From NCBI RefSeq assembly GCF_001579805.1, contig NZ_CP014546.1, positions 1,240,001 to 1,304,000 on the forward strand: a DNA stretch of 64,000 nt, given 5' to 3'. The position numbers and the translations under genes are program-made. The DNA comes from Pseudomonas azotoformans. Its GTDB lineage: Bacteria; Pseudomonadota; Gammaproteobacteria; Pseudomonadales; Pseudomonadaceae. Of the stretch, positions 1-64,000 are shown piece by piece (position 1 is the first letter of the stretch; the number at the start of each line of letters is the position of its first letter). The notes beneath the pieces were generated by a model. The model searched no databases. It saw only the letters and a list, made by a program, of their open reading frames with translations, and had not been told where the DNA came from.

Positions 1-1
1 G

Positions 2-52
2 GAGATTCGCAGCCTGGCCGAATTAGCGCCCTTGCTGGCTGGCTGGAAATAA
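2..52 (+). CDS. C-terminal end of an upstream gene, possibly a HAD-family hydrolase
   Basis: Only the last 16 codons and a TAA stop are in the window; the reading frame gives EIRSLAELAPLLAGWK. A terminator follows 8 bases later, which supports a real gene end. C-termini with an 'I-x-SLAEL' pattern are common in HAD-IA phosphatases, and in pseudomonads a HAD hydrolase lies a few genes from sutA next to xerC. That assignment rests on 16 residues and remembered gene order, so it is a weak inference; the existence of the gene end is more certain. Confidence 0.4.
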   Translation, partial: EIRSLAELAPLLAGWK

Positions 53-60
53 CACCCATG

Positions 61-89
61 AAAAAGCCCGCAGCGACGGCGGGCTTTTT
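61..89. terminator. Bidirectional rho-independent terminator
   Basis: Perfect 11-bp stem AAAAAGCCCGC / GCGGGCTTTTT with a 7-base loop. The A-run on one side and T-run on the other let it end transcription both from the upstream plus-strand gene and from sutA on the minus strand. Confidence 0.85.
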
Positions 90-109
90 CTTACAAGCGG
101 GTGCTGACC

Positions 110-436
110 TCAGATAGGTCGGCTGCCGTACTTGTTATCCGGCTTCTTCGGTGGGTCTGCCACCACGTTGGCCTCGACTTCCTGCACTTTGCCGCCTTTA
201 GCGAGGAACTCTTCCATCGCACGGGCCAGGGCATCACGCTCTTTGTTCTTGGCTTCAACGCTCGGCAATTCATCTACCGACACAGCAGCCTTGGCTTTGC
301 CTTTGGCAGCCGGGGCAGGCGCATCATCGCCACCGTCGTCGTCAGCAACGTCTTCCGCCGCCGCTTCAAGACCTTCTTCGGTGTCGTCTTCGTCACCTAC
401 TTCGAGTTCGTCGTTTTCCAGATCATCGTCGCTCAT
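110..436 (-). CDS. sutA: RNA polymerase-associated regulator SutA
   Basis: A 108-residue protein with a very acidic N-terminal half (repeated D/E from residue 3 to about 40), an Ala/Lys-rich linker, a central helical segment (about residues 53-83) and a basic, flexible C-terminus ending in NKYGSRPI. This composition and the position beside amtB-glnK match SutA of Pseudomonas, a small factor that binds RNA polymerase and supports ribosomal and maintenance gene expression during slow growth. It ends at the bidirectional terminator at 61-89. The long upstream leader contains a perfect small hairpin at 520-537. Confidence 0.88.
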   Translation of the reverse strand: MSDDDLENDELEVGDEDDTEEGLEAAAEDVADDDGGDDAPAPAAKGKAKAAVSVDELPSVEAKNKERDALARAMEEFLAKGGKVQEVEANVVADPPKKPDNKYGSRPI

Positions 437-783
437 GTTCTACCTCATGACTTGCGAAAAGCAGATTAGTTATAGCCCAGCTTCATCCTCTGTCGAGGCT
501 GCCGAGGAAAAATCAACATCCACTGGATAACCAGTGGCTTATGCCCCGCCGCCGTGCAAGGTGGCGAGGACTTTACGAACACCACCATGATCACGATGCT
601 CGTCCAGATAAATACAGTTATGCGCCCATCGGCGCGCATTCTAGCGCGCTCTGGGAAAAAACAAAGTGCCGAATACGCCTACATGCCTGTAAGACATTGG
701 CACGCTGAAAAGTGCCGTGTGCATCCCATCACAAACAAGGCGTAAAAACCGCTACAGCGTATTACGACTGACAAACACCAGAC
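437..783. other. Intergenic region holding the sutA leader
   Basis: About 350 bases without a convincing gene; the short open frames here lack ribosome-binding sites and protein-like composition. On the sutA strand it holds a perfect 7-bp hairpin, CCACTGG-ATAA-CCAGTGG (520-537), about 84 bases upstream of the sutA start, in the likely 5' leader or promoter. The sequence from about 600 to 780 is less GC-rich and probably contains the sutA promoter. Confidence 0.5.
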
Positions 784-817
784 AAAAAAATGCCCGGCAA
801 GCCGGGCATCTTTTTTT
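784..817 (-). terminator. Terminator of the glnK-amtB operon
   Basis: Stem ATGCCCGGC / GCCGGGCAT with an AA loop, flanked by seven A on the left and seven T on the right. It starts 8 bases after the amtB stop codon and could work in both directions. Confidence 0.88.
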
Positions 818-824
818 CGCGTAC

Positions 825-2162
825 TTACAAGTTGTAGCCGCGTTCGTTGTGTTGCGCCAGGTCGAGGCCGACGGCCTCTTCCTCTTCGGTCACCCGCAGG
901 CCCATGACCATGTCCAACACCTTAAGGATGATGTAGGTCACGATCGCCGTGTAGATCACCGTGAAGCCAACGCCTTTGCACTGGATCCAGACTTGCGCAG
1001 CGATGTCAGTCACCGTACCGAAGCCACCCAGAGCAGGCGCTGCAAATACACCCGTGAGGATCGCCCCCACGATACCGCCGATACCGTGCACGCCGAAAGC
1101 GTCCAGGGAGTCGTCGTAGCCCAGCTTGCGCTTGAGGCTGGTGGCGCAGAAGAAGCAGATCACACCGGCAACCAGGCCGATTACCAGAGCGCCCATCGGG
1201 CCCACGGTGCCTGCGGCTGGGGTGACTGCAACCAGGCCCGCGACCACGCCCGAGGCAATGCCCAGTGCGCTTGGCTTACCGTGGGTGATCCACTCGGCGA
1301 ACATCCAGCCCAGCGCCGCAGCAGCGGTCGCGATCTGTGTAACCAGCATCGCCATGCCTGCGGTGCCGTTGGCCGCGGCGGCGGAACCGGCGTTGAAGCC
1401 GAACCAGCCGATCCACAGCATCGCCGCGCCGATCAGGGTGTAACCCAGGTTGTGCGGGGCCATCGGGGTGGTCGGGAAGCCTTTACGCTTGCCGAGCACG
1501 ATGCACGCAACCAGGCCAGCCACACCGGCGTTGATGTGCACCACGGTGCCGCCAGCGAAGTCCAGTACGCCCCAGTCCCACAGCAGGCCGCCGTTACCAC
1601 TCCAGACCATGTGCGCGATCGGCGCGTAGACCAGGGTGAACCAGATCGCCATGAAGATCAGCATCGCAGAGAACTTCATACGCTCAGCGAAGGCACCGAC
1701 GATCAGCGCCGGGGTGATGATGGCGAACGTCATCTGGAAGGTGATGAACACGGCTTCCGGGAACAATGCCGCAGGGCCGGTGATGCTGGCCGGGGTCACG
1801 CCCGCCAGGAACGCCTTGCCCATGCCGCCGAAGAAGGAGTTGAAGTTGACCACACCCTGTTCCATACCGGTGGTATCGAACGCGATGCTGTAGCCGTAGA
1901 CGACCCAGAGGATGCTGATCAGGCCAGTGATCGCGAAACACTGCATCATCACCGACAGAATATTCTTGGAGCGGACCATGCCGCCGTAGAACAGCGCCAG
2001 GCCAGGGATGGTCATGAACAGCACCAAAGCGGTGGCGGTCAGCATCCAGGCGGTGTCGCCGGAATTGAGGACTGGAGCAGCCACTTCGTCTGCCGCCATG
2101 GCCAGGCTTGGCATTACGATGGACAACAGGGCTCCGAGCCCTGCGAATTTACGCAGAGTCAT
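825..2162 (-). CDS. amtB: Ammonium transporter AmtB
   Basis: A 445-residue Amt/MEP/Rh channel that conducts ammonium across the inner membrane and is gated by GlnK. The chosen ATG at 2162 follows AGGAG and gives a cleavable signal-like N-terminus (MTLRKF ... AMAADE), as in other bacterial AmtB proteins; the frame is open 38 codons further upstream but without features. Many hydrophobic segments follow, consistent with 11 transmembrane helices. The two pore histidines are visible in the contexts GGTVVHINAG and DAFGVHGIGG. It lies 34 bases downstream of glnK on the same strand, the standard nitrogen-control operon. Confidence 0.97.
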   Translation of the reverse strand: MTLRKFAGLGALLSIVMPSLAMAADEVAAPVLNSGDTAWMLTATALVLFMTIPGLALFYGGMVRSKNILSVMMQCFAITGLISILWVVYGYSIAFDTTGMEQGVVNFNSFFGGMGKAFLAGVTPASITGPAALFPEAVFITFQMTFAIITPALIVGAFAERMKFSAMLIFMAIWFTLVYAPIAHMVWSGNGGLLWDWGVLDFAGGTVVHINAGVAGLVACIVLGKRKGFPTTPMAPHNLGYTLIGAAMLWIGWFGFNAGSAAAANGTAGMAMLVTQIATAAAALGWMFAEWITHGKPSALGIASGVVAGLVAVTPAAGTVGPMGALVIGLVAGVICFFCATSLKRKLGYDDSLDAFGVHGIGGIVGAILTGVFAAPALGGFGTVTDIAAQVWIQCKGVGFTVIYTAIVTYIILKVLDMVMGLRVTEEEEAVGLDLAQHNERGYNL

Positions 2163-2196
2163 ATTGTTTTCTCCTGGGGCGTTGGGGTTTGGCGGC

Positions 2197-2706
<510 letters not shown>

Positions 2707-2745
2707 TCACAGCGACTGCATCAGTGCATGGGTCATGATCGTCTA

Positions 2746-2761
2746 AGCAGAAACCTTGCCA
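2746..2761 (-). promoter_or_regulatory. Putative sigma-54 (RpoN) promoter of glnK-amtB
   Basis: Read on the minus strand the sequence is TGGCAAGGTTTCTGCT, against the consensus TGGCAC-N5-TTGC(A/T). The invariant GG and GC are present with the required 10-base spacing. Transcription would start near 2735, giving a leader of about 200 bases before glnK. Confidence 0.7.
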
Positions 2762-2836
2762 GCTCCGTAAAAATCACTGAAATCAGTCCTTTGCCCACTT
2801 ATGCCCACCTACGGGGCTTTTTGATGGCGGCAATGC

Positions 2837-2851
2837 GCACAAAAACAGTGC
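2837..2851. promoter_or_regulatory. Putative NtrC-binding site
   Basis: GCAC-AAAAACA-GTGC fits the enhancer pattern GCAC-N7-GTGC used by NtrC. It lies about 100 bases upstream of the predicted sigma-54 start site, a typical enhancer distance, and about 105 bases upstream of ubiK on the other side. No second site of equal quality was found nearby. Confidence 0.6.
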
Positions 2852-2957
2852 GTCGCCGCCCGACCCCCTGCGCGAAAAGCGTGCGCTTACCTCCGTGAAA
2901 AAGACTATAGACGCTGCGTGATACACTGCCGGCCAACAGTTTTCCGGAATATTTCCC

Positions 2958-3218
2958 ATGCTCGCGCCCAAAGACCTCCTCGACGCCCTGAGCGGCCACG
3001 CTTCTCGCCTGTTCAGCGGCGACACCCCATTGCCCCGCAATGAAATCGAAAGCCAATTCAAGGCATTGCTGCAAAGCGGTTTCAGCAAGCTCGACCTGGT
3101 GAGCCGGGAAGAGTTTGATAGCCAGATGGTGGTGCTGGCCCGCACGCGTGCGCGGCTTGAGAGCCTGGAAGCGAAAGTCGCCGAACTGGAAGCCAAGCTC
3201 ATGCCGCCTGCTGAATAA
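2958..3218 (+). CDS. ubiK: Ubiquinone biosynthesis accessory factor UbiK (YqiC/BMFP family)
   Basis: An 86-residue protein with an amphipathic N-terminal region (MLAPKDLLDALSG) and a C-terminal coiled coil (about residues 50-82, rich in R, E, K and L). This matches the BMFP family, whose enterobacterial member UbiK helps aerobic ubiquinone synthesis, probably by linking the Ubi complex to membrane lipid. It is divergent from glnK and stands alone; the family also has reported membrane-fusogenic activity in vitro. Family assignment is firm; the physiological role in this organism is inferred. Confidence 0.85.
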   Translation: MLAPKDLLDALSGHASRLFSGDTPLPRNEIESQFKALLQSGFSKLDLVSREEFDSQMVVLARTRARLESLEAKVAELEAKLMPPAE

Positions 3219-3229
3219 ACGCGGTCAAT

Positions 3230-3263
3230 GTGGGAGCTGGATACGTTCTGTAAAACCTCCCAC
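3230..3263. repeat. Short REP-like palindrome
   Basis: GTGGGAG (3230-3236) and CTCCCAC (3257-3263) form an inverted repeat between ubiK and yifB. The 'tgtgggagctgg' core recurs in the element at 55392-55473, so this is probably a degenerate copy of the same dispersed repeat. Confidence 0.55.
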
Positions 3264-3334
3264 CTTCGATAGCGTCACCCCTCGTCTACCCTTGAGAAAA
3301 CCGCAGGAAGCGGTCCCTTTTTCAAGGAACGAGC

Positions 3335-4831
3335 ATGTCCCTCGCCATCGTCCACAGCCGCGCCCAAATTGGCGTCGAAGCCCCTGCCGTCACCGTCGAA
3401 GTGCATATGGCCAATGGTCTGCCGTCCCTGACGCTGGTGGGTTTGCCTGAAACGGCGGTCAAGGAAAGCAAGGACCGGGTGCGCAGCGCCATCCTCAATT
3501 CCGCCCTGCAATACCCTGCCCGCCGCATCACCCTGAACCTGGCGCCCGCCGACCTGCCCAAGGACGGCGGGCGTTTTGACCTGGCGATTGCCCTGGGAAT
3601 CCTGGCGGCCAGCGTGCAGGTGCCGGCGTTGATGCTCGACGACGTGGAATGCCTCGGGGAACTGGCACTGTCCGGCGAAGTGCGCGCAGTGAAAGGCGTA
3701 TTGCCAGCAGCATTGGCGGCGCGCAAGGCCGGGCGCACTGTGATAGTGCCACGGGCGAATGCGGAAGAAGCCTGCCTGGCATCGGGATTGAAAGTGATCG
3801 CCGTGGACCACCTGCTTCAGGTGGTGGCGCACCTGAACGGGCATCAGCCAATCGAGCCCTACAAGTCCGACGGTTTGCTGTACCTGAACAAGCCTTACCC
3901 GGACTTGAGCGAAGTACAGGGCCAGCTCGCCGCCAAGCGCGCATTGCTGATCGCGGCGGCGGGGGCGCATAACCTGCTGTTCAGCGGCCCGCCCGGCACC
4001 GGCAAGACATTGCTCGCCAGTCGCCTGCCAGGTTTGCTGCCACCGCTGAGTGAGCAGGAGGCCTTGGAGGTGGCGGCGATTCAGTCGGTGGTCAGCCTGG
4101 CGCCGCTGAGTCATTGGCCGCATCGGCCGTTTCGCCAGCCGCATCATTCGGCATCAGGTCCTGCATTGGTGGGTGGCGGCTCGAAACCACAGCCCGGCGA
4201 AATCACTCTCGCCCATCACGGCGTCTTGTTCCTGGATGAATTGCCGGAGTTCGACCGCAAGGTACTGGAGGTGCTGCGCGAACCACTGGAGTCAGGACAC
4301 ATCGTGATTTCCCGCGCCCGTGACAGGGTGAGCTTCCCAGCACGTTTTCAACTGGTGGCCGCCATGAACCCCTGCCCGTGTGGTTATTTGGGCGAACCCA
4401 GCGGGCGCTGTCGCTGTACACCGGAGCAGATCCAGCGCTATCGCAACAAGCTGTCCGGACCGTTGATGGACCGGATCGACCTGCACCTGACCGTCGCGCG
4501 GGAAACCACGGCATTGAACCCAGCCCAACAGGCTGGCGATAACACCGCGACGGCCTCGGCCGAGGTAGCCGAGGCTCGCGAGCGCCAGTTACGGCGTCAG
4601 GGTTGTGCGAATGCCTTTCTGGACCTGCCTGGGCTGCGCAAGCACTGCACGCTAGCGAAGGTCGATGAGGGCTGGCTGGAAACCGCTTGCGAGCGGCTGA
4701 CCCTGTCCCTGCGCGCCGCCCATCGCCTGCTCAAGGTGGCGCGCACCTTGGCGGACCTAGAACAGGTGAATGACATCACCCGTGAGCATCTGAAGGAGGC
4801 CCTGCAATATCGCCCGGCCTCCATCACCTGA
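3335..4831 (+). CDS. comM: YifB/ComM family Mg-chelatase-like AAA+ ATPase
   Basis: A 498-residue protein. Residues 1-170 form the N-terminal Lon-protease-like (ChlI) domain; the AAA+ core has Walker A GPPGTGKT at 218-225 and Walker B LFLDELPEF; a cysteine cluster (NPCPCGYLG ... RCRC) follows and the C-terminal domain is complete. In naturally transformable bacteria ComM is a hexameric helicase that drives branch migration when single-stranded DNA is integrated; in other species it is called YifB. Start ATG follows an AAGGA motif. Neighbouring ubiK-yifB order is conserved in Pseudomonas. Confidence 0.93.
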   Translation: MSLAIVHSRAQIGVEAPAVTVEVHMANGLPSLTLVGLPETAVKESKDRVRSAILNSALQYPARRITLNLAPADLPKDGGRFDLAIALGILAASVQVPALMLDDVECLGELALSGEVRAVKGVLPAALAARKAGRTVIVPRANAEEACLASGLKVIAVDHLLQVVAHLNGHQPIEPYKSDGLLYLNKPYPDLSEVQGQLAAKRALLIAAAGAHNLLFSGPPGTGKTLLASRLPGLLPPLSEQEALEVAAIQSVVSLAPLSHWPHRPFRQPHHSASGPALVGGGSKPQPGEITLAHHGVLFLDELPEFDRKVLEVLREPLESGHIVISRARDRVSFPARFQLVAAMNPCPCGYLGEPSGRCRCTPEQIQRYRNKLSGPLMDRIDLHLTVARETTALNPAQQAGDNTATASAEVAEARERQLRRQGCANAFLDLPGLRKHCTLAKVDEGWLETACERLTLSLRAAHRLLKVARTLADLEQVNDITREHLKEALQYRPASIT

Positions 4832-4834
4832 GCC

Positions 4835-6812
4835 TCAGCGGAAGCGATCCACCTCATGCCGCAAGCCCGCCGCCAGCGTCTCCAATTCCTTGGCGGTAAT
4901 CGCCAGGTTCGACACCACTTCGCGCTGCTCACTGTTGGCCAACGCAATGCTTTGCAGATTGCTGCTGAGCAAGGTCGCGGTGCTGCTCTGCTCCTGGGTG
5001 GCAGTGGTAATCGCCGCGAACTGCTGGCCGGCCCGAACGGCTTTGCTCGTCGATACGCGCCAGGGCCGACGCCACGTCGGCGTTGCGCGACAGGCCTTCC
5101 TGCATCAACACGTTGCCGCGCTCCATGGTGCTGATGGCGTTGCCGGTTTCCTGCTGGATGCTCTGGATCATCCCGGAGATCTCGTCGGTGGCCTCTCGGG
5201 TGCGCGACGCCAGGTTGCGCACCTCATCGGCGACCACGGCAAAGCCACGGCCTTGCTCACCCGCGCGCGCAGCTTCGATGGCAGCGTTGAGCGCCAGCAG
5301 GTTGGTCTGTTCGGCAATCGAGGTGATCACGCCGACGATCCCGCCGATTTCCTGGGAGCGCTGGCCAAGGGTGTTGATCACCGTGGCCGTGCTGTTCAGG
5401 GCGGTGGCGATGTGTTCCAGGGACGACGACGCCTCTTGCATCGAGTTACGCCCGATACGGGTTTGCTGGGCGTTTTCCTGGGCCAGGCGTTCGGTGCTGC
5501 CCATATTGTCGGCGATGTTCAGCGAGGTGGCGCTGAACTCTTCCACGGCGCCGGCCATGCTGGTGATCTCGCCGGACTGCTGCTCCATGCCTTCATAGGC
5601 ACCACCGGACAACCCGGACAACGCCTGGGCGCGGCTGTTGACCTCTTCGGCCGCCTTGCGGATATGCGAAACCATGGTCGACAGCGCTTCACCCATCTGG
5701 TTGAAACTGCGCGCCAACTGGCCGATTTCGTCATGGCTGGACACATTCAGGCGTGCGCTCAAGTCGCCCGCGCCCAAGGCCTCGGCCTGGCGCACCAGGT
5801 CGCCCAACGGCGCCAACTTGCTACGCAGCAGCCACACGGTTGCACCGACTGCCAGCAGCATGGCCAAGACGCTGCCGATTACCAGGCGGATGCCGACGTC
5901 CCAGGTCACCGAGCGAATCTCAGCCTTGGGCATGCTGGCAACCACCGCCCACGGCCCGCCTTCGAAGGGCACCGAGACGCTGTAGAAATCTTCGCTCTTG
6001 TCCGCCCAGAAGCGGCCCGCGCCTGGCGTCTTGGCCAGGTCCAGCATCACTGGGATCGCCTGGTCCAGCGCCTGCACGCCCGCCGGCGGCACCAGCCAAC
6101 GCTTCTGCTCATCGAGCAAGGCCAGGGAGCCGGTCTGGCCGATGCGGAAGCGCTTGAGGTTCTCGAACTGGGCGTTCTGGGCGTCGGTGTAGTCAAAACC
6201 GATGAACAGCACGGCGATGACCTGGCCGCTGCTGTCACGCACCGGGCTGTACTGGGTCATGTAGGAGCGGTCGAACAACACCGCACGGCCAATGTAGGTC
6301 TGGCCGCTGAGCACGCGCTGATAGGCTGGGCCCTGGCGATCCAGCACCGTACCGATGGCACGGTTGCCATCCTGTTTGGTCAACGAGGTGCTGATGCGAA
6401 TGAAGTCTTCGCCGCTGCGCACAAACACCGTGGCCACGCCGCCGGACATCTGCTTGAACTCATCCACTTCATCGAAGTTGTTGTTCAGCACTTCACTGCC
6501 CAGGGACAGGCTTGGGGTCTGTACCCCGGCCACGGTCACCGGCTGGTCGGCATGCACACTCAAGCCCGCGCCGAAGCGCTTTTCAAACAGCCCGCTCAAA
6601 CGCTGGGTACTTTCGCGCAAGGTGCTGTGGAAGGTATTGAGTTGGTCGGCGAGCAAGCGCGCCTCACTGGCCAGGTGTTCCTCACGGGTGGCGAGGTTGG
6701 CGGAGTCGAGGGAACGCAAGGCAAACACCGTACTGCCGCTGATGACGACAGCCAGAATCAAGGCTAACGCGAGGCCTAACTGGGAGGCAATCCGAGCACG
6801 AGGTTGAGACAT
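4835..6812 (-). pseudogene. Methyl-accepting chemotaxis protein, interrupted by one extra base
   Basis: A chemoreceptor of 658 residues once one base is removed. Order of parts: N-terminal transmembrane helix (about 10-32), periplasmic double-Cache-type sensor, second membrane helix (about 310-330), HAMP domain, and a signalling hairpin with the conserved tip [19 protein letters not shown]. The frame breaks near residue 592: the C-run at 5032-5034 in GGCCC holds one base too many. In the +1 frame the expected ending continues ([15 protein letters not shown] ... HEVDRFR) to a TGA at 4835-4837. The interruption removes the last methylation helix. The extra base matches four others in this window, so a sequence error is likely. 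Ligand unknown. Confidence 0.88.
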
Positions 6813-6989
6813 GACAGCTCCTGGCCGAGGCCAGGATCATCCTGATCTCATAGCGCTGCTCGGCAAATTATCTAGTGGGTAGCGTTGGTGCACGATGGTT
6901 CCAACACACCTACTTCGGCGGGCCGAGGCAATACTTGAGCGAATCACAGGGGTATCACGCAAACGATTGCACTAACGGTCTGTCGCCGC

Positions 6990-7910
6990 TCAATCAAGGC
7001 GTTCGACCTGGGGCAATTCCATGGCCTTGACCTCTGCCTGCAGAAACTCCGCCAGGCGCCGCAACCGCTCGCCACCGGGGCGGGTTTTCGGCCACACCAA
7101 ATAGTAATTTTCACGACTGGCCACGGCCGTTGGCCAGGGTAGGCTCAGCCGCCCCTGGGCCACGTCTTCGGCCACCATCAGCAAGTCGCCCATGGACACG
7201 CCGTAACCTCGCGCGGCGGCGATCATGCCCAGTTCGAGCGTGTCGAACACCTGGCCGCCCTTGAGCGACACCTGGGATGACAAGCCCATGCGCTCCAGCC
7301 AATTGCGCCAATCACGACGGTCGGGCGTGGGGTGCAGCAATTCGGCGGTGGCCAGCCGCTCGGCATCCCAGGGCCCATCTTCCAGCAGATTTGGCGCGCC
7401 GACCGGGATCAGCAATTCCGGGAACAGATAACTGGCCTCCCAATCCGCCGGAAAATGCCCGTAGCTCAGCAGCACCGCGCAGTCGAACGGCTCCTGGTTG
7501 AAGTCCACCTCGTCCACGCTCATCCAGGCGCTGGTCAGTTGCACCTCATTGCCCGGCTGTAATGCGCGGAAGCGGCTGAGTCGCGCCAACAACCAACGCA
7601 TAGTCAGGGTCGACGGCGCCTTCATGCGCAGGATGTCGTCCTCGGCATTCAAGGTATGGCAGGCCCGCTCCAGCGCGGCGAAACCTTCACGTACGCCGGG
7701 CAACAACAGGCGCGCCGCTTCGGTGAGCTGCAAGGTGCGGCCACTGCGCTGGAACAGCCGGCAGGCGAAGTGTTCTTCAAGCGTGCGGATATGTCGGCTC
7801 ACCGCACTTTGCGTAATCGACAACTCCTCCGCCGCGCGGGTGAAGGAGTTGTGCCGCGATGCCGCCTCAAACGCGCGAAGGGCATAAAGGGGAGGAAGGC
7901 GACGTGACAT
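6990..7910 (-). CDS. LysR-family regulator (GcvA-like)
   Basis: A 306-residue LysR-type regulator: winged helix-turn-helix at residues 8-67 (FTRAAEELSITQSAVSRHIRTLEE) and a substrate-binding-like effector domain from about residue 92. The opening 'RLPPLYALRAFEAASRHNSF' is typical of the GcvA branch. It is divergent from the MATE efflux gene, so it probably controls that gene and itself; this order is also found in P. aeruginosa (PA5293-PA5294). A CATGA-N7-TCATG palindrome in the shared region may be its site. Effector unknown. Confidence 0.85.
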   Translation of the reverse strand: MSRRLPPLYALRAFEAASRHNSFTRAAEELSITQSAVSRHIRTLEEHFACRLFQRSGRTLQLTEAARLLLPGVREGFAALERACHTLNAEDDILRMKAPSTLTMRWLLARLSRFRALQPGNEVQLTSAWMSVDEVDFNQEPFDCAVLLSYGHFPADWEASYLFPELLIPVGAPNLLEDGPWDAERLATAELLHPTPDRRDWRNWLERMGLSSQVSLKGGQVFDTLELGMIAAARGYGVSMGDLLMVAEDVAQGRLSLPWPTAVASRENYYLVWPKTRPGGERLRRLAEFLQAEVKAMELPQVERLD

Positions 7911-7957
7911 CTGGAGAACTCCTACAAGCGATGCCGTAACGTACCAGATTCATTCAG

Positions 7958-7974
7958 CATGAGTTTTAGTCATG
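7958..7974. promoter_or_regulatory. Candidate LysR-regulator palindrome
   Basis: CATGA-GTTTTAG-TCATG is a perfect inverted repeat in the 149-base region between the divergent LysR and MATE genes. It is compatible with the loose T-N11-A LysR motif, but the arms are only 5 bp long. Confidence 0.35.
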
Positions 7975-8059
7975 TGAACGATCGCATTTATCCCTTTGTG
8001 CAATCGGCCGAGAGCGCCGAGAATCAACCCCTCCCCAACCCTCCGATTTTTCGAGTGTG

Positions 8060-9472
8060 ATGATCATGCAGCATCCGGCACGTACCGAACTCTGGGCCAT
8101 TCTGCGGCTGTCAGGGCCGTTGATTGCCTCACAGTTGGCGCACATGCTGATGGTGCTGACCGACACCTTGATGATGGCGCGCCTGAGCCCCGAAGCCCTG
8201 GCTGGCGGCGGCCTGGGCGCGGCAAGCTATTCGTTCGTGTCGATTTTCTGCATTGGCGTGATTGCCGCTGTAGGCACGCTTGTCGCCATCCGTCACGGCG
8301 CCGGGGATATCGAAGGCGCCACGCGCCTGACCCAGGCCGGGCTGTGGCTGGCCTGGCTGATGGCCTTGGCGGCCGGCTTGCTGCTGTGGAACCTCAAGCC
8401 ACTGTTGCTGATGTTCGGCCAGACTGAAACCAACGTGCAGTCGGCCGGGCAATTCCTGACGATCCTGCCGTTCGCCCTGCCCGGATACTTGAGCTTCATG
8501 GCCTTGCGCGGCTTTACCAGCGCCATCGGCAAAGCCACTCCGGTGATGGTCATCAGCGTCGGCGGCACAGTACTGAATTACCTGCTCAACCACGCACTGA
8601 TCGAAGGCATGTTCGGCCTGCCCAAGCTCGGCCTGATGGGCATCGGCCTGGTCACCGCCATCGTCGCCAACGGCATGGCGCTGACGCTGATGTGGTACAT
8701 CCGCAGCAACCGCACCTATGCGGCCTACCCGCTGAGCGCCGGCCTGCTGCGCCTGAACACCCAGTACCTGCGCGAGTTGTGGCGCCTGGGCCTGCCGATT
8801 GGCGGCACCTACGCGGTGGAGGTCGGGTTGTTTGCCTTTGCCGCGCTGTGCATGGGCACCATGGGCAGCACGCAGTTGGCGGCGCACCAGATAGCGCTGC
8901 AGATTGTGTCGGTGGCGTTCATGGTGCCGGCGGGGATGTCCTACGCAGTGACCATGCGCATCGGCCAGCATTACGGCGCCGGGCAGTTGCTGCAGGCACG
9001 CCTGGCCGGACGTGTCGGCATAGGATTTGGCGCAGCGGTGATGTTGGGATTTGCCGCCATGCTGTGGCTTTACTCCGACCCATTGATCGGACTGCTCATC
9101 GATCACAACGATCCCGCGTTCCACGACGTGATCGTCCTGGCCGTCAGCCTGCTCGCTGTGGCCGCCTGGTTCGAGTTGTTCGACGGCGTGCAAACCATCG
9201 CCATGGGCTGCATTCGCGGGCTCAAGGACGCCAAGACCACCTTCCTGATCGGCGCAGGCTGCTATTGGTTGATTGGCGCACCGTCGGCGTGGTTGATGGC
9301 CTTCACCCTGGGCTGGGGACCGACCGGCGTGTGGTGGGGCTTGGCACTGGGCCTGGCGTGCGCCGCAGTCAGCCTGACCTGGGCGTTTGAAGCGAAGATG
9401 AAGCGAATGATCCGTCAGGAGGGCGCCGAGCCCGAAACCCGTGGTGGGTTCCAGGCTGCTCAACCAGATTAA
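8060..9472 (+). CDS. MATE family multidrug efflux transporter (NorM-type)
   Basis: About 470 residues with twelve hydrophobic segments in two related halves, characteristic of the MATE family, which exports cationic drugs and dyes in exchange for H+ or Na+. The N-terminal half begins LWAILRLSGPLIASQLAHML and carries the MVLTDTLMMARL helix. GTG (8057), ATG (8060) and ATG (8066) are consecutive possible starts; a GAG at 8053 favours 8060 or 8066. The gene meets the convergent EAL gene in a shared TTAA, so the two stop codons overlap. Confidence 0.92.
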   Translation: MIMQHPARTELWAILRLSGPLIASQLAHMLMVLTDTLMMARLSPEALAGGGLGAASYSFVSIFCIGVIAAVGTLVAIRHGAGDIEGATRLTQAGLWLAWLMALAAGLLLWNLKPLLLMFGQTETNVQSAGQFLTILPFALPGYLSFMALRGFTSAIGKATPVMVISVGGTVLNYLLNHALIEGMFGLPKLGLMGIGLVTAIVANGMALTLMWYIRSNRTYAAYPLSAGLLRLNTQYLRELWRLGLPIGGTYAVEVGLFAFAALCMGTMGSTQLAAHQIALQIVSVAFMVPAGMSYAVTMRIGQHYGAGQLLQARLAGRVGIGFGAAVMLGFAAMLWLYSDPLIGLLIDHNDPAFHDVIVLAVSLLAVAAWFELFDGVQTIAMGCIRGLKDAKTTFLIGAGCYWLIGAPSAWLMAFTLGWGPTGVWWGLALGLACAAVSLTWAFEAKMKRMIRQEGAEPETRGGFQAAQPD

Positions 9473-11142
9473 AGCCCCTCGCCCACGCGGGCTTGCTGGC
9501 CATTGCCGAAGGTCAGGTACTCCACCAACTCCGGCAACGGCAGCGGCTTGCTGATCAGGTATCCCTGGGCCTGGTCGCAGCCAAACAGCCTCAACAACGC
9601 AAGCTGCTCCGGCGTTTCCACGCCCTCAGCGACCACTTCCAGATTGAGGTTGTGCGCCAGGTTGATCATGGCGTGCACCAGCTTACGATTCTCTTCGCGC
9701 TCTTCCATGCCGCCGACAAAACTCTTGTCGATCTTCAACAAGGCAATCGGCAGGCTGTTGAGGTGCACGAACGACGAAAAGCCGGTGCCAAAGTCATCCA
9801 GGGAAAACCGCACACCCAGGCGGCCAAGGGCGTCCATGGTCTGCTTGACCAGGTCGCTGCGGCGCATCACGGCGGTTTCGGTGAGTTCGAACTCCAGCCA
9901 CTGCGCCTCAACACCCCGCTCGGCAATCAGCCGACTGAGGGTGGAGAGCAACTGGCTGTCCTGGAACTGACGGAACGACAGGTTGACCGCCATGTGCAGC
10001 GGCGGCAGGCCGCGTTCGCGCAGGTCCTGCATGTCGCGCAGGGCACGGGAAATTACCCAGTAGCCCAACGGCACGATCAGGCCGCTTTGCTCGGCCAGGG
10101 GCACGAACTCACTGGGCGGCAACAGGCCGCGCTCGCCATGCCGCCAGCGCACCAGGGCTTCAAGGCCGACGATGTGCCCGTCGTCCAGGTCCAGGCGCGG
10201 CTGGTAATGCAGCTCCAGTTCGTCACGCCGAAGGGCGCGGCGCAGCTCGCTTTCCAGGTCGGCCAGGCTGCGTGCGTTACGGTTGATGCGTTCGTTGAAA
10301 ATATGAAAGGTGCAGCCTTGGGTGCTCTTCGCCTGTTGCATGGCGATATGCGCGTGCCACATCAGCGGGTCGGCGCCAGCACGGGCGCGGGCATGGGCCA
10401 CGCCCAGGCTGCAGCCGATCAGCAGGCTCTCGCCATCCACCCAGTAGGGTTCTGCCATGACTTCGGTGATGCGCTCGGCCATCCACTCGGCACGCTGCGG
10501 CGCACGGCGGGTGTCGATCAACAAGGCGAATTCGTCACTGCCCAGGCGCGCCAACTGGTCCCCGACCTCAAGCTGGCTTTTGAGCCGCGAGACCACTTGC
10601 AGGATCAACCGGTCGCCGGCCTGGTGGCCGAGGGCGTCGTTGGCGTGGCGAAAATTGTCGAGGTCCAGATGACCGAGGGCCAGGCCACGGCCTTCGTTCT
10701 CGGCCAGTCGCGCGGCGAGTAAGGTCTGGAAGCCCTGGCGGTTGGCAATGCCCGTGAGCGGGTCCTGTTCGGCGAGGCGTTGCAGGGTGTTTTCCAGCAC
10801 ACCGCGCTCGCGGACATGGCGCAGGCAGCGGCGCACTGTATCGGCATCCAATACATCACGCACCAGCCAATCGCTGACGCCAAGTGGCGAAACCAGAGGT
10901 TCCTGCTCCAACAACAACACGCACGGCAGGCTGCAACGGCCAGGACCGGGTTGCAGGCTGGGCGTGGTCAACAGCACGGCGCTGTGGTCGTCATCGAACA
11001 GACGGCTCACGGACTCCCAATTTGGTGCGCTGATCAGCACAGCCCCATCGCCCATCGGCGCCAGGCACTCGCGCAACAACGCTGCCCACGCGGGCTCATC
11101 GGCCAGCAGCAGCAAACGCAAGGGTTCGACAGGCGTAGACAA
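9469..11142 (-). CDS. proE: c-di-GMP phosphodiesterase with degenerate GGDEF and intact EAL domain (ProE-like)
   Basis: A 557-residue protein. Residues 1-115 resemble a response-regulator receiver but lack an obvious phospho-acceptor aspartate pattern. The GGDEF domain has GSDEF in place of GGDEF. The EAL domain looks catalytic: EALVRW, NLSFRQF, ELTETA, LDDFGTGFSS, KIDKSFV and EGVET are present. So the protein should degrade c-di-GMP rather than make it. Position between the MATE gene and rep matches PA5295, described as the phosphodiesterase ProE; the symbol is given on that basis. Confidence 0.85.
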   Translation of the reverse strand: MSTPVEPLRLLLLADEPAWAALLRECLAPMGDGAVLISAPNWESVSRLFDDDHSAVLLTTPSLQPGPGRCSLPCVLLLEQEPLVSPLGVSDWLVRDVLDADTVRRCLRHVRERGVLENTLQRLAEQDPLTGIANRQGFQTLLAARLAENEGRGLALGHLDLDNFRHANDALGHQAGDRLILQVVSRLKSQLEVGDQLARLGSDEFALLIDTRRAPQRAEWMAERITEVMAEPYWVDGESLLIGCSLGVAHARARAGADPLMWHAHIAMQQAKSTQGCTFHIFNERINRNARSLADLESELRRALRRDELELHYQPRLDLDDGHIVGLEALVRWRHGERGLLPPSEFVPLAEQSGLIVPLGYWVISRALRDMQDLRERGLPPLHMAVNLSFRQFQDSQLLSTLSRLIAERGVEAQWLEFELTETAVMRRSDLVKQTMDALGRLGVRFSLDDFGTGFSSFVHLNSLPIALLKIDKSFVGGMEEREENRKLVHAMINLAHNLNLEVVAEGVETPEQLALLRLFGCDQAQGYLISKPLPLPELVEYLTFGNGQQARVGEGL

Positions 11143-11397
11143 GCTAGCTCCCTAGACTCTGCAAAATTTCGTGGCGGCGGGCATTATGACGTGCGGCCGG
11201 ATAATCACCAATGATAGGGGTTATCAAACACGCGAACTGTAAACATTAGTCGCAAACAACCCCGACATCCTGCGGCAAAGTATCAAAACCGGCAAATTTA
11301 GATCGAGTGGTACGTCACACTGTCGTTCTGACAGAGCAGAATCCTGCGAGCCTGTTAAAATGCCCGCCCTTTTGAACAACGACTCCTGAAATTCTGT

Positions 11398-13407
11398 ATG
11401 TCCCGACTCAATCCCCGGCAGCAAGAAGCCGTGAACTACGTCGGCGGCCCTCTATTGGTGCTCGCCGGTGCAGGCTCCGGCAAGACCAGCGTGATCACCC
11501 GCAAGATCGCGCACCTGATCCAGCAGTGCGGCATCCGCGCCCAGTACATCGTCGCCATGACGTTTACCAACAAGGCGGCGCGGGAAATGAAAGAGCGCGT
11601 CGGCACCCTGCTCAAGGGTGGCGAAGGCCGTGGTCTCACCGTGTGTACCTTCCACAACCTGGGGCTGAACATCATCCGCAAGGAGCATGTGCGGCTGGGC
11701 TACAAGCCGGGCTTCTCGATCTTTGACGAGACCGACGTGAAGTCGCTGATGACCGACATCATGCAAAAAGAGTACGCAGGCGACGACGGCGTGGACGAGA
11801 TCAAGAACATGATCGGCGCCTGGAAAAACGACCTGATCCTGCCCGCCCAGGCCCTGGAAAACGCACGCAATCCCAAGGAACAGACCGCCGCCATCGTCTA
11901 CACCCACTACCAACGCACGCTCAAGGCGTTCAACGCGGTGGACTTCGACGACTTGATTCTGCTGCCAGTAAAGCTGTTCGAGGAACACGCCGACATCCTC
12001 GAAAAATGGCAGAACAAGGTGCGCTACCTGCTGGTGGACGAATACCAGGACACCAACGCCAGCCAATACCTGCTGGTGAAAATGCTGATCGGCAAGCGCA
12101 ATCAGTTCACCGTGGTCGGCGACGATGACCAGTCGATCTACGCTTGGCGCGGTGCCCGTCCGGAAAACCTGATGCTGCTCAAGGACGATTACCCGTCCCT
12201 GAAAGTGGTGATGCTGGAGCAGAACTACCGCTCCACCAGCCGCATCCTGCGTTGCGCCAACGTGTTGATCTCGAACAACCCCCACGAGTTTGAAAAACAG
12301 CTGTGGAGCGAGATGGGCCACGGCGACGAGATCCGCGTGATCCGCTGCCGCAACGAAGACGCCGAAGCCGAACGCGTGGCCGTCGAAATCCTCAGCCTGC
12401 ACCTGCGGACCGACCGGCCCTACAGCGATTTCGCGATCCTATATCGCGGCAACTACCAGGCCAAGCTGATCGAGCTGAAATTGCAGCACCACCAGGTGCC
12501 GTATCGCCTGTCGGGTGGCAACAGCTTTTTCGGACGCCAGGAAGTGAAAGACCTGATGGCCTACTTCCGCCTGATCGTGAACCCGGACGACGACAACGCC
12601 TTCCTGCGCGTGATCAACGTGCCGCGCCGCGAAATCGGTTCCACCACCCTGGAAAAGCTCGGTAACTACGCCACCGAACGCAAGATCTCGATGTACGCCG
12701 CCACCGATGAAATCGGCCTGGGCGAACACCTGGACTCGCGCTTCACCGATCGCCTGTCACGCTTCAAGCGTTTCATGGACAAGGTGCGCGAGCAATGCGC
12801 TGGCGAAGACCCGATCAGCGCCCTGCGCAGCATGGTCATGGACATCGACTACGAGAACTGGCTGCGCACCAACAGTTCCAGCGACAAGGCGGCGGATTAC
12901 CGCATGAGCAACGTCTGGTTCCTGATTGAAGCGCTGAAGAACACCCTGGAAAAAGACGAAGACGGCGAAATGACCGTCGAAGACGCCATCGGCAAGCTGG
13001 TGCTGCGCGACATGCTCGAGCGCCAGCAGGAAGAAGAAGACGGCGCCGAAGGCGTGCAGATGATGACCTTGCATGCGTCCAAGGGCCTGGAATTCCCCTA
13101 CGTGTTCATCATGGGCATGGAAGAGGAAATCCTCCCGCACCGCTCCAGCATCGAAGCCGACACCATCGAAGAAGAACGCCGCTTGGCCTACGTGGGCATT
13201 ACCCGCGCGCGTCAGACACTGGCCTTCACCTTTGCCGCCAAGCGCAAGCAATACGGCGAAATCATCGATTGTGCCCCCAGCCGGTTCCTGGATGAACTGC
13301 CGCCGGACGACCTGGCCTGGGAAGGCAATGACGACACCCCGACCGAGGTGAAGGCCGTTCGCGGCAACACCGCCTTGGCGGATATACGCGCGATGTTAAA
13401 GCGCTAG
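11398..13407 (+). CDS. rep: ATP-dependent DNA helicase Rep
   Basis: A 669-residue UvrD/Rep superfamily 1A helicase. Walker A AGAGSGKT is at residues 23-30; DEYQDTN (Walker B), GDDDQSIYAWRGA, QNYRS and the late motif TLHASKGLEFPYVF are all visible. Rep moves 3'-5' on single-stranded DNA and helps replication forks pass protein blocks. The 255 bases before it hold the divergent promoters of rep and the EAL gene; a TTAAAAT near 11356 may be the -10 element. Confidence 0.96.
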   Translation: MSRLNPRQQEAVNYVGGPLLVLAGAGSGKTSVITRKIAHLIQQCGIRAQYIVAMTFTNKAAREMKERVGTLLKGGEGRGLTVCTFHNLGLNIIRKEHVRLGYKPGFSIFDETDVKSLMTDIMQKEYAGDDGVDEIKNMIGAWKNDLILPAQALENARNPKEQTAAIVYTHYQRTLKAFNAVDFDDLILLPVKLFEEHADILEKWQNKVRYLLVDEYQDTNASQYLLVKMLIGKRNQFTVVGDDDQSIYAWRGARPENLMLLKDDYPSLKVVMLEQNYRSTSRILRCANVLISNNPHEFEKQLWSEMGHGDEIRVIRCRNEDAEAERVAVEILSLHLRTDRPYSDFAILYRGNYQAKLIELKLQHHQVPYRLSGGNSFFGRQEVKDLMAYFRLIVNPDDDNAFLRVINVPRREIGSTTLEKLGNYATERKISMYAATDEIGLGEHLDSRFTDRLSRFKRFMDKVREQCAGEDPISALRSMVMDIDYENWLRTNSSSDKAADYRMSNVWFLIEALKNTLEKDEDGEMTVEDAIGKLVLRDMLERQQEEEDGAEGVQMMTLHASKGLEFPYVFIMGMEEEILPHRSSIEADTIEEERRLAYVGITRARQTLAFTFAAKRKQYGEIIDCAPSRFLDELPPDDLAWEGNDDTPTEVKAVRGNTALADIRAMLKR

Positions 13408-13453
13408 AATCGACTACTTTTTAATCTACTTTCGGCGCACACCGCGCCATTAG

Positions 13454-14038
<585 letters not shown>

Positions 14039-14061
14039 TCACGCCCGACAGGATTTTTGTA

Positions 14062-14099
14062 GTGAGCGAGCTTGCCTCGCGCGGGGCAAGCCCGCTCAC
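14062..14099. repeat. REP-type palindrome between convergent xpt and acetyl-CoA hydrolase genes
   Basis: GTGAGCG-aG-CTTGCC and GGCAAG-cC-CGCTCAC form a long near-perfect stem over a GC-rich loop. It resembles the dispersed REP sequences of fluorescent pseudomonads and probably also ends transcription between the two converging genes. Confidence 0.75.
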
Positions 14100-14121
14100 C
14101 ACAAAAAACCGGCGCTGCTGG

Positions 14122-16044
14122 CTAATGTGCAGTCGCCTGCAGGCCCGCCAGCAACAGCCGCTGATACAAATCCTCCTTTAGCCCTTCCGGCTTATCCAAC
14201 CGCATCCGCTCCAGATGCTTGGGAAACGCCTCCGGCTCCGGCGCATCCAATGCCGCCTTGCCCAGCTCCAGAATTTCCGTCAGCTTGAATTTGCTCTTGA
14301 GCCAGTTCAACGCACGCAACAAATCCCGCTCTTCATCTGTAAAGTCGCTGCCCAGCGGGTACTCCGGGAACAGCCGATGATGACGTGCCTGAATACCTTT
14401 GAGCCGCTCCGGCGTGTTGTCGGCAAAACGCGGATCCAAGCGGAAATCCTTCGGCAACTTGCCGGCCTTCTGCGCCTGTTCAATCAAATCGTCCTGGAAG
14501 CGTGAGTCGGTAACGTTGAGCAACGCCTCAATCACCTTGGCATCCGTCTGACCGCGCAAATCGGCAATCCCGTACTCAGTGATGACGATGTCCCGCAGGT
14601 GCCGGGGAATTGTGCAGTGGCCGTAATCCCAGACGATATTGGAACTGACCTCCCCCGCCGACTCACGCCAGCTGCGCAAAATCAGGATCGAACGCGCACC
14701 TTCCAGCGCATGCCCTTGGACAACGAAGTTGTACTGCCCGCCCACGCCGCTGAGCACGCGGCCATCCTCCAACTGATCGGCCACGCCCGCGCCGAGCAAC
14801 GTCACCATGATCGCGCTATTGATAAACCGCGCATCCAGGCGTTGCAGGCGCTTGAGTTCTTCCTGGCCGTACAGCTCATTGATGTAGCTGATGCGGGTCA
14901 TGTTGAATTCAAGCCGTTTGGCGTGGGTCATTTCCTGCAGGCGCTGGTAGAAGCTGCGCGGGCCGAGGAAAAAACCGCCGTGGATCGAGATGCCATCCGG
15001 CTGTGCGGCGTCATCCAGCAAGCCAGCGTTGGCCTGCTCCTGCGTCGCCACGTCGGGGTAGACCTTGCGGCGGATAATCCCCGCGTCCGCCAGCACCAGC
15101 AGTCCGTTGACGAACATTTCGCTGCACCCATAGAGGCCACGGGCGAACGGATCGACGCCGCCTTCATGGCTGATCAACGGCGCCCACTGGTAGACGTCCA
15201 GGTCCGTCAGCAACAGCCGGTAGGCCTCGTTATCCGCCTGGCGCGCCAACAGCGCGGCCGTCAGCGCATCGCCCATGGAGCCGATGCCGATCTGCAAGGT
15301 GCCGCCGTCGCGTACCAAGGTGCTGGCATGCAGGCCGATAAAGTGGTCCTGGAAACCCACCGGCATATTCGGTGTGGAGAACAGCGTGGTGCTGTCTTTT
15401 TCATCGATCAGGTAATCGAAGGCGTCCATGCCCAGCTCGGAATCCCCAGGCATATAGGGCAAATCGCTGTGAACCTGACCGACGATCAGCACGGTTTCAC
15501 CAGCATCACGACGCTTGACGATCATCGGCAACAGGTCGAGGGTGATATCCGGGTTGCAGCTCAGGCTCAGGCGATCAGGGTGTTCGCTGCTGCTAGCAAC
15601 CAGTTGCGCGACCAGGTTCAGGCCGGCAGCATTGATGTCGCGGGCCGCGTGGCTGTAGTTGCTGCTCACGTAGTCCTGCTGCGCCGACTCGCTGTGCAGC
15701 AAGCTGCCGGGCTGCATGAAGAACTGCTGCACGTGGATATTTTTCGGAAGGCCGTCTTTGTGCAGGTCGGCCAGGAAATCCAGCTCGGGATAATCGCCAA
15801 ACACCCGCTCGATAAAGGGTTCCAGAAAGCGCTTTTGCAACCCATCACCGAAGGGCGGTCGCCCCAGGGCCAGCGCGGTGTAGATCGTCAGTGAGCGCTC
15901 GGGCAATTTGGCGACACGCCGGTACAGCGCGTTGACGAACAGATTCGGCTTGCCCAGGCCAAGCGGCATGCCCATGTGGATATGCGCCGGCAAGCGCGCC
16001 AATACGTCGTCAACTGCTTGCTCGATTGAACACAACTGCACCAT
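14122..16044 (-). CDS. Acetyl-CoA hydrolase/transferase family protein
   Basis: A 640-residue member of the acetyl-CoA hydrolase/CoA-transferase family. The C-terminal half holds the typical ITEYGIADLRGQTD segment and the glycine-rich GIGSMGDALTAAL segment. Related proteins move CoA between acyl groups or hydrolyse acetyl-CoA; the acceptor cannot be read from the sequence. It is longer than the usual 500-residue enzymes, with extra N- and C-terminal sequence. It stands alone between xpt and cytochrome c5, as in P. aeruginosa. Confidence 0.82.
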   Translation of the reverse strand: MVQLCSIEQAVDDVLARLPAHIHMGMPLGLGKPNLFVNALYRRVAKLPERSLTIYTALALGRPPFGDGLQKRFLEPFIERVFGDYPELDFLADLHKDGLPKNIHVQQFFMQPGSLLHSESAQQDYVSSNYSHAARDINAAGLNLVAQLVASSSEHPDRLSLSCNPDITLDLLPMIVKRRDAGETVLIVGQVHSDLPYMPGDSELGMDAFDYLIDEKDSTTLFSTPNMPVGFQDHFIGLHASTLVRDGGTLQIGIGSMGDALTAALLARQADNEAYRLLLTDLDVYQWAPLISHEGGVDPFARGLYGCSEMFVNGLLVLADAGIIRRKVYPDVATQEQANAGLLDDAAQPDGISIHGGFFLGPRSFYQRLQEMTHAKRLEFNMTRISYINELYGQEELKRLQRLDARFINSAIMVTLLGAGVADQLEDGRVLSGVGGQYNFVVQGHALEGARSILILRSWRESAGEVSSNIVWDYGHCTIPRHLRDIVITEYGIADLRGQTDAKVIEALLNVTDSRFQDDLIEQAQKAGKLPKDFRLDPRFADNTPERLKGIQARHHRLFPEYPLGSDFTDEERDLLRALNWLKSKFKLTEILELGKAALDAPEPEAFPKHLERMRLDKPEGLKEDLYQRLLLAGLQATAH

Positions 16045-16139
16045 CCGACCCTCCTGAACATTCCATGATTAGGGGTTGGACCGAGCTTGCCGGGTCTTTG
16101 CTGCAAATAACAGGGCTGAAACACAAATCGCGGGTACAA

Positions 16140-16163
16140 AAAAGCCGCTCGTAAGCGGCTTTT
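16140..16163. terminator. Terminator after cytochrome c5
   Basis: AAAAGCCGCT-CGTA-AGCGGCTTTT, a perfect 10-bp stem with T-run on either strand, just beyond the stop of the minus-strand cytochrome gene. Confidence 0.85.
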
Positions 16164-16177
16164 TGGCGAAGATCGGT

Positions 16178-16603
16178 TTATTTCAAGCCGGACATCTTCT
16201 CGATCGCACCTTTGAGGTCATCATCCGAGCAGTCGGAACAGGTGCCTTTGGGTGGCATGGCATTGATGCCGGTGATCGCCTTGGCCAGGATGCCATCCAG
16301 GCCGCCTTGATGATCGGCGCGTTCTTTCCAGGCGGGGGTGTCGCCAATTTTCGGCGCGCCCAACAGGCCGGTGCCGTGGCAAGCGTTGCAGTGCTTGGCG
16401 ATGATCTCATCCGGCGTCTTCGCAGCGCCGCCGCCTGCGGCCACCGCCACTTCCATCCCCTTGCATTCCTGGCCCTGGACGCACACCTGGCCGACCGGCT
16501 CCAGGCGTTTGGCAATGTCATCATTGGTCGCAGCTTGAGCGCTGACAGCCCATAGGGCCAGTACGGTTGCTGGTGCAGCCAGCATTTTCATAATTAGGTT
16601 CAC
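16178..16603 (-). CDS. cycB: Cytochrome c5
   Basis: A 141-residue periplasmic monohaem cytochrome c. A signal peptide ends around AVSAQA-ATN; the haem site is CNACH, the distal Met lies in INAMPPKG, and the extra pair CSDC near the end is typical of cytochrome c5. Another cysteine pair sits in VCVQGQEC. It carries electrons in respiration; its exact partners are unknown. Start choice: the first ATG follows GAGGG by 11 bases; a start five codons later would also give a good signal peptide. Confidence 0.88.
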   Translation of the reverse strand: MNLIMKMLAAPATVLALWAVSAQAATNDDIAKRLEPVGQVCVQGQECKGMEVAVAAGGGAAKTPDEIIAKHCNACHGTGLLGAPKIGDTPAWKERADHQGGLDGILAKAITGINAMPPKGTCSDCSDDDLKGAIEKMSGLK

Positions 16604-16772
16604 GCGTTCACCCTCAATGGTGGCTATTCACGCCTGCGGCCACGGTTTCGCAGGCGGCGAAAGTATAACGGTTAGCCCGCCTGGCCGAAACAACCCTATT
16701 AAATAAAGGGAGATTCGGCTTCACGGATACAGCTACGGGAGTCTCTGCAACGCTGGCAGGACGCCTCTTTTC

Positions 16773-17321
16773 TTAAAAGTTCGCGGGTGTGGCTGCGCTG
16801 ATTAGTCGCGCCGGCACGTCGAACGGATTACGAAAACGATGAGGCTTGGTGCTTTCAAAGTAGTAGCTATCGCCGGCTTCAAGCACAAAAGTTTCAAGAC
16901 CGACCACCAACTCCAGGCGACCTTCCACCAGAATCCCGGTTTCTTCGCCTTCGTGGGTGAGCATTTCTTCGCCCGTGTCGGCACCCGGTGGGTAGATTTC
17001 GTTGAGAAATGCAATCGCCCGGCTGGGGTGCGCCCGGCCTACCAGTTTCATGGTGACGGCGCCGTCAGAGATGTCGATCAGCTCATTGGCTTTATAGACG
17101 ATCTGCGTCGGTATTTCCTGGAGGATCTCCTCGGAAAAGAACTCGACCATGGACATGGGGATGCCGCCCAGCACCTTGCGCAAGGAGCTGATCGAGGGGC
17201 TGACGCTGTTTTTTTCGATCATCGAAATGGTGCTGTTGGTGACACCCGCACGCTTGGCGAGCTCGCGCTGGGAAAGACCCTTCAGTTTACGGATGGATTG
17301 CAGTCGTTCGCCGACGTCCAA
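16773..17321 (-). CDS. pauR: PauR-like XRE/cupin transcriptional repressor
   Basis: A 182-residue regulator with an N-terminal XRE helix-turn-helix (residues 7-60, LSQRELAKRAGVTNSTISMIE) and a C-terminal cupin sensor domain (about 105-180). Size, domain order and the location between cytochrome c5 and dadX match PauR (PA5301), which represses polyamine-utilisation genes in P. aeruginosa and responds to gamma-glutamylated putrescine or cadaverine. The nearby PauB-type oxidase and PauC-type dehydrogenase would be natural targets, although no operator was confirmed here. Confidence 0.85.
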   Translation of the reverse strand: MDVGERLQSIRKLKGLSQRELAKRAGVTNSTISMIEKNSVSPSISSLRKVLGGIPMSMVEFFSEEILQEIPTQIVYKANELIDISDGAVTMKLVGRAHPSRAIAFLNEIYPPGADTGEEMLTHEGEETGILVEGRLELVVGLETFVLEAGDSYYFESTKPHRFRNPFDVPARLISAATPANF

Positions 17322-17437
17322 TGCAGGAGCCTCCTAGGATTCAGGCTTTGTTGTAATTGAGCGTTATCATGGCGACAGCGTTCAGTATTTACAACACTTG
17401 GGCCTAAATCCCAGGCGGTTGCGTTCGTACCGGGCGA

Positions 17438-18511
17438 TCAAGCGCCGGAATAGAGCCTTGGCACGCGGCGCAGGTTGCAGAACAGTTGGTAGGGAATGGT
17501 CTCGGCAGCGACCGCGACATCACTGGCAAGGATGTTTTTACCCCACAGTTCCACGGTGGAACCGAGCCCGGCCTGCGGTACGTCCGTCAGGTCGATGCAC
17601 AGCATGTCCATCGACACACGACCCAGCAATTGGCTGCGCTGCCCCGCCACCAGCACCTGCGTGCCGGTCGGCGCGTGACGCGGGTAGCCATCGGCATAAC
17701 CTATGGCAACAACGCCGATGCGCATTGGCTTGGGCGTAATGAACTTGGCGCCGTACCCCACCGGTTCACCGGCTGGCAGTTCACGCACGCAGATAACCTT
17801 GGACTCCAAGGTCATCACCGGCTGCAAACGCGCGGCCACGGCCTGGTCTTCGCCAAATGGCGTGGCGCCGTACAGCATGATGCCGGGGCGCACCCAGTCG
17901 CTGGACACATTCGGCCAGCCCATCACCGACGGCGAATTGCGCAAGCTGACCTCGGCCGACAAGCCCTGGCGCGCTGCTTCAAACACCGCCACCTGTTCAT
18001 CGCTGCGCACGCAGTCAAGTTCATCGGCGCGGGCGAAGTGGCTCATCAAAACGATCTTGGCGACTTTGCCACTGGCCAGCAGGCGTTGGTAAGCCTCGTG
18101 ATAGTCCTTGGGATGCAGGCCAACGCGGTGCATGCCGGAATCCAGCTTGAGCCAGATGGTCAGCGGTTTGCTCAGCTTGGCCTGCTCAATCGCATCCAAC
18201 TGCCACAGCGAATGCACCACGCACCAGAAGTCATGCTCGATGATCAGCGGCAGCTCGTCGGCCTCGAAAAAACCTTCCAGCAGCACCACTGGCGCACGAA
18301 TCCCGGCGGCACGCAGCTCCAGGGCTTCCTCGATACACGCCACGGCAAACCCATCGGCCTCGGCTTCCAGCGCCTGGGCCACGCGCACGGCGCCATGCCC
18401 GTAGGCATCGGCCTTGATCACGGCAAGGGCCTTGGCCCCCGTGACTTCACGGGCCAATCGGTAGTTGTGGCGCAGGGCTTGGAGATCGATCAGGGCACGG
18501 GCAGGACGCAT
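17438..18511 (-). CDS. dadX: Catabolic alanine racemase DadX
   Basis: A 357-residue fold-III PLP enzyme that interconverts L- and D-alanine. The PLP lysine is K33 in [10 protein letters not shown] and the conserved IGYADGYPR is present. It is last in the dadA-ridA-dadX run on the minus strand, so it feeds D-alanine to DadA; this context favours the catabolic DadX over the biosynthetic Alr. Confidence 0.95.
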
Positions 18512-18589
18512 GGCGGCAGGCTTCTAGGCGGCAGAGTGAAGAAAAACCGGCACCGACCGACAACGCCGGCACCGGGAGAGGGATCGTTA

Positions 18590-18943
18590 CTAAGGCAGGG
18601 CCGCCACGACGGACAGCTCCACCAGGATTTCCGGTTCGCACAGTTTGGCTTCCACCGTGGCACGGGCTGGCGCGACACCTTTGGGCAGCCACTTGTCCCA
18701 CACCGCGTTCATGCCGGCGAAGTCTGCGTCGATGTCCTTCAGGTAGATCGTCACCGACAGCAGCTTGCTCTTGTCAGTGCCCGCCAGGTCGAGCAAGCGC
18801 TCGATATTGGCCAGGGTTTCACGGGTCTGCTGTTCAATCCCGGCGTTCATGTCGTCGCCGACTTGCCCGGCCAGATACACGGTACCGCTGTGGACAACGA
18901 TCTGGCTCATGCGCTCATTGGTGAGCTGGCGCTGGATTGACAT
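18590..18943 (-). CDS. RidA family enamine/imine deaminase in the dad operon
   Basis: A 117-residue YjgF/YER057c/UK114 protein. RidA proteins hydrolyse reactive enamines and imines such as 2-aminoacrylate, which inactivate PLP enzymes. The chosen ATG at 18943 follows AGGAG; its start overlaps the end of dadA by 29 bases, implying coupled translation. Its place between the imine-forming DadA and the PLP racemase DadX suggests it clears iminopyruvate-type products. A second, different RidA lies at 46336-46716. Confidence 0.88.
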
Positions 18944-20216
18944 GTTGTGCGGACTCCTGGTGGTTGCCATAACGGGAAATATCGAGGCCTTCGGCGCTGA
19001 TCTGCGGGGTTTTCTTCGCCATCAGGTCGGCCAGCAAACGACCGGAGCCACAAGCCATGGTCCAACCGAGGGTGCCGTGGCCGGTATTCAGGAACAGGTT
19101 CTTGAACGGGGTGGCACCGACAATCGGCGTGCCGTCGGGGGTGGTCGGGCGCAGGCCGGTCCAGAAACTGGCTTCGGTCAAATCGCCGCCCTGAGGATAA
19201 AGGTCGTTGACGATCATCTCCAGGGTTTCGCGCCGACGCGGATTCAGCGACAGGTCAAAACCGGCTATTTCAGCCATGCCACCGACGCGGATGCGGTTGT
19301 CGAAACGGGTGATCGCGACCTTGTAGGTCTCGTCGAGGATGGTCGAAGTCGGCGCCATCGCCGGGTTGGTGATCGGCACGGTCAGCGAGTAGCCCTTGAG
19401 CGGGTACACCGGCGCCTTGATCCCCAGCGGCTTGAGCAATTTCGGCGAGTAACTGCCGAGCGCCAGTACGTAGCGGTCGGCGGTTTCCAGCTTGCCGTCG
19501 ATCCACACGCCGTTGATGCGGTCACCGGCGTAGTCGAGGCGCTGGATGTCTTGTTCGAAGCGGAACTCCACACCGAGTTGCTTGCACATGTCGACCAGGC
19601 GGGTGGTGAACATCTGGCAGTCGCCGGTCTGGTCGTTCGGCAGCCGCAAGGCGCCCGCGAGGATATCGGTGACGCTGGCCAGGGCCGGCTCAACGCGGGC
19701 AATGCCGGCGCGGTCGAGCACTTCGAACGGCACGCCGGACTCTTTCAACACAGCGATGTCCTTGGCCGCGCCATCCAGCTGCGCCTGGGTGCGGAACAGT
19801 TGTGTCGTCCCCAGGCTACGTCCTTCGTAGGCAATGCCGGTTTCAGCGCGCAGTTCGTCGAGGCAGTCGCGGCTGTACTCGGACAGGCGCACCATGCGCT
19901 CCTTGTTCACCGCATAACGGTTGGCGGTGCAGTTGCGCAGCATCTGCGCCATCCACAGGTATTGGTCGATATCGGCGGTGGCCTTGATGGCCAGTGGTGC
20001 GTGGCGTTGCAGCAGCCACTTGATGGCCTTGAGTGGCACGCCCGGCGCGGCCCATGGCGACGCATAACCTGGGGACACTTGGCCGGCGTTGGCGAAACTG
20101 GTTTCCATGGCAGCGGCGGGCTGACGATCGACGACCACCACTTCAAAGCCGGCCCGCGCCAAATAGTAGGCACTGGTCACACCAATGACGCCGCTACCCA
20201 AGACCAGAACGCGCAT
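18915..20216 (-). CDS. dadA: D-amino acid dehydrogenase DadA
   Basis: A 433-residue FAD-dependent dehydrogenase that oxidises D-alanine and other D-amino acids to 2-oxoacids and ammonia, passing electrons to the respiratory chain. The dinucleotide-binding motif [17 protein letters not shown] is at residues 7-23 and the C-terminal flavin motif ([16 protein letters not shown]) is intact. It is first in the dad operon and divergent from the Lrp-type regulator at 20373. Confidence 0.97.
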
Positions 20217-20372
20217 TTTTATATCCTCATCGCGGGCATGGCCGCTGACGTGTGTTATTCGAGCAATGATGAGCGCAGTTTAAAAAACAATTGCCAGTGC
20301 ATTTCACTATATAACTGCCTATATTTGGCGACAATTCTCGGCAAAAACCCTTTTCACAGAGGCGTATCCCCT
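20217..20372. promoter_or_regulatory. Divergent dadA / lrp control region
   Basis: A 156-base, AT-rich region between divergent dadA and its Lrp-type regulator. It contains related blocks AATTGCCA (near 20287) and TTGGCGACAATT (near 20325) in opposite orientation, plausible Lrp half-sites. Lrp/DadR activation of dad in response to alanine is known in Pseudomonas; the exact sites here are inferred. Confidence 0.45.
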
Positions 20373-20861
20373 ATGCGTACCAACACCCAGACCAAGCGGG
20401 AGCTGGACAAGATCGACCGCAACATCCTGCGCATCCTGCAAACCGATGGGCGTATTTCGTTCACGGAGCTGGGGGAAAAAGTCGGGCTGTCGACCACGCC
20501 CTGTACCGAGCGTGTGCGTCGGCTGGAGCGCGAAGGGATCATCATGGGCTACAACGCGCGGCTCAACCCACAGCATTTGAAAGGCAGTTTGCTGGTATTT
20601 GTCGAGATCAGCCTCGATTACAAATCCGGCGACACCTTTGAGGAGTTTCGCCGCGCCGTGCTGAAACTGCCCCATGTGCTGGAGTGCCATTTGGTCTCAG
20701 GCGACTTCGATTACCTGGTAAAGGCACGGATTTCCGAGATGGCGTCGTACCGCAAACTGCTGGGCGATATCCTGCTCAAACTGCCCCACGTGCGGGAGTC
20801 CAAGAGCTATATCGTGATGGAAGAGGTGAAAGAGAGCCTGAACCTACCGATTCCGGACTGA
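20373..20861 (+). CDS. lrp: Lrp/AsnC family regulator of the dad operon (DadR-type)
   Basis: A 162-residue Lrp protein: helix-turn-helix at residues 12-60 (GRISFTELGEKVGLSTTPCTERVRRLE) and an RAM ligand-binding domain after it. The ATG at 20373 follows an AGAGG motif. Its divergent location next to dadA matches the Lrp/DadR activator of alanine catabolism in P. aeruginosa (PA5308). Confidence 0.93.
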   Translation: MRTNTQTKRELDKIDRNILRILQTDGRISFTELGEKVGLSTTPCTERVRRLEREGIIMGYNARLNPQHLKGSLLVFVEISLDYKSGDTFEEFRRAVLKLPHVLECHLVSGDFDYLVKARISEMASYRKLLGDILLKLPHVRESKSYIVMEEVKESLNLPIPD

Positions 20862-20868
20862 ATAGCGG

Positions 20869-21222
20869 CTAAACCAAGACCTGCCGGGTGCTCGCCATGT
20901 ACTCATGGATCTGTTTCTCCACCCGCGGATGAAGCAGCTCCACCGGGCGCCGCCCATTCGGGCACGGCAAAGTCTTGGTGGTACCGAACAGCCGGCAGAT
21001 CAGTGGTCGCTCGTCGTACACCGTGCAACCGTTGGGGCCCAGGTGCACACAGTTCAGTTCATCCATGGCCGCATCCTGCTCCGCGGCGGTCTTGCGCGGC
21101 AGGCGCGACATTTCCTCGGGCGAGGTGGTCACCGGCCCACAGCAGTCGTGGCAACCGGGGACGCACTCGAACGAAGGAATCTGCCGACGCAGCGCGCTGA
21201 TTTTCTGACTGTTGCAACTCAT
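20869..21222 (-). CDS. YkgJ family cysteine-cluster protein
   Basis: A 117-residue protein with the metal-chelating cysteine pattern of the YkgJ/UPF0153 family: CVPGCHDCC near the N-terminus, then NCVHLGPNGCTVYDERPLIC in the middle and a later cysteine (LPCPNG). The family probably binds Zn or Fe-S, but no function is established. It is convergent with lrp, with 7 bases between their stop codons. Confidence 0.82.
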   Translation of the reverse strand: MSCNSQKISALRRQIPSFECVPGCHDCCGPVTTSPEEMSRLPRKTAAEQDAAMDELNCVHLGPNGCTVYDERPLICRLFGTTKTLPCPNGRRPVELLHPRVEKQIHEYMASTRQVLV

Positions 21223-21337
21223 CGAAACACATACCGAACGGCGAATAGGCGTGGATTCTGCCGCAAAACGCCCTGCGCAGACAGCGTCATCCGACCGCTG
21301 TATCCTGCGTCAAATTTTCCAAACAGGGAGGCAACCC

Positions 21338-22630
21338 ATGACTGCCAGCGCCCGGCACACCACTTCCTATTACGCCGCCAGCAGCGTGCCGCAACCTGAT
21401 TACCCGGTGCTGACGGGCGAAGTGACGGCCGATGTCTGCGTAGTGGGCGGCGGTTTTTCCGGGCTGAACACGGCGTTGGAGCTGGCGGAACGGGGTTTGC
21501 GCGTGGTGTTGCTGGAAGCACGCAAGATCGCCTGGGGCGCCAGTGGACGCAACGGCGGCCAGTTGATCCGTGGCGTCGGCCATGGCCTGGACCAGTTCGC
21601 CAATGTGATCGGCAGCGATGGCGTGCGCCAGATGAAGCTGATGGGCCTGGAAGCCGTGGAGATCGTGCGTGAGCGCGTCGAACGCTTCCAGATCCCCTGC
21701 GACCTGACCTGGGGTTACTGCGACCTCGCCAACAAGCCTCGCGACCTGCAAGGCCTGGCCGACGACGCGGAAGAGCTGCGCGGCCTGGGCTATCGTCACG
21801 AAGTGCGCTTGCTGCAGGCCGACGAGATGAGCAGCGTGATCGGTTCGGATCGCTACGTGGGCGGCATGATCGACATGGGCTCCGGCCACCTGCACCCGCT
21901 GAACCTGGCCCTCGGCGAAGCCGCTGCCGCGCAGCAGCTGGGCGTGAAGCTGTTCGAGCAGTCTGAAGTCACCCGCATCGACTACGGCCCCGAAGTCAAC
22001 GTGCACACCGCCCAGGGCAACGTGCGCGCAAAGACCTTGGTGTTGGCCTGCAATGCCTACCTCAATGGCCTCAATCCACACCTGAGCGGCAAAGTATTGC
22101 CCGCCGGCAGCTACATCATCGCCACCGAACCGTTGAGCGAAGCCCAGGCCACCCAACTGCTGCCGCAAAACATGGCGGTGTGCGACCAGCGTGTCACCGT
22201 GGATTACTTCCGGCTGTCCGCCGACCGTCGCCTGCTGTTCGGCGGCGCCTGTCACTACTCCGGGCGCGATCCGAAGGACATCGGCGCCTACATGCGCCCG
22301 AAAATGCTCCAGGTCTTCCCGCAATTGGCCGACGTGAATATCGATTTTCAATGGGGCGGCATGATCGGCATCGGTGCCAATCGCTTGCCGCAGATTGGCC
22401 GCCTGGCCGATCAACCCAACGTGTATTACGCCCAGGCCTACGCCGGCCATGGCCTCAACGCCACCCATCTGGCGGGCAAGTTGCTGGCCGAAGCCATCAG
22501 TGGCGAGCAACAGGGGCGCTTCGACCTGTTCGCCCAGGTGCCACACATCACCTTCCCCGGCGGCAAGCACTTGCGCTCGCCGCTGTTGGCCCTGGGGATG
22601 CTCTGGCATCGCCTCAAAGAGCTGGTGTGA
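21338..22630 (+). CDS. pauB: Gamma-glutamylputrescine oxidase (PuuB/PauB-type FAD oxidoreductase)
   Basis: A 430-residue DAO-family flavoenzyme with Rossmann motif VVGGGFSGLNTALELAERG (about residues 32-50) and the PuuB-like GASGRNGGQLI segment. PuuB/PauB enzymes oxidise gamma-glutamylated polyamines to the aldehyde, which a PauC-type dehydrogenase then oxidises. The start at 21338 follows AGGGAGG. The position next to the dad/lrp genes matches PA5309, one of several pauB copies in P. aeruginosa. Exact polyamine preference cannot be read. Confidence 0.82.
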   Translation: MTASARHTTSYYAASSVPQPDYPVLTGEVTADVCVVGGGFSGLNTALELAERGLRVVLLEARKIAWGASGRNGGQLIRGVGHGLDQFANVIGSDGVRQMKLMGLEAVEIVRERVERFQIPCDLTWGYCDLANKPRDLQGLADDAEELRGLGYRHEVRLLQADEMSSVIGSDRYVGGMIDMGSGHLHPLNLALGEAAAAQQLGVKLFEQSEVTRIDYGPEVNVHTAQGNVRAKTLVLACNAYLNGLNPHLSGKVLPAGSYIIATEPLSEAQATQLLPQNMAVCDQRVTVDYFRLSADRRLLFGGACHYSGRDPKDIGAYMRPKMLQVFPQLADVNIDFQWGGMIGIGANRLPQIGRLADQPNVYYAQAYAGHGLNATHLAGKLLAEAISGEQQGRFDLFAQVPHITFPGGKHLRSPLLALGMLWHRLKELV

Positions 22631-22631
22631 T

Positions 22632-22856
22632 TCAGTCGCGCCAGAAGGGTTTCAGACCTTCCTGGCGCGCCTGTTCGGCGGTCAACCCGACATCGCGCAA
22701 TTGTTCACGGGTCAGATGCAGCAACGCCTTACGCGTGTGACGACGGTGCCAGAACAGACCCCAGCGGCTGATATCGCGCGGCGCCGTCGCCCGCTCTTGC
22801 CCTGCCTGCAGTTCCTGACCGTGTAGCGCCAGCCGCACATCGCTCATGCCGTTCAT
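22632..22856 (-). CDS. DUF1127 domain small protein
   Basis: A 74-residue protein ending in the DUF1127 motif: W-x-x-R-x-x-T-R-x-x-L-x-x-L, then QLRDVGLT and a final KPFWRD. The ATG at 22856 follows GAGGGGCGG; a longer frame upstream has no ribosome-binding site. DUF1127 proteins of alphaproteobacteria bind RNA and affect phosphate and C1 metabolism; function in Pseudomonas is unknown. It starts divergently from a MocR regulator with which it shares a perfect 11-bp inverted repeat. Confidence 0.82.
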   Translation of the reverse strand: MNGMSDVRLALHGQELQAGQERATAPRDISRWGLFWHRRHTRKALLHLTREQLRDVGLTAEQARQEGLKPFWRD

Positions 22857-22915
22857 TTTGCCGCCCCTCATTTGCCTTGTTGCCTTGAGTGACAAGCATG
22901 GGCGCCGGGCAAAAA

Positions 22916-23004
22916 CCATTACAGATTCAACCCGTTTTTATTAAATCCATACAGATACTGCCTATGGGCGGCTGAATCCTGTATTTTCTGGCTATCTGTA
23001 ATGG
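22916..23004. promoter_or_regulatory. Inverted-repeat operator between DUF1127 and MocR genes
   Basis: CCATTACAGAT (22916-22926) is repeated exactly in inverse as ATCTGTAATGG (22994-23004), and a third TACAGAT half-site lies at 22950-22956. MocR regulators bind spaced half-sites in their own promoter region, so this is the likely autoregulatory operator of the gene at 23024. Confidence 0.62.
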
Positions 23005-23023
23005 TTTCTCGGGAGCGAATGCC

Positions 23024-24448
23024 ATGACCCTGTACATGAACCTCGCCGAATTACTGGGCACCCGCATCGAACAGGGCTTCTATCGCCCTGGAGACAGGCT
23101 GCCTTCTGTACGGGCTTTGAGCGTAGAACACGGGGTCAGCCTGAGTACCGTGCAACAAGCCTATCGCTTGCTGGAAGACAACGGCCTGGCAATGCCCAAG
23201 CCGAAATCCGGTTACTTCGTACCCGTCGGCCGCGATTTGCCGGCCCTGCCCGAAGTCGGGCGTCCGGCGCAACGGCCCGTAGAGATATCCCAGTGGGACC
23301 AGGTACTGGAGTTGATTCGCGCAGTACCGCGCAAAGATGTCATACAGATGGGGCGCGGCATGCCGGATGTATTGTCGCCAACCATGAAGCCGCTGCTGCG
23401 CAGCCTTGCCCGCGTTAGCCGACGCCAGGATCTGCCGGGGCTGTATTACGACAATATTCTCGGCTGTATGGAATTGCGCGAACAGATCGCGCGACTGTCA
23501 CTGGATTCCGGCTGCCAACTGACGGCCGAGGACATCGTGATCACCACCGGTTGCCATGAGGCGCTGTCCGCGAGCATCCATGCGATCTGCGAGCCTGGCG
23601 ACATCGTCGCGGTGGACTCGCCGAGCTTCCACGGCGCCATGCAGACCCTCAAGGGCCTGGGCATGAAGGCCCTGGAAATCCCCACCGACCCGATCACCGG
23701 CATCAGCCTGGAAGCCCTGGAATTGGCGCTGGAACAGTGGCCGATCAAGGTTATCCAGCTGACCCCCAACTGCAACAACCCACTGGGTTACATCATGCCC
23801 GAGGCGCGCAAAAAGGCGCTGCTGACCCTGGCCCAGCGTTTTGACGTGGCGATCATCGAGGACGATGTGTATGGCGAACTGGCCTACAGCTACCCACGCC
23901 CGCGCACCATCAAGTCCTTCGATGAGGATGGCCGTGTCTTGTTGTGCAGCTCATTCTCGAAAACCCTGGCGCCGGGTTTGCGCATCGGTTGGGTCGCGCC
24001 CGGTCGCTACCTGGAACGGGTGCTGCACATGAAGTACATCAGCACCGGCTGCACCGCGACACAACCGCAGATCGCCATTGCCGAATTCCTCAAAGGTGGC
24101 CACTTCGAACCGCATTTGCGGCGGATGCGCACCCAATACCAGCGCAATCGCGACTTGATGCTCGACTGGGTCAGCCGCTACTTCCCGGCAGGCACTCGCG
24201 CCAGCCGCCCTCAAGGCAGCTTCATGCTGTGGGTCGAACTGCCGGAGGGCTTCGATACGCTGAAACTCAACCGCATCCTGATTGAACAAGGCGTACAGGT
24301 GGCCGTCGGCAGCATCTTTTCGGCATCGGGCAAATACCGGAACTGCCTGCGCATGAACTACGGGGCCAAGCCCACGCCGCAGATTGAAGAAGCCGTGCGC
24401 AAGGTGGGTGCTGCCGCCATCAAGCTGCTGGCCGAGGCCGCCGACTGA
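23024..24448 (+). CDS. MocR-type regulator (GntR helix-turn-helix fused to aminotransferase-like domain)
   Basis: A 474-residue protein: GntR winged helix at residues 1-70 (DRLPSVRALSVEHGVSLSTVQQAYRLLE) followed by a fold-I aminotransferase domain. The PLP lysine lies in SSFSKTLAPGLRIGW and the NCNNPLGY motif is present, so cofactor binding is expected. MocR proteins usually use PLP to sense an amino acid or amine. Neighbours suggest amino-acid or polyamine metabolism, but the effector is unknown. Confidence 0.9.
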   Translation: MTLYMNLAELLGTRIEQGFYRPGDRLPSVRALSVEHGVSLSTVQQAYRLLEDNGLAMPKPKSGYFVPVGRDLPALPEVGRPAQRPVEISQWDQVLELIRAVPRKDVIQMGRGMPDVLSPTMKPLLRSLARVSRRQDLPGLYYDNILGCMELREQIARLSLDSGCQLTAEDIVITTGCHEALSASIHAICEPGDIVAVDSPSFHGAMQTLKGLGMKALEIPTDPITGISLEALELALEQWPIKVIQLTPNCNNPLGYIMPEARKKALLTLAQRFDVAIIEDDVYGELAYSYPRPRTIKSFDEDGRVLLCSSFSKTLAPGLRIGWVAPGRYLERVLHMKYISTGCTATQPQIAIAEFLKGGHFEPHLRRMRTQYQRNRDLMLDWVSRYFPAGTRASRPQGSFMLWVELPEGFDTLKLNRILIEQGVQVAVGSIFSASGKYRNCLRMNYGAKPTPQIEEAVRKVGAAAIKLLAEAAD

Positions 24449-24510
24449 CCTTTCGTGGGAATTTGCCGTCATATGTCGACAACCGCCCTGATCTGGAAGC
24501 AACTCCCTTG

Positions 24511-26079
24511 ATGATTCAACGGCTATTACCGTTTTTCCTGTTGGGAGCCCTGGCCCTGGGCGGCTGCGCGACGGTGAGCACGCCGCGCATCCCCAGCGAC
24601 GCCCTGCCCGCCGCGCAATCGTCGTTCGGCCGCTCGATCCAGGCCCAGGCCGCGCCGTATCAAGGCCGCTCCGGCTTTCGCCTGCTGCCCAACAGCAGCG
24701 AGGCGTTCATGGCCCGCGCCGAGCTGATACGCAACGCCCAGACCAGCCTCGACCTGCAGTACTACATCGTGCACGACGGCATCAGCACGCGCATGCTGGT
24801 GGACGAACTGCTCAAGGCCGCCGACCGTGGCGTACGCGTGCGCATCCTGCTGGACGACACCACCAGCGACGGCCTCGACCAGATCATCGCCACCCTCGCC
24901 GCCCACCCCAAGATCGAGATCCGCCTGTTCAACCCCTTGCACCTGGGGCGCAGCACGGGGGTTACGCGGGCCATGGGCCGGCTGTTCAACCTGTCGCTGC
25001 AACATCGGCGCATGCACAACAAGCTGTGGCTGGCGGACAACAGCGTGGCCATCGTCGGTGGGCGCAACCTGGGGGATGAGTATTTCGACGCCGAGCCTAA
25101 CCTGAACTTCACTGATATCGACATGCTCAGCGTGGGCCCGGTGGCCGAGCAGCTGGGCCACAGTTTCGACCAGTATTGGAACAGCGCCCTGAGCAAGCCG
25201 ATTGATGACTTTGTCTCCAATACGCCCTCCAAAGGCGACCTGGCCGCCGCCCGCGTGCGCCTGGAAGCGTCCCTGGCCGAATCACGCCAGCAGAACCACG
25301 CGCTGTACAACCGCTTGCGCACCTATCAGACCCAACCGCGCATGGACACCTGGCGTCGCGAGCTGATCTGGGCCTGGAACCAGGCGCTGTGGGATGCGCC
25401 GAGCAAGGTGCTGGCCAAGGCCGACCCGGATCCTCGACTGTTGCTCACCACCCAACTGGCGCCGGAGTTGGAGGGCGTCAATCACGAGTTGATGATGATT
25501 TCGGCGTACTTCGTGCCAGGGCAACCGGGGCTGGTGTACTTGACCGGGCGCGCCGATGCAGGTGTGTCGGTGAGCCTGCTGACCAATTCCCTGGAAGCCA
25601 CCGACGTACCTGCCGTGCACGGCGGTTATGCACCGTATCGCAAGGCCCTGCTGGAGCACGGCGTGAAGTTGTATGAGCTACGCCGCCAACCGGGCGATCC
25701 CAGCGGCGGCAGCGGCCCACATTTGTTTCGTCGCGGCACCTTCCGCGGTTCGGATTCAAGCCTGCACAGCAAGGCGATGATCTTTGATCGGGAGAAGTCG
25801 TTTATCGGCTCATTCAACTTCGACCCACGCTCGGTGCTATGGAACACCGAAGTCGGGGTGCTGGTCGATAGCCCAGAGCTGGCCGAACATGTGCGCAACC
25901 TGGCACTGCAAGGCATGGCGCCGCCCTTGAGCTATGAGGCGAAACTGCAGGATGGCCAAGTGGTGTGGGTGACCGAAGATAACGGCCAACTGCACACCCT
26001 GACCCGCGAACCGGGCAGTTGGTGGCGACGCTTCAATGCCTGGTTTGCTACCAGTGTCGGCTTGGAGCGCATGCTCTAG
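24511..26079 (+). CDS. Phospholipase D family lipoprotein (ClsC-like)
   Basis: A 522-residue protein with a lipoprotein signal (FLLGALALGGC, lipidated Cys at about residue 19) and two PLD catalytic motifs: HNKLWLAD in the first half and HSKAMIFD near the C-terminus, each followed by GGRN or GSFN. This is the arrangement of cardiolipin synthase C/YmdC-type enzymes, which make or transfer phosphatidyl groups. The chosen ATG at 24511 is the only start that gives a lipobox near the N-terminus. Substrate not determined. Confidence 0.87.
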   Translation: MIQRLLPFFLLGALALGGCATVSTPRIPSDALPAAQSSFGRSIQAQAAPYQGRSGFRLLPNSSEAFMARAELIRNAQTSLDLQYYIVHDGISTRMLVDELLKAADRGVRVRILLDDTTSDGLDQIIATLAAHPKIEIRLFNPLHLGRSTGVTRAMGRLFNLSLQHRRMHNKLWLADNSVAIVGGRNLGDEYFDAEPNLNFTDIDMLSVGPVAEQLGHSFDQYWNSALSKPIDDFVSNTPSKGDLAAARVRLEASLAESRQQNHALYNRLRTYQTQPRMDTWRRELIWAWNQALWDAPSKVLAKADPDPRLLLTTQLAPELEGVNHELMMISAYFVPGQPGLVYLTGRADAGVSVSLLTNSLEATDVPAVHGGYAPYRKALLEHGVKLYELRRQPGDPSGGSGPHLFRRGTFRGSDSSLHSKAMIFDREKSFIGSFNFDPRSVLWNTEVGVLVDSPELAEHVRNLALQGMAPPLSYEAKLQDGQVVWVTEDNGQLHTLTREPGSWWRRFNAWFATSVGLERML

Positions 26080-27219
26080 GCCGGCTGCGCCGCGCCAAAT
26101 GCACCTTGGCGCAGCAACAACACCACCAACCCCAACGCACCCGCCGCCATCAGCAACGGCAATGCATGCCCGCTGATCCACTGACTGCCGGCGCCGGCCA
26201 CCAGCGGACCGATCAGGCAACCGATCCCCCACAACTGCGCCACGTGGGCATTGGCGCGCACCAGCGCATCATCGCGGTAACGCTCGCCGATCAGGATCAA
26301 CGACAGGGTGAACAAGCCCCCGGCACTGGCGCCGAACAACACCCAGATCGGCCAGATCAACACCGTGTGCATCAGCGGTGGAATCGCCAGGCTCGACACC
26401 AGCAACAACACCGCACAGCTCAGGAACAGCGTGCGTCGCGGCAGGTAGTCGGCCAGCGCGCCGATGGGCAACTGCAGTAGCGCATCGCCGACCACCACCG
26501 TGCTGACCATGGCCAGGGCGATCTCGGCGGTGAAGCCTTGTTGCAGGCAATACACCGGCAACAACGTCAGAATCATCGCCTCGAAGGCGGCGAATAAAGC
26601 CACCGCCCAGGCAATCGCCGGCAGGCTCAGGCAGAAGCGCCACAGGTCGGCGAAGGTCACGCTGAAGGACTCGGCGGTCGGCGCGCCGGATCGCCCCAGC
26701 AACAGGAATGGCGCCACCACTAACAGGCCTACGCCGACCCAGAAACCGTAATCATGGTCGGTGCCGATCAAGCCCAACAGCAACGGACCTGACAGTTGGC
26801 TCAAGGCATAACTGCAGCCATACAGCGCCACCAGCCGGCCCGCGCCACTGCTCCACCACCAATTGGTTGATCCAGCTTTCGCCGAGGATAAACACGATGG
26901 TCAGGATCACCCCGATCATCAGGCGCAGCACCAGCCAAACCGGGTAACTGGGCAGGATCGCCAGCAAGCCGATGGACACCGCGCCCGCCCACAGGCACAG
27001 GCGCATGAGGTTGGCGGTGCCCAGCCATGAGGCCATGCGACTGGAGACCTTCGCGCCGAGCAGTACGCCAAAGGCCGGCATCGCCGCCATCACACCGATG
27101 GCGAAACTGCCGTAACCCCAGCTTTCGAGGCGCAGGGACACCAGCGGCATGCTGACGCCCAAGGCCAAACCGACGCTGAGTACCGAGGCCAGGACGGCGA
27201 AATAAGTCGCCCAACGCAT
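26076..27219 (-). pseudogene. MFS transporter (YcaD-like), interrupted by one extra base
   Basis: Removing one base gives a 380-residue, 12-helix major facilitator, close to the usual 382 residues of YcaD-type carriers. The first part (MRWATYFAVLASVLSVGLAL ... NQLVVEQWRG) runs from an ATG at 27219 preceded by AGGAG; the frame then breaks in GGCCC at 26837-26841 and continues in another frame as LVALYGCSYALSQLSGP to the stop at 26076. Substrate unknown. In P. aeruginosa an intact MFS gene sits here (PA5311). See the GGCC insertion finding. Confidence 0.85.
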
Positions 27220-27261
27220 TTCCACGCTCCTGTGGATAATTTTCAGGGAGTGCAAAACGAA

Positions 27262-27363
27262 CTGTAGGAGCGAGCTTGCTCGCGAAAAACGTTAACGATG
27301 ACGCGCCTATCCTGGATAAACGCGGCGCCTTCTAGTTCTTCGCGAGCAAGCTCGCTCCTACAG
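27262..27363. repeat. Paired REP element (inverted doublet)
   Basis: Twenty-five bases at 27262-27286 (CTGTAGGAGCGAGCTTGCTC and on) recur exactly in inverted orientation at 27339-27363, with about 50 bases between. Each arm has its own small palindrome GAGCGAGCTTGCTC. This is the usual REP doublet of fluorescent pseudomonads, here between the MFS and aldehyde dehydrogenase genes. Confidence 0.85.
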
Positions 27364-27379
27364 GGATCAGCGGTGTGGC

Positions 27380-28873
27380 TTAGAGCTTGATCCAGGTCGC
27401 CTTCAGCTCGGTGTACTTGTCGAACGCATGCAGCGACTTGTCGCGACCGTTGCCCGACTGCTTGAAGCCACCGAACGGCGCGGTCATGTCGCCGCCGTCG
27501 TACTGGTTGACCCACACGCTACCGGCGCGCAGGGCTTTGGCCGTGAGGTGCGCCTTGGAGATATCGGCTGTCCACACGGCTGCGGCCAAGCCGTAGATGG
27601 TGTCGTTGGCAATGGCGACCGCTTCTTCGGCGCTGTCGAAGGTGATCACCGACAGGACCGGGCCAAAGATCTCTTCCTTGGCGATCTTCATGGCGTTGGT
27701 CACGCCGTCGAAAATCGTCGGCTCCACATAAGTGCCGCCGGTTTCTTCCAGCGTGCGCTTGCCACCGGCGACCAACTTGGCGCCATCGGCATGGCCAGCT
27801 TCGATGTAGGACAGCACGGTATTCATCTGCTGGGTGTCCACCAGTGCGCCGACGTTGGTGGCCGGATCCAGTGGATTGCCAGGCTTCCAGCCCTTGAGGG
27901 CTTCGATCACCAGCGGCAGGAATGTGTCCTTGATGGAACGCTCGACCAGCAGGCGCGAACCGGCGGTGCAGACTTCGCCCTGGTTGAAGGCGATGGCACC
28001 TGCGGCGGATTCGGCGGCGGCTTGCAGGTCGGGCGCATCGGCAAACACGATGTTCGGGCTCTTGCCGCCCGCTTCCAGCCACACGCGCTTCATGTTCGAT
28101 TCGCCGGAGCGGATCAACAGCTGCTTGGCGATTTTGGTCGAACCGGTGAACACCAGGGTGTCGACGTCCATATGCAGCGCCAGCGCGTTGCCGACGGTGT
28201 GACCGTAGCCGGGCAGCACGTTGAACACGCCTTTTGGAATACCGGCTTCAACGGCCAGGGCCGCAACGCGGATGGCGGTCAGCGGGGATTTTTCGGACGG
28301 TTTGAGGATCACCGAGTTACCGGTGGACAGCGCCGGGCCGAGCTTCCAGCAAGCCATCATCAGAGGGAAGTTCCACGGCACGATCGCGCCAACCACACCA
28401 ACCGGCTCACGGGTCACCAGGCCCAGCTGGTCGTGCGGGGTGGCGGCGACTTCGTCGTAGATCTTGTCGATGGCCTCGCCGCTCCAGCTCAGGGCATTGG
28501 CTGCGCCGGGTACGTCGATGTTCAGGGAGTCGCTGATCGGCTTGCCCATGTCCAGGGTTTCGAGCAGTGCCAGCTCTTCGGCATTGGCCTTGAGCAAGGC
28601 TGCGAAACGCAGCATGGCGGACTTACGCTTGGCGGGTGCCAGGCGCGACCACACACCGGAATTGAAGGTGGCGCGGGCGTTTTCGACGGCGCGCTGGGCG
28701 TCGGCGGCGTCACAGCTGGCAACGGTAGCCAGCAGGCGGCCGTCGACCGGGCTGATGCATTCGAAGGTGTCACCGGAAACGGCGGCGGTGTATTCGCCAT
28801 TGATGTAGGCGCGGCCTTCGATCTTCAGATCCTTGGCGCGTTGTTCCCAGTCGGCACGGGTCAGGGTGGTCAT
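27380..28873 (-). CDS. pauC: Gamma-glutamyl-gamma-aminobutyraldehyde / omega-aminoaldehyde dehydrogenase (PauC/KauB-type)
   Basis: A 497-residue NAD(P)-dependent aldehyde dehydrogenase. VPWNFPLMMACWK, the glutamate region WLEAGGKSPNIVF, the catalytic cysteine in NQGEVCTAGSRL and the EEIFGPV motif are present. By position after the MFS gene it corresponds to PA5312, which oxidises aldehydes from polyamine and arginine/agmatine breakdown. It would take the product of the PauB-type oxidase at 21338. P. aeruginosa has gabT2 next to it; no aminotransferase gene is present here. The symbol is based on family and position. Confidence 0.85.
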   Translation of the reverse strand: MTTLTRADWEQRAKDLKIEGRAYINGEYTAAVSGDTFECISPVDGRLLATVASCDAADAQRAVENARATFNSGVWSRLAPAKRKSAMLRFAALLKANAEELALLETLDMGKPISDSLNIDVPGAANALSWSGEAIDKIYDEVAATPHDQLGLVTREPVGVVGAIVPWNFPLMMACWKLGPALSTGNSVILKPSEKSPLTAIRVAALAVEAGIPKGVFNVLPGYGHTVGNALALHMDVDTLVFTGSTKIAKQLLIRSGESNMKRVWLEAGGKSPNIVFADAPDLQAAAESAAGAIAFNQGEVCTAGSRLLVERSIKDTFLPLVIEALKGWKPGNPLDPATNVGALVDTQQMNTVLSYIEAGHADGAKLVAGGKRTLEETGGTYVEPTIFDGVTNAMKIAKEEIFGPVLSVITFDSAEEAVAIANDTIYGLAAAVWTADISKAHLTAKALRAGSVWVNQYDGGDMTAPFGGFKQSGNGRDKSLHAFDKYTELKATWIKL

Positions 28874-29102
28874 GCGAGTGTCCTCCTCTTATTGAATACA
28901 AGGGCCAGGGGATGTCCCACGGCAGCCTCAAAGAATTCTTGCCCGCCAGCCAATGGTTCGGCGCAAGGCAGCTGCCACCCTAAACCAGCGGCCGGGGATG
29001 TTTCAATATATTTGACATAACGCCGGTAAACGCCCTTGCGATGTTCATTTTAATAAACATAGACTTTGGGCTCTCCAACCGCAGGCCAGACGGGACACGC
29101 AC

Positions 29103-29465
29103 ATGAGCATCCAGGACATCGTCGACTTCAGCCAAGCCAAGACCGCCGCCGAGCGCTACCGCCCCGCCGCCGAAAAAATCCTCAAGGGTGATCCCGAGCA
29201 GACGATCTACAACCACTACAACAGCCCCTGCGGCCAGATGAGCGCGGGCGTGTGGGAAGGTGAAGTCGGGCAGTGGAAGGTCAACTACACCGAGCATGAG
29301 TACTGCGAAATTGTGCAGGGTGTTTCAGTACTGCGTGATGCCGATGGCAACGCCAAGACCTTGCGCGCCGGTGACCGTTTCGTGATCCCCGCCGGGTTCA
29401 GCGGCACCTGGGAAGTGCTGGAACCCTGCCGCAAGATCTACGTAGTGTTTGAACAGAAAGCCTGA
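29103..29465 (+). CDS. Cupin domain protein (DUF861 type)
   Basis: A 120-residue single-domain cupin with the signature EHEYCEIVQGVSVL and a closing FVIPAGFSGTWEVLE segment. Such proteins are often small sensors or enzymes in amine metabolism. It is divergent from the PauC-type dehydrogenase with a 229-base spacer, which suggests joint regulation, but its reaction is unknown. Confidence 0.82.
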   Translation: MSIQDIVDFSQAKTAAERYRPAAEKILKGDPEQTIYNHYNSPCGQMSAGVWEGEVGQWKVNYTEHEYCEIVQGVSVLRDADGNAKTLRAGDRFVIPAGFSGTWEVLEPCRKIYVVFEQKA

Positions 29466-29481
29466 CCGGCAAATCGCAGGC

Positions 29482-29518
29482 AAAAAAAAGCCCGGATCGT
29501 GAGATACGGGCTTTTTTT
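29482..29518. terminator. Bidirectional terminator between cupin and rpmG
   Basis: Stem AAAAAAAGCCCG / CGGGCTTTTTTT with A- and T-runs on both sides; it serves the cupin gene on the plus strand and rpmB-rpmG on the minus strand. Confidence 0.88.
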
Positions 29519-29536
29519 CACAAGGAGGAAAATCAA

Positions 29537-29692
29537 TTACTTGATTTTGCCTTCTTTGTAGATCACGTGCTTGCGAACGCGCGGGTCGAACATTTTCTTT
29601 TCGAGCTTGTCCGGGGTAGTACGCTTGTTCTTGTCGGTAGTGTAGAAGTGACCAGTACCGGCGCTAGAGATCATTCGAATCAATTCACGCAT
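29537..29692 (-). CDS. rpmG: 50S ribosomal protein L33
   Basis: A 51-residue protein starting [17 protein letters not shown] and ending [12 protein letters not shown], the cysteine-free form of L33. ATG at 29692 follows TAAGGAG. It lies 11 bases downstream of rpmB as in other gammaproteobacteria, and ends just before the terminator at 29482-29518. Confidence 0.96.
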
Positions 29693-29703
29693 GATATAGC
29701 TCC

Positions 29704-29937
29704 TTAGATTGTGCCAGCGCGGCGCAATTCAGCCAGCACGACAGTGATGCCACGCTTGTCGATGATGCGCATGCCTTTAGCAGATACGCGCAGACGGACG
29801 AAACGTTTCTCTTCTTCAACCCAGAAGCGGTGATGCTGCAGGTTCGGCAGGAAACGACGACGGGTTTTGTTATTTGCGTGGGAAATGTTATTCCCAGTCA
29901 CCGGACCCTTACCGGTAACTTGACAGACTCTCGACAT
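29704..29937 (-). CDS. rpmB: 50S ribosomal protein L28
   Basis: A 77-residue protein beginning [20 protein letters not shown], the standard L28 signature, with [11 protein letters not shown] near the end. First gene of rpmB-rpmG. Its leader contains two hairpins (29963-29981 and 30003-30015) and a good sigma-70 promoter at 30086-30114. Confidence 0.97.
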
Positions 29938-29962
29938 GCCTCAGCCCTCTAAAACCACATGC

Positions 29963-30015
29963 CCAACCCGGCATGGGTTGGCCGCTTAATCTCTCAGTCA
30001 TTTGGCGCCAGGCGC
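29963..30015 (-). promoter_or_regulatory. Structured leader of the rpmB-rpmG mRNA
   Basis: Two hairpins lie in the predicted 5' untranslated region: CCAACCC-GGCAT-GGGTTGG (29963-29981), 25 bases upstream of the rpmB start, and the palindrome GGCGCC-A-GGCGCC (about 30003-30015). Several ribosomal-protein operons use such leaders for feedback control; for L28 this would be an inference. Confidence 0.4.
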
Positions 30016-30085
30016 CGCGTTTCTTTAGGGTCTTACCGGCTACACCTACAAGCGAAGGAACCGGGCCCCTAGAAAAGAGCGCTGC

Positions 30086-30114
30086 TTTATACCAGAAAGA
30101 CCCAGGTGCAACAA
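30086..30114 (-). promoter_or_regulatory. Sigma-70 promoter of rpmB-rpmG
   Basis: On the minus strand TTGTTG (-35) and TATAAA (-10) are separated by exactly 17 bases. Transcription would start near 30079, giving a leader of about 140 bases. Confidence 0.65.
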
Positions 30115-30395
30115 CAGCCAGAGTGTTTTTACTGGCGTAAATCTCGGCGACAGACGCCTGAACCGTTGCCAGGAGGGGCCGCTGTCACAGCCGACCGCTC
30201 GTCGCACAGAATGATTTACAGCGCCCGCGCGCACGATGAAGTGCTCGGCAAAACGCGCTGAGGTGCCATCAAAACAGCATTTGGCGCAAAAGCACAGGCA
30301 AAAATGGGCTAGTCATTTACCAATCAGACCACTACGGTAGGACTTTTCCAGACTGCACTCGCAGATGGGCCTTCGATCTGCAAAGGAAACCGAAC
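30115..30395. other. Intergenic region upstream of the peptide-binding protein gene
   Basis: About 280 bases with no convincing gene. It must hold the promoter of the plus-strand gene at 30396, which is preceded by AAAGGAAACC as ribosome-binding site. No clear palindrome was seen. Confidence 0.5.
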
Positions 30396-31988
30396 ATGCG
30401 CCTCGCTGCCCTACCGCTATTGCTCGCCCCTCTTTTTATCGCGCCGCTGGCCTCTGCCGCCAGCAACCTGAGCGTCTGCACCGAGGCCAGCCCCGAAGGT
30501 TTCGATGTGGTGCAATACAACTCGCTGACCACCACCAACGCCTCGGCCGATGTGCTGATGAACCGCCTGGTGGACTACGACGCGGCCAGCGGCAAACTGG
30601 TGCCCAGCCTGGCGGACAGCTGGGAAGTCTCGCCGGATGGCCTGACCTATACCTTCAAGCTGCACCCGGATGTGAAATTCCACCGTACCGAATACTTCAC
30701 CCCCAGCCGTACCCTGACCGCCGAAGACGTGCGCTTCAGCTTCGAGCGCATGCTCGACCCGGCCAACCCCTGGCACAAGATCGCCCAGAGTGGCTTCCCC
30801 CATGCGCAATCGTTGCAACTGCCGACGCTGGTCAAGAAAATCGACGCTCTTGACCCGCTGACCGCGCGCTTCACCCTGGACCACGCCGACTCTACCTTCC
30901 TCGCGGCCCTGAACATGGGTTTTGCCTCGATCTACCCGGCGGAATACGCCGACAAACTGCTCAAGGCCGGCACGCCGGAGAAGCTCAACAGCCAGCCGAT
31001 CGGTACCGGGCCGTTCATCTTCAGTCGTTTTCAGAAAGATGCAGTGGTGCGCTACAAGGCCAACCCGGACTACTTCGCCGGCAAACCGGCTGTGGATAAC
31101 TTGATCTTCGCCATCACCCCGGACGCCAACGTGCGCCTGCAAAAACTGCATCGCGACGAGTGCCAGATTGCCCTGTCTCCCAAGCCGTTGGATGTGGGTG
31201 AAGCCGAAAAGGACCCAGCGCTCAAGGTGGAGAAAACCGCCGCCTTCATGACCGCCTTCGTGGCCATCAACAGCCAGCACCCGCCTCTGGACAAGCCCGA
31301 AGTGCGCCAGGCAATCAACCTGGCGTTCGACAAGGGCAGCTACCTCAAGGCCGTATTTGAAGGCACCGCCGAAGCCGCCAACGGCCCCTACCCGCCTAAC
31401 ACCTGGAGCTACGCCAAGGACCTGCCGGGTTATCCACAGGACCTCGCCAAGGCCAAGGCACTGCTGGATCGCGCCGGGCTCAAGGACGGTTTCAAGACCA
31501 CGATCTGGACCCGCCCCACCGGCAGCCTGCTGAACCCCAACCCGAACCTCGGCGCACAGCTGTTACAGGCTGACCTGGCCAAGGTCGGCATCCAGGCCGA
31601 GATCCGCGTGATCGAATGGGGCGAGCTGATCCGCCGCGCCAAGGCCGGCGAACACGACCTGCTGTTCATGGGCTGGGCCGGCGACAACGGCGACCCGGAT
31701 AACTTCCTGACCCCGCAGTTCTCCTGCGCGGCGGTGAAGCCCGGCACCAACTTCGCCCGCTACTGCGACCCCGCGCTGGACAAGCTGATCAGCGCTGGCA
31801 AGACCACCAGCGAGCAAGGCGTACGCAGCAAGCTCTACCAGCAGGCCCAGGCGCAGATCCAGCAACAGGCACTGTGGTTGCCGCTCGCGCACCCGACCGC
31901 GTTTGCCCTGGCCCGCAAGAATGTCGAGGGCTACCAGGTGAGCCCGTTCGGGCGCCAGGATTTTTCGAACGTTAGCGTCAAGCCCTAA
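30396..31988 (+). CDS. ABC transporter peptide-binding protein (DppA/OppA family)
   Basis: A 530-residue periplasmic binding protein. The signal peptide (MRLAALPLLLAPLFIAPLASA-AS) and SBP family 5 features are clear: LVPSLADSWEVSPDGLTYTFKL, FHRTEYF, and PIGTGPFIFSRF. It most resembles dipeptide-binding DppA. No permease or ATPase genes are adjacent, so it probably serves a transporter encoded elsewhere, as does PA5317 in P. aeruginosa, one of several DppA-type proteins. The real ligand is unknown. Confidence 0.9.
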   Translation: MRLAALPLLLAPLFIAPLASAASNLSVCTEASPEGFDVVQYNSLTTTNASADVLMNRLVDYDAASGKLVPSLADSWEVSPDGLTYTFKLHPDVKFHRTEYFTPSRTLTAEDVRFSFERMLDPANPWHKIAQSGFPHAQSLQLPTLVKKIDALDPLTARFTLDHADSTFLAALNMGFASIYPAEYADKLLKAGTPEKLNSQPIGTGPFIFSRFQKDAVVRYKANPDYFAGKPAVDNLIFAITPDANVRLQKLHRDECQIALSPKPLDVGEAEKDPALKVEKTAAFMTAFVAINSQHPPLDKPEVRQAINLAFDKGSYLKAVFEGTAEAANGPYPPNTWSYAKDLPGYPQDLAKAKALLDRAGLKDGFKTTIWTRPTGSLLNPNPNLGAQLLQADLAKVGIQAEIRVIEWGELIRRAKAGEHDLLFMGWAGDNGDPDNFLTPQFSCAAVKPGTNFARYCDPALDKLISAGKTTSEQGVRSKLYQQAQAQIQQQALWLPLAHPTAFALARKNVEGYQVSPFGRQDFSNVSVKP

Positions 31989-32007
31989 GCTGCAAGCTGC
32001 AAGCCCT

Positions 32008-32038
32008 AAGCTGCAAGCCCACTTGAGGCTTGCAGCTT
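32008..32038. terminator. Hairpin between convergent binding-protein and radC genes
   Basis: Perfect 12-bp stem AAGCTGCAAGCC / GGCTTGCAGCTT with an 8-base or smaller loop, inside a stretch with repeated 'agctgcaagc' copies (31988-32050). There is no strong T-run. It probably ends transcription of both convergent genes and is a repeat type common in fluorescent pseudomonads. Confidence 0.6.
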
Positions 32039-32059
32039 CAACCTTGCAGCTGCTCCCCC

Positions 32060-32734
32060 CTACATCCACCCATACTCCGCCATCGACAGTGGATCGCCAT
32101 CCCCCACGATGATGTGATCCAACACCCGCACATCCACCACCTCCAAGGCTTTTTGCAGCAGCTTGGTCAATTTTCGATCAGCCGCACTCGGCTCAAGGCT
32201 GCCGGAAGGATGGTTGTGACACAGGATCAACGCCGCTGCGTTGTACGCCAGGGCACGCTTGACCACTTGCCGGGGATAGACCACCGCCGTATCGATGGTG
32301 CCCTGGGACAACGCCTCGAAACCCAGCACCCGGTGTTTTGAGTCGAGAAACAGGCAGCCGAAGGTCTCATGCGGCTCATGGCGCAACAGTGCCTTGAGGT
32401 AATCCCGCACGGCCACCGGGCTTTCCAGCACCGAATCCTGGCGCAGGCGCTCGGCCATGTGGCGCCGGGCCATTTCCAGCACCGCCTGCAACTGGGCGAA
32501 CTTTGCCGGCCCCAGCCCCAATTGCTGGCTGAACAGCGCCTGACTGGCCTCCAGCAACGGGCGCAAGCCGCCAAATTGCGCCAACAGATGGCGCGCCAGG
32601 TCCACCGCGCTACGACCGGAAACCCCGGTACGCAGGAAGATCGCCAGCAACTCGGCATCCGACAGACTCGCTGCGCCCCATTCCAAAAGCTTTTCCCGGG
32701 GCCGCTCTGCCACCGGCCAATCGCGAATACTCAT
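32060..32734 (-). CDS. radC: JAB/MPN domain protein RadC
   Basis: A 224-residue protein: helix-hairpin-helix-like N-terminal region ([18 protein letters not shown]) and a JAMM metalloprotease-like core with [14 protein letters not shown]. The chosen ATG at 32734 follows GAGGGAGGT; the frame stays open further upstream without a good site. Despite its name, a direct DNA-repair function for RadC is not supported in E. coli. Divergent from coaBC. Confidence 0.93.
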
Positions 32735-32891
32735 CCCACCTCCCTCTCCATATGCACCATGGCATGTGCGTCGCTGTTGCCTGACGGACGCTGTGTTATC
32801 GTAGGCCCTCTTTTTTGCGTGTGATTTCCCCTGGGGAGGGGGCATCGCAGGCGTCACTGAACTGGCATCACTGAACTGGAAAGGCAAACCA

Positions 32892-34100
32892 ATGCAGCGT
32901 CTGTATCGGAAACGCATCGTTCTCGGCGTTGGCGGCGGCATTGCCGCCTACAAGAGCGCAGAACTGGTTCGCAGGCTCCTGGACCAAGGCGCCGAAGTGC
33001 GCGTGGTCATGACCCGCGGTGGCAGTGAGTTCATCACCCCGCTGACCATGCAAGCGCTGTCCGGCCACCCGGTTCACCTGGACCTGCTGGACCCGGCAGC
33101 CGAAGCCGCTATGGGCCATATCGAGTTGGCCAAATGGGCCGACCTGGTACTGATCGCCCCGGCCACCGCCGACCTGATCGCCCGCCTGGCCCAAGGCATC
33201 GCCGATGACCTGCTGACCACCCTGGTACTGGCCACCGACGCCACCGTCGCCATCGCCCCGGCCATGAACCAGGCCATGTGGCGCGACCCGGCCACCCAGG
33301 CCAACACCCAGCTCCTGCAAAGCCGTGGCCTCAAGGTGTTCGGCCCGGCGTCCGGCAGCCAAGCCTGCGGTGACGTCGGCATGGGCCGCATGCTTGAAGC
33401 CACCGACCTCGCACTCTGTGCGGCGGACTGCTTCCAACACCTGGCCCTGACCGGCAAGCACGTGCTGATCACCGCCGGCCCGACCCAGGAAAATATCGAC
33501 CCGGTGCGCTACATCACCAACCATAGCTCAGGAAAAATGGGCTTTGCTTTGGCTGAAGCGGCGGTCGAGGCAGGCGCGCGCGTCACCCTGATCACCGGCC
33601 CGGTGCATTTGCCGACCCCGGATCGGGTCACGCGAATCGACGTAGTCAGCGCCCGCGACATGCTGGCAGCCTGTGAGGCGGCCATTCCGTGCGACCTGTT
33701 CATCGCCTCGGCAGCGGTTGCGGACTACCGCCCGGAAGTGGTCGCCCCGCAAAAGCTTAAGAAGGACCCTACAAGCGGCGACGGCCTGCTCCTGCAAATG
33801 GTGCGCAATCCAGACATCCTGGCCACCATTGCCACCCGTGCGGACCGTCCGTTCAGTGTCGGCTTCGCCGCCGAGACCGAGCATTTGCTGGACTACGCCG
33901 CACGCAAATTGAAAGACAAAAACCTCGACCTGATCGTTGCCAATGATGTCGCCAACCCGAGCATCGGCTTCAACAGCGAGGAAAATGCCTGCAGCGTGAT
34001 CGACCGCGACCTGCACGCCACCCTTTTCGCCCAGACCAGCAAGGGCAAGATTGCCCGCCAACTGATCTCTTTTATCGCCCAACGGCTGAACCAGGTTTAA
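32892..34100 (+). CDS. coaBC: Bifunctional phosphopantothenoylcysteine decarboxylase / phosphopantothenate-cysteine ligase
   Basis: A 402-residue fusion for two steps of coenzyme A synthesis. The N-terminal CoaC flavoprotein domain (residues 1-185) has the opening [13 protein letters not shown] and the PAMNQAMW motif; the C-terminal CoaB domain has ITAGPTQE and NHSSGKMG. Start follows GGAAAGGC. Two copies of ACTGAACTGG lie just before the gene (32856-32879). Followed by dut after 5 bases, so the two are co-transcribed. Confidence 0.97.
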
Positions 34101-34105
34101 TTTCC

Positions 34106-34561
34106 ATGCACGCTTTGCAAGCCAAGATCCTCGACCCACGCATCGGTAACGAATTCCCACTGCCGGCCTACGCCACGCCAGGCTCCGCCGGCCTGGACCT
34201 GCGCGCCATGCTCAAGGAAGACACCGTCCTTGAACCGGGCCAGACCCTCCTGATTCCGACCGGCCTGTCGATCTACGTGGGCGACCCTGGCCTGGCGGCG
34301 CTGATCCTGCCGCGCTCCGGCCTGGGCCACAAACACGGCATCGTGCTGGGCAACCTGGTCGGCCTGATCGACTCGGACTACCAGGGCGAACTGATGGTGT
34401 CGTGCTGGAACCGTGGCCAGACCGCCTTCAACATCGCCGTCGGCGAGCGTATTGCCCAACTGGTCCTGGTGCCAGTGGTGCAGGCGCACTTCGAACTGGT
34501 AGAGGAATTCGATGAAACCCAACGCGGCGCAGGCGGTTTTGGGCATTCCGGCAGTCACTGA
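34106..34561 (+). CDS. dut: dUTP diphosphatase
   Basis: A 151-residue trimeric dUTPase that hydrolyses dUTP to dUMP. All five motifs can be traced, including [27 protein letters not shown] and the final [10 protein letters not shown]. It follows coaBC after 5 bases; a hairpin at 34573-34598 ends the unit. Confidence 0.97.
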
Positions 34562-34572
34562 CTAAGCTGAAC

Positions 34573-34598
34573 CTGGCCGGGCGCCGTTGCCCGGCCAG
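34573..34598 (+). terminator. Hairpin after dut
   Basis: CTGGCCGGGC-GCCGTT-GCCCGGCCAG is a perfect 10-bp GC-rich stem 12 bases after the dut stop. No T-run follows, so it may pause or protect the RNA rather than act as a full terminator. Confidence 0.55.
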
Positions 34599-34825
34599 AC
34601 GCCACCGCTGGGCTTTTCAGGACGAAGAATGCGCGGATTTTATCAGCGAGATTTCTCCATAGAAATCAAAGCATTACGCAGACATCAAGACGGAGCCAGC
34701 GCTCCGATGGCATTTTTGCACCACGAACTCTCTGCCGAAAACACCGTCATACCCTTCAGTTTGAGCCTGCCGGTCAGCCACATTAAGGCCAGCCTTGCCC
34801 CTTTCAGATGGAGTTTCCCCCCGCG

Positions 34826-36224
34826 ATGAGTACCGCAGCCCGCGTAGCCCCGACATTCCCCGACAGCATCTTTCGCGCCTATGACATCCGTGGCGTGGTG
34901 CCCAAGACCCTGACGGCCGAAACCGCCTACTGGATTGGCCGTGCCATCGGCTCCCAGAGCCTGGCCCCAGGACGAGCCGAACGTTTCGGTCGGCCGTGAC
35001 GGTCGCCTGTCCGGCCCGGAGTTGGTGGAGCAACTGATCCAGGGCCTGGCCGACAGCGGTTGCCATGTCAGCGATGTGGGCCTGGTGCCGACGCCCGCGC
35101 TGTATTACGCCGCCAACGTCCTGGCCGGCAAGTCCGGGGTGATGCTGACCGGCAGCCATAACCCGTCGGATTACAACGGCTTCAAGATCGTCATCGCTGG
35201 CGACACCCTGGCCAATGAACAGATCCAGGCCTTGCACGACCGCCTGAAAAACAACGATCTGACCAGCGGCAAGGGCACCATCACCCAAGTCGACATCCTG
35301 CAACGCTACTCTGATGAAATCACCCGTGACGTCAAACTCGCGCGCCGCCTCAAAGTGGTGGTGGATTGCGGCAACGGCGCGGCTGGCGTGATCGCCCCGC
35401 AGCTGCTCGAAGCCCTGAACTGCGAAGTGATCCCGTTGTTCTGTGAAGTCGACGGCCACTTCCCCAACCACCACCCGGACCCAGGCAAGCCGGAAAACCT
35501 GGTGGACCTGATCGCCAAGGTCAAGGAAACCGGGGCTGACGTCGGCTTGGCCTTTGACGGTGACGGCGACCGCGTCGGCGTGGTGACTGAGACCGGCGAG
35601 ATCGTGTTCCCCGACCGCCTGCTGATGCTGTTTGCCCGCGACGTGGTGGCGCGCAACGCCAACGCCGAGATCATCTTCGACGTGAAGTGCACCCGCCGCC
35701 TCACGCCACTGATCAAGGAATATGGCGGTCGCCCGCTAATGTGGAAGACCGGTCACTCGTTGATCAAAAAGAAAATGAAGGAAACCGGCGCGCTGTTGGC
35801 CGGCGAAATGAGCGGCCACGTGTTCTTCAAGGAGCGCTGGTTCGGCTTTGACGACGGTATTTACAGCGCCGCGCGGTTGCTGGAGATCCTCAGCAAGGAA
35901 AAATCCACGGCTGAAGAGCTGTTCCAGACCTTCCCGAACGATATTTCTACGCCAGAGATCAATATCCATGTGACCGAGGAGAGCAAATTCAGCATCATTG
36001 ACGCACTGCACGATGCGCAATGGGGCGAAGGCGCCAACCTGACCACCATTGATGGTGTGCGAGTCGATTACGCCAAAGGCTGGGGCCTGGTTCGCGCGTC
36101 CAACACCACTCCGGTGCTGGTCCTGCGTTTCGAGGCGGATACCGAGGCTGAGTTGCAGCGCATCAAGGACGTGTTCCACGCCCAGTTGAAACGTGTTGCC
36201 CCTGATCTCCAATTACCGTTCTGA
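34826..36224 (+). pseudogene. algC: Phosphomannomutase/phosphoglucomutase AlgC, interrupted by one extra base
   Basis: After removal of one base this is a 465-residue AlgC, matching the standard length. It makes mannose-1-P for alginate and glucose-1-P for LPS and rhamnolipid synthesis. The frame from ATG 34826 (MSTAARVAPTFPDSIFRAYD) reads to GSQSLA, then breaks in GGCCCC at 34963-34968; the rest continues as QDEPNVSVGRDGRLSG in the +1 frame. The phosphoserine loop TGSHNPSDYNG, metal loop DGDGDR and sugar loop GEMSGH are intact. Loss of AlgC would be costly, so the extra base is probably a sequence error. No long N-terminal extension, as reported for some AlgC proteins, is encoded upstream. 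Confidence 0.92.
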
Positions 36225-36243
36225 TTTTTTACCGGAGCCCTGA

Positions 36244-37149
<906 letters not shown>

Positions 37150-37156
37150 CGGCTAC

Positions 37157-37208
37157 AAACAAAAAGGCCCCGCTCAATCTGATTGAGCGGGGCCTTTTTA
37201 TTTGTGGC
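37157..37208 (+). repeat. Left 52-bp direct repeat containing the argB terminator
   Basis: The 52 bases from AAACAAAAAGG to TTTGTGGC recur without a mismatch at 39263-39314. They contain a perfect terminator: AAAAAGGCCCCGCTCAATC / GATTGAGCGGGGCCTTTTT. The match stops sharply at both ends. The two copies bound the AbiE-like island. Confidence 0.95.
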
Positions 37209-37224
37209 AGGCGTTATCGAAATC

Positions 37225-37344
37225 TGATTGATTTCACTACTAATCGATTTTCAACATTCGCTGAAATTATTAATTTCAGTGAAAATTCTCGACAGATTTC
37301 ACTGCTTTGGTTATTTTCAGCACTTGTTGAAAATGGTGAAATCA
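37225..37344 (+). promoter_or_regulatory. Operator/promoter region of the AbiE-like operon
   Basis: In 120 AT-rich bases the pentamer TTTCA or its complement TGAAA occurs many times, including the palindrome CTGAAAT-TATTA-ATTTCAG (about 37260-37278) and the facing pair GATTTCAC ... GTGAAATC. AbiEi antitoxins repress their own promoter by binding inverted repeats, so this looks like the autoregulatory site array. Confidence 0.6.
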
Positions 37345-38403
37345 ATGAAAGAGTTCGAAATCCGCTCAAGGGATGCCCTGCGAAATCTCCTGAGCAAAGT
37401 GCCGATCCTCAAGATTGAAAACCTGAAACTGCCTTCACCTTCAGAGGGGTGGACGCCCGACTGCATTGTCGAGATAACCGTCTCGGGAAGGTCGCATGCT
37501 CTGGTCTGCGAGGTAATAGCAAGCGGCCAACCCAGATTTATAAGTGCGGCGATACTTCGGCTTCGCGACTATTTGAACAAACAGCGGACACAGGCAACGC
37601 CCGTTGTGGTCGCGCCTTATCTGTCGCCCATTGCCAGACAGGCATGCCGGGAAAGAGAGGTGGGGTATCTGGATCTGGAGGGCAATGCGTGGATCTCGTT
37701 CGGTGGCGTATCCATTGACCATCAAGTCGCTGACAAGCCGTCCTCAGAACGCAGAGAGCTGAAGTCTTTCTTCAAACCAAAGTCAGCACAGATCATACGC
37801 ACGATGCTTCGAGATCCGGGCCGAGCCTGGCGCGTGGTCGAACTGTCCGAAGCTGCCGGAGCGAGCCTGGGGCAAGTCAGTAATGTCCGAACAGCACTCC
37901 TGAATAGAGAATGGGCCCGGACGACAAACGATGGCGTAAACCTATCCGACCCTCAATCTCTCCTAGACGCTTGGGCCGAGACATACGAGCCTCCAGCAGG
38001 AGACCGTAAATTCTTCTATACCGCCTTGCACGGTAGAGCATTGGAAAATGCGGCGCGTAACGCCATTGGAGAAATAAGCGGCGGGCACGCGCTTTTTTCG
38101 TCTTTTTCTGCCGCCCAATGGCTCGCCCCCTATGCCCGTATCAATACGAATTACTTTTTTGCCGACCGTGAAGGGTTAGAGAGGCTGGTCAAAGCATTAC
38201 AGTTGGTTCCCGCATCAACGGGAGAAAACGTAGTGATCACCTTACCCAAAGAGGAAGGGCTTCTACTCGACGCCATTGAACCCGCACCGGGTGCCATATG
38301 TACCAGCCTGGTTCAGACCTACCTGGATCTATCAGTTGCAGGAGAGCGCGGGAAAGAAGCTGCCGAATACTTGAGACAGGAAAAACTGACATGGTCTCGT
38401 TAG
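37345..38403 (+). CDS. AbiEi-like type IV antitoxin / transcriptional regulator
   Basis: A 352-residue protein from ATG 37345 (a GGTGAA lies upstream; an ATG at 37333 is possible). Residues 35-125 look like an endonuclease-type fold: PDCIVEI (D39), ALVCEVIASGQPRF (E56) and VVVAPYLSPIARQAC, then GYLDLEGNAWISF. Where an active nuclease would have E-x-K there is E-V-I, so this domain is probably inactive. Residues 147-205 form a winged helix (RAWRVVELSEAAGASLGQVSNVR). The C-terminal part is AbiEi-like. It is translated just before, and overlaps, the AbiEii-like gene, matching antitoxin-first order. Function inferred: repress the operon and counteract the toxin. Confidence 0.75.
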   Translation: MKEFEIRSRDALRNLLSKVPILKIENLKLPSPSEGWTPDCIVEITVSGRSHALVCEVIASGQPRFISAAILRLRDYLNKQRTQATPVVVAPYLSPIARQACREREVGYLDLEGNAWISFGGVSIDHQVADKPSSERRELKSFFKPKSAQIIRTMLRDPGRAWRVVELSEAAGASLGQVSNVRTALLNREWARTTNDGVNLSDPQSLLDAWAETYEPPAGDRKFFYTALHGRALENAARNAIGEISGGHALFSSFSAAQWLAPYARINTNYFFADREGLERLVKALQLVPASTGENVVITLPKEEGLLLDAIEPAPGAICTSLVQTYLDLSVAGERGKEAAEYLRQEKLTWSR

Positions 38404-39260
38404 TCCCTCAAGAACCCCAGTCTGCTTCAGATTATGACGACAGAACCACGACCGCCGTGAAAGCAGTGTTAGTGGAAATCGGTCAAATCCTCGGCTCTTT
38501 CAAAGGAAAGTTTGCAGTGATCGGCGGAGCAGTGCCTTGGCTTCTGCTTGCGAATGACGATATGCAACACGTTGGAACCCTTGATGTCGATTTGAGCCTG
38601 AACGCAGAAGCACTGGGTGATGGCGAATACGCGACATTGATCGAAGCACTGATGGGCAACGGGTATCAACAGAGAGGAGCGCTTCGCAGATTCCAACTCG
38701 TTCGCCAGGTGCCCGCGGAGGACGGCGGACCGGCGATAGATGTGATCATGGACTTCTTGATGCCGCGTGACGCCGAAATCATCCAGAACAAACCTCCTAT
38801 CCTCAACGACTTTGCTGTTCAGCGTGCTGACGGTGCCGACTTGGCAATGCGCTTCTACCAAATGGTTGCCATTGAGGGTCCCATGCCCACGGGTGGGAAA
38901 AATCGCGTAGAAGTCGCCGTATGTTCTATCCCCGCACTCTTGGCAATGAAGGGGTATGCGCTGAATGGAAGGCACAAACAGAAGGACGCCTATGACATCT
39001 ACTACTCCGTCCGCAACTTTCCCGACGGTGTCGAAGCGCTCGCAGAGGAATGTCGATCAGTGCTTGAAACGGGCAGCGGAGAGCAGGGATTTCAGTTCAT
39101 CGGAGAAAAATTTGCTACCCATGATGGCTATGGCCCGACGGCGGTAAGACGATTCGTCGAAGACAGCCAGATTCTGGGAGGTCGCACACCAGACCAATGG
39201 CAGCAAGATGCTTTTGGGCAGGTGGATACCTTATTGCGCGCCTTACGACTTCGGGACTAA
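38391..39260 (+). CDS. AbiEii-like nucleotidyltransferase toxin
   Basis: A 289-residue protein; the ATG at 38391 follows GACAGG and overlaps the antitoxin gene by 13 bases. It carries the polymerase-beta nucleotidyltransferase signature GG(45-46) ... TLDVD (acidic D65, D67) with a third acidic position in IDVIMDF (D117 or D121), and the AbiEii/DUF1814 motif K187-x6-R194-x3-KD(198-199)-xx-D202. Related MenT/AbiEii toxins transfer nucleotides to tRNA or other targets and stop growth, which aborts phage infection. Substrate not known here. Followed directly by the second terminator copy. Confidence 0.8.
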   Translation: MVSLVPQEPQSASDYDDRTTTAVKAVLVEIGQILGSFKGKFAVIGGAVPWLLLANDDMQHVGTLDVDLSLNAEALGDGEYATLIEALMGNGYQQRGALRRFQLVRQVPAEDGGPAIDVIMDFLMPRDAEIIQNKPPILNDFAVQRADGADLAMRFYQMVAIEGPMPTGGKNRVEVAVCSIPALLAMKGYALNGRHKQKDAYDIYYSVRNFPDGVEALAEECRSVLETGSGEQGFQFIGEKFATHDGYGPTAVRRFVEDSQILGGRTPDQWQQDAFGQVDTLLRALRLRD

Positions 39261-39262
39261 TA

Positions 39263-39314
39263 AAACAAAAAGGCCCCGCTCAATCTGATTGAGCGGGGCC
39301 TTTTTATTTGTGGC
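39263..39314 (+). repeat. Right 52-bp direct repeat; terminator of the AbiE-like operon
   Basis: Exact copy of 37157-37208. It starts 2 bases after the toxin stop codon and acts as its terminator. The sequence beyond it (a REP palindrome, then pyrE) is probably what originally followed argB. Confidence 0.95.
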
Positions 39315-39353
39315 GAGGGAGCTTGCTCCCGCTGGGCTGCGCAGCAGCCCAGA
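39315..39353. repeat. REP palindrome near the pyrE 3' end
   Basis: GGGAGCTTGCTCCC followed by CTGGGCTGCGCAGCAGCCCAG: two adjacent palindromes of the REP type common in fluorescent pseudomonads, just beyond the stop of minus-strand pyrE. Confidence 0.78.
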
Positions 39354-39355
39354 AA

Positions 39356-40000
39356 TCAGACGCCGAACTGCTCGCGGTACGCCTTCACCGCCGGCAGGTG
39401 TTGCTTGAGCTGCGGATCATCCTCCAGGAACTGCAGCACCTGGTTCAGCGACACGATGCTCACCACGGGAATGCCGAAATCGCGCTCCACTTCCTGGATG
39501 GCCGACAATTCACCGTTGCCGCGTTCCTGGCGGTTCAGCGCAATCAGCACGCCGGCAGCCTTGGCGCCATCCTGGGAGGCGATGATCTGCATCACTTCGC
39601 GGATCGCAGTACCAGCGGTGATCACGTCGTCGATGATCAGCACGTCGCCCTTGAGCGGAGCTCCGACGAGGCTGCCGCCTTCGCCGTGGGCCTTGGCTTC
39701 TTTACGGTTGAAGCACCATGGCAGATCCTGGCCATGATGTTCAGCCAGAGCCACGGCCGTCGCGGCCGCCAGGGGGATACCCTTGTAGGCTGGGCCGAAC
39801 AGCACGTCGAAGGAAATACCGCTTTCAACGATGGCCGCCGCATAGAAACGACCCAGCTGAGCCAGGGCCGAACCCGAGTTGAACAAGCCTGCATTGAAGA
39901 AGTACGGGCTGGTGCGCCCGGACTTCAAAGTGAACTCACCGAAGCGCAAAACGCCGCGATCGATGGCAAAACGAATGAAATCGCGTTGATACGCCTGCAT
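39356..40000 (-). CDS. pyrE: Orotate phosphoribosyltransferase
   Basis: A 214-residue enzyme that joins orotate and PRPP to orotidine-5'-phosphate in pyrimidine synthesis. The PRPP loop [18 protein letters not shown] and the flexible-loop [11 protein letters not shown] are intact. The ATG at 40000 starts [12 protein letters not shown], as in other PyrE proteins; an earlier in-frame ATG is not preceded by a ribosome-binding site. Divergent from crc. Confidence 0.97.
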
Positions 40001-40082
40001 GAAAAAAGCCTCAGATACCACGGATTTAGCTAATTAGGTAGACGGCGTGTATCATACACGCACGCGATTTTTGGGGCCATTT

Positions 40083-40862
40083 ATGCGGATCATCAGTGTG
40101 AACGTTAATGGTATTCAGGCTGCAGTCGAGCGTGGTTTGCTCAGTTGGCTGCAAGCCCAGAATGCCGACGTCATCTGCCTGCAGGATACCCGCGCCTCCG
40201 CCTTTGAACTGGACGACCCAGCCTTCCAACTGGATGGCTACTTCCTTTATGCCTGCGATGCCGAAGTGCCCACCCAAGGTGGCGTGGCTTTGTATTCGCG
40301 GTTGCAACCCAAGGCGGTCATCAGCGGCCTCGGCTTCGAGACAGCCGACCGCTACGGGCGCTACCTGCAAGCCGATTTCGATAAGGTCAGCATCGCGACC
40401 TTGCTGCTTCCTTCGGGGCAGAACGGCGATGAAGACTTGAACCAGAAGTTCAAGCTAATGGACGATTTCGCCCGTTACCTGGATAAACAGCGACGCAAAC
40501 GTCGCGAGTACATTTATTGTGGCTCGCTGTACGTGGCGCAACAGAAGCTGGATATCAAGAACTGGCGCGACAGCCAGCAATCCCCGGGTTTCCTGGCGCC
40601 GGAACGCGCCTGGATGGACGAGATTGTCGGCAATATGGGCTATGTGGATGCCCTGCGCGAAGTCAGCCGCGAAGGCGACCAGTACAGCTGGTGGCCGGAC
40701 AACGAACAGGCTGAGATGCTCAACCTGGGCTGGCGTTTCGACTACCAGTTGCTGACTCCAGGTCTGCGCCGGTTCGTGCGCAGTGCACGCCTGCCGCGCC
40801 AGCCACGCTTCTCGCAGCACGCGCCGCTGATCGTGGACTACGACTGGACACTGACCATCTGA
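40083..40862 (+). CDS. crc: Catabolite repression control protein Crc
   Basis: A 259-residue exonuclease III-like protein (MRIISVNVNGIQAAVERGLL). In Pseudomonas Crc lacks nuclease activity and stabilises Hfq on A-rich target mRNAs to repress use of less-favoured carbon sources. Divergent from pyrE with 82 bases between starts, the usual Pseudomonas order, and followed by a strong terminator. Confidence 0.97.
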   Translation: MRIISVNVNGIQAAVERGLLSWLQAQNADVICLQDTRASAFELDDPAFQLDGYFLYACDAEVPTQGGVALYSRLQPKAVISGLGFETADRYGRYLQADFDKVSIATLLLPSGQNGDEDLNQKFKLMDDFARYLDKQRRKRREYIYCGSLYVAQQKLDIKNWRDSQQSPGFLAPERAWMDEIVGNMGYVDALREVSREGDQYSWWPDNEQAEMLNLGWRFDYQLLTPGLRRFVRSARLPRQPRFSQHAPLIVDYDWTLTI

Positions 40863-40876
40863 GGTCTTTTTCCAGG

Positions 40877-40912
40877 CACAAAAAAACCGACATCGCTGTC
40901 GGTTTTTTTGTG
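40877..40912. terminator. Strong bidirectional terminator between crc and the DUF4870 gene
   Basis: Perfect 16-bp stem CACAAAAAAACCGACA / TGTCGGTTTTTTTGTG around TCGC. Works for crc and for the convergent minus-strand gene. Confidence 0.92.
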
Positions 40913-40920
40913 GGCGCTCA

Positions 40921-41289
40921 TTATTTGATCACACGCCAGGTCAACGGGTAGCGATAGGCGATCCCTTTGTTGGCCTTGATGCTGCCGATGATGGTCAGCA
41001 CGATCGTGGCGATCGCCAGGGCAAACATCAGGAAAAACCCAACTATCGTGAACGCCAGTACGATGCAGGCTATCCAGGCGATGGCCACGGTGATCTGGAA
41101 GTTCAAGGCTTCCTTGCCCTGATCATCAATGAACGCGTCCTTTTCTTTCTTCATCTGCCACAGGATCAGCGGCCCCACGACACTGCCGAAAGGGAACACA
41201 AACCCGAGAAACGCCGCGAGATGGCACAACATCGCCCCCTGCCGTACTTCATAGGAAGGCATCGGCACAAGTTCTTGGTTGTCATTCAT
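40921..41289 (-). CDS. DUF4870 membrane protein
   Basis: A 122-residue inner-membrane protein with about three hydrophobic helices and the DUF4870 motif KEKDAFIDDQGKEALNFQI. Function unknown; the family is widespread. It lies 22 bases downstream of rph on the same strand and is conserved at this spot (PA5333), so it may be co-transcribed with rph. Confidence 0.85.
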   Translation of the reverse strand: MNDNQELVPMPSYEVRQGAMLCHLAAFLGFVFPFGSVVGPLILWQMKKEKDAFIDDQGKEALNFQITVAIAWIACIVLAFTIVGFFLMFALAIATIVLTIIGSIKANKGIAYRYPLTWRVIK

Positions 41290-41311
41290 GGCGCTTCTCC
41301 TTGAGGCGGGC

Positions 41312-42034
41312 TCAGTCAGCCAGGGCGGCGTTCTGCAGCTCGAAGATTTCAGTCATGCCTTTCTGGGCCAGGGCCAACATGGCGTTCAAGTCGGCCGGCT
41401 GGAATGGCGCGCCTTCGGCGGTGCCCTGTACTTCGATGAAACCACCGGTGCTGGTCATGACCACGTTCAGGTCGGTCTCGGCAGCCGAGTCTTCCAGGTA
41501 GTCCAGGTCCAGTACAGGTTCGCCCTGGTACATGCCTACCGATACGGCAGCGATCATTTGCTTGAGCGGGTCACCGCCTTTCAGGCCGCCACGCTTCTTG
41601 ATCACTTTGAGTGCATCAACCAGGGCCACCATGGCGCCGGTGATGGACGCGGTGCGTGTGCCGCCGTCGGCCTGGATCACGTCGCAGTCGACGTACAGGG
41701 TCACGTCGCCCAGCTTGGACATGTCCAGGGCTGCACGCAGGGAGCGACCGATCAGGCGCTGGATTTCCAGGGTACGGCCGCCCTGCTTGCCACGGCTGGC
41801 TTCACGCTGGTTACGCTCGCCGGTGGCGCGCGGCAGCATGCCGTACTCGGCGGTCAACCAACCCTGGCCCTGGCCTTTGAGGAAACGCGGCACGCCGTTT
41901 TCGACGCTGACGGTGCAGATGACCTTGGTATCGCCAAACTCGACCAGTACAGAACCCTCGGCGTGTTTGGTGTAGTTGCGGGTGATGCGGATCGAGCGGA
42001 GCTGATCGGCAGCGCGACCACTTGGACGTTTCAT
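41312..42034 (-). CDS. rph: Ribonuclease PH
   Basis: A 240-residue phosphate-dependent 3'-exonuclease that trims tRNA precursors. The opening [20 protein letters not shown] and the [24 protein letters not shown] core are diagnostic, and the length is standard, so it is not the truncated form seen in E. coli K-12. Divergent from yicC. The start is preceded by GTGTCTCCCT on the complementary strand, giving AGGGAGA as ribosome-binding site. Confidence 0.97.
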
Positions 42035-42133
42035 AGGGAGACACCTGTACTGAGGACGAAAAACTGCCGAGCATTATAGAGCCGCGAGCCGATTCGGGGC
42101 ACTGCTAAAAAATCCGGTTACGAATGCTCGGGT

Positions 42134-42201
42134 TTGGGCGTGTCCGCCCCACTGCGCTACAATCCTGCGCCATCTTAATCATCAGCCCGTGTTTGCGGGC
42201 T
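42134..42201 (+). promoter_or_regulatory. Putative yicC-gmk promoter and leader hairpin
   Basis: TTGGGC (42134-42139) and TACAAT (42158-42163) are 18 bases apart, a plausible sigma-70 promoter. A hairpin AGCCCG-TGTTTG-CGGGCT lies just after it (about 42184-42201), 20 bases before the yicC start. Confidence 0.42.
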
Positions 42202-42219
42202 GCAACGCGAGGTACCTCC

Positions 42220-43714
<1,495 letters not shown>

Positions 43715-43725
43715 TTGGCTCTTCC

Positions 43726-43770
43726 CAAAACCGCTGCAAGGGCTTTACATTGGCACTTGTAGCGGTTTTG
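43726..43770 (+). terminator. Long hairpin after gmk
   Basis: CAAAACCGCTGCAAG (43726-43740) pairs with CTTGTAGCGGTTTTG (43756-43770) with one mismatch, around a 15-base loop. It lies 11 bases after the gmk stop and before rpoZ. The long loop is unusual for a plain terminator. Confidence 0.5.
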
Positions 43771-43785
43771 CGAGGGCCTGCGAAA

Positions 43786-43818
43786 AATCAGCGCTTCCCT
43801 AAACGCTGGTGATTTTTT
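43786..43818 (+). terminator. Possible second terminator before rpoZ
   Basis: AATCAGCG and CGCTGgtGATT form an imperfect stem followed by six T. Weaker than others in the window; it would separate gmk from rpoZ transcription. Confidence 0.4.
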
Positions 43819-43881
43819 AAACTGTTTAGTCCGCTCGCCCAACCGGGCAGCGCGCATCTTGCATTCGCTCCGAGGAATACC

Positions 43882-44145
43882 ATGGCCCGCGTAACCGTTG
43901 AAGACTGCCTAGAACACGTGGATAACCGCTTTGAGCTGGTCATGCTCTCTACCAAGCGTGCCCGTCAACTGGCCACTGGCGGCAAAGAGCCCCTGGTCCA
44001 GTGGGAAAACGACAAGCCTACCGTTGTAGCCCTGCGTGAAATCGCTGAAGGCCTGATGAGCTACGAGTTCATCGCCAACGCCGAAATCGTTGAAGACGAA
44101 CCGCTGTTTGCAGCGTTCGAGGACGAGTCCAACGAGGCCGTCTAA
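43882..44145 (+). CDS. rpoZ: RNA polymerase omega subunit
   Basis: An 87-residue omega subunit ([20 protein letters not shown]) that helps assemble RNA polymerase and forms part of a ppGpp-binding site. ATG follows CCGAGGAA. The next gene is spoT, the ppGpp enzyme, 60 bases downstream; this order is conserved. Confidence 0.97.
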
Positions 44146-44205
44146 GCCTATGCCTGGTCGACGTAGCACGGCGCGGGGTCACAGCCAACGGCAGGAGTTC
44201 ACACT

Positions 44206-46311
44206 TTGCCGAGCATAGACGCCCTCGCCGATCGCTTATCGGCCTACCTCGGCCCAGACCAGGTCAACCTGGTCCGCCGAGCGTATTTCTACGCCGAACA
44301 AGCCCACGACGGCCAGCGCCGCCGCAGTGGCGAGGCGTATGTCACCCATCCTCTTGCGGTGGCAAATATTCTGGCCGACATGCACATGGACCATCAGAGC
44401 CTGATGGCCGCGATGCTGCATGACGTGATCGAAGACACCGGCATCGCCAAGGAAGCGCTCAGCGCGCAATTTGGCGAAACCGTGGCCGAACTGGTCGACG
44501 GGGTCAGCAAACTGACCCAGATGAACTTCGAGACCAAGGCCGAAGCCCAGGCGGAAAACTTCCAGAAGATGGCCATGGCCATGGCCCGCGATATCCGCGT
44601 GATCCTGGTCAAGCTGGCCGACCGGCTGCACAACATGCGCACGCTGGAAGTGCTGTCCGGTGAAAAACGCCGGCGCATCGCCAAGGAAACCCTGGAAATC
44701 TACGCGCCCATCGCCAACCGGCTGGGCATGCACGCCATTCGTATCGAATTCGAAGACCTCGGCTTCAAGGCCATGCACCCGATGCGTTCGGCGCGCATCT
44801 ACCAGGCGGTCAAGCGCGCCAGGGGAAACCGCAAGGAAATCGTCAACAAGATCGAAGAGTCGCTGAGCCATTGCCTGGCGATCGACGAGATCGAAGGCGA
44901 GGTCAGCGGCCGGCAGAAGCACATCTACGGCATCTACAAGAAGATGCGCGGCAAGCGTCGGGCCTTCAACGAGATCATGGACGTGTATGCGTTCCGGATC
45001 ATCGTCGACAAGGTCGACACCTGCTACCGCGTGCTGGGCGCTGTACATAATTTGTACAAACCACTGCCGGGGCGCTTCAAGGATTACATCGCGATTCCCA
45101 AGGCCAACGGCTATCAGTCGTTGCACACCACATTGTTTGGTATGCACGGGGTGCCGATCGAGATCCAGATCCGCACCCGCGAAATGGAAGAGATGGCCAA
45201 CAACGGCATCGCCGCCCATTGGCTGTACAAATCCAGTGGCGACGAACAGCCAAAAGGCACCCATGCCCGCGCCCGCCAGTGGGTCAAGGGCGTGCTGGAA
45301 ATGCAGCAACGTGCCGGCAACTCCCTCGAATTTATCGAAAGCGTGAAGATCGACCTGTTCCCGGACGAGGTCTATGTGTTCACGCCCAAAGGCCGGATCA
45401 TGGAGCTGCCCAAAGGCTCCACGGCGGTCGACTTTGCCTACGCCGTGCACACCGACGTGGGCAACAGCTGCATCGCCTGTCGGATCAATCGTCGTCTCGC
45501 ACCGCTGTCCGAGCCGCTGCAAAGTGGTTCCACGGTCGAGATCGTCAGCGCACCGGGCGCACGCCCGAATCCGGCATGGCTCAATTTTGTGGTCACCGGC
45601 AAGGCGCGCACACACATCCGCCACGCGCTGAAACTGCAACGCCGCTCCGAGTCCATCAGCCTGGGCGAACGCCTGCTGAACAAGGTGCTCAACGGTTTCG
45701 ACAGCGCCCTGGACAAGATTCCTACAGAGCGCGTGCAAGCGATGCTCCACGAATATCGCCAGGAAACCATCGAAGACCTGCTGGAAGACATCGGCCTGGG
45801 CAACCGCATGGCCTACGTCGTCGCCCGCCGCCTGCTCGGCGAAGGCGAACAGTTGCCAAGCCCGGAAGGTCCGTTGGCGATTCGTGGCACCGAGGGCCTG
45901 GTGCTCAGTTACGCCAAGTGCTGCACGCCGATCCCGGGCGATCCGATTGTCGGCCACTTGTCGGCGGGCAAAGGCATGGTGGTGCACCTGGACAACTGCC
46001 GCAACATCACCGAAATCCGCCACAACCCGGAAAAATGCATCCAGCTCTCCTGGGCCAAGGATGTCACCGGAGAATTCAATGTCGAACTGCGGGTGGAGCT
46101 GGAACACCAGCGCGGCCTGATCGCCCTGCTCGCCAGCAGCGTCAATGCAGCCGACGGCAATATCGAGAAAATCAGCATGGACGAGCGCGATGGTCGCATC
46201 AGCGTGGTCCAGTTGGTGGTCAGCGTTCACGACCGCGTGCACCTGGCCCGCGTGATCAAGAAACTGCGCGCCTTGACCGGGGTCATCCGCATCACCCGTA
46301 TGCGTGCCTAA
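44206..46311 (+). CDS. spoT: Bifunctional (p)ppGpp synthase/hydrolase SpoT
   Basis: A 701-residue RelA/SpoT protein. The hydrolase HD domain (HDVIEDT near residue 72, LADRLHNMRTL) and synthetase domain (GRQKHIYGIYKKM ... YQSLHTT) are both complete, then TGS (FTPKGRIMELPKGSTAVDFAY) and a C-terminal ACT domain. The start is TTG, 6 bases after AGGAG; no ATG is nearby and the length fits SpoT of other pseudomonads. It makes and degrades the stringent-response signal ppGpp. Confidence 0.96.
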   Translation: MPSIDALADRLSAYLGPDQVNLVRRAYFYAEQAHDGQRRRSGEAYVTHPLAVANILADMHMDHQSLMAAMLHDVIEDTGIAKEALSAQFGETVAELVDGVSKLTQMNFETKAEAQAENFQKMAMAMARDIRVILVKLADRLHNMRTLEVLSGEKRRRIAKETLEIYAPIANRLGMHAIRIEFEDLGFKAMHPMRSARIYQAVKRARGNRKEIVNKIEESLSHCLAIDEIEGEVSGRQKHIYGIYKKMRGKRRAFNEIMDVYAFRIIVDKVDTCYRVLGAVHNLYKPLPGRFKDYIAIPKANGYQSLHTTLFGMHGVPIEIQIRTREMEEMANNGIAAHWLYKSSGDEQPKGTHARARQWVKGVLEMQQRAGNSLEFIESVKIDLFPDEVYVFTPKGRIMELPKGSTAVDFAYAVHTDVGNSCIACRINRRLAPLSEPLQSGSTVEIVSAPGARPNPAWLNFVVTGKARTHIRHALKLQRRSESISLGERLLNKVLNGFDSALDKIPTERVQAMLHEYRQETIEDLLEDIGLGNRMAYVVARRLLGEGEQLPSPEGPLAIRGTEGLVLSYAKCCTPIPGDPIVGHLSAGKGMVVHLDNCRNITEIRHNPEKCIQLSWAKDVTGEFNVELRVELEHQRGLIALLASSVNAADGNIEKISMDERDGRISVVQLVVSVHDRVHLARVIKKLRALTGVIRITRMRA

Positions 46312-46335
46312 TAAACCTCCCACAAGGAGTCATTC

Positions 46336-46716
46336 ATGACCAAGACCGTTATCACCAGCGACAAAGCCCCAGCCGCCATCGGCACTTACTCCCAGGCGAT
46401 CAAGGCAGGCAACACCGTCTACATGTCCGGCCAGATTCCACTGGACCCAAAGACCATGGAACTGGTTGAAGGCTTCGAAGCACAGACCGTACAGGTCTTC
46501 GAAAACCTCAAGTCGGTGGCCGAGGCTGCCGGCGGCTCGTTCAAAGACATCGTCAAGCTGAACATCTTCCTCACTGACCTGAGCCACTTCGCCAAGGTCA
46601 ACGAGATCATGGGCAAGTACTTCGAACAGCCGTACCCAGCCCGCGCCGCCATCGGCGTTGCTGCCCTGCCAAAGGGTGCGCAGGTTGAGATGGACGCGAT
46701 TCTGGTCATCGAGTAA
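46336..46716 (+). CDS. ridA: RidA family 2-iminobutanoate/2-iminopropanoate deaminase
   Basis: A 126-residue RidA of the archetypal subgroup: [23 protein letters not shown] and the C-terminal [20 protein letters not shown], including the catalytic-type arginine. It removes reactive imines formed by threonine and serine dehydratases. The gene starts 24 bases after spoT with a good AAGGAG site; spoT-ridA is a common pairing. Confidence 0.95.
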
Positions 46717-46769
46717 AACACCCGGCGCAGCCCCCATAGGCTGCGCCGACTTCGTTTTAAAAGGATTTC

Positions 46770-47517
46770 ATGATGCGCAAAGCGCTTGTAGCCTCATCAC
46801 TGTTCGCCCTGTTGCTTGGCGGCTGCGCAAGCAACCCTGCCGACCGGGATGTGAGTGGCACCTGGATCAACCAGGTCGCCATCGATGCGGCGGCCAAGGG
46901 CGGCCCTTTGCGTGAAGCCTTGCAGAGCTTTGGCCCGAACCTCGAATGGGAGGTCAATACCAAGGCCTCGCAGGCACGCTACTACAACGGTTTTGAAGTA
47001 GCGGAAGGCAAGTTGCTGGGTGAAAAGTCCGGCGCCTGGAGTGTGGATTTCTACGGCAGCTCCGCCACCGAACTCAAGCGTAAAGGCAAACAGCTGCTGC
47101 AAGTGGCCAACGACAACGAGCCTGAACAGCTGTTCGCCCGCCCCAAAGAGCCCGCACCGGAAGGCGCGCCACTGGGCGCAAACTTCGAGCGCGCACTGTA
47201 CGCCGCTTATATGGGGGGCGACTGGAAGATCCTCGACGGCTTCGGCAGCGGCGCCATCGTGCAATTCCAGGCTAACGGCAAGGTCGCCGGCCCTGCCGAA
47301 TGTCGATCAGTACTCGCTGTGCCTGGCGGGCGATTGCGCGTCCATGAGCGGTGGCTACGACAGCATCTGGCTGCAACTGAACGGCCAGGGCAACCCGTGG
47401 ATTTTTGTGCGCAAGGGTAAGCAACTGGAGATCTTCCAGGCGATCAATACCGCGCAGGCGGATGAGGTGCCTTCGTTTACGCCAGGGCCTCGCCAGTGGC
47501 TGCTGGAAAAACAATGA
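46770..47517 (+). pseudogene. Predicted lipoprotein of unknown function, interrupted by one extra base
   Basis: Removing one base gives a 248-residue lipoprotein (lipobox ALLLGGC near residue 20). The frame from ATG 46770 reads to QANGKVAG and then breaks in GGCCC at 47289-47293; the rest continues in the +1 frame (LPNVDQYSLCLAGDCASMSG) to TGA 47515-47517 and the terminator. A hypothetical protein occupies this place in P. aeruginosa (PA5340). I do not recognise a functional domain; the early DVSGTWINQ suggests a lipocalin-like or protease-inhibitor-like beta fold. Confidence 0.78.
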
Positions 47518-47519
47518 TA

Positions 47520-47545
47520 AAAAAGGAGCCCTTGGGCTCCTTTTT
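47520..47545. terminator. Bidirectional terminator
   Basis: AAAAAGGAGCCC-TT-GGGCTCCTTTTT, a perfect 12-bp stem between the convergent lipoprotein and SDR genes. Confidence 0.9.
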
Positions 47546-47548
47546 CAT

Positions 47549-48406
47549 TTAACGCTGGCCTTCGAGGATCGCTGCATAGCCTTCCCGATAACTCGGATAC
47601 GTCGGCGTCCAGCCTAACGCCTTGGCTCGGGCATTGCTGCATTGCTTGCTGCCAGCACGCCGCACACTCGCGTCATCAGCCCATTCGGTCACGCCCAGGT
47701 ACTCACGCAACCAATCCACTACCTCGGCCAACGGCGCCGGCGCATCGTCGACGCCGATGTAGACCTTGTCCAGCGAACCGCCCTTTTCCACATGCCGCAA
47801 CAAAAACGCCAGCAAACCCGCTGCGTCTTCCGCGTGAATGCGGTTGCCATATAAAGGTGGGTCGATTGCCACACGGTAGCCTTGGCGAACCTGAGTCAAC
47901 AGCCATTCGCGACCCGGCCCATAGATACCCGTCAGACGCACAATGCTCGCCGGAATACCGTTGTTGAGTGCGACTTGCTCGGCTTCCAGCATCACCTGCC
48001 CAGAATAACCCTTCGCCTGCGTCTCCGACGTTTCGTCGACCCACTCGCCATTCTGCTGCCCGTAAACGCTGCTGCTGGACACAAACAGCAGGTGTTTCGG
48101 CTCCTGGCCGTAATCGCCCAGCCACTCCAGCACATGTTTCAGCCCTTCTACATAAGCAGCGCGATAGCCGGCTTCGTCGTGGTCTGTCGCTGCGGCGCAG
48201 TACACCAGGTAATCCACCCCGCCGATCGGCCAGGTGTCGGGGCAGTCCTTGTTGAACAGGTCGCCGGCGATGCCGATCACCCCGTCGGGCAGCCGCGAAA
48301 TATCGCGGCGCAGGCCATGGACCTCCCATTCCGAGGCGAGCAACTGGCTGGCCAGCCGGCTCCCCACATCGCCACATCCGGCAATCACAACAGAAGGCGC
48401 AGACAT
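47549..48406 (-). CDS. NAD-dependent epimerase/dehydratase family (SDR) protein, YeeZ-like
   Basis: A 285-residue extended SDR protein. The nucleotide-binding motif is IAGCGDVGSRLA (residues 8-19), with SSSSVYGQ and RLTGIYGPGR later. The usual catalytic YxxxK is replaced here by a less clear SGQVMLEAE region, as in YeeZ-type proteins. Substrate unknown. ATG at 48406; a GTG just before is an alternative. Confidence 0.83.
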   Translation of the reverse strand: MSAPSVVIAGCGDVGSRLASQLLASEWEVHGLRRDISRLPDGVIGIAGDLFNKDCPDTWPIGGVDYLVYCAAATDHDEAGYRAAYVEGLKHVLEWLGDYGQEPKHLLFVSSSSVYGQQNGEWVDETSETQAKGYSGQVMLEAEQVALNNGIPASIVRLTGIYGPGREWLLTQVRQGYRVAIDPPLYGNRIHAEDAAGLLAFLLRHVEKGGSLDKVYIGVDDAPAPLAEVVDWLREYLGVTEWADDASVRRAGSKQCSNARAKALGWTPTYPSYREGYAAILEGQR

Positions 48407-48498
48407 CACAAAACTCCGTACTGAAAGGTCTAGGTTAGCCTTCGCAGATGACAGACGGCCAGAAAAAGCACAAATAAAGTTACTGTATTACTTCTGTT

Positions 48499-48519
48499 AA
48501 CAAGAATTACTTGCAATAA
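48499..48519 (+). promoter_or_regulatory. Possible Fur box before exbB
   Basis: AACAAGAATTACTTGCAATAA resembles the Pseudomonas Fur-box pattern of A/T-rich hexamers around a central ATT. It lies about 75 bases upstream of exbB, as expected for an iron-repressed TonB system. The match is partial. Confidence 0.42.
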
Positions 48520-48594
48520 TAACCGCCCATTTGTCCTCGACCCTCTGGGTCTGGAAGGACGATCACTCATTTTTTTCTCTCAGGTCCGGCCAGC

Positions 48595-49563
48595 ATGACA
48601 CGTAATACAACCCCCGCTTCGCCAACCAAGCTTCACAGCCCGTCCCGCGCCTGGCGCGCGATTGCTGCGCTGCTGTTCAGCGTACTGCTGGCACCGACCG
48701 CCGCATTCGCTGATGCCACCGCACCCGCTACCCCGGCTGCCGCCGAGCAAAACGCCGCGGCACCGGCCGCAGCGCCCGCCGCCGCCGACCCGGCACTGGC
48801 AGCTGACCCAGCCGCCGATGACACCGGTGTGGTGCTGGAAGAAGACAACACCCTGGGCATGGCCCATGACCTGTCGCCGTGGGGCATGTACCAGAATGCT
48901 GACGTGGTGGTGAAAGCCGTGATGATCGGCCTGGCCATCGCGTCGATCATCACCTGGACCATCTGGATCGCCAAGGGCTTCGAGCTGCTGGGCGCCAAAC
49001 GTCGTCTGCGTACTGAAATCGTCCACCTGAAAAAGGCCACCACCCTCAAGGAAGCCAGCGAAAGCGCGACCAAGAAGGGCACCCTGGCCAATACCCTGGT
49101 GCACGACGCGCTGGAAGAAATGCGCCTGTCCGCCAACACCCGCGAAAAAGAAGGCATCAAGGAACGTGTTGCCTTCCGTCTGGAGCGCCTGGTGGCGGCC
49201 TGCGGTCGTAACATGAGCAGCGGCACCGGCGTGCTGGCAACCATCGGTTCCACCGCGCCGTTCGTCGGCCTGTTCGGTACCGTGTGGGGCATCATGAACA
49301 GCTTCATCGGCATCGCCAAAACCCAGACCACCAACCTCGCCGTCGTTGCCCCCGGCATCGCCGAAGCCCTGCTGGCGACCGCCCTGGGCCTGGTTGCTGC
49401 GATTCCTGCGGTGGTGATCTACAACGTCTTCGCCCGTTCGATTGCCGGCTACAAGGCCCAGGTATCGGACGCGTCGGCAGAAGTCCTGCTGCTGGTCAGC
49501 CGCGACCTCGATCACCTGCCTACCGAGCGCAGCTCGCAACCGCACATGGTGAAAGTGGGGTAA
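48595..49563 (+). CDS. exbB: TonB-system proton channel protein ExbB
   Basis: A 322-residue ExbB with an extended N-terminus: signal-type helix (about 20-40), an Ala/Pro-rich periplasmic stretch, then the usual three membrane helices with TAPFVGLFGTVWGIMNSF. ExbB and ExbD use proton flow to energise TonB. First gene of exbB-exbD-tonB; the following gene starts 6 bases later. A possible Fur box lies upstream. Confidence 0.95.
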   Translation: MTRNTTPASPTKLHSPSRAWRAIAALLFSVLLAPTAAFADATAPATPAAAEQNAAAPAAAPAAADPALAADPAADDTGVVLEEDNTLGMAHDLSPWGMYQNADVVVKAVMIGLAIASIITWTIWIAKGFELLGAKRRLRTEIVHLKKATTLKEASESATKKGTLANTLVHDALEEMRLSANTREKEGIKERVAFRLERLVAACGRNMSSGTGVLATIGSTAPFVGLFGTVWGIMNSFIGIAKTQTTNLAVVAPGIAEALLATALGLVAAIPAVVIYNVFARSIAGYKAQVSDASAEVLLLVSRDLDHLPTERSSQPHMVKVG

Positions 49564-49569
49564 TCGGCC

Positions 49570-49995
49570 ATGGGCCTGCATTTGAATCAAGGCGACGACG
49601 AACTCGTCGAGAACCACGAAATCAACGTCACGCCGTTTATCGACGTGATGCTGGTGCTGCTGATCATCTTCATGGTGGCGGCACCGTTGGCGACCGTGGA
49701 CATCAAGGTTGACCTGCCCGCGTCCAGCGCAAAACCTGCGCCTCGGCCAGAGAAACCGATCTTCCTCAGCGTCAAGGCGGACCAACGCCTGTTCCTGGGC
49801 GAAGAAGAAGTCAAAGCTGAAACCCTGGGGCCGGTGCTCGACGCCAAGACCCAAGGCAAGAAAGACACGACGATCTTCTTCCAGGCTGACAAGGGCGTGG
49901 ACTACGGCGACCTGATGAGCGTGATGGATGCCCTGCGGGCAGCCGGCTACCTCAAGGTCGGCCTGGTCGGACTTGAGACGGCAGCCAAGAAATGA
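49570..49995 (+). CDS. exbD: TonB-system protein ExbD
   Basis: A 141-residue ExbD: short cytoplasmic N-terminus, one membrane helix with the proton-relay aspartate in INVTPFIDVMLVLLI, and a periplasmic domain. Its stop overlaps the tonB start in ATGA. Confidence 0.96.
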   Translation: MGLHLNQGDDELVENHEINVTPFIDVMLVLLIIFMVAAPLATVDIKVDLPASSAKPAPRPEKPIFLSVKADQRLFLGEEEVKAETLGPVLDAKTQGKKDTTIFFQADKGVDYGDLMSVMDALRAAGYLKVGLVGLETAAKK

Positions 49996-50741
49996 TCACG
50001 ACGCGCCACAAACTGACGCGTTATGGCACCAGCCTCGCCGTCGTACTGGGCGTGCATGCCGTCGCGATCGCTATCGCGCTTCATTGGTCCGCGCCGCGCA
50101 CGGTGCAGTTGCCACCGGCTGCCATGGTCATCGACCTGGCACCGATGCCAGCCCCGCCGCCGCCAGCGCCGCCCAAGGTGGTAACGCCGCCGCAACCGCC
50201 TGCACCGGTGGAAGAGCTGCCCCTGCCGAAACTGGCCGAGGCGCCCAAGCCAACGATCCAGGTGCCCAAGCCGGTCAAGCCCAAGCCGAAACCGCAGCCG
50301 CCAAAACCGGTGGAGAAGAAGATCGAGCCGCCCAAGGAGAAACCCTCCGAGGACCCGCCGAGCGACGCTCCGCCGACCCAGGCACCGGCTGAAAAATCGG
50401 CCCAGCCTGTTCCAGGCCCGTCTCCGCAGCAGATCGCAGCGAAGGCTTCCTGGGAAGGCACCCTGCTGGCGCACTTGCAGAAGTACAAGAAGTACCCGCC
50501 AGGCGCCCAGGCCCGTGGCAAGGAAGGTTTGAACCGCCTGAAGTTCGTGGTGGATGCCGAAGGCAACGTGCTGTCCTACGAGTTGGTGGGCCGCTCCGGC
50601 AACGCCGACCTGGACCGCGCCACGCTGGACATGATCCGTCGTGCCCAGCCGCTGCCCAAGCCGCCGGCAGACATGCTCAAAGGCGGCAGCATCGAGATCG
50701 TTGCACCGTTCGTGTACAACATCGAGAAGCGTCGTCGCTGA
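49992..50741 (+). CDS. tonB: Energy transducer TonB
   Basis: A 249-residue TonB: N-terminal anchor helix (about 14-32), a long Pro/Lys-rich spacer (about 50-145, PPKVVTPPQPPAP ... PKPVKPKPKPQPPKP) and a C-terminal TonB domain with YPPGAQARGKEGLNRLKFVV and a YNIEK end. It passes energy to outer-membrane siderophore and vitamin B12 receptors. Overlaps exbD by 4 bases (ATGA). Confidence 0.96.
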   Translation: MITTRHKLTRYGTSLAVVLGVHAVAIAIALHWSAPRTVQLPPAAMVIDLAPMPAPPPPAPPKVVTPPQPPAPVEELPLPKLAEAPKPTIQVPKPVKPKPKPQPPKPVEKKIEPPKEKPSEDPPSDAPPTQAPAEKSAQPVPGPSPQQIAAKASWEGTLLAHLQKYKKYPPGAQARGKEGLNRLKFVVDAEGNVLSYELVGRSGNADLDRATLDMIRRAQPLPKPPADMLKGGSIEIVAPFVYNIEKRRR

Positions 50742-50885
50742 AAAATGAAGGTGGTGAGGGGGCAACCCTCACCACCCTCAGCAAAATCTGCGTAACTCCC
50801 CGCTCAATCCCCAGCAAAGTTCTGATAACGTGCGTCTATCGATTGCAGCCGGTATGCTTGGCCCGCAACCTCATGGACGCCCGCT

Positions 50886-51806
50886 ATGACTCTTACAGAA
50901 TTACGCTACATCGTTACCCTCGCCCAAGAGCAGCACTTCGGCCATGCGGCCGAGCGTTGCCATGTCAGCCAGCCGACGCTGTCGGTGGGCGTGAAAAAGC
51001 TTGAAGACGAACTCGGTGTGCTGATTTTCGAGCGCAGCAAGAGCGCCGTGCGCCTGACGCCTGTGGGCGAAGGCATTGTTGCCCAGGCCCAGAAGGTGCT
51101 GGAGCAAGCGCAGAGCATTCGCGAACTGGCCCAGGCCGGCAAGAACCAGCTGACTGCACCGCTGAAAGTCGGCGCCATCTACACCGTCGGCCCTTACCTG
51201 TTCCCGCACCTGATCCCGCAACTGCACCGCGTCGCGCCGCAGATGCCGCTGTATATCGAAGAAAACTTCACCCACGTGCTGCGCGACAAACTGCGCAACG
51301 GCGAGCTGGACGCGATCATCATCGCCCTGCCGTTCAACGAGGCGGACGTGTTGACCCTGCCGCTCTACGACGAGCCGTTCTACGTCTTGATGCCCGCGTC
51401 CCACCCGTGGACGCAAAAAGACACCATCGACGCTGGCCTGCTCAACGACAAGAGCCTGCTGCTGCTGGGCGAAGGCCACTGCTTCCGCGACCAGGTCCTG
51501 GAAGCCTGCCCGACCCTGACCAAGGGCAACGACGGCGCCAAGCACACCACCGTGGAATCCAGCTCCCTGGAAACCATTCGCCACATGGTCGCGTCCGGCC
51601 TGGGTATTTCGATCCTGCCGCTGTCGGCAGTGGACAGCCATCACTACGCCCCTGGCGTGATCGAAGTGCGCCCACTGACACCGCCAGTACCATTCCGCAC
51701 CGTGGCGATCGCCTGGCGCGCCAGCTTCCCACGGCCCAAAGCCATTGAGATTCTGGCCGATTCGATCCGCCTGTGCTCGGTGGCCAAGCCGACGGCTGCG
51801 AGCTAA
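50886..51806 (+). CDS. oxyR: Hydrogen peroxide-sensing regulator OxyR
   Basis: A 306-residue LysR-type regulator. Helix-turn-helix at residues 3-60 (MTLTELRYIVTLAQEQHFGH). The redox pair is visible in GEGHCFRDQVLEACPTL, with the two cysteines 9 residues apart as in OxyR, forming the disulfide that activates it. It induces catalase and peroxidase genes. recG starts 8 bases after its stop, as in P. aeruginosa, where the two are co-transcribed. Confidence 0.97.
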   Translation: MTLTELRYIVTLAQEQHFGHAAERCHVSQPTLSVGVKKLEDELGVLIFERSKSAVRLTPVGEGIVAQAQKVLEQAQSIRELAQAGKNQLTAPLKVGAIYTVGPYLFPHLIPQLHRVAPQMPLYIEENFTHVLRDKLRNGELDAIIIALPFNEADVLTLPLYDEPFYVLMPASHPWTQKDTIDAGLLNDKSLLLLGEGHCFRDQVLEACPTLTKGNDGAKHTTVESSSLETIRHMVASGLGISILPLSAVDSHHYAPGVIEVRPLTPPVPFRTVAIAWRASFPRPKAIEILADSIRLCSVAKPTAAS

Positions 51807-51814
51807 GCAACGGT

Positions 51815-53890
51815 ATGACTGAGCTGTCGCAGGTGTCGGTGACGGCACTCAAGGGTGTCGGTGAAGCCATGGCCGAGAAGTTGGCCAAGGTCGGCCTGGA
51901 AAACCTCCAGGACGTGTTGTTCCACCTGCCCCTGCGCTATCAGGACCGCACCCGCGTGGTGCCCATCGGCCAATTGCGCCCTGGGCAAGATGCGGTGGTC
52001 GAAGGCACCGTGAGCGGTGCCGATGTGGTGATGGGTAAGCGCCGCAGCCTTGTGGTGCGCCTGCAGGACGGCACCGGTGGCCTGAGCCTGCGCTTCTACC
52101 ATTTCAGCAACGCGCAGAAAGAAGGGCTCAAGCGCGGCACTCGCGTGCGCTGCTACGGCGAAGCGCGGCCCGGCGCGTCGGGTCTTGAGATTTATCACCC
52201 GGAATACCGCGCAATCACCGGCGATGAACCGCCGCCAGTCGACACCACGCTCACACCGATCTACCCGCTCACCGAAGGCCTGACCCAACAACGCCTGCGC
52301 CAGTTGTGCATGCAGACACTGACGATGCTCGGACCGAAAAGCCTGCCCGACTGGCTGCCGCTGGAGCTGGCCCGCGACTATCAGCTGGCGTCGCTGGACG
52401 ACGCGATTCGCTACTTGCATCACCCGCCTGCCGATGCCGATGTCGACGAGCTGGCTCTCGGTCATCACTGGGCCCAGCATCGCCTGGCTTTCGAAGAACT
52501 GTTGACCCACCAACTGTCCCAGCAACGTCTGCGCGAGAGCATGCGTTCCCTGCGCGCGCCGGCCATGCCCAAGGCCACGCGGTTGCCTGCGCAGTACCTG
52601 GCCAACCTCGGCTTTGCGCCGACCGGTGCCCAACAGCGCGTCGGTAATGAAATCGCCTACGACCTCAGTCAGAAAGAACCGATGCTACGGCTGATCCAGG
52701 GCGACGTAGGCGCAGGCAAGACCGTGGTCGCCGCCCTCGCCGCCCTGCAAGCGCTGGAAGCCGGTTACCAAGTGGCGTTGATGGCGCCCACCGAGATTCT
52801 TGCCGAGCAGCACTTCATCACCTTCAAGCGATGGCTCGAGCCGCTCGGCCTGGAAGTGGCGTGGCTGGCCGGCAAGCTCAAGGGCAAGGTACGCGCAGCG
52901 GCACTGGAACAGATTGCCGGCGGCGCGCCGATGGTCGTTGGCACCCACGCGCTGTTCCAGGATGAAGTGCAATTCAAGAATTTGGCGCTGGTGATCATTG
53001 ACGAACAGCATCGCTTCGGAGTGCAGCAGCGCCTGGCCCTGCGCCAGAAAGGCGTGGGCGGGCGCATGAACCCGCACCAACTGATCATGACCGCCACGCC
53101 GATCCCGCGCACCCTGGCGATGAGCGCCTACGCCGACCTCGACACCTCGATCCTTGACGAACTGCCGCCCGGCCGGACGCCGGTCAACACCGTGCTGGTC
53201 ACCGACACCCGACGTGTCGAAGTGATCGAGCGCGTGCGCGGCGCCTGCGCCGAAGGGCGGCAGGCGTACTGGGTGTGCACGCTGATTGAAGAGTCCGAAG
53301 AGCTGACGTGCCAGGCGGCCGAAACCACCTTTGAGGACCTCACCAGTGCTCTGGGCGAGCTTAAGGTCGGGCTGATCCATGGCCGCATGAAGCCCGCTGA
53401 AAAAGCCGCCGTGATGGCCGAATTCAAAGCCGGCAACCTGCAACTGTTGGTGGCAACCACGGTGATCGAGGTCGGTGTGGACGTACCCAACGCCAGCTTG
53501 ATGATTATCGAGAACCCCGAGCGCCTGGGCCTGGCGCAACTGCACCAGTTGCGCGGCCGGGTCGGCCGGGGCAGCGCCGCCAGCCATTGTGTGCTGCTCT
53601 ACCACCCGCCGCTGTCGCAGATCGGTCGCCAACGCCTGGGCATCATGCGCGAAACCAACGACGGGTTTGTCATCGCCGAAAAAGACCTGGAGCTGCGTGG
53701 CCCCGGCGAAATGCTCGGCACGCGCCAGACCGGCCTGCTGCAATTCAAGGTCGCCGACCTGATGCGCGACGCTGACCTGCTGCCGGCCGTGCGCGATGCG
53801 GCGCAAGCGTTGCTCGAACGTTGGCCGGATCATGTCAGTCCTTTGCTGGATCGCTGGCTACGCCATGGGCAGCAATACGGCCAAGTGTGA
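51815..53890 (+). CDS. recG: ATP-dependent DNA helicase RecG
   Basis: A 691-residue helicase that reverses stalled forks. The N-terminal wedge/OB domain (residues 60-160), Walker A GDVGAGKT, DEQH box IIDEQHRFG and helicase motif QLHQLRGRVGRG are present; the C-terminal TRG region is complete. ATG at 51815 gives the normal start MTELSQVSVTALKGVG. Directly downstream of oxyR. Confidence 0.97.
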   Translation: MTELSQVSVTALKGVGEAMAEKLAKVGLENLQDVLFHLPLRYQDRTRVVPIGQLRPGQDAVVEGTVSGADVVMGKRRSLVVRLQDGTGGLSLRFYHFSNAQKEGLKRGTRVRCYGEARPGASGLEIYHPEYRAITGDEPPPVDTTLTPIYPLTEGLTQQRLRQLCMQTLTMLGPKSLPDWLPLELARDYQLASLDDAIRYLHHPPADADVDELALGHHWAQHRLAFEELLTHQLSQQRLRESMRSLRAPAMPKATRLPAQYLANLGFAPTGAQQRVGNEIAYDLSQKEPMLRLIQGDVGAGKTVVAALAALQALEAGYQVALMAPTEILAEQHFITFKRWLEPLGLEVAWLAGKLKGKVRAAALEQIAGGAPMVVGTHALFQDEVQFKNLALVIIDEQHRFGVQQRLALRQKGVGGRMNPHQLIMTATPIPRTLAMSAYADLDTSILDELPPGRTPVNTVLVTDTRRVEVIERVRGACAEGRQAYWVCTLIEESEELTCQAAETTFEDLTSALGELKVGLIHGRMKPAEKAAVMAEFKAGNLQLLVATTVIEVGVDVPNASLMIIENPERLGLAQLHQLRGRVGRGSAASHCVLLYHPPLSQIGRQRLGIMRETNDGFVIAEKDLELRGPGEMLGTRQTGLLQFKVADLMRDADLLPAVRDAAQALLERWPDHVSPLLDRWLRHGQQYGQV

Positions 53891-53967
53891 CGCCTGACTC
53901 ACTTAGTCGACCAACACTTGTATCAAGCTGGTTATACTTCGTGGACTGTAAGAAATTGGATCAGGCC

Positions 53968-55369
53968 ATGTCAGAAGTTGCCCTCGCCACAGCCCCACTG
54001 ACCGCCCCGCCGGTCATTCGGGCTCTGCTCGCAAAACTCGCCATCCCCTACACGGAAGTCACCGACCTACCGGGCCTGAATCCTGCGCGAAAGGTACAGG
54101 CCGTATTGCTGGAAGACGCGGTGGGCGCACTGATGGTGCTGTTCCCGCAGAACCAGTTGCTCGACCTCAACCGCCTCGCCGAACTCACCGGTCGCCGCCT
54201 CACGGCGGTGTCACCGGACCGCGTCGAACGCATGCTGGGCAAGCACGAACTCAGCCTGCTGCCGGGCTTGCCGCCGCTTACCAGTTCCCCATGCCTGTAT
54301 GAAGGCAGCCTGCTCAACGAGCCGAGCCTGCTGGTGCATTCGGGTGAAGCTGGCCTGTTGCTGGAGATCTCCAGCGACGCCTTCAAGACGATGCTCACCA
54401 AGGCCAGCGCCGGCCACTTCGGCGAGCCGTTGAGCAACATCCGCCCCAACCTCGACCGTCCCAATGATGACCGCGAGGAAATCACCCAGGCGATGCAGGC
54501 GTTCACCGCCCGCCGCATCCAGCAACGCCTGGAAGCGACCATCGAGATTCCACCGCTGGCCGACACGGCGCAGAAGATCATCAAGCTGCGCGTCGATCCA
54601 AACGCCACTATTGATGACATCACCGGCGTCGTCGAAACCGATCCCGCCCTGGCTGCGCAAGTCGTGAGCTGGGCCGCGTCGCCCTACTACGCATCGCCGG
54701 GCAAGATCCGCTCCGTGGAAGACGCCATCGTGCGCGTGCTGGGCTTCGACCTGGTGATCAACCTGGCGCTGGGGCCTGGCCCTGGGCAAGACCTTGAGCC
54801 TGCCCAAGGACCACCCGCACCAGTCCACGCCGTACTGGCACCAGTCGATCTACACTGCCGCCGTGATCGAAGGCCTGACCCGCGCCATGCCGCGCGCCCA
54901 GCGCCCGGAAGCCGGCCTGACTTATCTGGCCGGTCTGCTGCACAACTTCGGTTACCTGCTGCTGGCTCACGTGTTCCCGCCGCACTTTTCGCTGATCTGC
55001 CGTCACCTGGAGGTCAACCCGCACCTGTGCCACAGCTATGTCGAGCAACACTTGCTGGGTATCAGCCGCGAGCAGATTGGCGCGTGGCTGATGCGCTACT
55101 GGGACATGCCGGACGAGTTGTCCACCGCGCTGCGCTTCCAGCATGATCCGACCTACGATGGTCAGTACGCGGAGTATCCGAACCTGGTGTGCCTGGCGGT
55201 GCGCTTGTTGCGCAGCCGTGGGATTGGCTCCGGGCCGGATGAGGCGATTCCGGATGCGCTGCTTGAGCGCCTGGGGCTGACGCGGGACAAGGCTGAGGAA
55301 GTGGTGGGCAAAGTGCTGGATGCCGAGGTGTTGTTGCGTGAGCTGGCCTCGCAGTTCAGCCAAGGCTGA
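53968..55369 (+). pseudogene. YbaK-HDOD fusion protein, interrupted by one extra base
   Basis: Removing one base gives 466 residues. Residues 15-145 resemble a YbaK/ProX-type aminoacyl-tRNA deacylase domain; residues from about 190 on form an HDOD domain (IEIPPLADTAQKIIKLRVDP ... AAQVVSWAAS). The frame breaks in GGGGCC at 54771-54776 just after DLVINLALG and resumes in the +1 frame as LALGKTLSLPKDHPHQS. HDOD proteins act in stress and c-di-GMP signalling. A hypothetical HDOD gene lies next to recG in P. aeruginosa (PA5346). Both domain halves are complete, so a sequence error is plausible. Confidence 0.83.
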
Positions 55370-55391
55370 ATCTTTAGTCTGTTAGCCCGCT

Positions 55392-55473
55392 ATCGCAGGC
55401 AAGCCACCTCCCACACTTGACCGAGTTCCAACGTTGGAATGCCGTCTAGTGTGGGAGCTGGCTTGCCTGCGAT
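55392..55473. repeat. REP doublet
   Basis: ATCGCAGGCAAGCCA (55392-55406) is inverted at 55459-55473 (TGGCTTGCCTGCGAT), with CCTCCCACA and TGTGGGAG inside, and a CCAACGTTGG palindrome in the centre. A classic REP pair after the HDOD gene. Confidence 0.82.
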
Positions 55474-55501
55474 GAACCCACCTCGGTCTACCTGAAAAAC
55501 C

Positions 55502-55876
55502 TTACTTCTTTTTCTTCGGCTTCAAATACTTGGTCAACCCCTGGAACCAGATCACCAGCGCCGGGTTGCCTTTGATCTGGATCGACTTGTCCTGAATCCC
55601 CGTCATGAATGCCAGTTGCTTGTTCTTCGCCTGCATCGTGGCGAAGCCGTAGGCGGCATCTTTAAAGGCGATGGCGAATGCTGGCGACGGGTGAACACCC
55701 GAGCGGCTGGTGATGCGCTGGTCTTTGACGATGAAGTGACGGGCAACCTTGCCGTCGAGGGTCTGCAACTGGAACGCCAGGTCTTTATCGCCCAACTGTT
55801 GCTGGAAGGCAGGATTGGTGCGGCTGGCTTTGCCCATCATCAGGCCCAGCACCCACAGGAGAAGACGAAATTTCAT
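55502..55876 (-). CDS. SCP2-like hypothetical protein
   Basis: A 124-residue protein. ATG at 55876 gives a hydrophobic N-terminal helix (MKFRLLLWVLGLMMGKASR), then a compact alpha/beta region (DLAFQLQTLDGKVARHFIV ... GNPALVIWFQGLTKYL) that resembles an SCP2 lipid-binding fold, ending in KPKKKK. Conserved near recG in pseudomonads; function unknown. The SCP2 resemblance is a judgement from pattern only. Confidence 0.65.
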   Translation of the reverse strand: MKFRLLLWVLGLMMGKASRTNPAFQQQLGDKDLAFQLQTLDGKVARHFIVKDQRITSRSGVHPSPAFAIAFKDAAYGFATMQAKNKQLAFMTGIQDKSIQIKGNPALVIWFQGLTKYLKPKKKK

Positions 55877-56000
55877 GCACACGGCCTCGGTGTATTTATT
55901 GAGTGGCCGCAGCAGTTTAACGATTTGCAAAAAGAACGCCACCGATCTTGCGCATTAGCGGAAGATCGGCTGGCGTTTGACGCTTATAGCAGCATGTTGC

Positions 56001-56930
56001 TTAAACGTTCGGGCAAGGCACTGGCGCCCAGTCGGCCAGGTTAGGATCGCGGCAGGTGCCTTCGATCTGCGCCTTACCGGCGCTGGCAACCTGCTTGCTT
56101 TCAGCTTGCTTGGCCTGCACGGTCTGGATGCTCTTCTCGGTGGTCACCGCCTCTTTCGGCACGACCGGCAGGTCTTTTTTCTTCGCGACTTTCGGTGGAG
56201 TCTTGCCACCCTTCTTGGCCGGGACGACCGCAGGGGCTACGTCTGCCTGGGCCACGGTCACCACGTCATTACGCTGCACACCCACTTGTTGCAGATCTTT
56301 TTCGTAGGCCTGGGTGTAGTTGTTCAGGTCTTCGCTGGCTTTGCCGTTGACCGCGACGATCAGGTCATTGGATTCCTTCAGGCCGGACACGATTTCCGCC
56401 AGGCGCTTGCGGCCTTCGGTGTCGTTGACGGTCTTGGCCTTGCGGTCGGCCACCAGCTTGGTGAATGCGCTCTGGTAGCACTGCTGCGACGCTTTGGCGT
56501 AGGCGGTGCTGCGGTCGATGTCGGAGGCGCTTTTGTTGAAATCGGTGGAGTAGGAGGCAATGCGCTGGTTGTCATCGCTGATCTGCTTCTGACGCTCGGT
56601 GTAGTAACCCGCAGCGCCGCCGGCCAATGCGCCACCCGCTGCGCCGATGGCGGCGTTACGGCCACGCTTGTCAGAGTCGCCGGTCAGGGCGCCCAGCAGG
56701 GCACCGCCAGCGGCGCCAATGGCTGCGCCGGTCACGACCGACTTGGTCATGTCCGAATCGGTCGCGCGCAGGTGCTGCACCGGCTCGTAGCAGTTCGGGT
56801 AGTACTCGACCTTGGTGCTCGACGCGACCTTGGAGGCCGGCGACGTGGCGCAACCGGTCAACACAGTGCTGAAACCGGCCGCGATCAGCAGCAAGTGACG
56901 CTTGGAAACCGCCTTACGGGAAAAAAGCAT
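56001..56930 (-). CDS. tagQ: Type VI secretion lipoprotein TagQ
   Basis: A 309-residue lipoprotein (lipobox VLTGC about residue 30) with two glycine-rich segments (AAGGALLGALTGD, AAGGALAGGAAGYY) and a long helical region after. It is last in tagT-tagS-tagR-tagQ. In P. aeruginosa TagQ is an outer-membrane lipoprotein that anchors TagR and is needed to activate the PpkA kinase. The start at 56930 is preceded by a weak GAGAA. Family assignment depends mostly on the gene cluster. Confidence 0.85.
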   Translation of the reverse strand: MLFSRKAVSKRHLLLIAAGFSTVLTGCATSPASKVASSTKVEYYPNCYEPVQHLRATDSDMTKSVVTGAAIGAAGGALLGALTGDSDKRGRNAAIGAAGGALAGGAAGYYTERQKQISDDNQRIASYSTDFNKSASDIDRSTAYAKASQQCYQSAFTKLVADRKAKTVNDTEGRKRLAEIVSGLKESNDLIVAVNGKASEDLNNYTQAYEKDLQQVGVQRNDVVTVAQADVAPAVVPAKKGGKTPPKVAKKKDLPVVPKEAVTTEKSIQTVQAKQAESKQVASAGKAQIEGTCRDPNLADWAPVPCPNV

Positions 56931-57014
56931 AGGTGTGTTCTCGTTTAAGTTTGACTTGCCCAGCACGGCCCACCGCCGCCTGAGTCCCTTCCAAGCTCGC
57001 CATACAGCCAGCGC

Positions 57015-58739
57015 TCATCGCTGACCGCTCGCTGCGAGCAATTCCTTCAAGATCGTTGCCGGGTCGGCCCGCTGTTGCTTGCGGTAGTTGCCGACATGGC
57101 GAACGAACAGTGTTGCGCGCGTCACCAGGCTCTTGCCGAGCACCGGCTTGCGATCCAACTCTTCCTTGATCCGTTGAAACTGCGCCTGGATCACCGCATC
57201 GGTGTAACGCGTGCCGGTGGCCAGGTTGTCGATATAGATCGCCACGGCGCCATCGAGGGCGCTGCGACCATTGGCAATCGCCATGTCGAACAGCTGCGCG
57301 CTGGCCTCGTCCTTGTTGTCCAGGGACTGTTGGCGGCTCTTCTGCAGGTTGGCCAGGCGGATGTTGTAGTTGGCGATGGTTTCGGCCACCAACGCGGCCG
57401 ACTGGATCAGGTTGCCCGCCGCCTCTTCGCGTTGCTGGGCGATCAGCGAGACGTTGCGCTTGAGCTCTTCGTTGACCAGCCCCAACTCGGCTTGCAGCTT
57501 GGGGTCGGCGCTGGCGGCGATGATGCTGTCCAGGCGTTTGGTCGGGTCCTGGGCGTCGTCGATGGCATCGGTGAGCGCGGCCAGACGGCCTTCTTTCTGC
57601 CACTGGGCGAACAGCTCCTTGTAGCGCGAGCGCGGCGCCGACAATGCGCCAATCGCCACGCGGAATCCGGTGGTCTCGTTGCTTTGCTCGGTACCGTCAG
57701 CGGCGAACAGCGGGTACTCGCGGCGCATGCCGGTGAACAGCGTGCCCTCGCCTTCCAGGTAGTTGCCACCCTTGACCACAAAGCCGCCGTAGGTGCCCTG
57801 GCGACGCCCGGCGTGCACCAGTTGGAAGGATTCCTGGACCATCTCTGCGGCGTTGCCGATCACGTCGAACAGACCAATCGGGTTGGGCAATTTGGTGCCG
57901 ATAGGCATCAGGCGCGCGGCCTGGCCGGTGCCGCCGGCGACCTGGTTGAACACGGCGTAATCGCCGAGCGGGCCGTCGCTGTCGCTGCCTTCAGTGCGGC
58001 GCGGGAACAGGCGCCCTTCCAGGTCCTGGCGGCTGACGGCATGACCGCCGCGCGCGGCGAACTCCCACTCCACTTCGGTGGGCAGGCGCACAAAACCGAG
58101 GCCACCGTCATCCGCCGAAGAACCGCGTCCGCTGACCGGCAGCAACTCACGGTGGTATTTCATCAACCAGGCGCTGTACACCGCCGAGAAACGCTCGGCC
58201 TCAAAGCGCGACAGCATTACCTTGGGCAAACGCCCGGCCATGCCGGTGGGCGCGTCGCACGCCGGCGCCGGCTCACCGCTGGCCAGAGACTGCGCCTGGG
58301 ACATTACCTGGGCGTACTGGCGTGCCGTCACTTCGTACTTGCCGATGAAGTAGAGCATGGGCTTGAGCGGGGTCTTGGCGTCGGTCTTCGGCATCAAGGG
58401 CGCGATGACTTTGTTCCAGTCTTTGGGCAGGTCTTTGAGGGTGAACTGGCCATTGATGAAGTCGCGGCGGTAGCCGGAAATGAATGACTGCTGATAGCCC
58501 GCCTCGCCTTCGGCAAAGGGGTAGCCGAGGCTGATCTCGCGGTCATCCAGGGTGCCCTGGGCCAGCACGTAGGCGTAGCGGAACACCATGTTGCCTTCGC
58601 ACGGCAGCGGCAGGCTGACGTCGCCTTCCAGTGGCTTGGGGTTGTCGAGTTTGTCCTGCTTTACTAATAAAGAGTCATCGTCAGCCCAGGCCATGGAGGC
58701 CAAGGTCAGCGCCACACAGGCGCCCAGTAACTTATACAT
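57015..58739 (-). CDS. tagR: Type VI secretion regulator TagR (formylglycine-generating-enzyme-like)
   Basis: A 574-residue periplasmic protein: signal peptide MYKLLGACVALTLASMAWA, FGE-sulfatase domain (about 130-330; RLPTEVEWEFAARGG, GLFDVIGNAAEMVQE) and a long helical C-terminus. It has lost true enzyme features and in P. aeruginosa acts upstream of PpkA as an activator of the T6SS threonine-phosphorylation pathway. ATG at 58739 overlaps the end of tagS by 8 bases. Confidence 0.9.
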   Translation of the reverse strand: MYKLLGACVALTLASMAWADDDSLLVKQDKLDNPKPLEGDVSLPLPCEGNMVFRYAYVLAQGTLDDREISLGYPFAEGEAGYQQSFISGYRRDFINGQFTLKDLPKDWNKVIAPLMPKTDAKTPLKPMLYFIGKYEVTARQYAQVMSQAQSLASGEPAPACDAPTGMAGRLPKVMLSRFEAERFSAVYSAWLMKYHRELLPVSGRGSSADDGGLGFVRLPTEVEWEFAARGGHAVSRQDLEGRLFPRRTEGSDSDGPLGDYAVFNQVAGGTGQAARLMPIGTKLPNPIGLFDVIGNAAEMVQESFQLVHAGRRQGTYGGFVVKGGNYLEGEGTLFTGMRREYPLFAADGTEQSNETTGFRVAIGALSAPRSRYKELFAQWQKEGRLAALTDAIDDAQDPTKRLDSIIAASADPKLQAELGLVNEELKRNVSLIAQQREEAAGNLIQSAALVAETIANYNIRLANLQKSRQQSLDNKDEASAQLFDMAIANGRSALDGAVAIYIDNLATGTRYTDAVIQAQFQRIKEELDRKPVLGKSLVTRATLFVRHVGNYRKQQRADPATILKELLAASGQR

Positions 58740-59916
58740 CTCTGATTCCTTCAGAAGCCTGGATCCGCGCCACTCGCCAACCACCACAGGCCGCCGCCAT
58801 GGCGCTGACGCCCATGATTGCAACCAGGGCCAGGCCATAATGACGCGCCAACAGGTGACTGGCGTGTTCGCCCGGCACCTGCACAAATAACCTGTTCAAC
58901 GCCGCCTCGGCCACGCCATACAGACCGGCACTGAGCACGGCGGCGAAACCTGCGCTGTACAGCGCCTGCACCACCACAAACAGCAACAGCCCACCGGTGG
59001 AAAACCCCAACAGGCGCAACACCGACAATTCCCGACGCTTGCGCGCCACGGCGGCCAACGCCCCAGCAAAGATCGCTGCAAACCCTCCCGCCAACGCCAA
59101 CCCGCAGATCACCCAGAACACGATCGACAGGTTGCGGCTCAACGACTGCACCTGCGCGATGGTCTGCGCCTGGGTCGATACCAGCAGGTTCTGCCCGGCG
59201 AAAAACACCCGCAGCGGTTCCACATCGGTGAGGTTGCGCGCATACAGGCGAAATGCTGGGTACACGCGTTGTTCACTCACACCGACCGCTTCACCTTCCC
59301 AGCCCAAGGCCGGTACTGCGCGGCCATCACGGTAATCTTCTGCGGCTTCCAGCAATTTCAAATCGGCCAACAATCCGTCACGGGCAAAAGCTTCCAGCGG
59401 CAATACCGCCAGCACCTGCAAGCGCGTGCGCTGGGCCTCGAAGCGCCCTGCTACTTGCCGCGCAAAACTGGCTTCCAGCCAATCCCCCGGCCGCGCCGCC
59501 AGCTTCTCGGCGGCGGTGTGGCTCAACACGACCTGGTCCAGGCCCTTGGGCACCGGCAGACCCGCCAGCAAGGGATCACCCCAAGCGGTCGGCAGCATTT
59601 CCAGGGCCAAGGCGCCCACCTGCGCGGTCGCCGCAATTTGTCGCGTGCGCGGCAGTGCAAACGCCACATCGCTGCGCTGGCCGAGTTGCTCGATAAAGGC
59701 GCTGCTGAATCGACCACCGCCCAACGGAATAATTTCACGGGTGGCGGGGTCGGTCTGCAAACGTTCGGTCAAACTGCTAACCAGTCCAAATTTCAGGCCG
59801 AATAACACCAGCAACGGTGCAATGACCGCGACCAGCGCCAGCACCGAACACGCCGACAGCCAGGCATCGTTGCGATAGTCCTGCCAGGCCAGCGACGCCA
59901 CCAGACCTATGCGCAT
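58732..59916 (-). CDS. tagS: Type VI secretion ABC permease TagS
   Basis: A 394-residue permease of the LolC/MacB (FtsX-like) type: one membrane helix near the N-terminus (WLSACSVLALVAVIAPLLVL), a large periplasmic domain, and three helices near the C-terminus. It pairs with TagT. The TagTS complex is needed to switch on PpkA in P. aeruginosa. ATG at 59916 shares a base with the tagT stop (TGATG), indicating translational coupling. Confidence 0.9.
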   Translation of the reverse strand: MRIGLVASLAWQDYRNDAWLSACSVLALVAVIAPLLVLFGLKFGLVSSLTERLQTDPATREIIPLGGGRFSSAFIEQLGQRSDVAFALPRTRQIAATAQVGALALEMLPTAWGDPLLAGLPVPKGLDQVVLSHTAAEKLAARPGDWLEASFARQVAGRFEAQRTRLQVLAVLPLEAFARDGLLADLKLLEAAEDYRDGRAVPALGWEGEAVGVSEQRVYPAFRLYARNLTDVEPLRVFFAGQNLLVSTQAQTIAQVQSLSRNLSIVFWVICGLALAGGFAAIFAGALAAVARKRRELSVLRLLGFSTGGLLLFVVVQALYSAGFAAVLSAGLYGVAEAALNRLFVQVPGEHASHLLARHYGLALVAIMGVSAMAAACGGWRVARIQASEGIRDV

Positions 59917-60620
59917 CAGCACACCTCCCCGAGGGTCGCGGTGACGCCACCGTCGGTGTCGCGACGGCAACTGATGCGCCGCACCTGCAAGCCGCTGGCG
60001 CGGGCCAGGGGCTCGTCATGGGTGGCGATCACACAGGCGGCACGGTGTTCGCGCGCCTGGGCCAGCAGCGCCTGCATCACGCGCTCGGCGTTCAAGGGGT
60101 CGAGGGACGCCGTCGGTTCATCCGCCAGCACCAGTTGCGGCGCATGAGCCAGGGCGCGGGCACAGCTGACACGCTGGCGTTGACCCACCGAGAGCGCCGA
60201 CGGCTTCTTGGCCAACTGGTCGCTGATCTCCAATTGCTCGGCCAGACGCGCCACGCTGCCGTCGTCCTTCAAGCCCAACAGTTGCCGGGACAGGGCGATA
60301 TTCCCGCGTACATCGAGAAACCCCAGCAAGCCGCCGGTTTGCAGCACGTAACCCAGGTGCTGGCTACGCAGCGCAGCCAGCGTGGATTGCTGATCACCGC
60401 GCCACAATCCGGCAATGTCCTGCTGATGAAATTCAAACTGCCCGACCTGATCCGGCGCCAATACCAGCGCCAGCAGATCCAGCAAGGTGCTCTTGCCGCA
60501 ACCGCTGGGCCCGACAATCGCCAGTTGCTCGCCCGCACGCAACGCCAGCGCCGGAATCACCAGGCTGTAGCGCTGGCTGCCGATACCCCGGCTCTTGTGC
60601 ACCGCGTTCAAATTCAGCAT
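59916..60620 (-). CDS. tagT: Type VI secretion ABC ATPase TagT
   Basis: A 234-residue ABC ATPase of the LolD type: Walker A GPSGCGKST, signature LSVGQRQRV, Walker B LVLADEPTASLD and H-loop ATHDEP. Works with TagS. Its start overlaps the ppkA stop by one base. Confidence 0.93.
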   Translation of the reverse strand: MLNLNAVHKSRGIGSQRYSLVIPALALRAGEQLAIVGPSGCGKSTLLDLLALVLAPDQVGQFEFHQQDIAGLWRGDQQSTLAALRSQHLGYVLQTGGLLGFLDVRGNIALSRQLLGLKDDGSVARLAEQLEISDQLAKKPSALSVGQRQRVSCARALAHAPQLVLADEPTASLDPLNAERVMQALLAQAREHRAACVIATHDEPLARASGLQVRRISCRRDTDGGVTATLGEVC

Positions 60621-63580
60621 TACGGCAGGGTCGACAACGGCACGCGGTACAACGCATCGCCCGGCTCGGCATCGCCGAAACGGACCCAGTTGGCCAGGTC
60701 ATTGTGGAAGGTTTCGTAGAGGCGGATCTTCGAGTCCAGCTCGTCGATGAAGTCTTCCTGCTCGGCCACGCTCAACGACAACCATAGGTCCTGGGTCATG
60801 TTCAGCGACTTGCTGCGGTACGGTAGGCCTTCCAGGTATTCGCCGAGGATGCCGCCGTCGGCCAGGTTGCCGCCCTTGCGCAGGGCCTGTGGGTCGCGGC
60901 TCATGTAGGCGGAGGCGCTGGCGATTTCCTGGAAGAAGTCTTTCGGTGAGGTCTGGGTCTTGCGCGCCGCGTCGACGATCAGTTTCAGCGACTGCTGCAG
61001 GTCATTGAGCTGCAACTTGGTCAGCATCACGCACACCTGGAACGCCGGCAGCGCCGGGTTGGTCAGGTCGCGGTCGGCGGTCCAGGCGCTGACCAGTTGC
61101 GGCGCCTGGCTCGCGGTTTTACGGCCGAGGAAATCCATGTGCATGGCATAACCGACGGCGGCGGACTTATCCGCCAGACTCGGCGCGCTGTTCAGCAACG
61201 GCACCGGCTGTGGCGTGTTGCTGCGCACTTGATGCACGAGGTTGGCGAACACCGTACCGATCTCATCCACACGCTCTCCGAGTTTGCGCACATCGCCACC
61301 GGGCACCGCCGTGTACAGGTCGCCGATCTGCGGGTTGGCATCAGCGGTGAGGATGCGGTACTGGCTCTCGGCACCGGCATGGGTTTTCTTACCGGCGTCG
61401 GTGCGCAGGTGCAGGGCGTAGATCTTGATCTGCTTGCCCAGCGCAGCCTGGCGCACCTCGGCTTCGTTCATCTGGGTGGCGGCGAACGGATCGTTCTTGC
61501 GCAGCGCGCCGGCATCGGTGACCAGCAGGATGATGCGCCCGCCATAGCCCGACCAATCCATGCCGTCCACCGCCTGCATCACCCCGGCAAACGCATCTTC
61601 GTTGAACGAATGGCTGGACACGGTGGACGCCTTGACCTGCCGTGCCATGTCGAGAAAACGTTGCGGGTCGCGGCCCTGGTCGAGGGTGATCAGGGTCTTG
61701 GCGACGTATTCCAGGCCAGGGGTTTTCTTGATGCTGCTGCGAAAGCCCACCATGCCGAAGCTCACGCTGTCCAACTCGCCGCGTTCGCCGATGCGGGTTT
61801 GCAGTTCGTGCACCACGTCGCGGATCTGGTCGATATAGGGCTGCATGGAAACGGTGGTATCGACCACCAGCACAACCGCCGTGCGGAAGGCGTCGGCATT
61901 GGCCTTGATCACCGGCGTCGAGGGCTTGGCGGCCGCGCTGCTGCCGGGGTCGATGGAGGCCACATTGAGCAACTGCACCGGCTGGCCGTTTTCGTCGAAG
62001 GTCTCTTTGGAATCGAAGATCGGCAGCAGGTAGAACTGATTCTGCGGCACCGCACTGGCGGTTGGTTCCAGGGCCAGGATCTGGCTGTTGTCTTCACTGT
62101 TTTTCTGCGCCTTGGCCAGTACGCCTTTGGCGGCGGTCGGGTCAGCCAGCAGTTTTTCCACTTCAGCGGATTGGCGCAGGAACATCACCGGCGCCCGACC
62201 CGAACGCTCGGTGAACTTCAAGACCAGGCTCTGCTTCCAGTCGCTGACCTGGGACGCAGGCAACCAACCATCACTGCGGCCATCGGTGGCGGCGCCGACG
62301 CGCACCCAGGGGCTGCCGTCAACGTCTTTGCGCTGGTAGACGTAGAGCACGGAAAACGCCGGCAAGGCCTTGCCCGGCGCACTGCCGGCGTCGGTTGAAA
62401 GCTTGGCGCCGGGTTTGCTGAGGACGCGCTGGAACAGGGTTTTCTTGCCTGCCATCAGCAACGGACGCTGGCCGCCATCCACTTCTGCCACAGACGGCGC
62501 CACTGGCGGCACAACCACCGCAGCCGGGGGTTTGACCACAGGTTCATCGCTGCCGCTCAACCACCAATAACTCGCACCACCAATCGCCAACGCAACCGCC
62601 ACCGCAACCGCGGCCAGTGCCAACACCGGCCCACGGCGCTGCTCGCTGTGCTGGGTCGGCGGCACCACCGGTTGGCGCACCGGCTGGGGTTTCTCGGTGG
62701 GGATCTCGATGGATTCCGGAGTGATACCCGCCAGATCAAAATTCATCGGGATCGGCAACGGGCGCACCAAGGTGGCCTCTGGCGATTCCGACGGCAGGTT
62801 ATCCAACGCCCGCAACAACGCCGCCGCATCCGCGAAACGCTCCGCCGGATCCTTGGCCAACAGCTTGCGCAGCACCTCCTGATACCGGCCGTGGTGCACC
62901 GGCAATTCGGGCAATGGTTCAGTCAGGTGCGCGAGCGCCGTGGAGAGCGCATCGGTGCCGGTATAAGGCAGCTTGCCGACGAGAATCTCGTACAGCACCA
63001 CGCCCAGCGCATACAGGTCGGCGCGACCATCAATTTCCTGGCCCCGCGCCTGCTCCGGGCTCATGTAGCTCGGCGTGCCTACGGCAAACCCGGCCTGGGT
63101 GAACTGGGTGCGGTCGTCCAGGGACTTGGCGATACCGAAGTCCGACAGCACCGCCGTGCCGTCGGCGCGGAACAGAATGTTCGCCGGTTTCACATCGCGG
63201 TGCACCAGGCCCTGGGCATGGGCATAGCCCAGCGCCGAGGCGATCTGGCGGATCAGCGTCACGCCCTGCTCCGGCGTCATGCCGGCGGCGATGCGCTCCT
63301 TGAGCGTGCCGTTGGGCAGGTATTCCATGGCCATGTAATACAGCTCACCGACATTGCCGATGTCATGGATGGTCACCGTGTGCGGGTGCGACAAGCGCGC
63401 CAGGGTCTTGCCCTCGCGCAGGAAGCGTTCGCAGAAGCTCGGGTCAGCCGCCAATGCCGCCGCCATCACCTTCAACGCCACCTTGCGCTCCAGGGAGCGC
63501 TGGGTCGCCAGGTACACGCTGGCCATGGCGCCTTCGCCGATCTCGCCTTCGATGTCATAACCGGGAATGACGATGTTCAT
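60620..63580 (-). CDS. ppkA: Type VI secretion serine/threonine kinase PpkA
   Basis: A 986-residue Hanks-type kinase. Kinase domain at residues 7-260 with glycine loop GEGAMASV, K37, HRD at 127-129 and DFG at 147-149; then a Pro-rich linker, one membrane helix (ALAAVAVAVALAIGG, around 330), an SH3-like extracytoplasmic part (SPWVRVGAAT ... SDGWLPASQVSDW) and a von Willebrand factor A domain with metal site DTTVS. In P. aeruginosa PpkA phosphorylates Fha1 to start T6SS firing; PA0074 is of similar length. Its start overlaps the pppA stop by 4 bases (ATGA). Confidence 0.95.
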   Translation of the reverse strand: MNIVIPGYDIEGEIGEGAMASVYLATQRSLERKVALKVMAAALAADPSFCERFLREGKTLARLSHPHTVTIHDIGNVGELYYMAMEYLPNGTLKERIAAGMTPEQGVTLIRQIASALGYAHAQGLVHRDVKPANILFRADGTAVLSDFGIAKSLDDRTQFTQAGFAVGTPSYMSPEQARGQEIDGRADLYALGVVLYEILVGKLPYTGTDALSTALAHLTEPLPELPVHHGRYQEVLRKLLAKDPAERFADAAALLRALDNLPSESPEATLVRPLPIPMNFDLAGITPESIEIPTEKPQPVRQPVVPPTQHSEQRRGPVLALAAVAVAVALAIGGASYWWLSGSDEPVVKPPAAVVVPPVAPSVAEVDGGQRPLLMAGKKTLFQRVLSKPGAKLSTDAGSAPGKALPAFSVLYVYQRKDVDGSPWVRVGAATDGRSDGWLPASQVSDWKQSLVLKFTERSGRAPVMFLRQSAEVEKLLADPTAAKGVLAKAQKNSEDNSQILALEPTASAVPQNQFYLLPIFDSKETFDENGQPVQLLNVASIDPGSSAAAKPSTPVIKANADAFRTAVVLVVDTTVSMQPYIDQIRDVVHELQTRIGERGELDSVSFGMVGFRSSIKKTPGLEYVAKTLITLDQGRDPQRFLDMARQVKASTVSSHSFNEDAFAGVMQAVDGMDWSGYGGRIILLVTDAGALRKNDPFAATQMNEAEVRQAALGKQIKIYALHLRTDAGKKTHAGAESQYRILTADANPQIGDLYTAVPGGDVRKLGERVDEIGTVFANLVHQVRSNTPQPVPLLNSAPSLADKSAAVGYAMHMDFLGRKTASQAPQLVSAWTADRDLTNPALPAFQVCVMLTKLQLNDLQQSLKLIVDAARKTQTSPKDFFQEIASASAYMSRDPQALRKGGNLADGGILGEYLEGLPYRSKSLNMTQDLWLSLSVAEQEDFIDELDSKIRLYETFHNDLANWVRFGDAEPGDALYRVPLSTLP

Positions 63581-64000
63581 GCCGATACCTTCACGACGAT
63601 GGCAGTGATGTTGTCCGGCGCACCCCGGTTGAGCCCCAGGTGCACCAGGCTGCGCACGATTTCATCCGGCGTGTCGTGGCCGAGGACTTCGCGGATCTCA
63701 TGGTCTTCGACGGTCTTGTTCAGGCCATCGCTGCACAGCAGATAGCTGTCACCGGGGGCGATCAGCAGGTCGACCACCGCCAGTTCCAGGTGCGCCTCCA
63801 CGCCAATCGCACGGGTGACGATATTTGCGCGTGGATGGGTGCGGGCGTCGGCTTCGCTGAGCAGACCGCTGTCTTGCAGGTCTTGCACGTAGCTGTGGTC
63901 ACGGGAGATGCCTTCGAGCACTCCGTCGCGCAGGCGGTACAAGCGGCTGTCGCCAGCCCACAGGCAAACGCCACGCAAGCCACGGGCGGCCAACAGCACC
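63577..64000 (-). CDS. pppA: Type VI secretion PP2C phosphatase PppA (partial, leaves the window)
   Basis: The C-terminal 140 residues of a PP2C phosphatase; the start lies beyond the right edge. LWAGDSRLYRLRDG, SRDHSYVQDL, LLCSDGLNKTV and the end GAPDNITAIVVKV are the usual PP2C motifs. PppA removes the phosphate added by PpkA. It overlaps ppkA by 4 bases. Confidence 0.92.
   Translation of the reverse strand, partial: VLLAARGLRGVCLWAGDSRLYRLRDGVLEGISRDHSYVQDLQDSGLLSEADARTHPRANIVTRAIGVEAHLELAVVDLLIAPGDSYLLCSDGLNKTVEDHEIREVLGHDTPDEIVRSLVHLGLNRGAPDNITAIVVKVSA

Follow-up and report, generated by a model that had tools for sequence, protein, structure and literature searches.

The abiE-like operon and its flanking repeats

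The 64-kb stretch of the 6.86-Mb Pseudomonas azotoformans genome analyzed here (the window) contains an operon of two genes between the host genes argB on the left (36244–37149, + strand, stop codon TAA) and pyrE on the right (39356–40021, − strand). The operon is bordered by two perfectly identical 52-bp direct repeats (37157–37208 and 39263–39314, both on the + strand; 2106 bp from start to start), each of which includes the whole argB intrinsic terminator, and only an abiEi-like antitoxin gene, an abiEii-like nucleotidyltransferase toxin gene and their promoter lie between them. A preliminary description had listed exactly this content for a 2.1-kb unit between argB and pyrE, had given it these identical terminator-bearing borders and had stated that it has no recombinase; all three points are confirmed, and there is no third gene between the repeats.

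The abiEi-like gene (37345–38403, + strand) encodes 352 amino acids counted from a conserved MKE start; further in-frame starts are present at 37333 and 37336, and 37345 was taken because that start is conserved in relatives. The abiEii-like gene (38391–39260, + strand; 289 amino acids) overlaps it by 13 bp. The AbiEi-like protein matches Pfam PF09952 (AbiEi_2) with 31.1 bits, above the cut-off of 21, and the AbiEii-like protein scores 20.7 bits with PF08843, just below the cut-off of 22.5; the latter matches PADLOC AbiEii (E 3e-5) and no NCBIfam profile. VIA-align plus a motif count, on which our statements about AbiEi domains rest, indicate a PD-(D/E)XK-like N-terminal domain, a winged HTH and an AbiEi_2 C-terminal domain. 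Winged-HTH matches on the AbiEi model fall at about residues 131–216 and so are not N-terminal, and Foldseek against the PDB gave no hit to AbiEi at E ≤0.001 (best 1.2e-3). For AbiEii the structure model reached a mean pLDDT of just 55 and was set aside as poor. Among 26 AbiEii sequences G45-G46, D65, D67, K187, R194 and K198-D199-x2-D202 are invariant, while motif II (HVGTLDVD) is without the usual arginine and the GG-to-DxD spacing is 18 rather than 15. We take the pair to belong, probably, to COG4861-COG4849. In all 76 loci with usable flanks, window included, the gene immediately upstream of AbiEii is AbiEi-like, and the dN/dS values against three relatives are 0.11–0.15 for abiEi and about 0.04 for abiEii. 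The operon is compact and under selection, and it presumably functions as a toxin-antitoxin or phage-defense unit.

Alignment with 13 relatives places the start of the foreign DNA at the promoter region (37209–37344, + strand), which contains no other gene. It carries two palindromes of the form TTCARCA-N4-YTGAAA, TTTTCAACATTCGCTGAAAT (37248–37267, + strand) and TTTTCAGCACTTGTTGAAAA (37314–37333, + strand, overlapping a −10-like hexamer), and both are kept in all 14 aligned upstream regions, window included. They are putative AbiEi operators for autoregulation. Promoter-like hexamers lie at 37289–37317, but their number (1 found, 1.6 in shuffles) is no evidence by itself. The foreign DNA begins about 40 bp 5′ of the first palindrome and ends 2 bp past the abiEii stop codon, where the right repeat follows, so the operon brings no terminator of its own.

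The 52-bp pair is the sole exact direct repeat of at least 30 bp with a spacing of 300–8000 bp in the window, and no such repeat was found in 400 kb of the same genome sampled as 20 stretches; the pair is not background. The 39-bp terminator within it has two copies only in the whole genome at up to 3 mismatches. The repeat ends in TGTGGC, the first six bases of a REP-type element, TGTGGCGAGGGAGCTTGCTCCC, which is complete in the right flank (39309–39330, + strand) and is represented by these six bases at the end of the left repeat. With up to 1 mismatch allowed, this REP-type sequence is matched 74 times in the genome, 38 times in forward and 36 times in reverse orientation.

Empty argB-pyrE intervals in related genomes

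For comparison we assembled 79 argB-pyrE intervals from the closest argB matches, argB matches that stop before the terminator and named AbiE loci, setting aside 15 duplicate or cut loci; since this is not a random sample, clade-level cargo frequencies in it are biased upward. The intervals comprise 41 that are empty, 13 with AbiE, 20 with a three-gene set or its remnant and 5 with other cargo. In the empty intervals argB and pyrE are 69–212 bp apart, a perfect-stem terminator is present in 29 by a simple test, the window's own terminator type is present in 25, and none of the 41 has an internal direct repeat of at least 16 bp. Examples with a single terminator of the window's type and no genes between argB and pyrE are G017, G121 and G175.

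In a pyrE+xth tree the nearest genomes to the window are G158 and G209, both empty, and G090, which has a degraded three-gene set. G209 has a REP inside another hairpin, and G158 has a TGA stop and another terminator; because these two are without the window's terminator type, we reconstruct the exact state before insertion from genomes that are a little more distant. The argB stop codon is TAA in 37 of the 41 empty intervals and TGA in 35 of the 38 cargo-bearing ones, including all 12 other AbiE carriers, so that the window is the sole one of the 13 AbiE carriers at this location with an argB TAA stop. As a rule, then, cargo brings along its own argB end together with a different hairpin. Three empty sites, the close relative G158 among them, have the TGA stop typical of cargo carriers, and loss of cargo may therefore also happen at argB-pyrE. 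Comparison with these relatives shows that the window operon was inserted, next to the argB terminator.

Synonymous divergence of operon and host genes

Synonymous divergence indicates that the operon and its neighbors have different histories. Between the window and G286, dS is 0.26 for argB, 0.36 for pyrE, 0.78 for abiEi and 0.90 for abiEii, and between the window and G336 the values are 0.47, 0.57, 0.75 and 1.12, respectively. Against three relatives with the operon at argB-pyrE, operon dS is 1.3- to 3.4-fold that of argB and pyrE. In the pair G336-lini dS is similar in all four genes (0.26–0.34), but dS varies among genes for reasons besides age and this pair is the sole yardstick. The operon was most likely not inherited together with the host genes, and its excess dS points to a donor outside the sampled genomes.

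Exchange of cassettes between argB and pyrE

At E 1e-20 AbiEii was found in 10 of 398 genomes of the genus, that of the window included, which is the unbiased figure for its frequency, and in 8 of these 10 it lies between argB and pyrE, one of the eight (G349) being broken. Other occupants of the interval include a LysR-type gene and the three-gene set, all or part of which is also carried by 7 of the 13 AbiE intervals. The set encodes a zinc-ribbon-like protein, an unknown 190-aa protein and a small membrane-like protein, none of which gave a match above a curated cut-off. It is at least partly present in all 25 sampled members of one clade, which were picked for a missing terminator or for carrying AbiE, and the presence of its third gene rests on DNA-level similarity.

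Transfer of AbiE is visible in pairs of genomes in which the operon is far more similar than its neighbors: AbiE dS is 0.04–0.07 between G286 and G101 and 0.01–0.03 between EA105 and G372, as against 0.27–0.31 and 0.27–0.41, respectively, in argB and pyrE. When EK007 is compared with its empty sister G236, argB identity is 97–99% up to the last two 100-bp blocks, where it falls to 94 and then 86%, and the first 100 bp of pyrE are 88% identical. Such a drop is confined to the argB flank in G101 and affects both flanks in the three-gene carriers G090 and G122; no clear flank drop was seen between G286 and G171. Nor is there any drop in argB or pyrE beside the insert between the window and the close empty genome G209. 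These comparisons indicate that AbiE has moved between species at argB-pyrE, with the recent transfers plain, and that argB-pyrE is a small exchange locus in which alternative cassettes occupy the space between the same conserved genes.

Duplicated host gene ends in the window and elsewhere

Among the 38 cargo-bearing intervals, flanking repeats of host sequence occur only in the window and in G122. The 12 other AbiE-bearing intervals have no flanking direct repeat by a test with exact 14-bp seeds, which would miss diverged repeats; we attribute a 17-bp repeat in L134 to chance. The window event thus differs from the others at this location in that a left terminator of the common type was kept and a perfect second copy follows the operon, and duplication of the terminator is not a property of the AbiE cassette.

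Downstream of its three-gene cassette, G122 has a second argB 3′ tail, which starts 195 bp before the argB end and is without about 100 bp inside. The end of this tail and the sequence downstream match the native sisters G309 and G188, and the full-length argB to the left of the cassette ends in cassette-type sequence. Such a repeat would arise if donor-type homology acted on the left and the second joint fell upstream of that homology.

An independent parallel is found in Pseudomonas indica, where an AbiE relative lies between 270-bp repeats that are 96.7% identical (9 of 270 positions differ). The repeat consists of the 3′ part of a small gene and the hairpin after it, a putative terminator with a weak T-tract; the left copy completes the gene, and the right copy lacks the gene start. 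The sister species G421 has one copy, the same right-hand neighbors and a matching left flank, with no AbiE between them. Pseudomonas sp. BN102 has a relative of the P. indica AbiE; the two are 88% identical along a segment of just 2069 bp, which corresponds to the operon and about 120 bp upstream, and no other similarity was detected in the compared stretches. In each of the three cases only a short distance separates the last stop codon of the cargo from the right joint: 2 bp in the window and about 0 bp and 38 bp in G122 and P. indica, respectively.

We also searched the 3-kb flanks of the 76 AbiE loci, which include near-identical pairs and so are not all independent, and found flank-repeat matches at E 1e-3 in seven, the window and P. 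indica among them. The other five were not counted as host-gene-end duplications: the L182 repeat looks like a REP palindrome, those of L185 (69.6% identity) and L206 are more than 2 kb out, that of L239 resembles a putative intergenic repeat, and L216 looks like an integrase-type island. Verified duplication of a host gene end is thus found in 2 of the 76 loci tested, window included, and may be a rare accident. On at least two occasions, then, a bare AbiE unit has inserted next to a host gene end, each time with duplication of that end and its hairpin.

How the operon may have been inserted

The preliminary description had proposed the argB terminator as the insertion site of a cassette that moves between terminators, and it is partly supported. 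Relatives with one terminator and no genes do exist, the other cargo that it had suggested looking for at the same site was found (the three-gene set, the LysR gene and others), and transfer of AbiE at argB-pyrE is borne out by imported flank ends in some carriers. A search of the genome for more such terminators, which it had also suggested, gave no third copy at up to 3 mismatches, and this, together with the 12 other AbiE intervals without a flanking repeat, goes against movement from one terminator to another.

We favor instead, with a probability of about 0.6, a recombinase-free, homology-assisted capture of the bare AbiE operon that duplicated the host gene end or terminator. A bare operon (promoter-operators, antitoxin and toxin, but no terminator) would have been captured between argB and pyrE, one end being joined through (short) homology and the other being joined to host DNA beyond that crossover, either on a sister chromosome or through template switching. 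The stretch of host DNA that lies between the joints, in this case the 52-bp terminator, would then be present twice, as direct repeats; argB would retain its terminator and the toxin operon would acquire one. Deletion between the repeats should restore the original site. Selection for a toxin operon that ends before a terminator may explain why a terminator is in the duplicated piece. The observations behind this reading are the duplication itself, the empty sites in relatives, an operon that originated separately from the host genes, and an arrangement of the same kind in P. indica; the manner of joining is what we infer from them. Because the window repeats are identical and the donor is outside the sample, the side of the crossover is not readable in the window, nor is it in P. 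indica; G122, with its cassette-type left end and native-type right end, is as homology on one side and a displaced second joint predict, and so is consistent with one homologous anchor. One-sided homology with an illegitimate joint usually gives insertion-deletions, and a duplication needs an extra step. NHEJ was considered as a distinguishing factor and is uninformative, as Ku is present in all six genomes checked, including the empty-site G421.

Among the alternatives, a Campbell-type single crossover, in which a circle with AbiE and one 52-bp terminator region meets the chromosomal terminator, predicts exactly such direct repeats of the shared segment, likewise the 270 bp in P. indica, and a circular intermediate would leave a scar identical to that of capture. 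We nonetheless consider it unlikely, as the circle must first have gained host-like terminator DNA, 52 bp is very short for RecA, and close relatives are missing from the plasmid and phage records. The plasmid matches are remote (23 records, each of 60–80% identity, the best with about 66–70% DNA identity), phage records gave no match, and viral contigs scanned with two peptide patterns gave no relative; a plasmid or phage vector was rejected on these grounds.

It is quite improbable that the window operon arrived by ordinary exchange through donor argB and pyrE flanks, with the terminators homogenized afterward by gene conversion or repeat exchange. The argB end in the window looks native (TAA stop, no donor hairpin and no identity drop), and a second argB-type terminator to the left of AbiE is found in none of the 12 other carriers. 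In favor of this reading are the clear transfer of other AbiE copies at argB-pyrE, the imported ends in EK007 (both flanks) and G101 (argB), and a right terminator similar to the argB type in G286, G101, EK007 and G349.

Integrases typically leave duplicated gene 3′ ends behind, and the distant AbiE locus L216 lies between 40-bp, 87.5% identical tRNA-like repeats and adjoins an ORF that reads like an integrase, with no tRNA gene found there. Site-specific integration by an integrase in trans, with the terminator or gene end as the attachment site, had also been raised in the preliminary description, and we hold it to be very unlikely for the window: the unit is without an integrase, 12 of the 13 AbiE copies at argB-pyrE are without such repeats, and the host duplications differ in length (52, 270 and about 195 bp) and have no evident shared sequence, which argues against both a target duplication of fixed length and a common attachment site. 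We give scant credence, too, to a REP-linked cut, in which a REP-associated Y1 transposase would nick the REP foot (TGTGGC) next to the terminator and foreign DNA would be captured at the break. REP-associated Y1 enzymes recognize a GTGG/GTAG foot, the left joint is 6 bases inside the REP-type sequence with its 74 genome matches, and the genome has two Y1_Tnp-family matches, one without stops; REP-like hairpins, however, lie beside or inside this terminator in several relatives anyway. Terminator-to-terminator hopping was rejected because a genome search that tolerated up to 3 mismatches recovered just the two known terminators.

A broader version of the capture reading, in which host terminators and gene 3′ ends would be recurrent landing pads for bare, terminator-less toxin-antitoxin operons and recombinase-free insertion would duplicate the gene end, is rather doubtful at present. 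If true, the duplication would insulate the neighbor and the toxin operon at once, insertion would be scarless and reversible, and there would be a general answer to how chromosomal toxin-antitoxin pairs move alone. One toxin-antitoxin family bears readable scars of two routes, exchange through the flanking core genes at argB-pyrE and insertion that duplicates a host gene end or terminator. The latter was seen twice, at host genes that are unrelated and for which relatives have empty sites. How toxin-antitoxin units move without a recombinase thus becomes testable by a genome survey and a simple transformation assay.

Comparison with known systems

Minimal mobile elements of Neisseria are said to have been defined by Saunders and Snyder in 2002. 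They are cited in PMC1538595, and argB-pyrE resembles them in being a fixed slot for small alternative cassettes with homologous recombination in the flanks. The window insertion differs in that it is without donor flanks and duplicated the terminator; the exchange signature is missing from the window itself, which has no identity drop against G209 and kept TAA. It also lacks the features of transposons and integrase islands, as it has no recombinase of its own and the repeats here, in G122 and in P. indica (52, about 195 and 270 bp) have no evident shared sequence. We found no literature on the argB-pyrE slot in sources whose coverage excludes most subscription journals.

AbiE type IV toxin-antitoxin systems are described in PMC3985639, and their MenAT relatives in PMC7319586 and PMC11375011. 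The window pair is like AbiE as presented there (PMC3985639) in its overlapping antitoxin-toxin operon, winged HTH antitoxin, two promoter inverted repeats and probable DUF1814-type nucleotidyltransferase with GG...DxD, K-x6-R and KDxxD motifs. It is unlike AbiE in the extra PD-(D/E)XK-like N-terminal domain of the antitoxin, which makes the HTH central, and in the toxin motif II without arginine and the GG-to-DxD spacing of 18, not 15. PMC3985639 also names the COG4861-COG4849 pair.

The ccd module in folA-apaH of E. coli O157:H7 is a chromosomal toxin-antitoxin module in a plastic intergenic slot, and how such modules move and integrate is still unelucidated according to a review (PMC7167474). 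Like that slot, argB-pyrE has a toxin-antitoxin pair in an intergenic space that elsewhere holds REPs or other cargo; unlike it, the window has a joint scar, and P. indica gives an independent parallel with an empty sister site.

PMC5361080 describes homology-facilitated illegitimate recombination as rare, and PMC3784515 deals with merodiploids formed in transformation. In these processes, as in the proposed capture, a homologous anchor at one end is combined with a joint elsewhere at the other, and sister-chromatid pairing can duplicate host DNA; the window process differs in being inferred from scars only, and the duplications in PMC3784515 are mostly about 100–900 kb and rest on repeats. 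In the species studied in PMC2884548, repeats flank 10–18% of small variable segments, and 66–94% of these repeats are under 30 bp, whereas that of the window is 52 bp long, perfect and includes a whole terminator.

Cargo in the argB–pyrE interval

Among the 79 argB–pyrE intervals that we compared, which are a selected and non-random set, the argB stop codon differs with the contents of the interval: it is TGA in 35 of the 38 that carry cargo and TAA in 37 of the 41 that are empty. Three empty sites have an argB TGA stop, and these may have lost cargo in the past. In one genome (G349, interval L083) the AbiE operon is decaying, with abiEi and abiEii both disrupted between whole flanks.

In one Pseudomonas clade the interval repeatedly holds a three-gene set, with or without AbiE (intervals L077, L080, L085, L130–L132, L135 and L136, among others). 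It encodes a zinc-ribbon-like protein of 70–83 aa, a second protein of 190 aa and a third of 127–141 aa, and had no match to defence profiles.

REP-like doublets seem to lie in, or in place of, the argB terminator in intervals L092, L124, L125, L129 and L133 and in L122, L126 and L127. At several empty sites the doublet seems to lie within the terminator loop, and in genomes G168, G188 and G309 one seems to take the terminator’s place.

AbiE copies at other loci

In P. indica (locus L226), AbiE lies between direct repeat copies at 3237–3506 and 5716–5985. The duplicated unit is 270 bp, comprising the 3′ end of a small gene and a hairpin, and a sister genome (G421, L263) has a single copy with the corresponding site empty. 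At locus L216 (1–5300), imperfect 40-bp repeats with tRNA-3′-end-like sequence flank AbiE, and the region adjoins a tyrosine-integrase-like ORF; a search there for a tRNA gene found none.

Domains of AbiEi

An alignment of 48 AbiEi sequences (A2) places a PD-(D/E)XK-like domain, with residues D42, E59, K61 and Q65, at the N-terminus of AbiEi-type antitoxins in the window’s family. The window’s own AbiEi (37345–38403, + strand) has isoleucine in place of the PD-(D/E)XK lysine. The C-terminal AbiEi domain resembles a nucleotidyltransferase fold.
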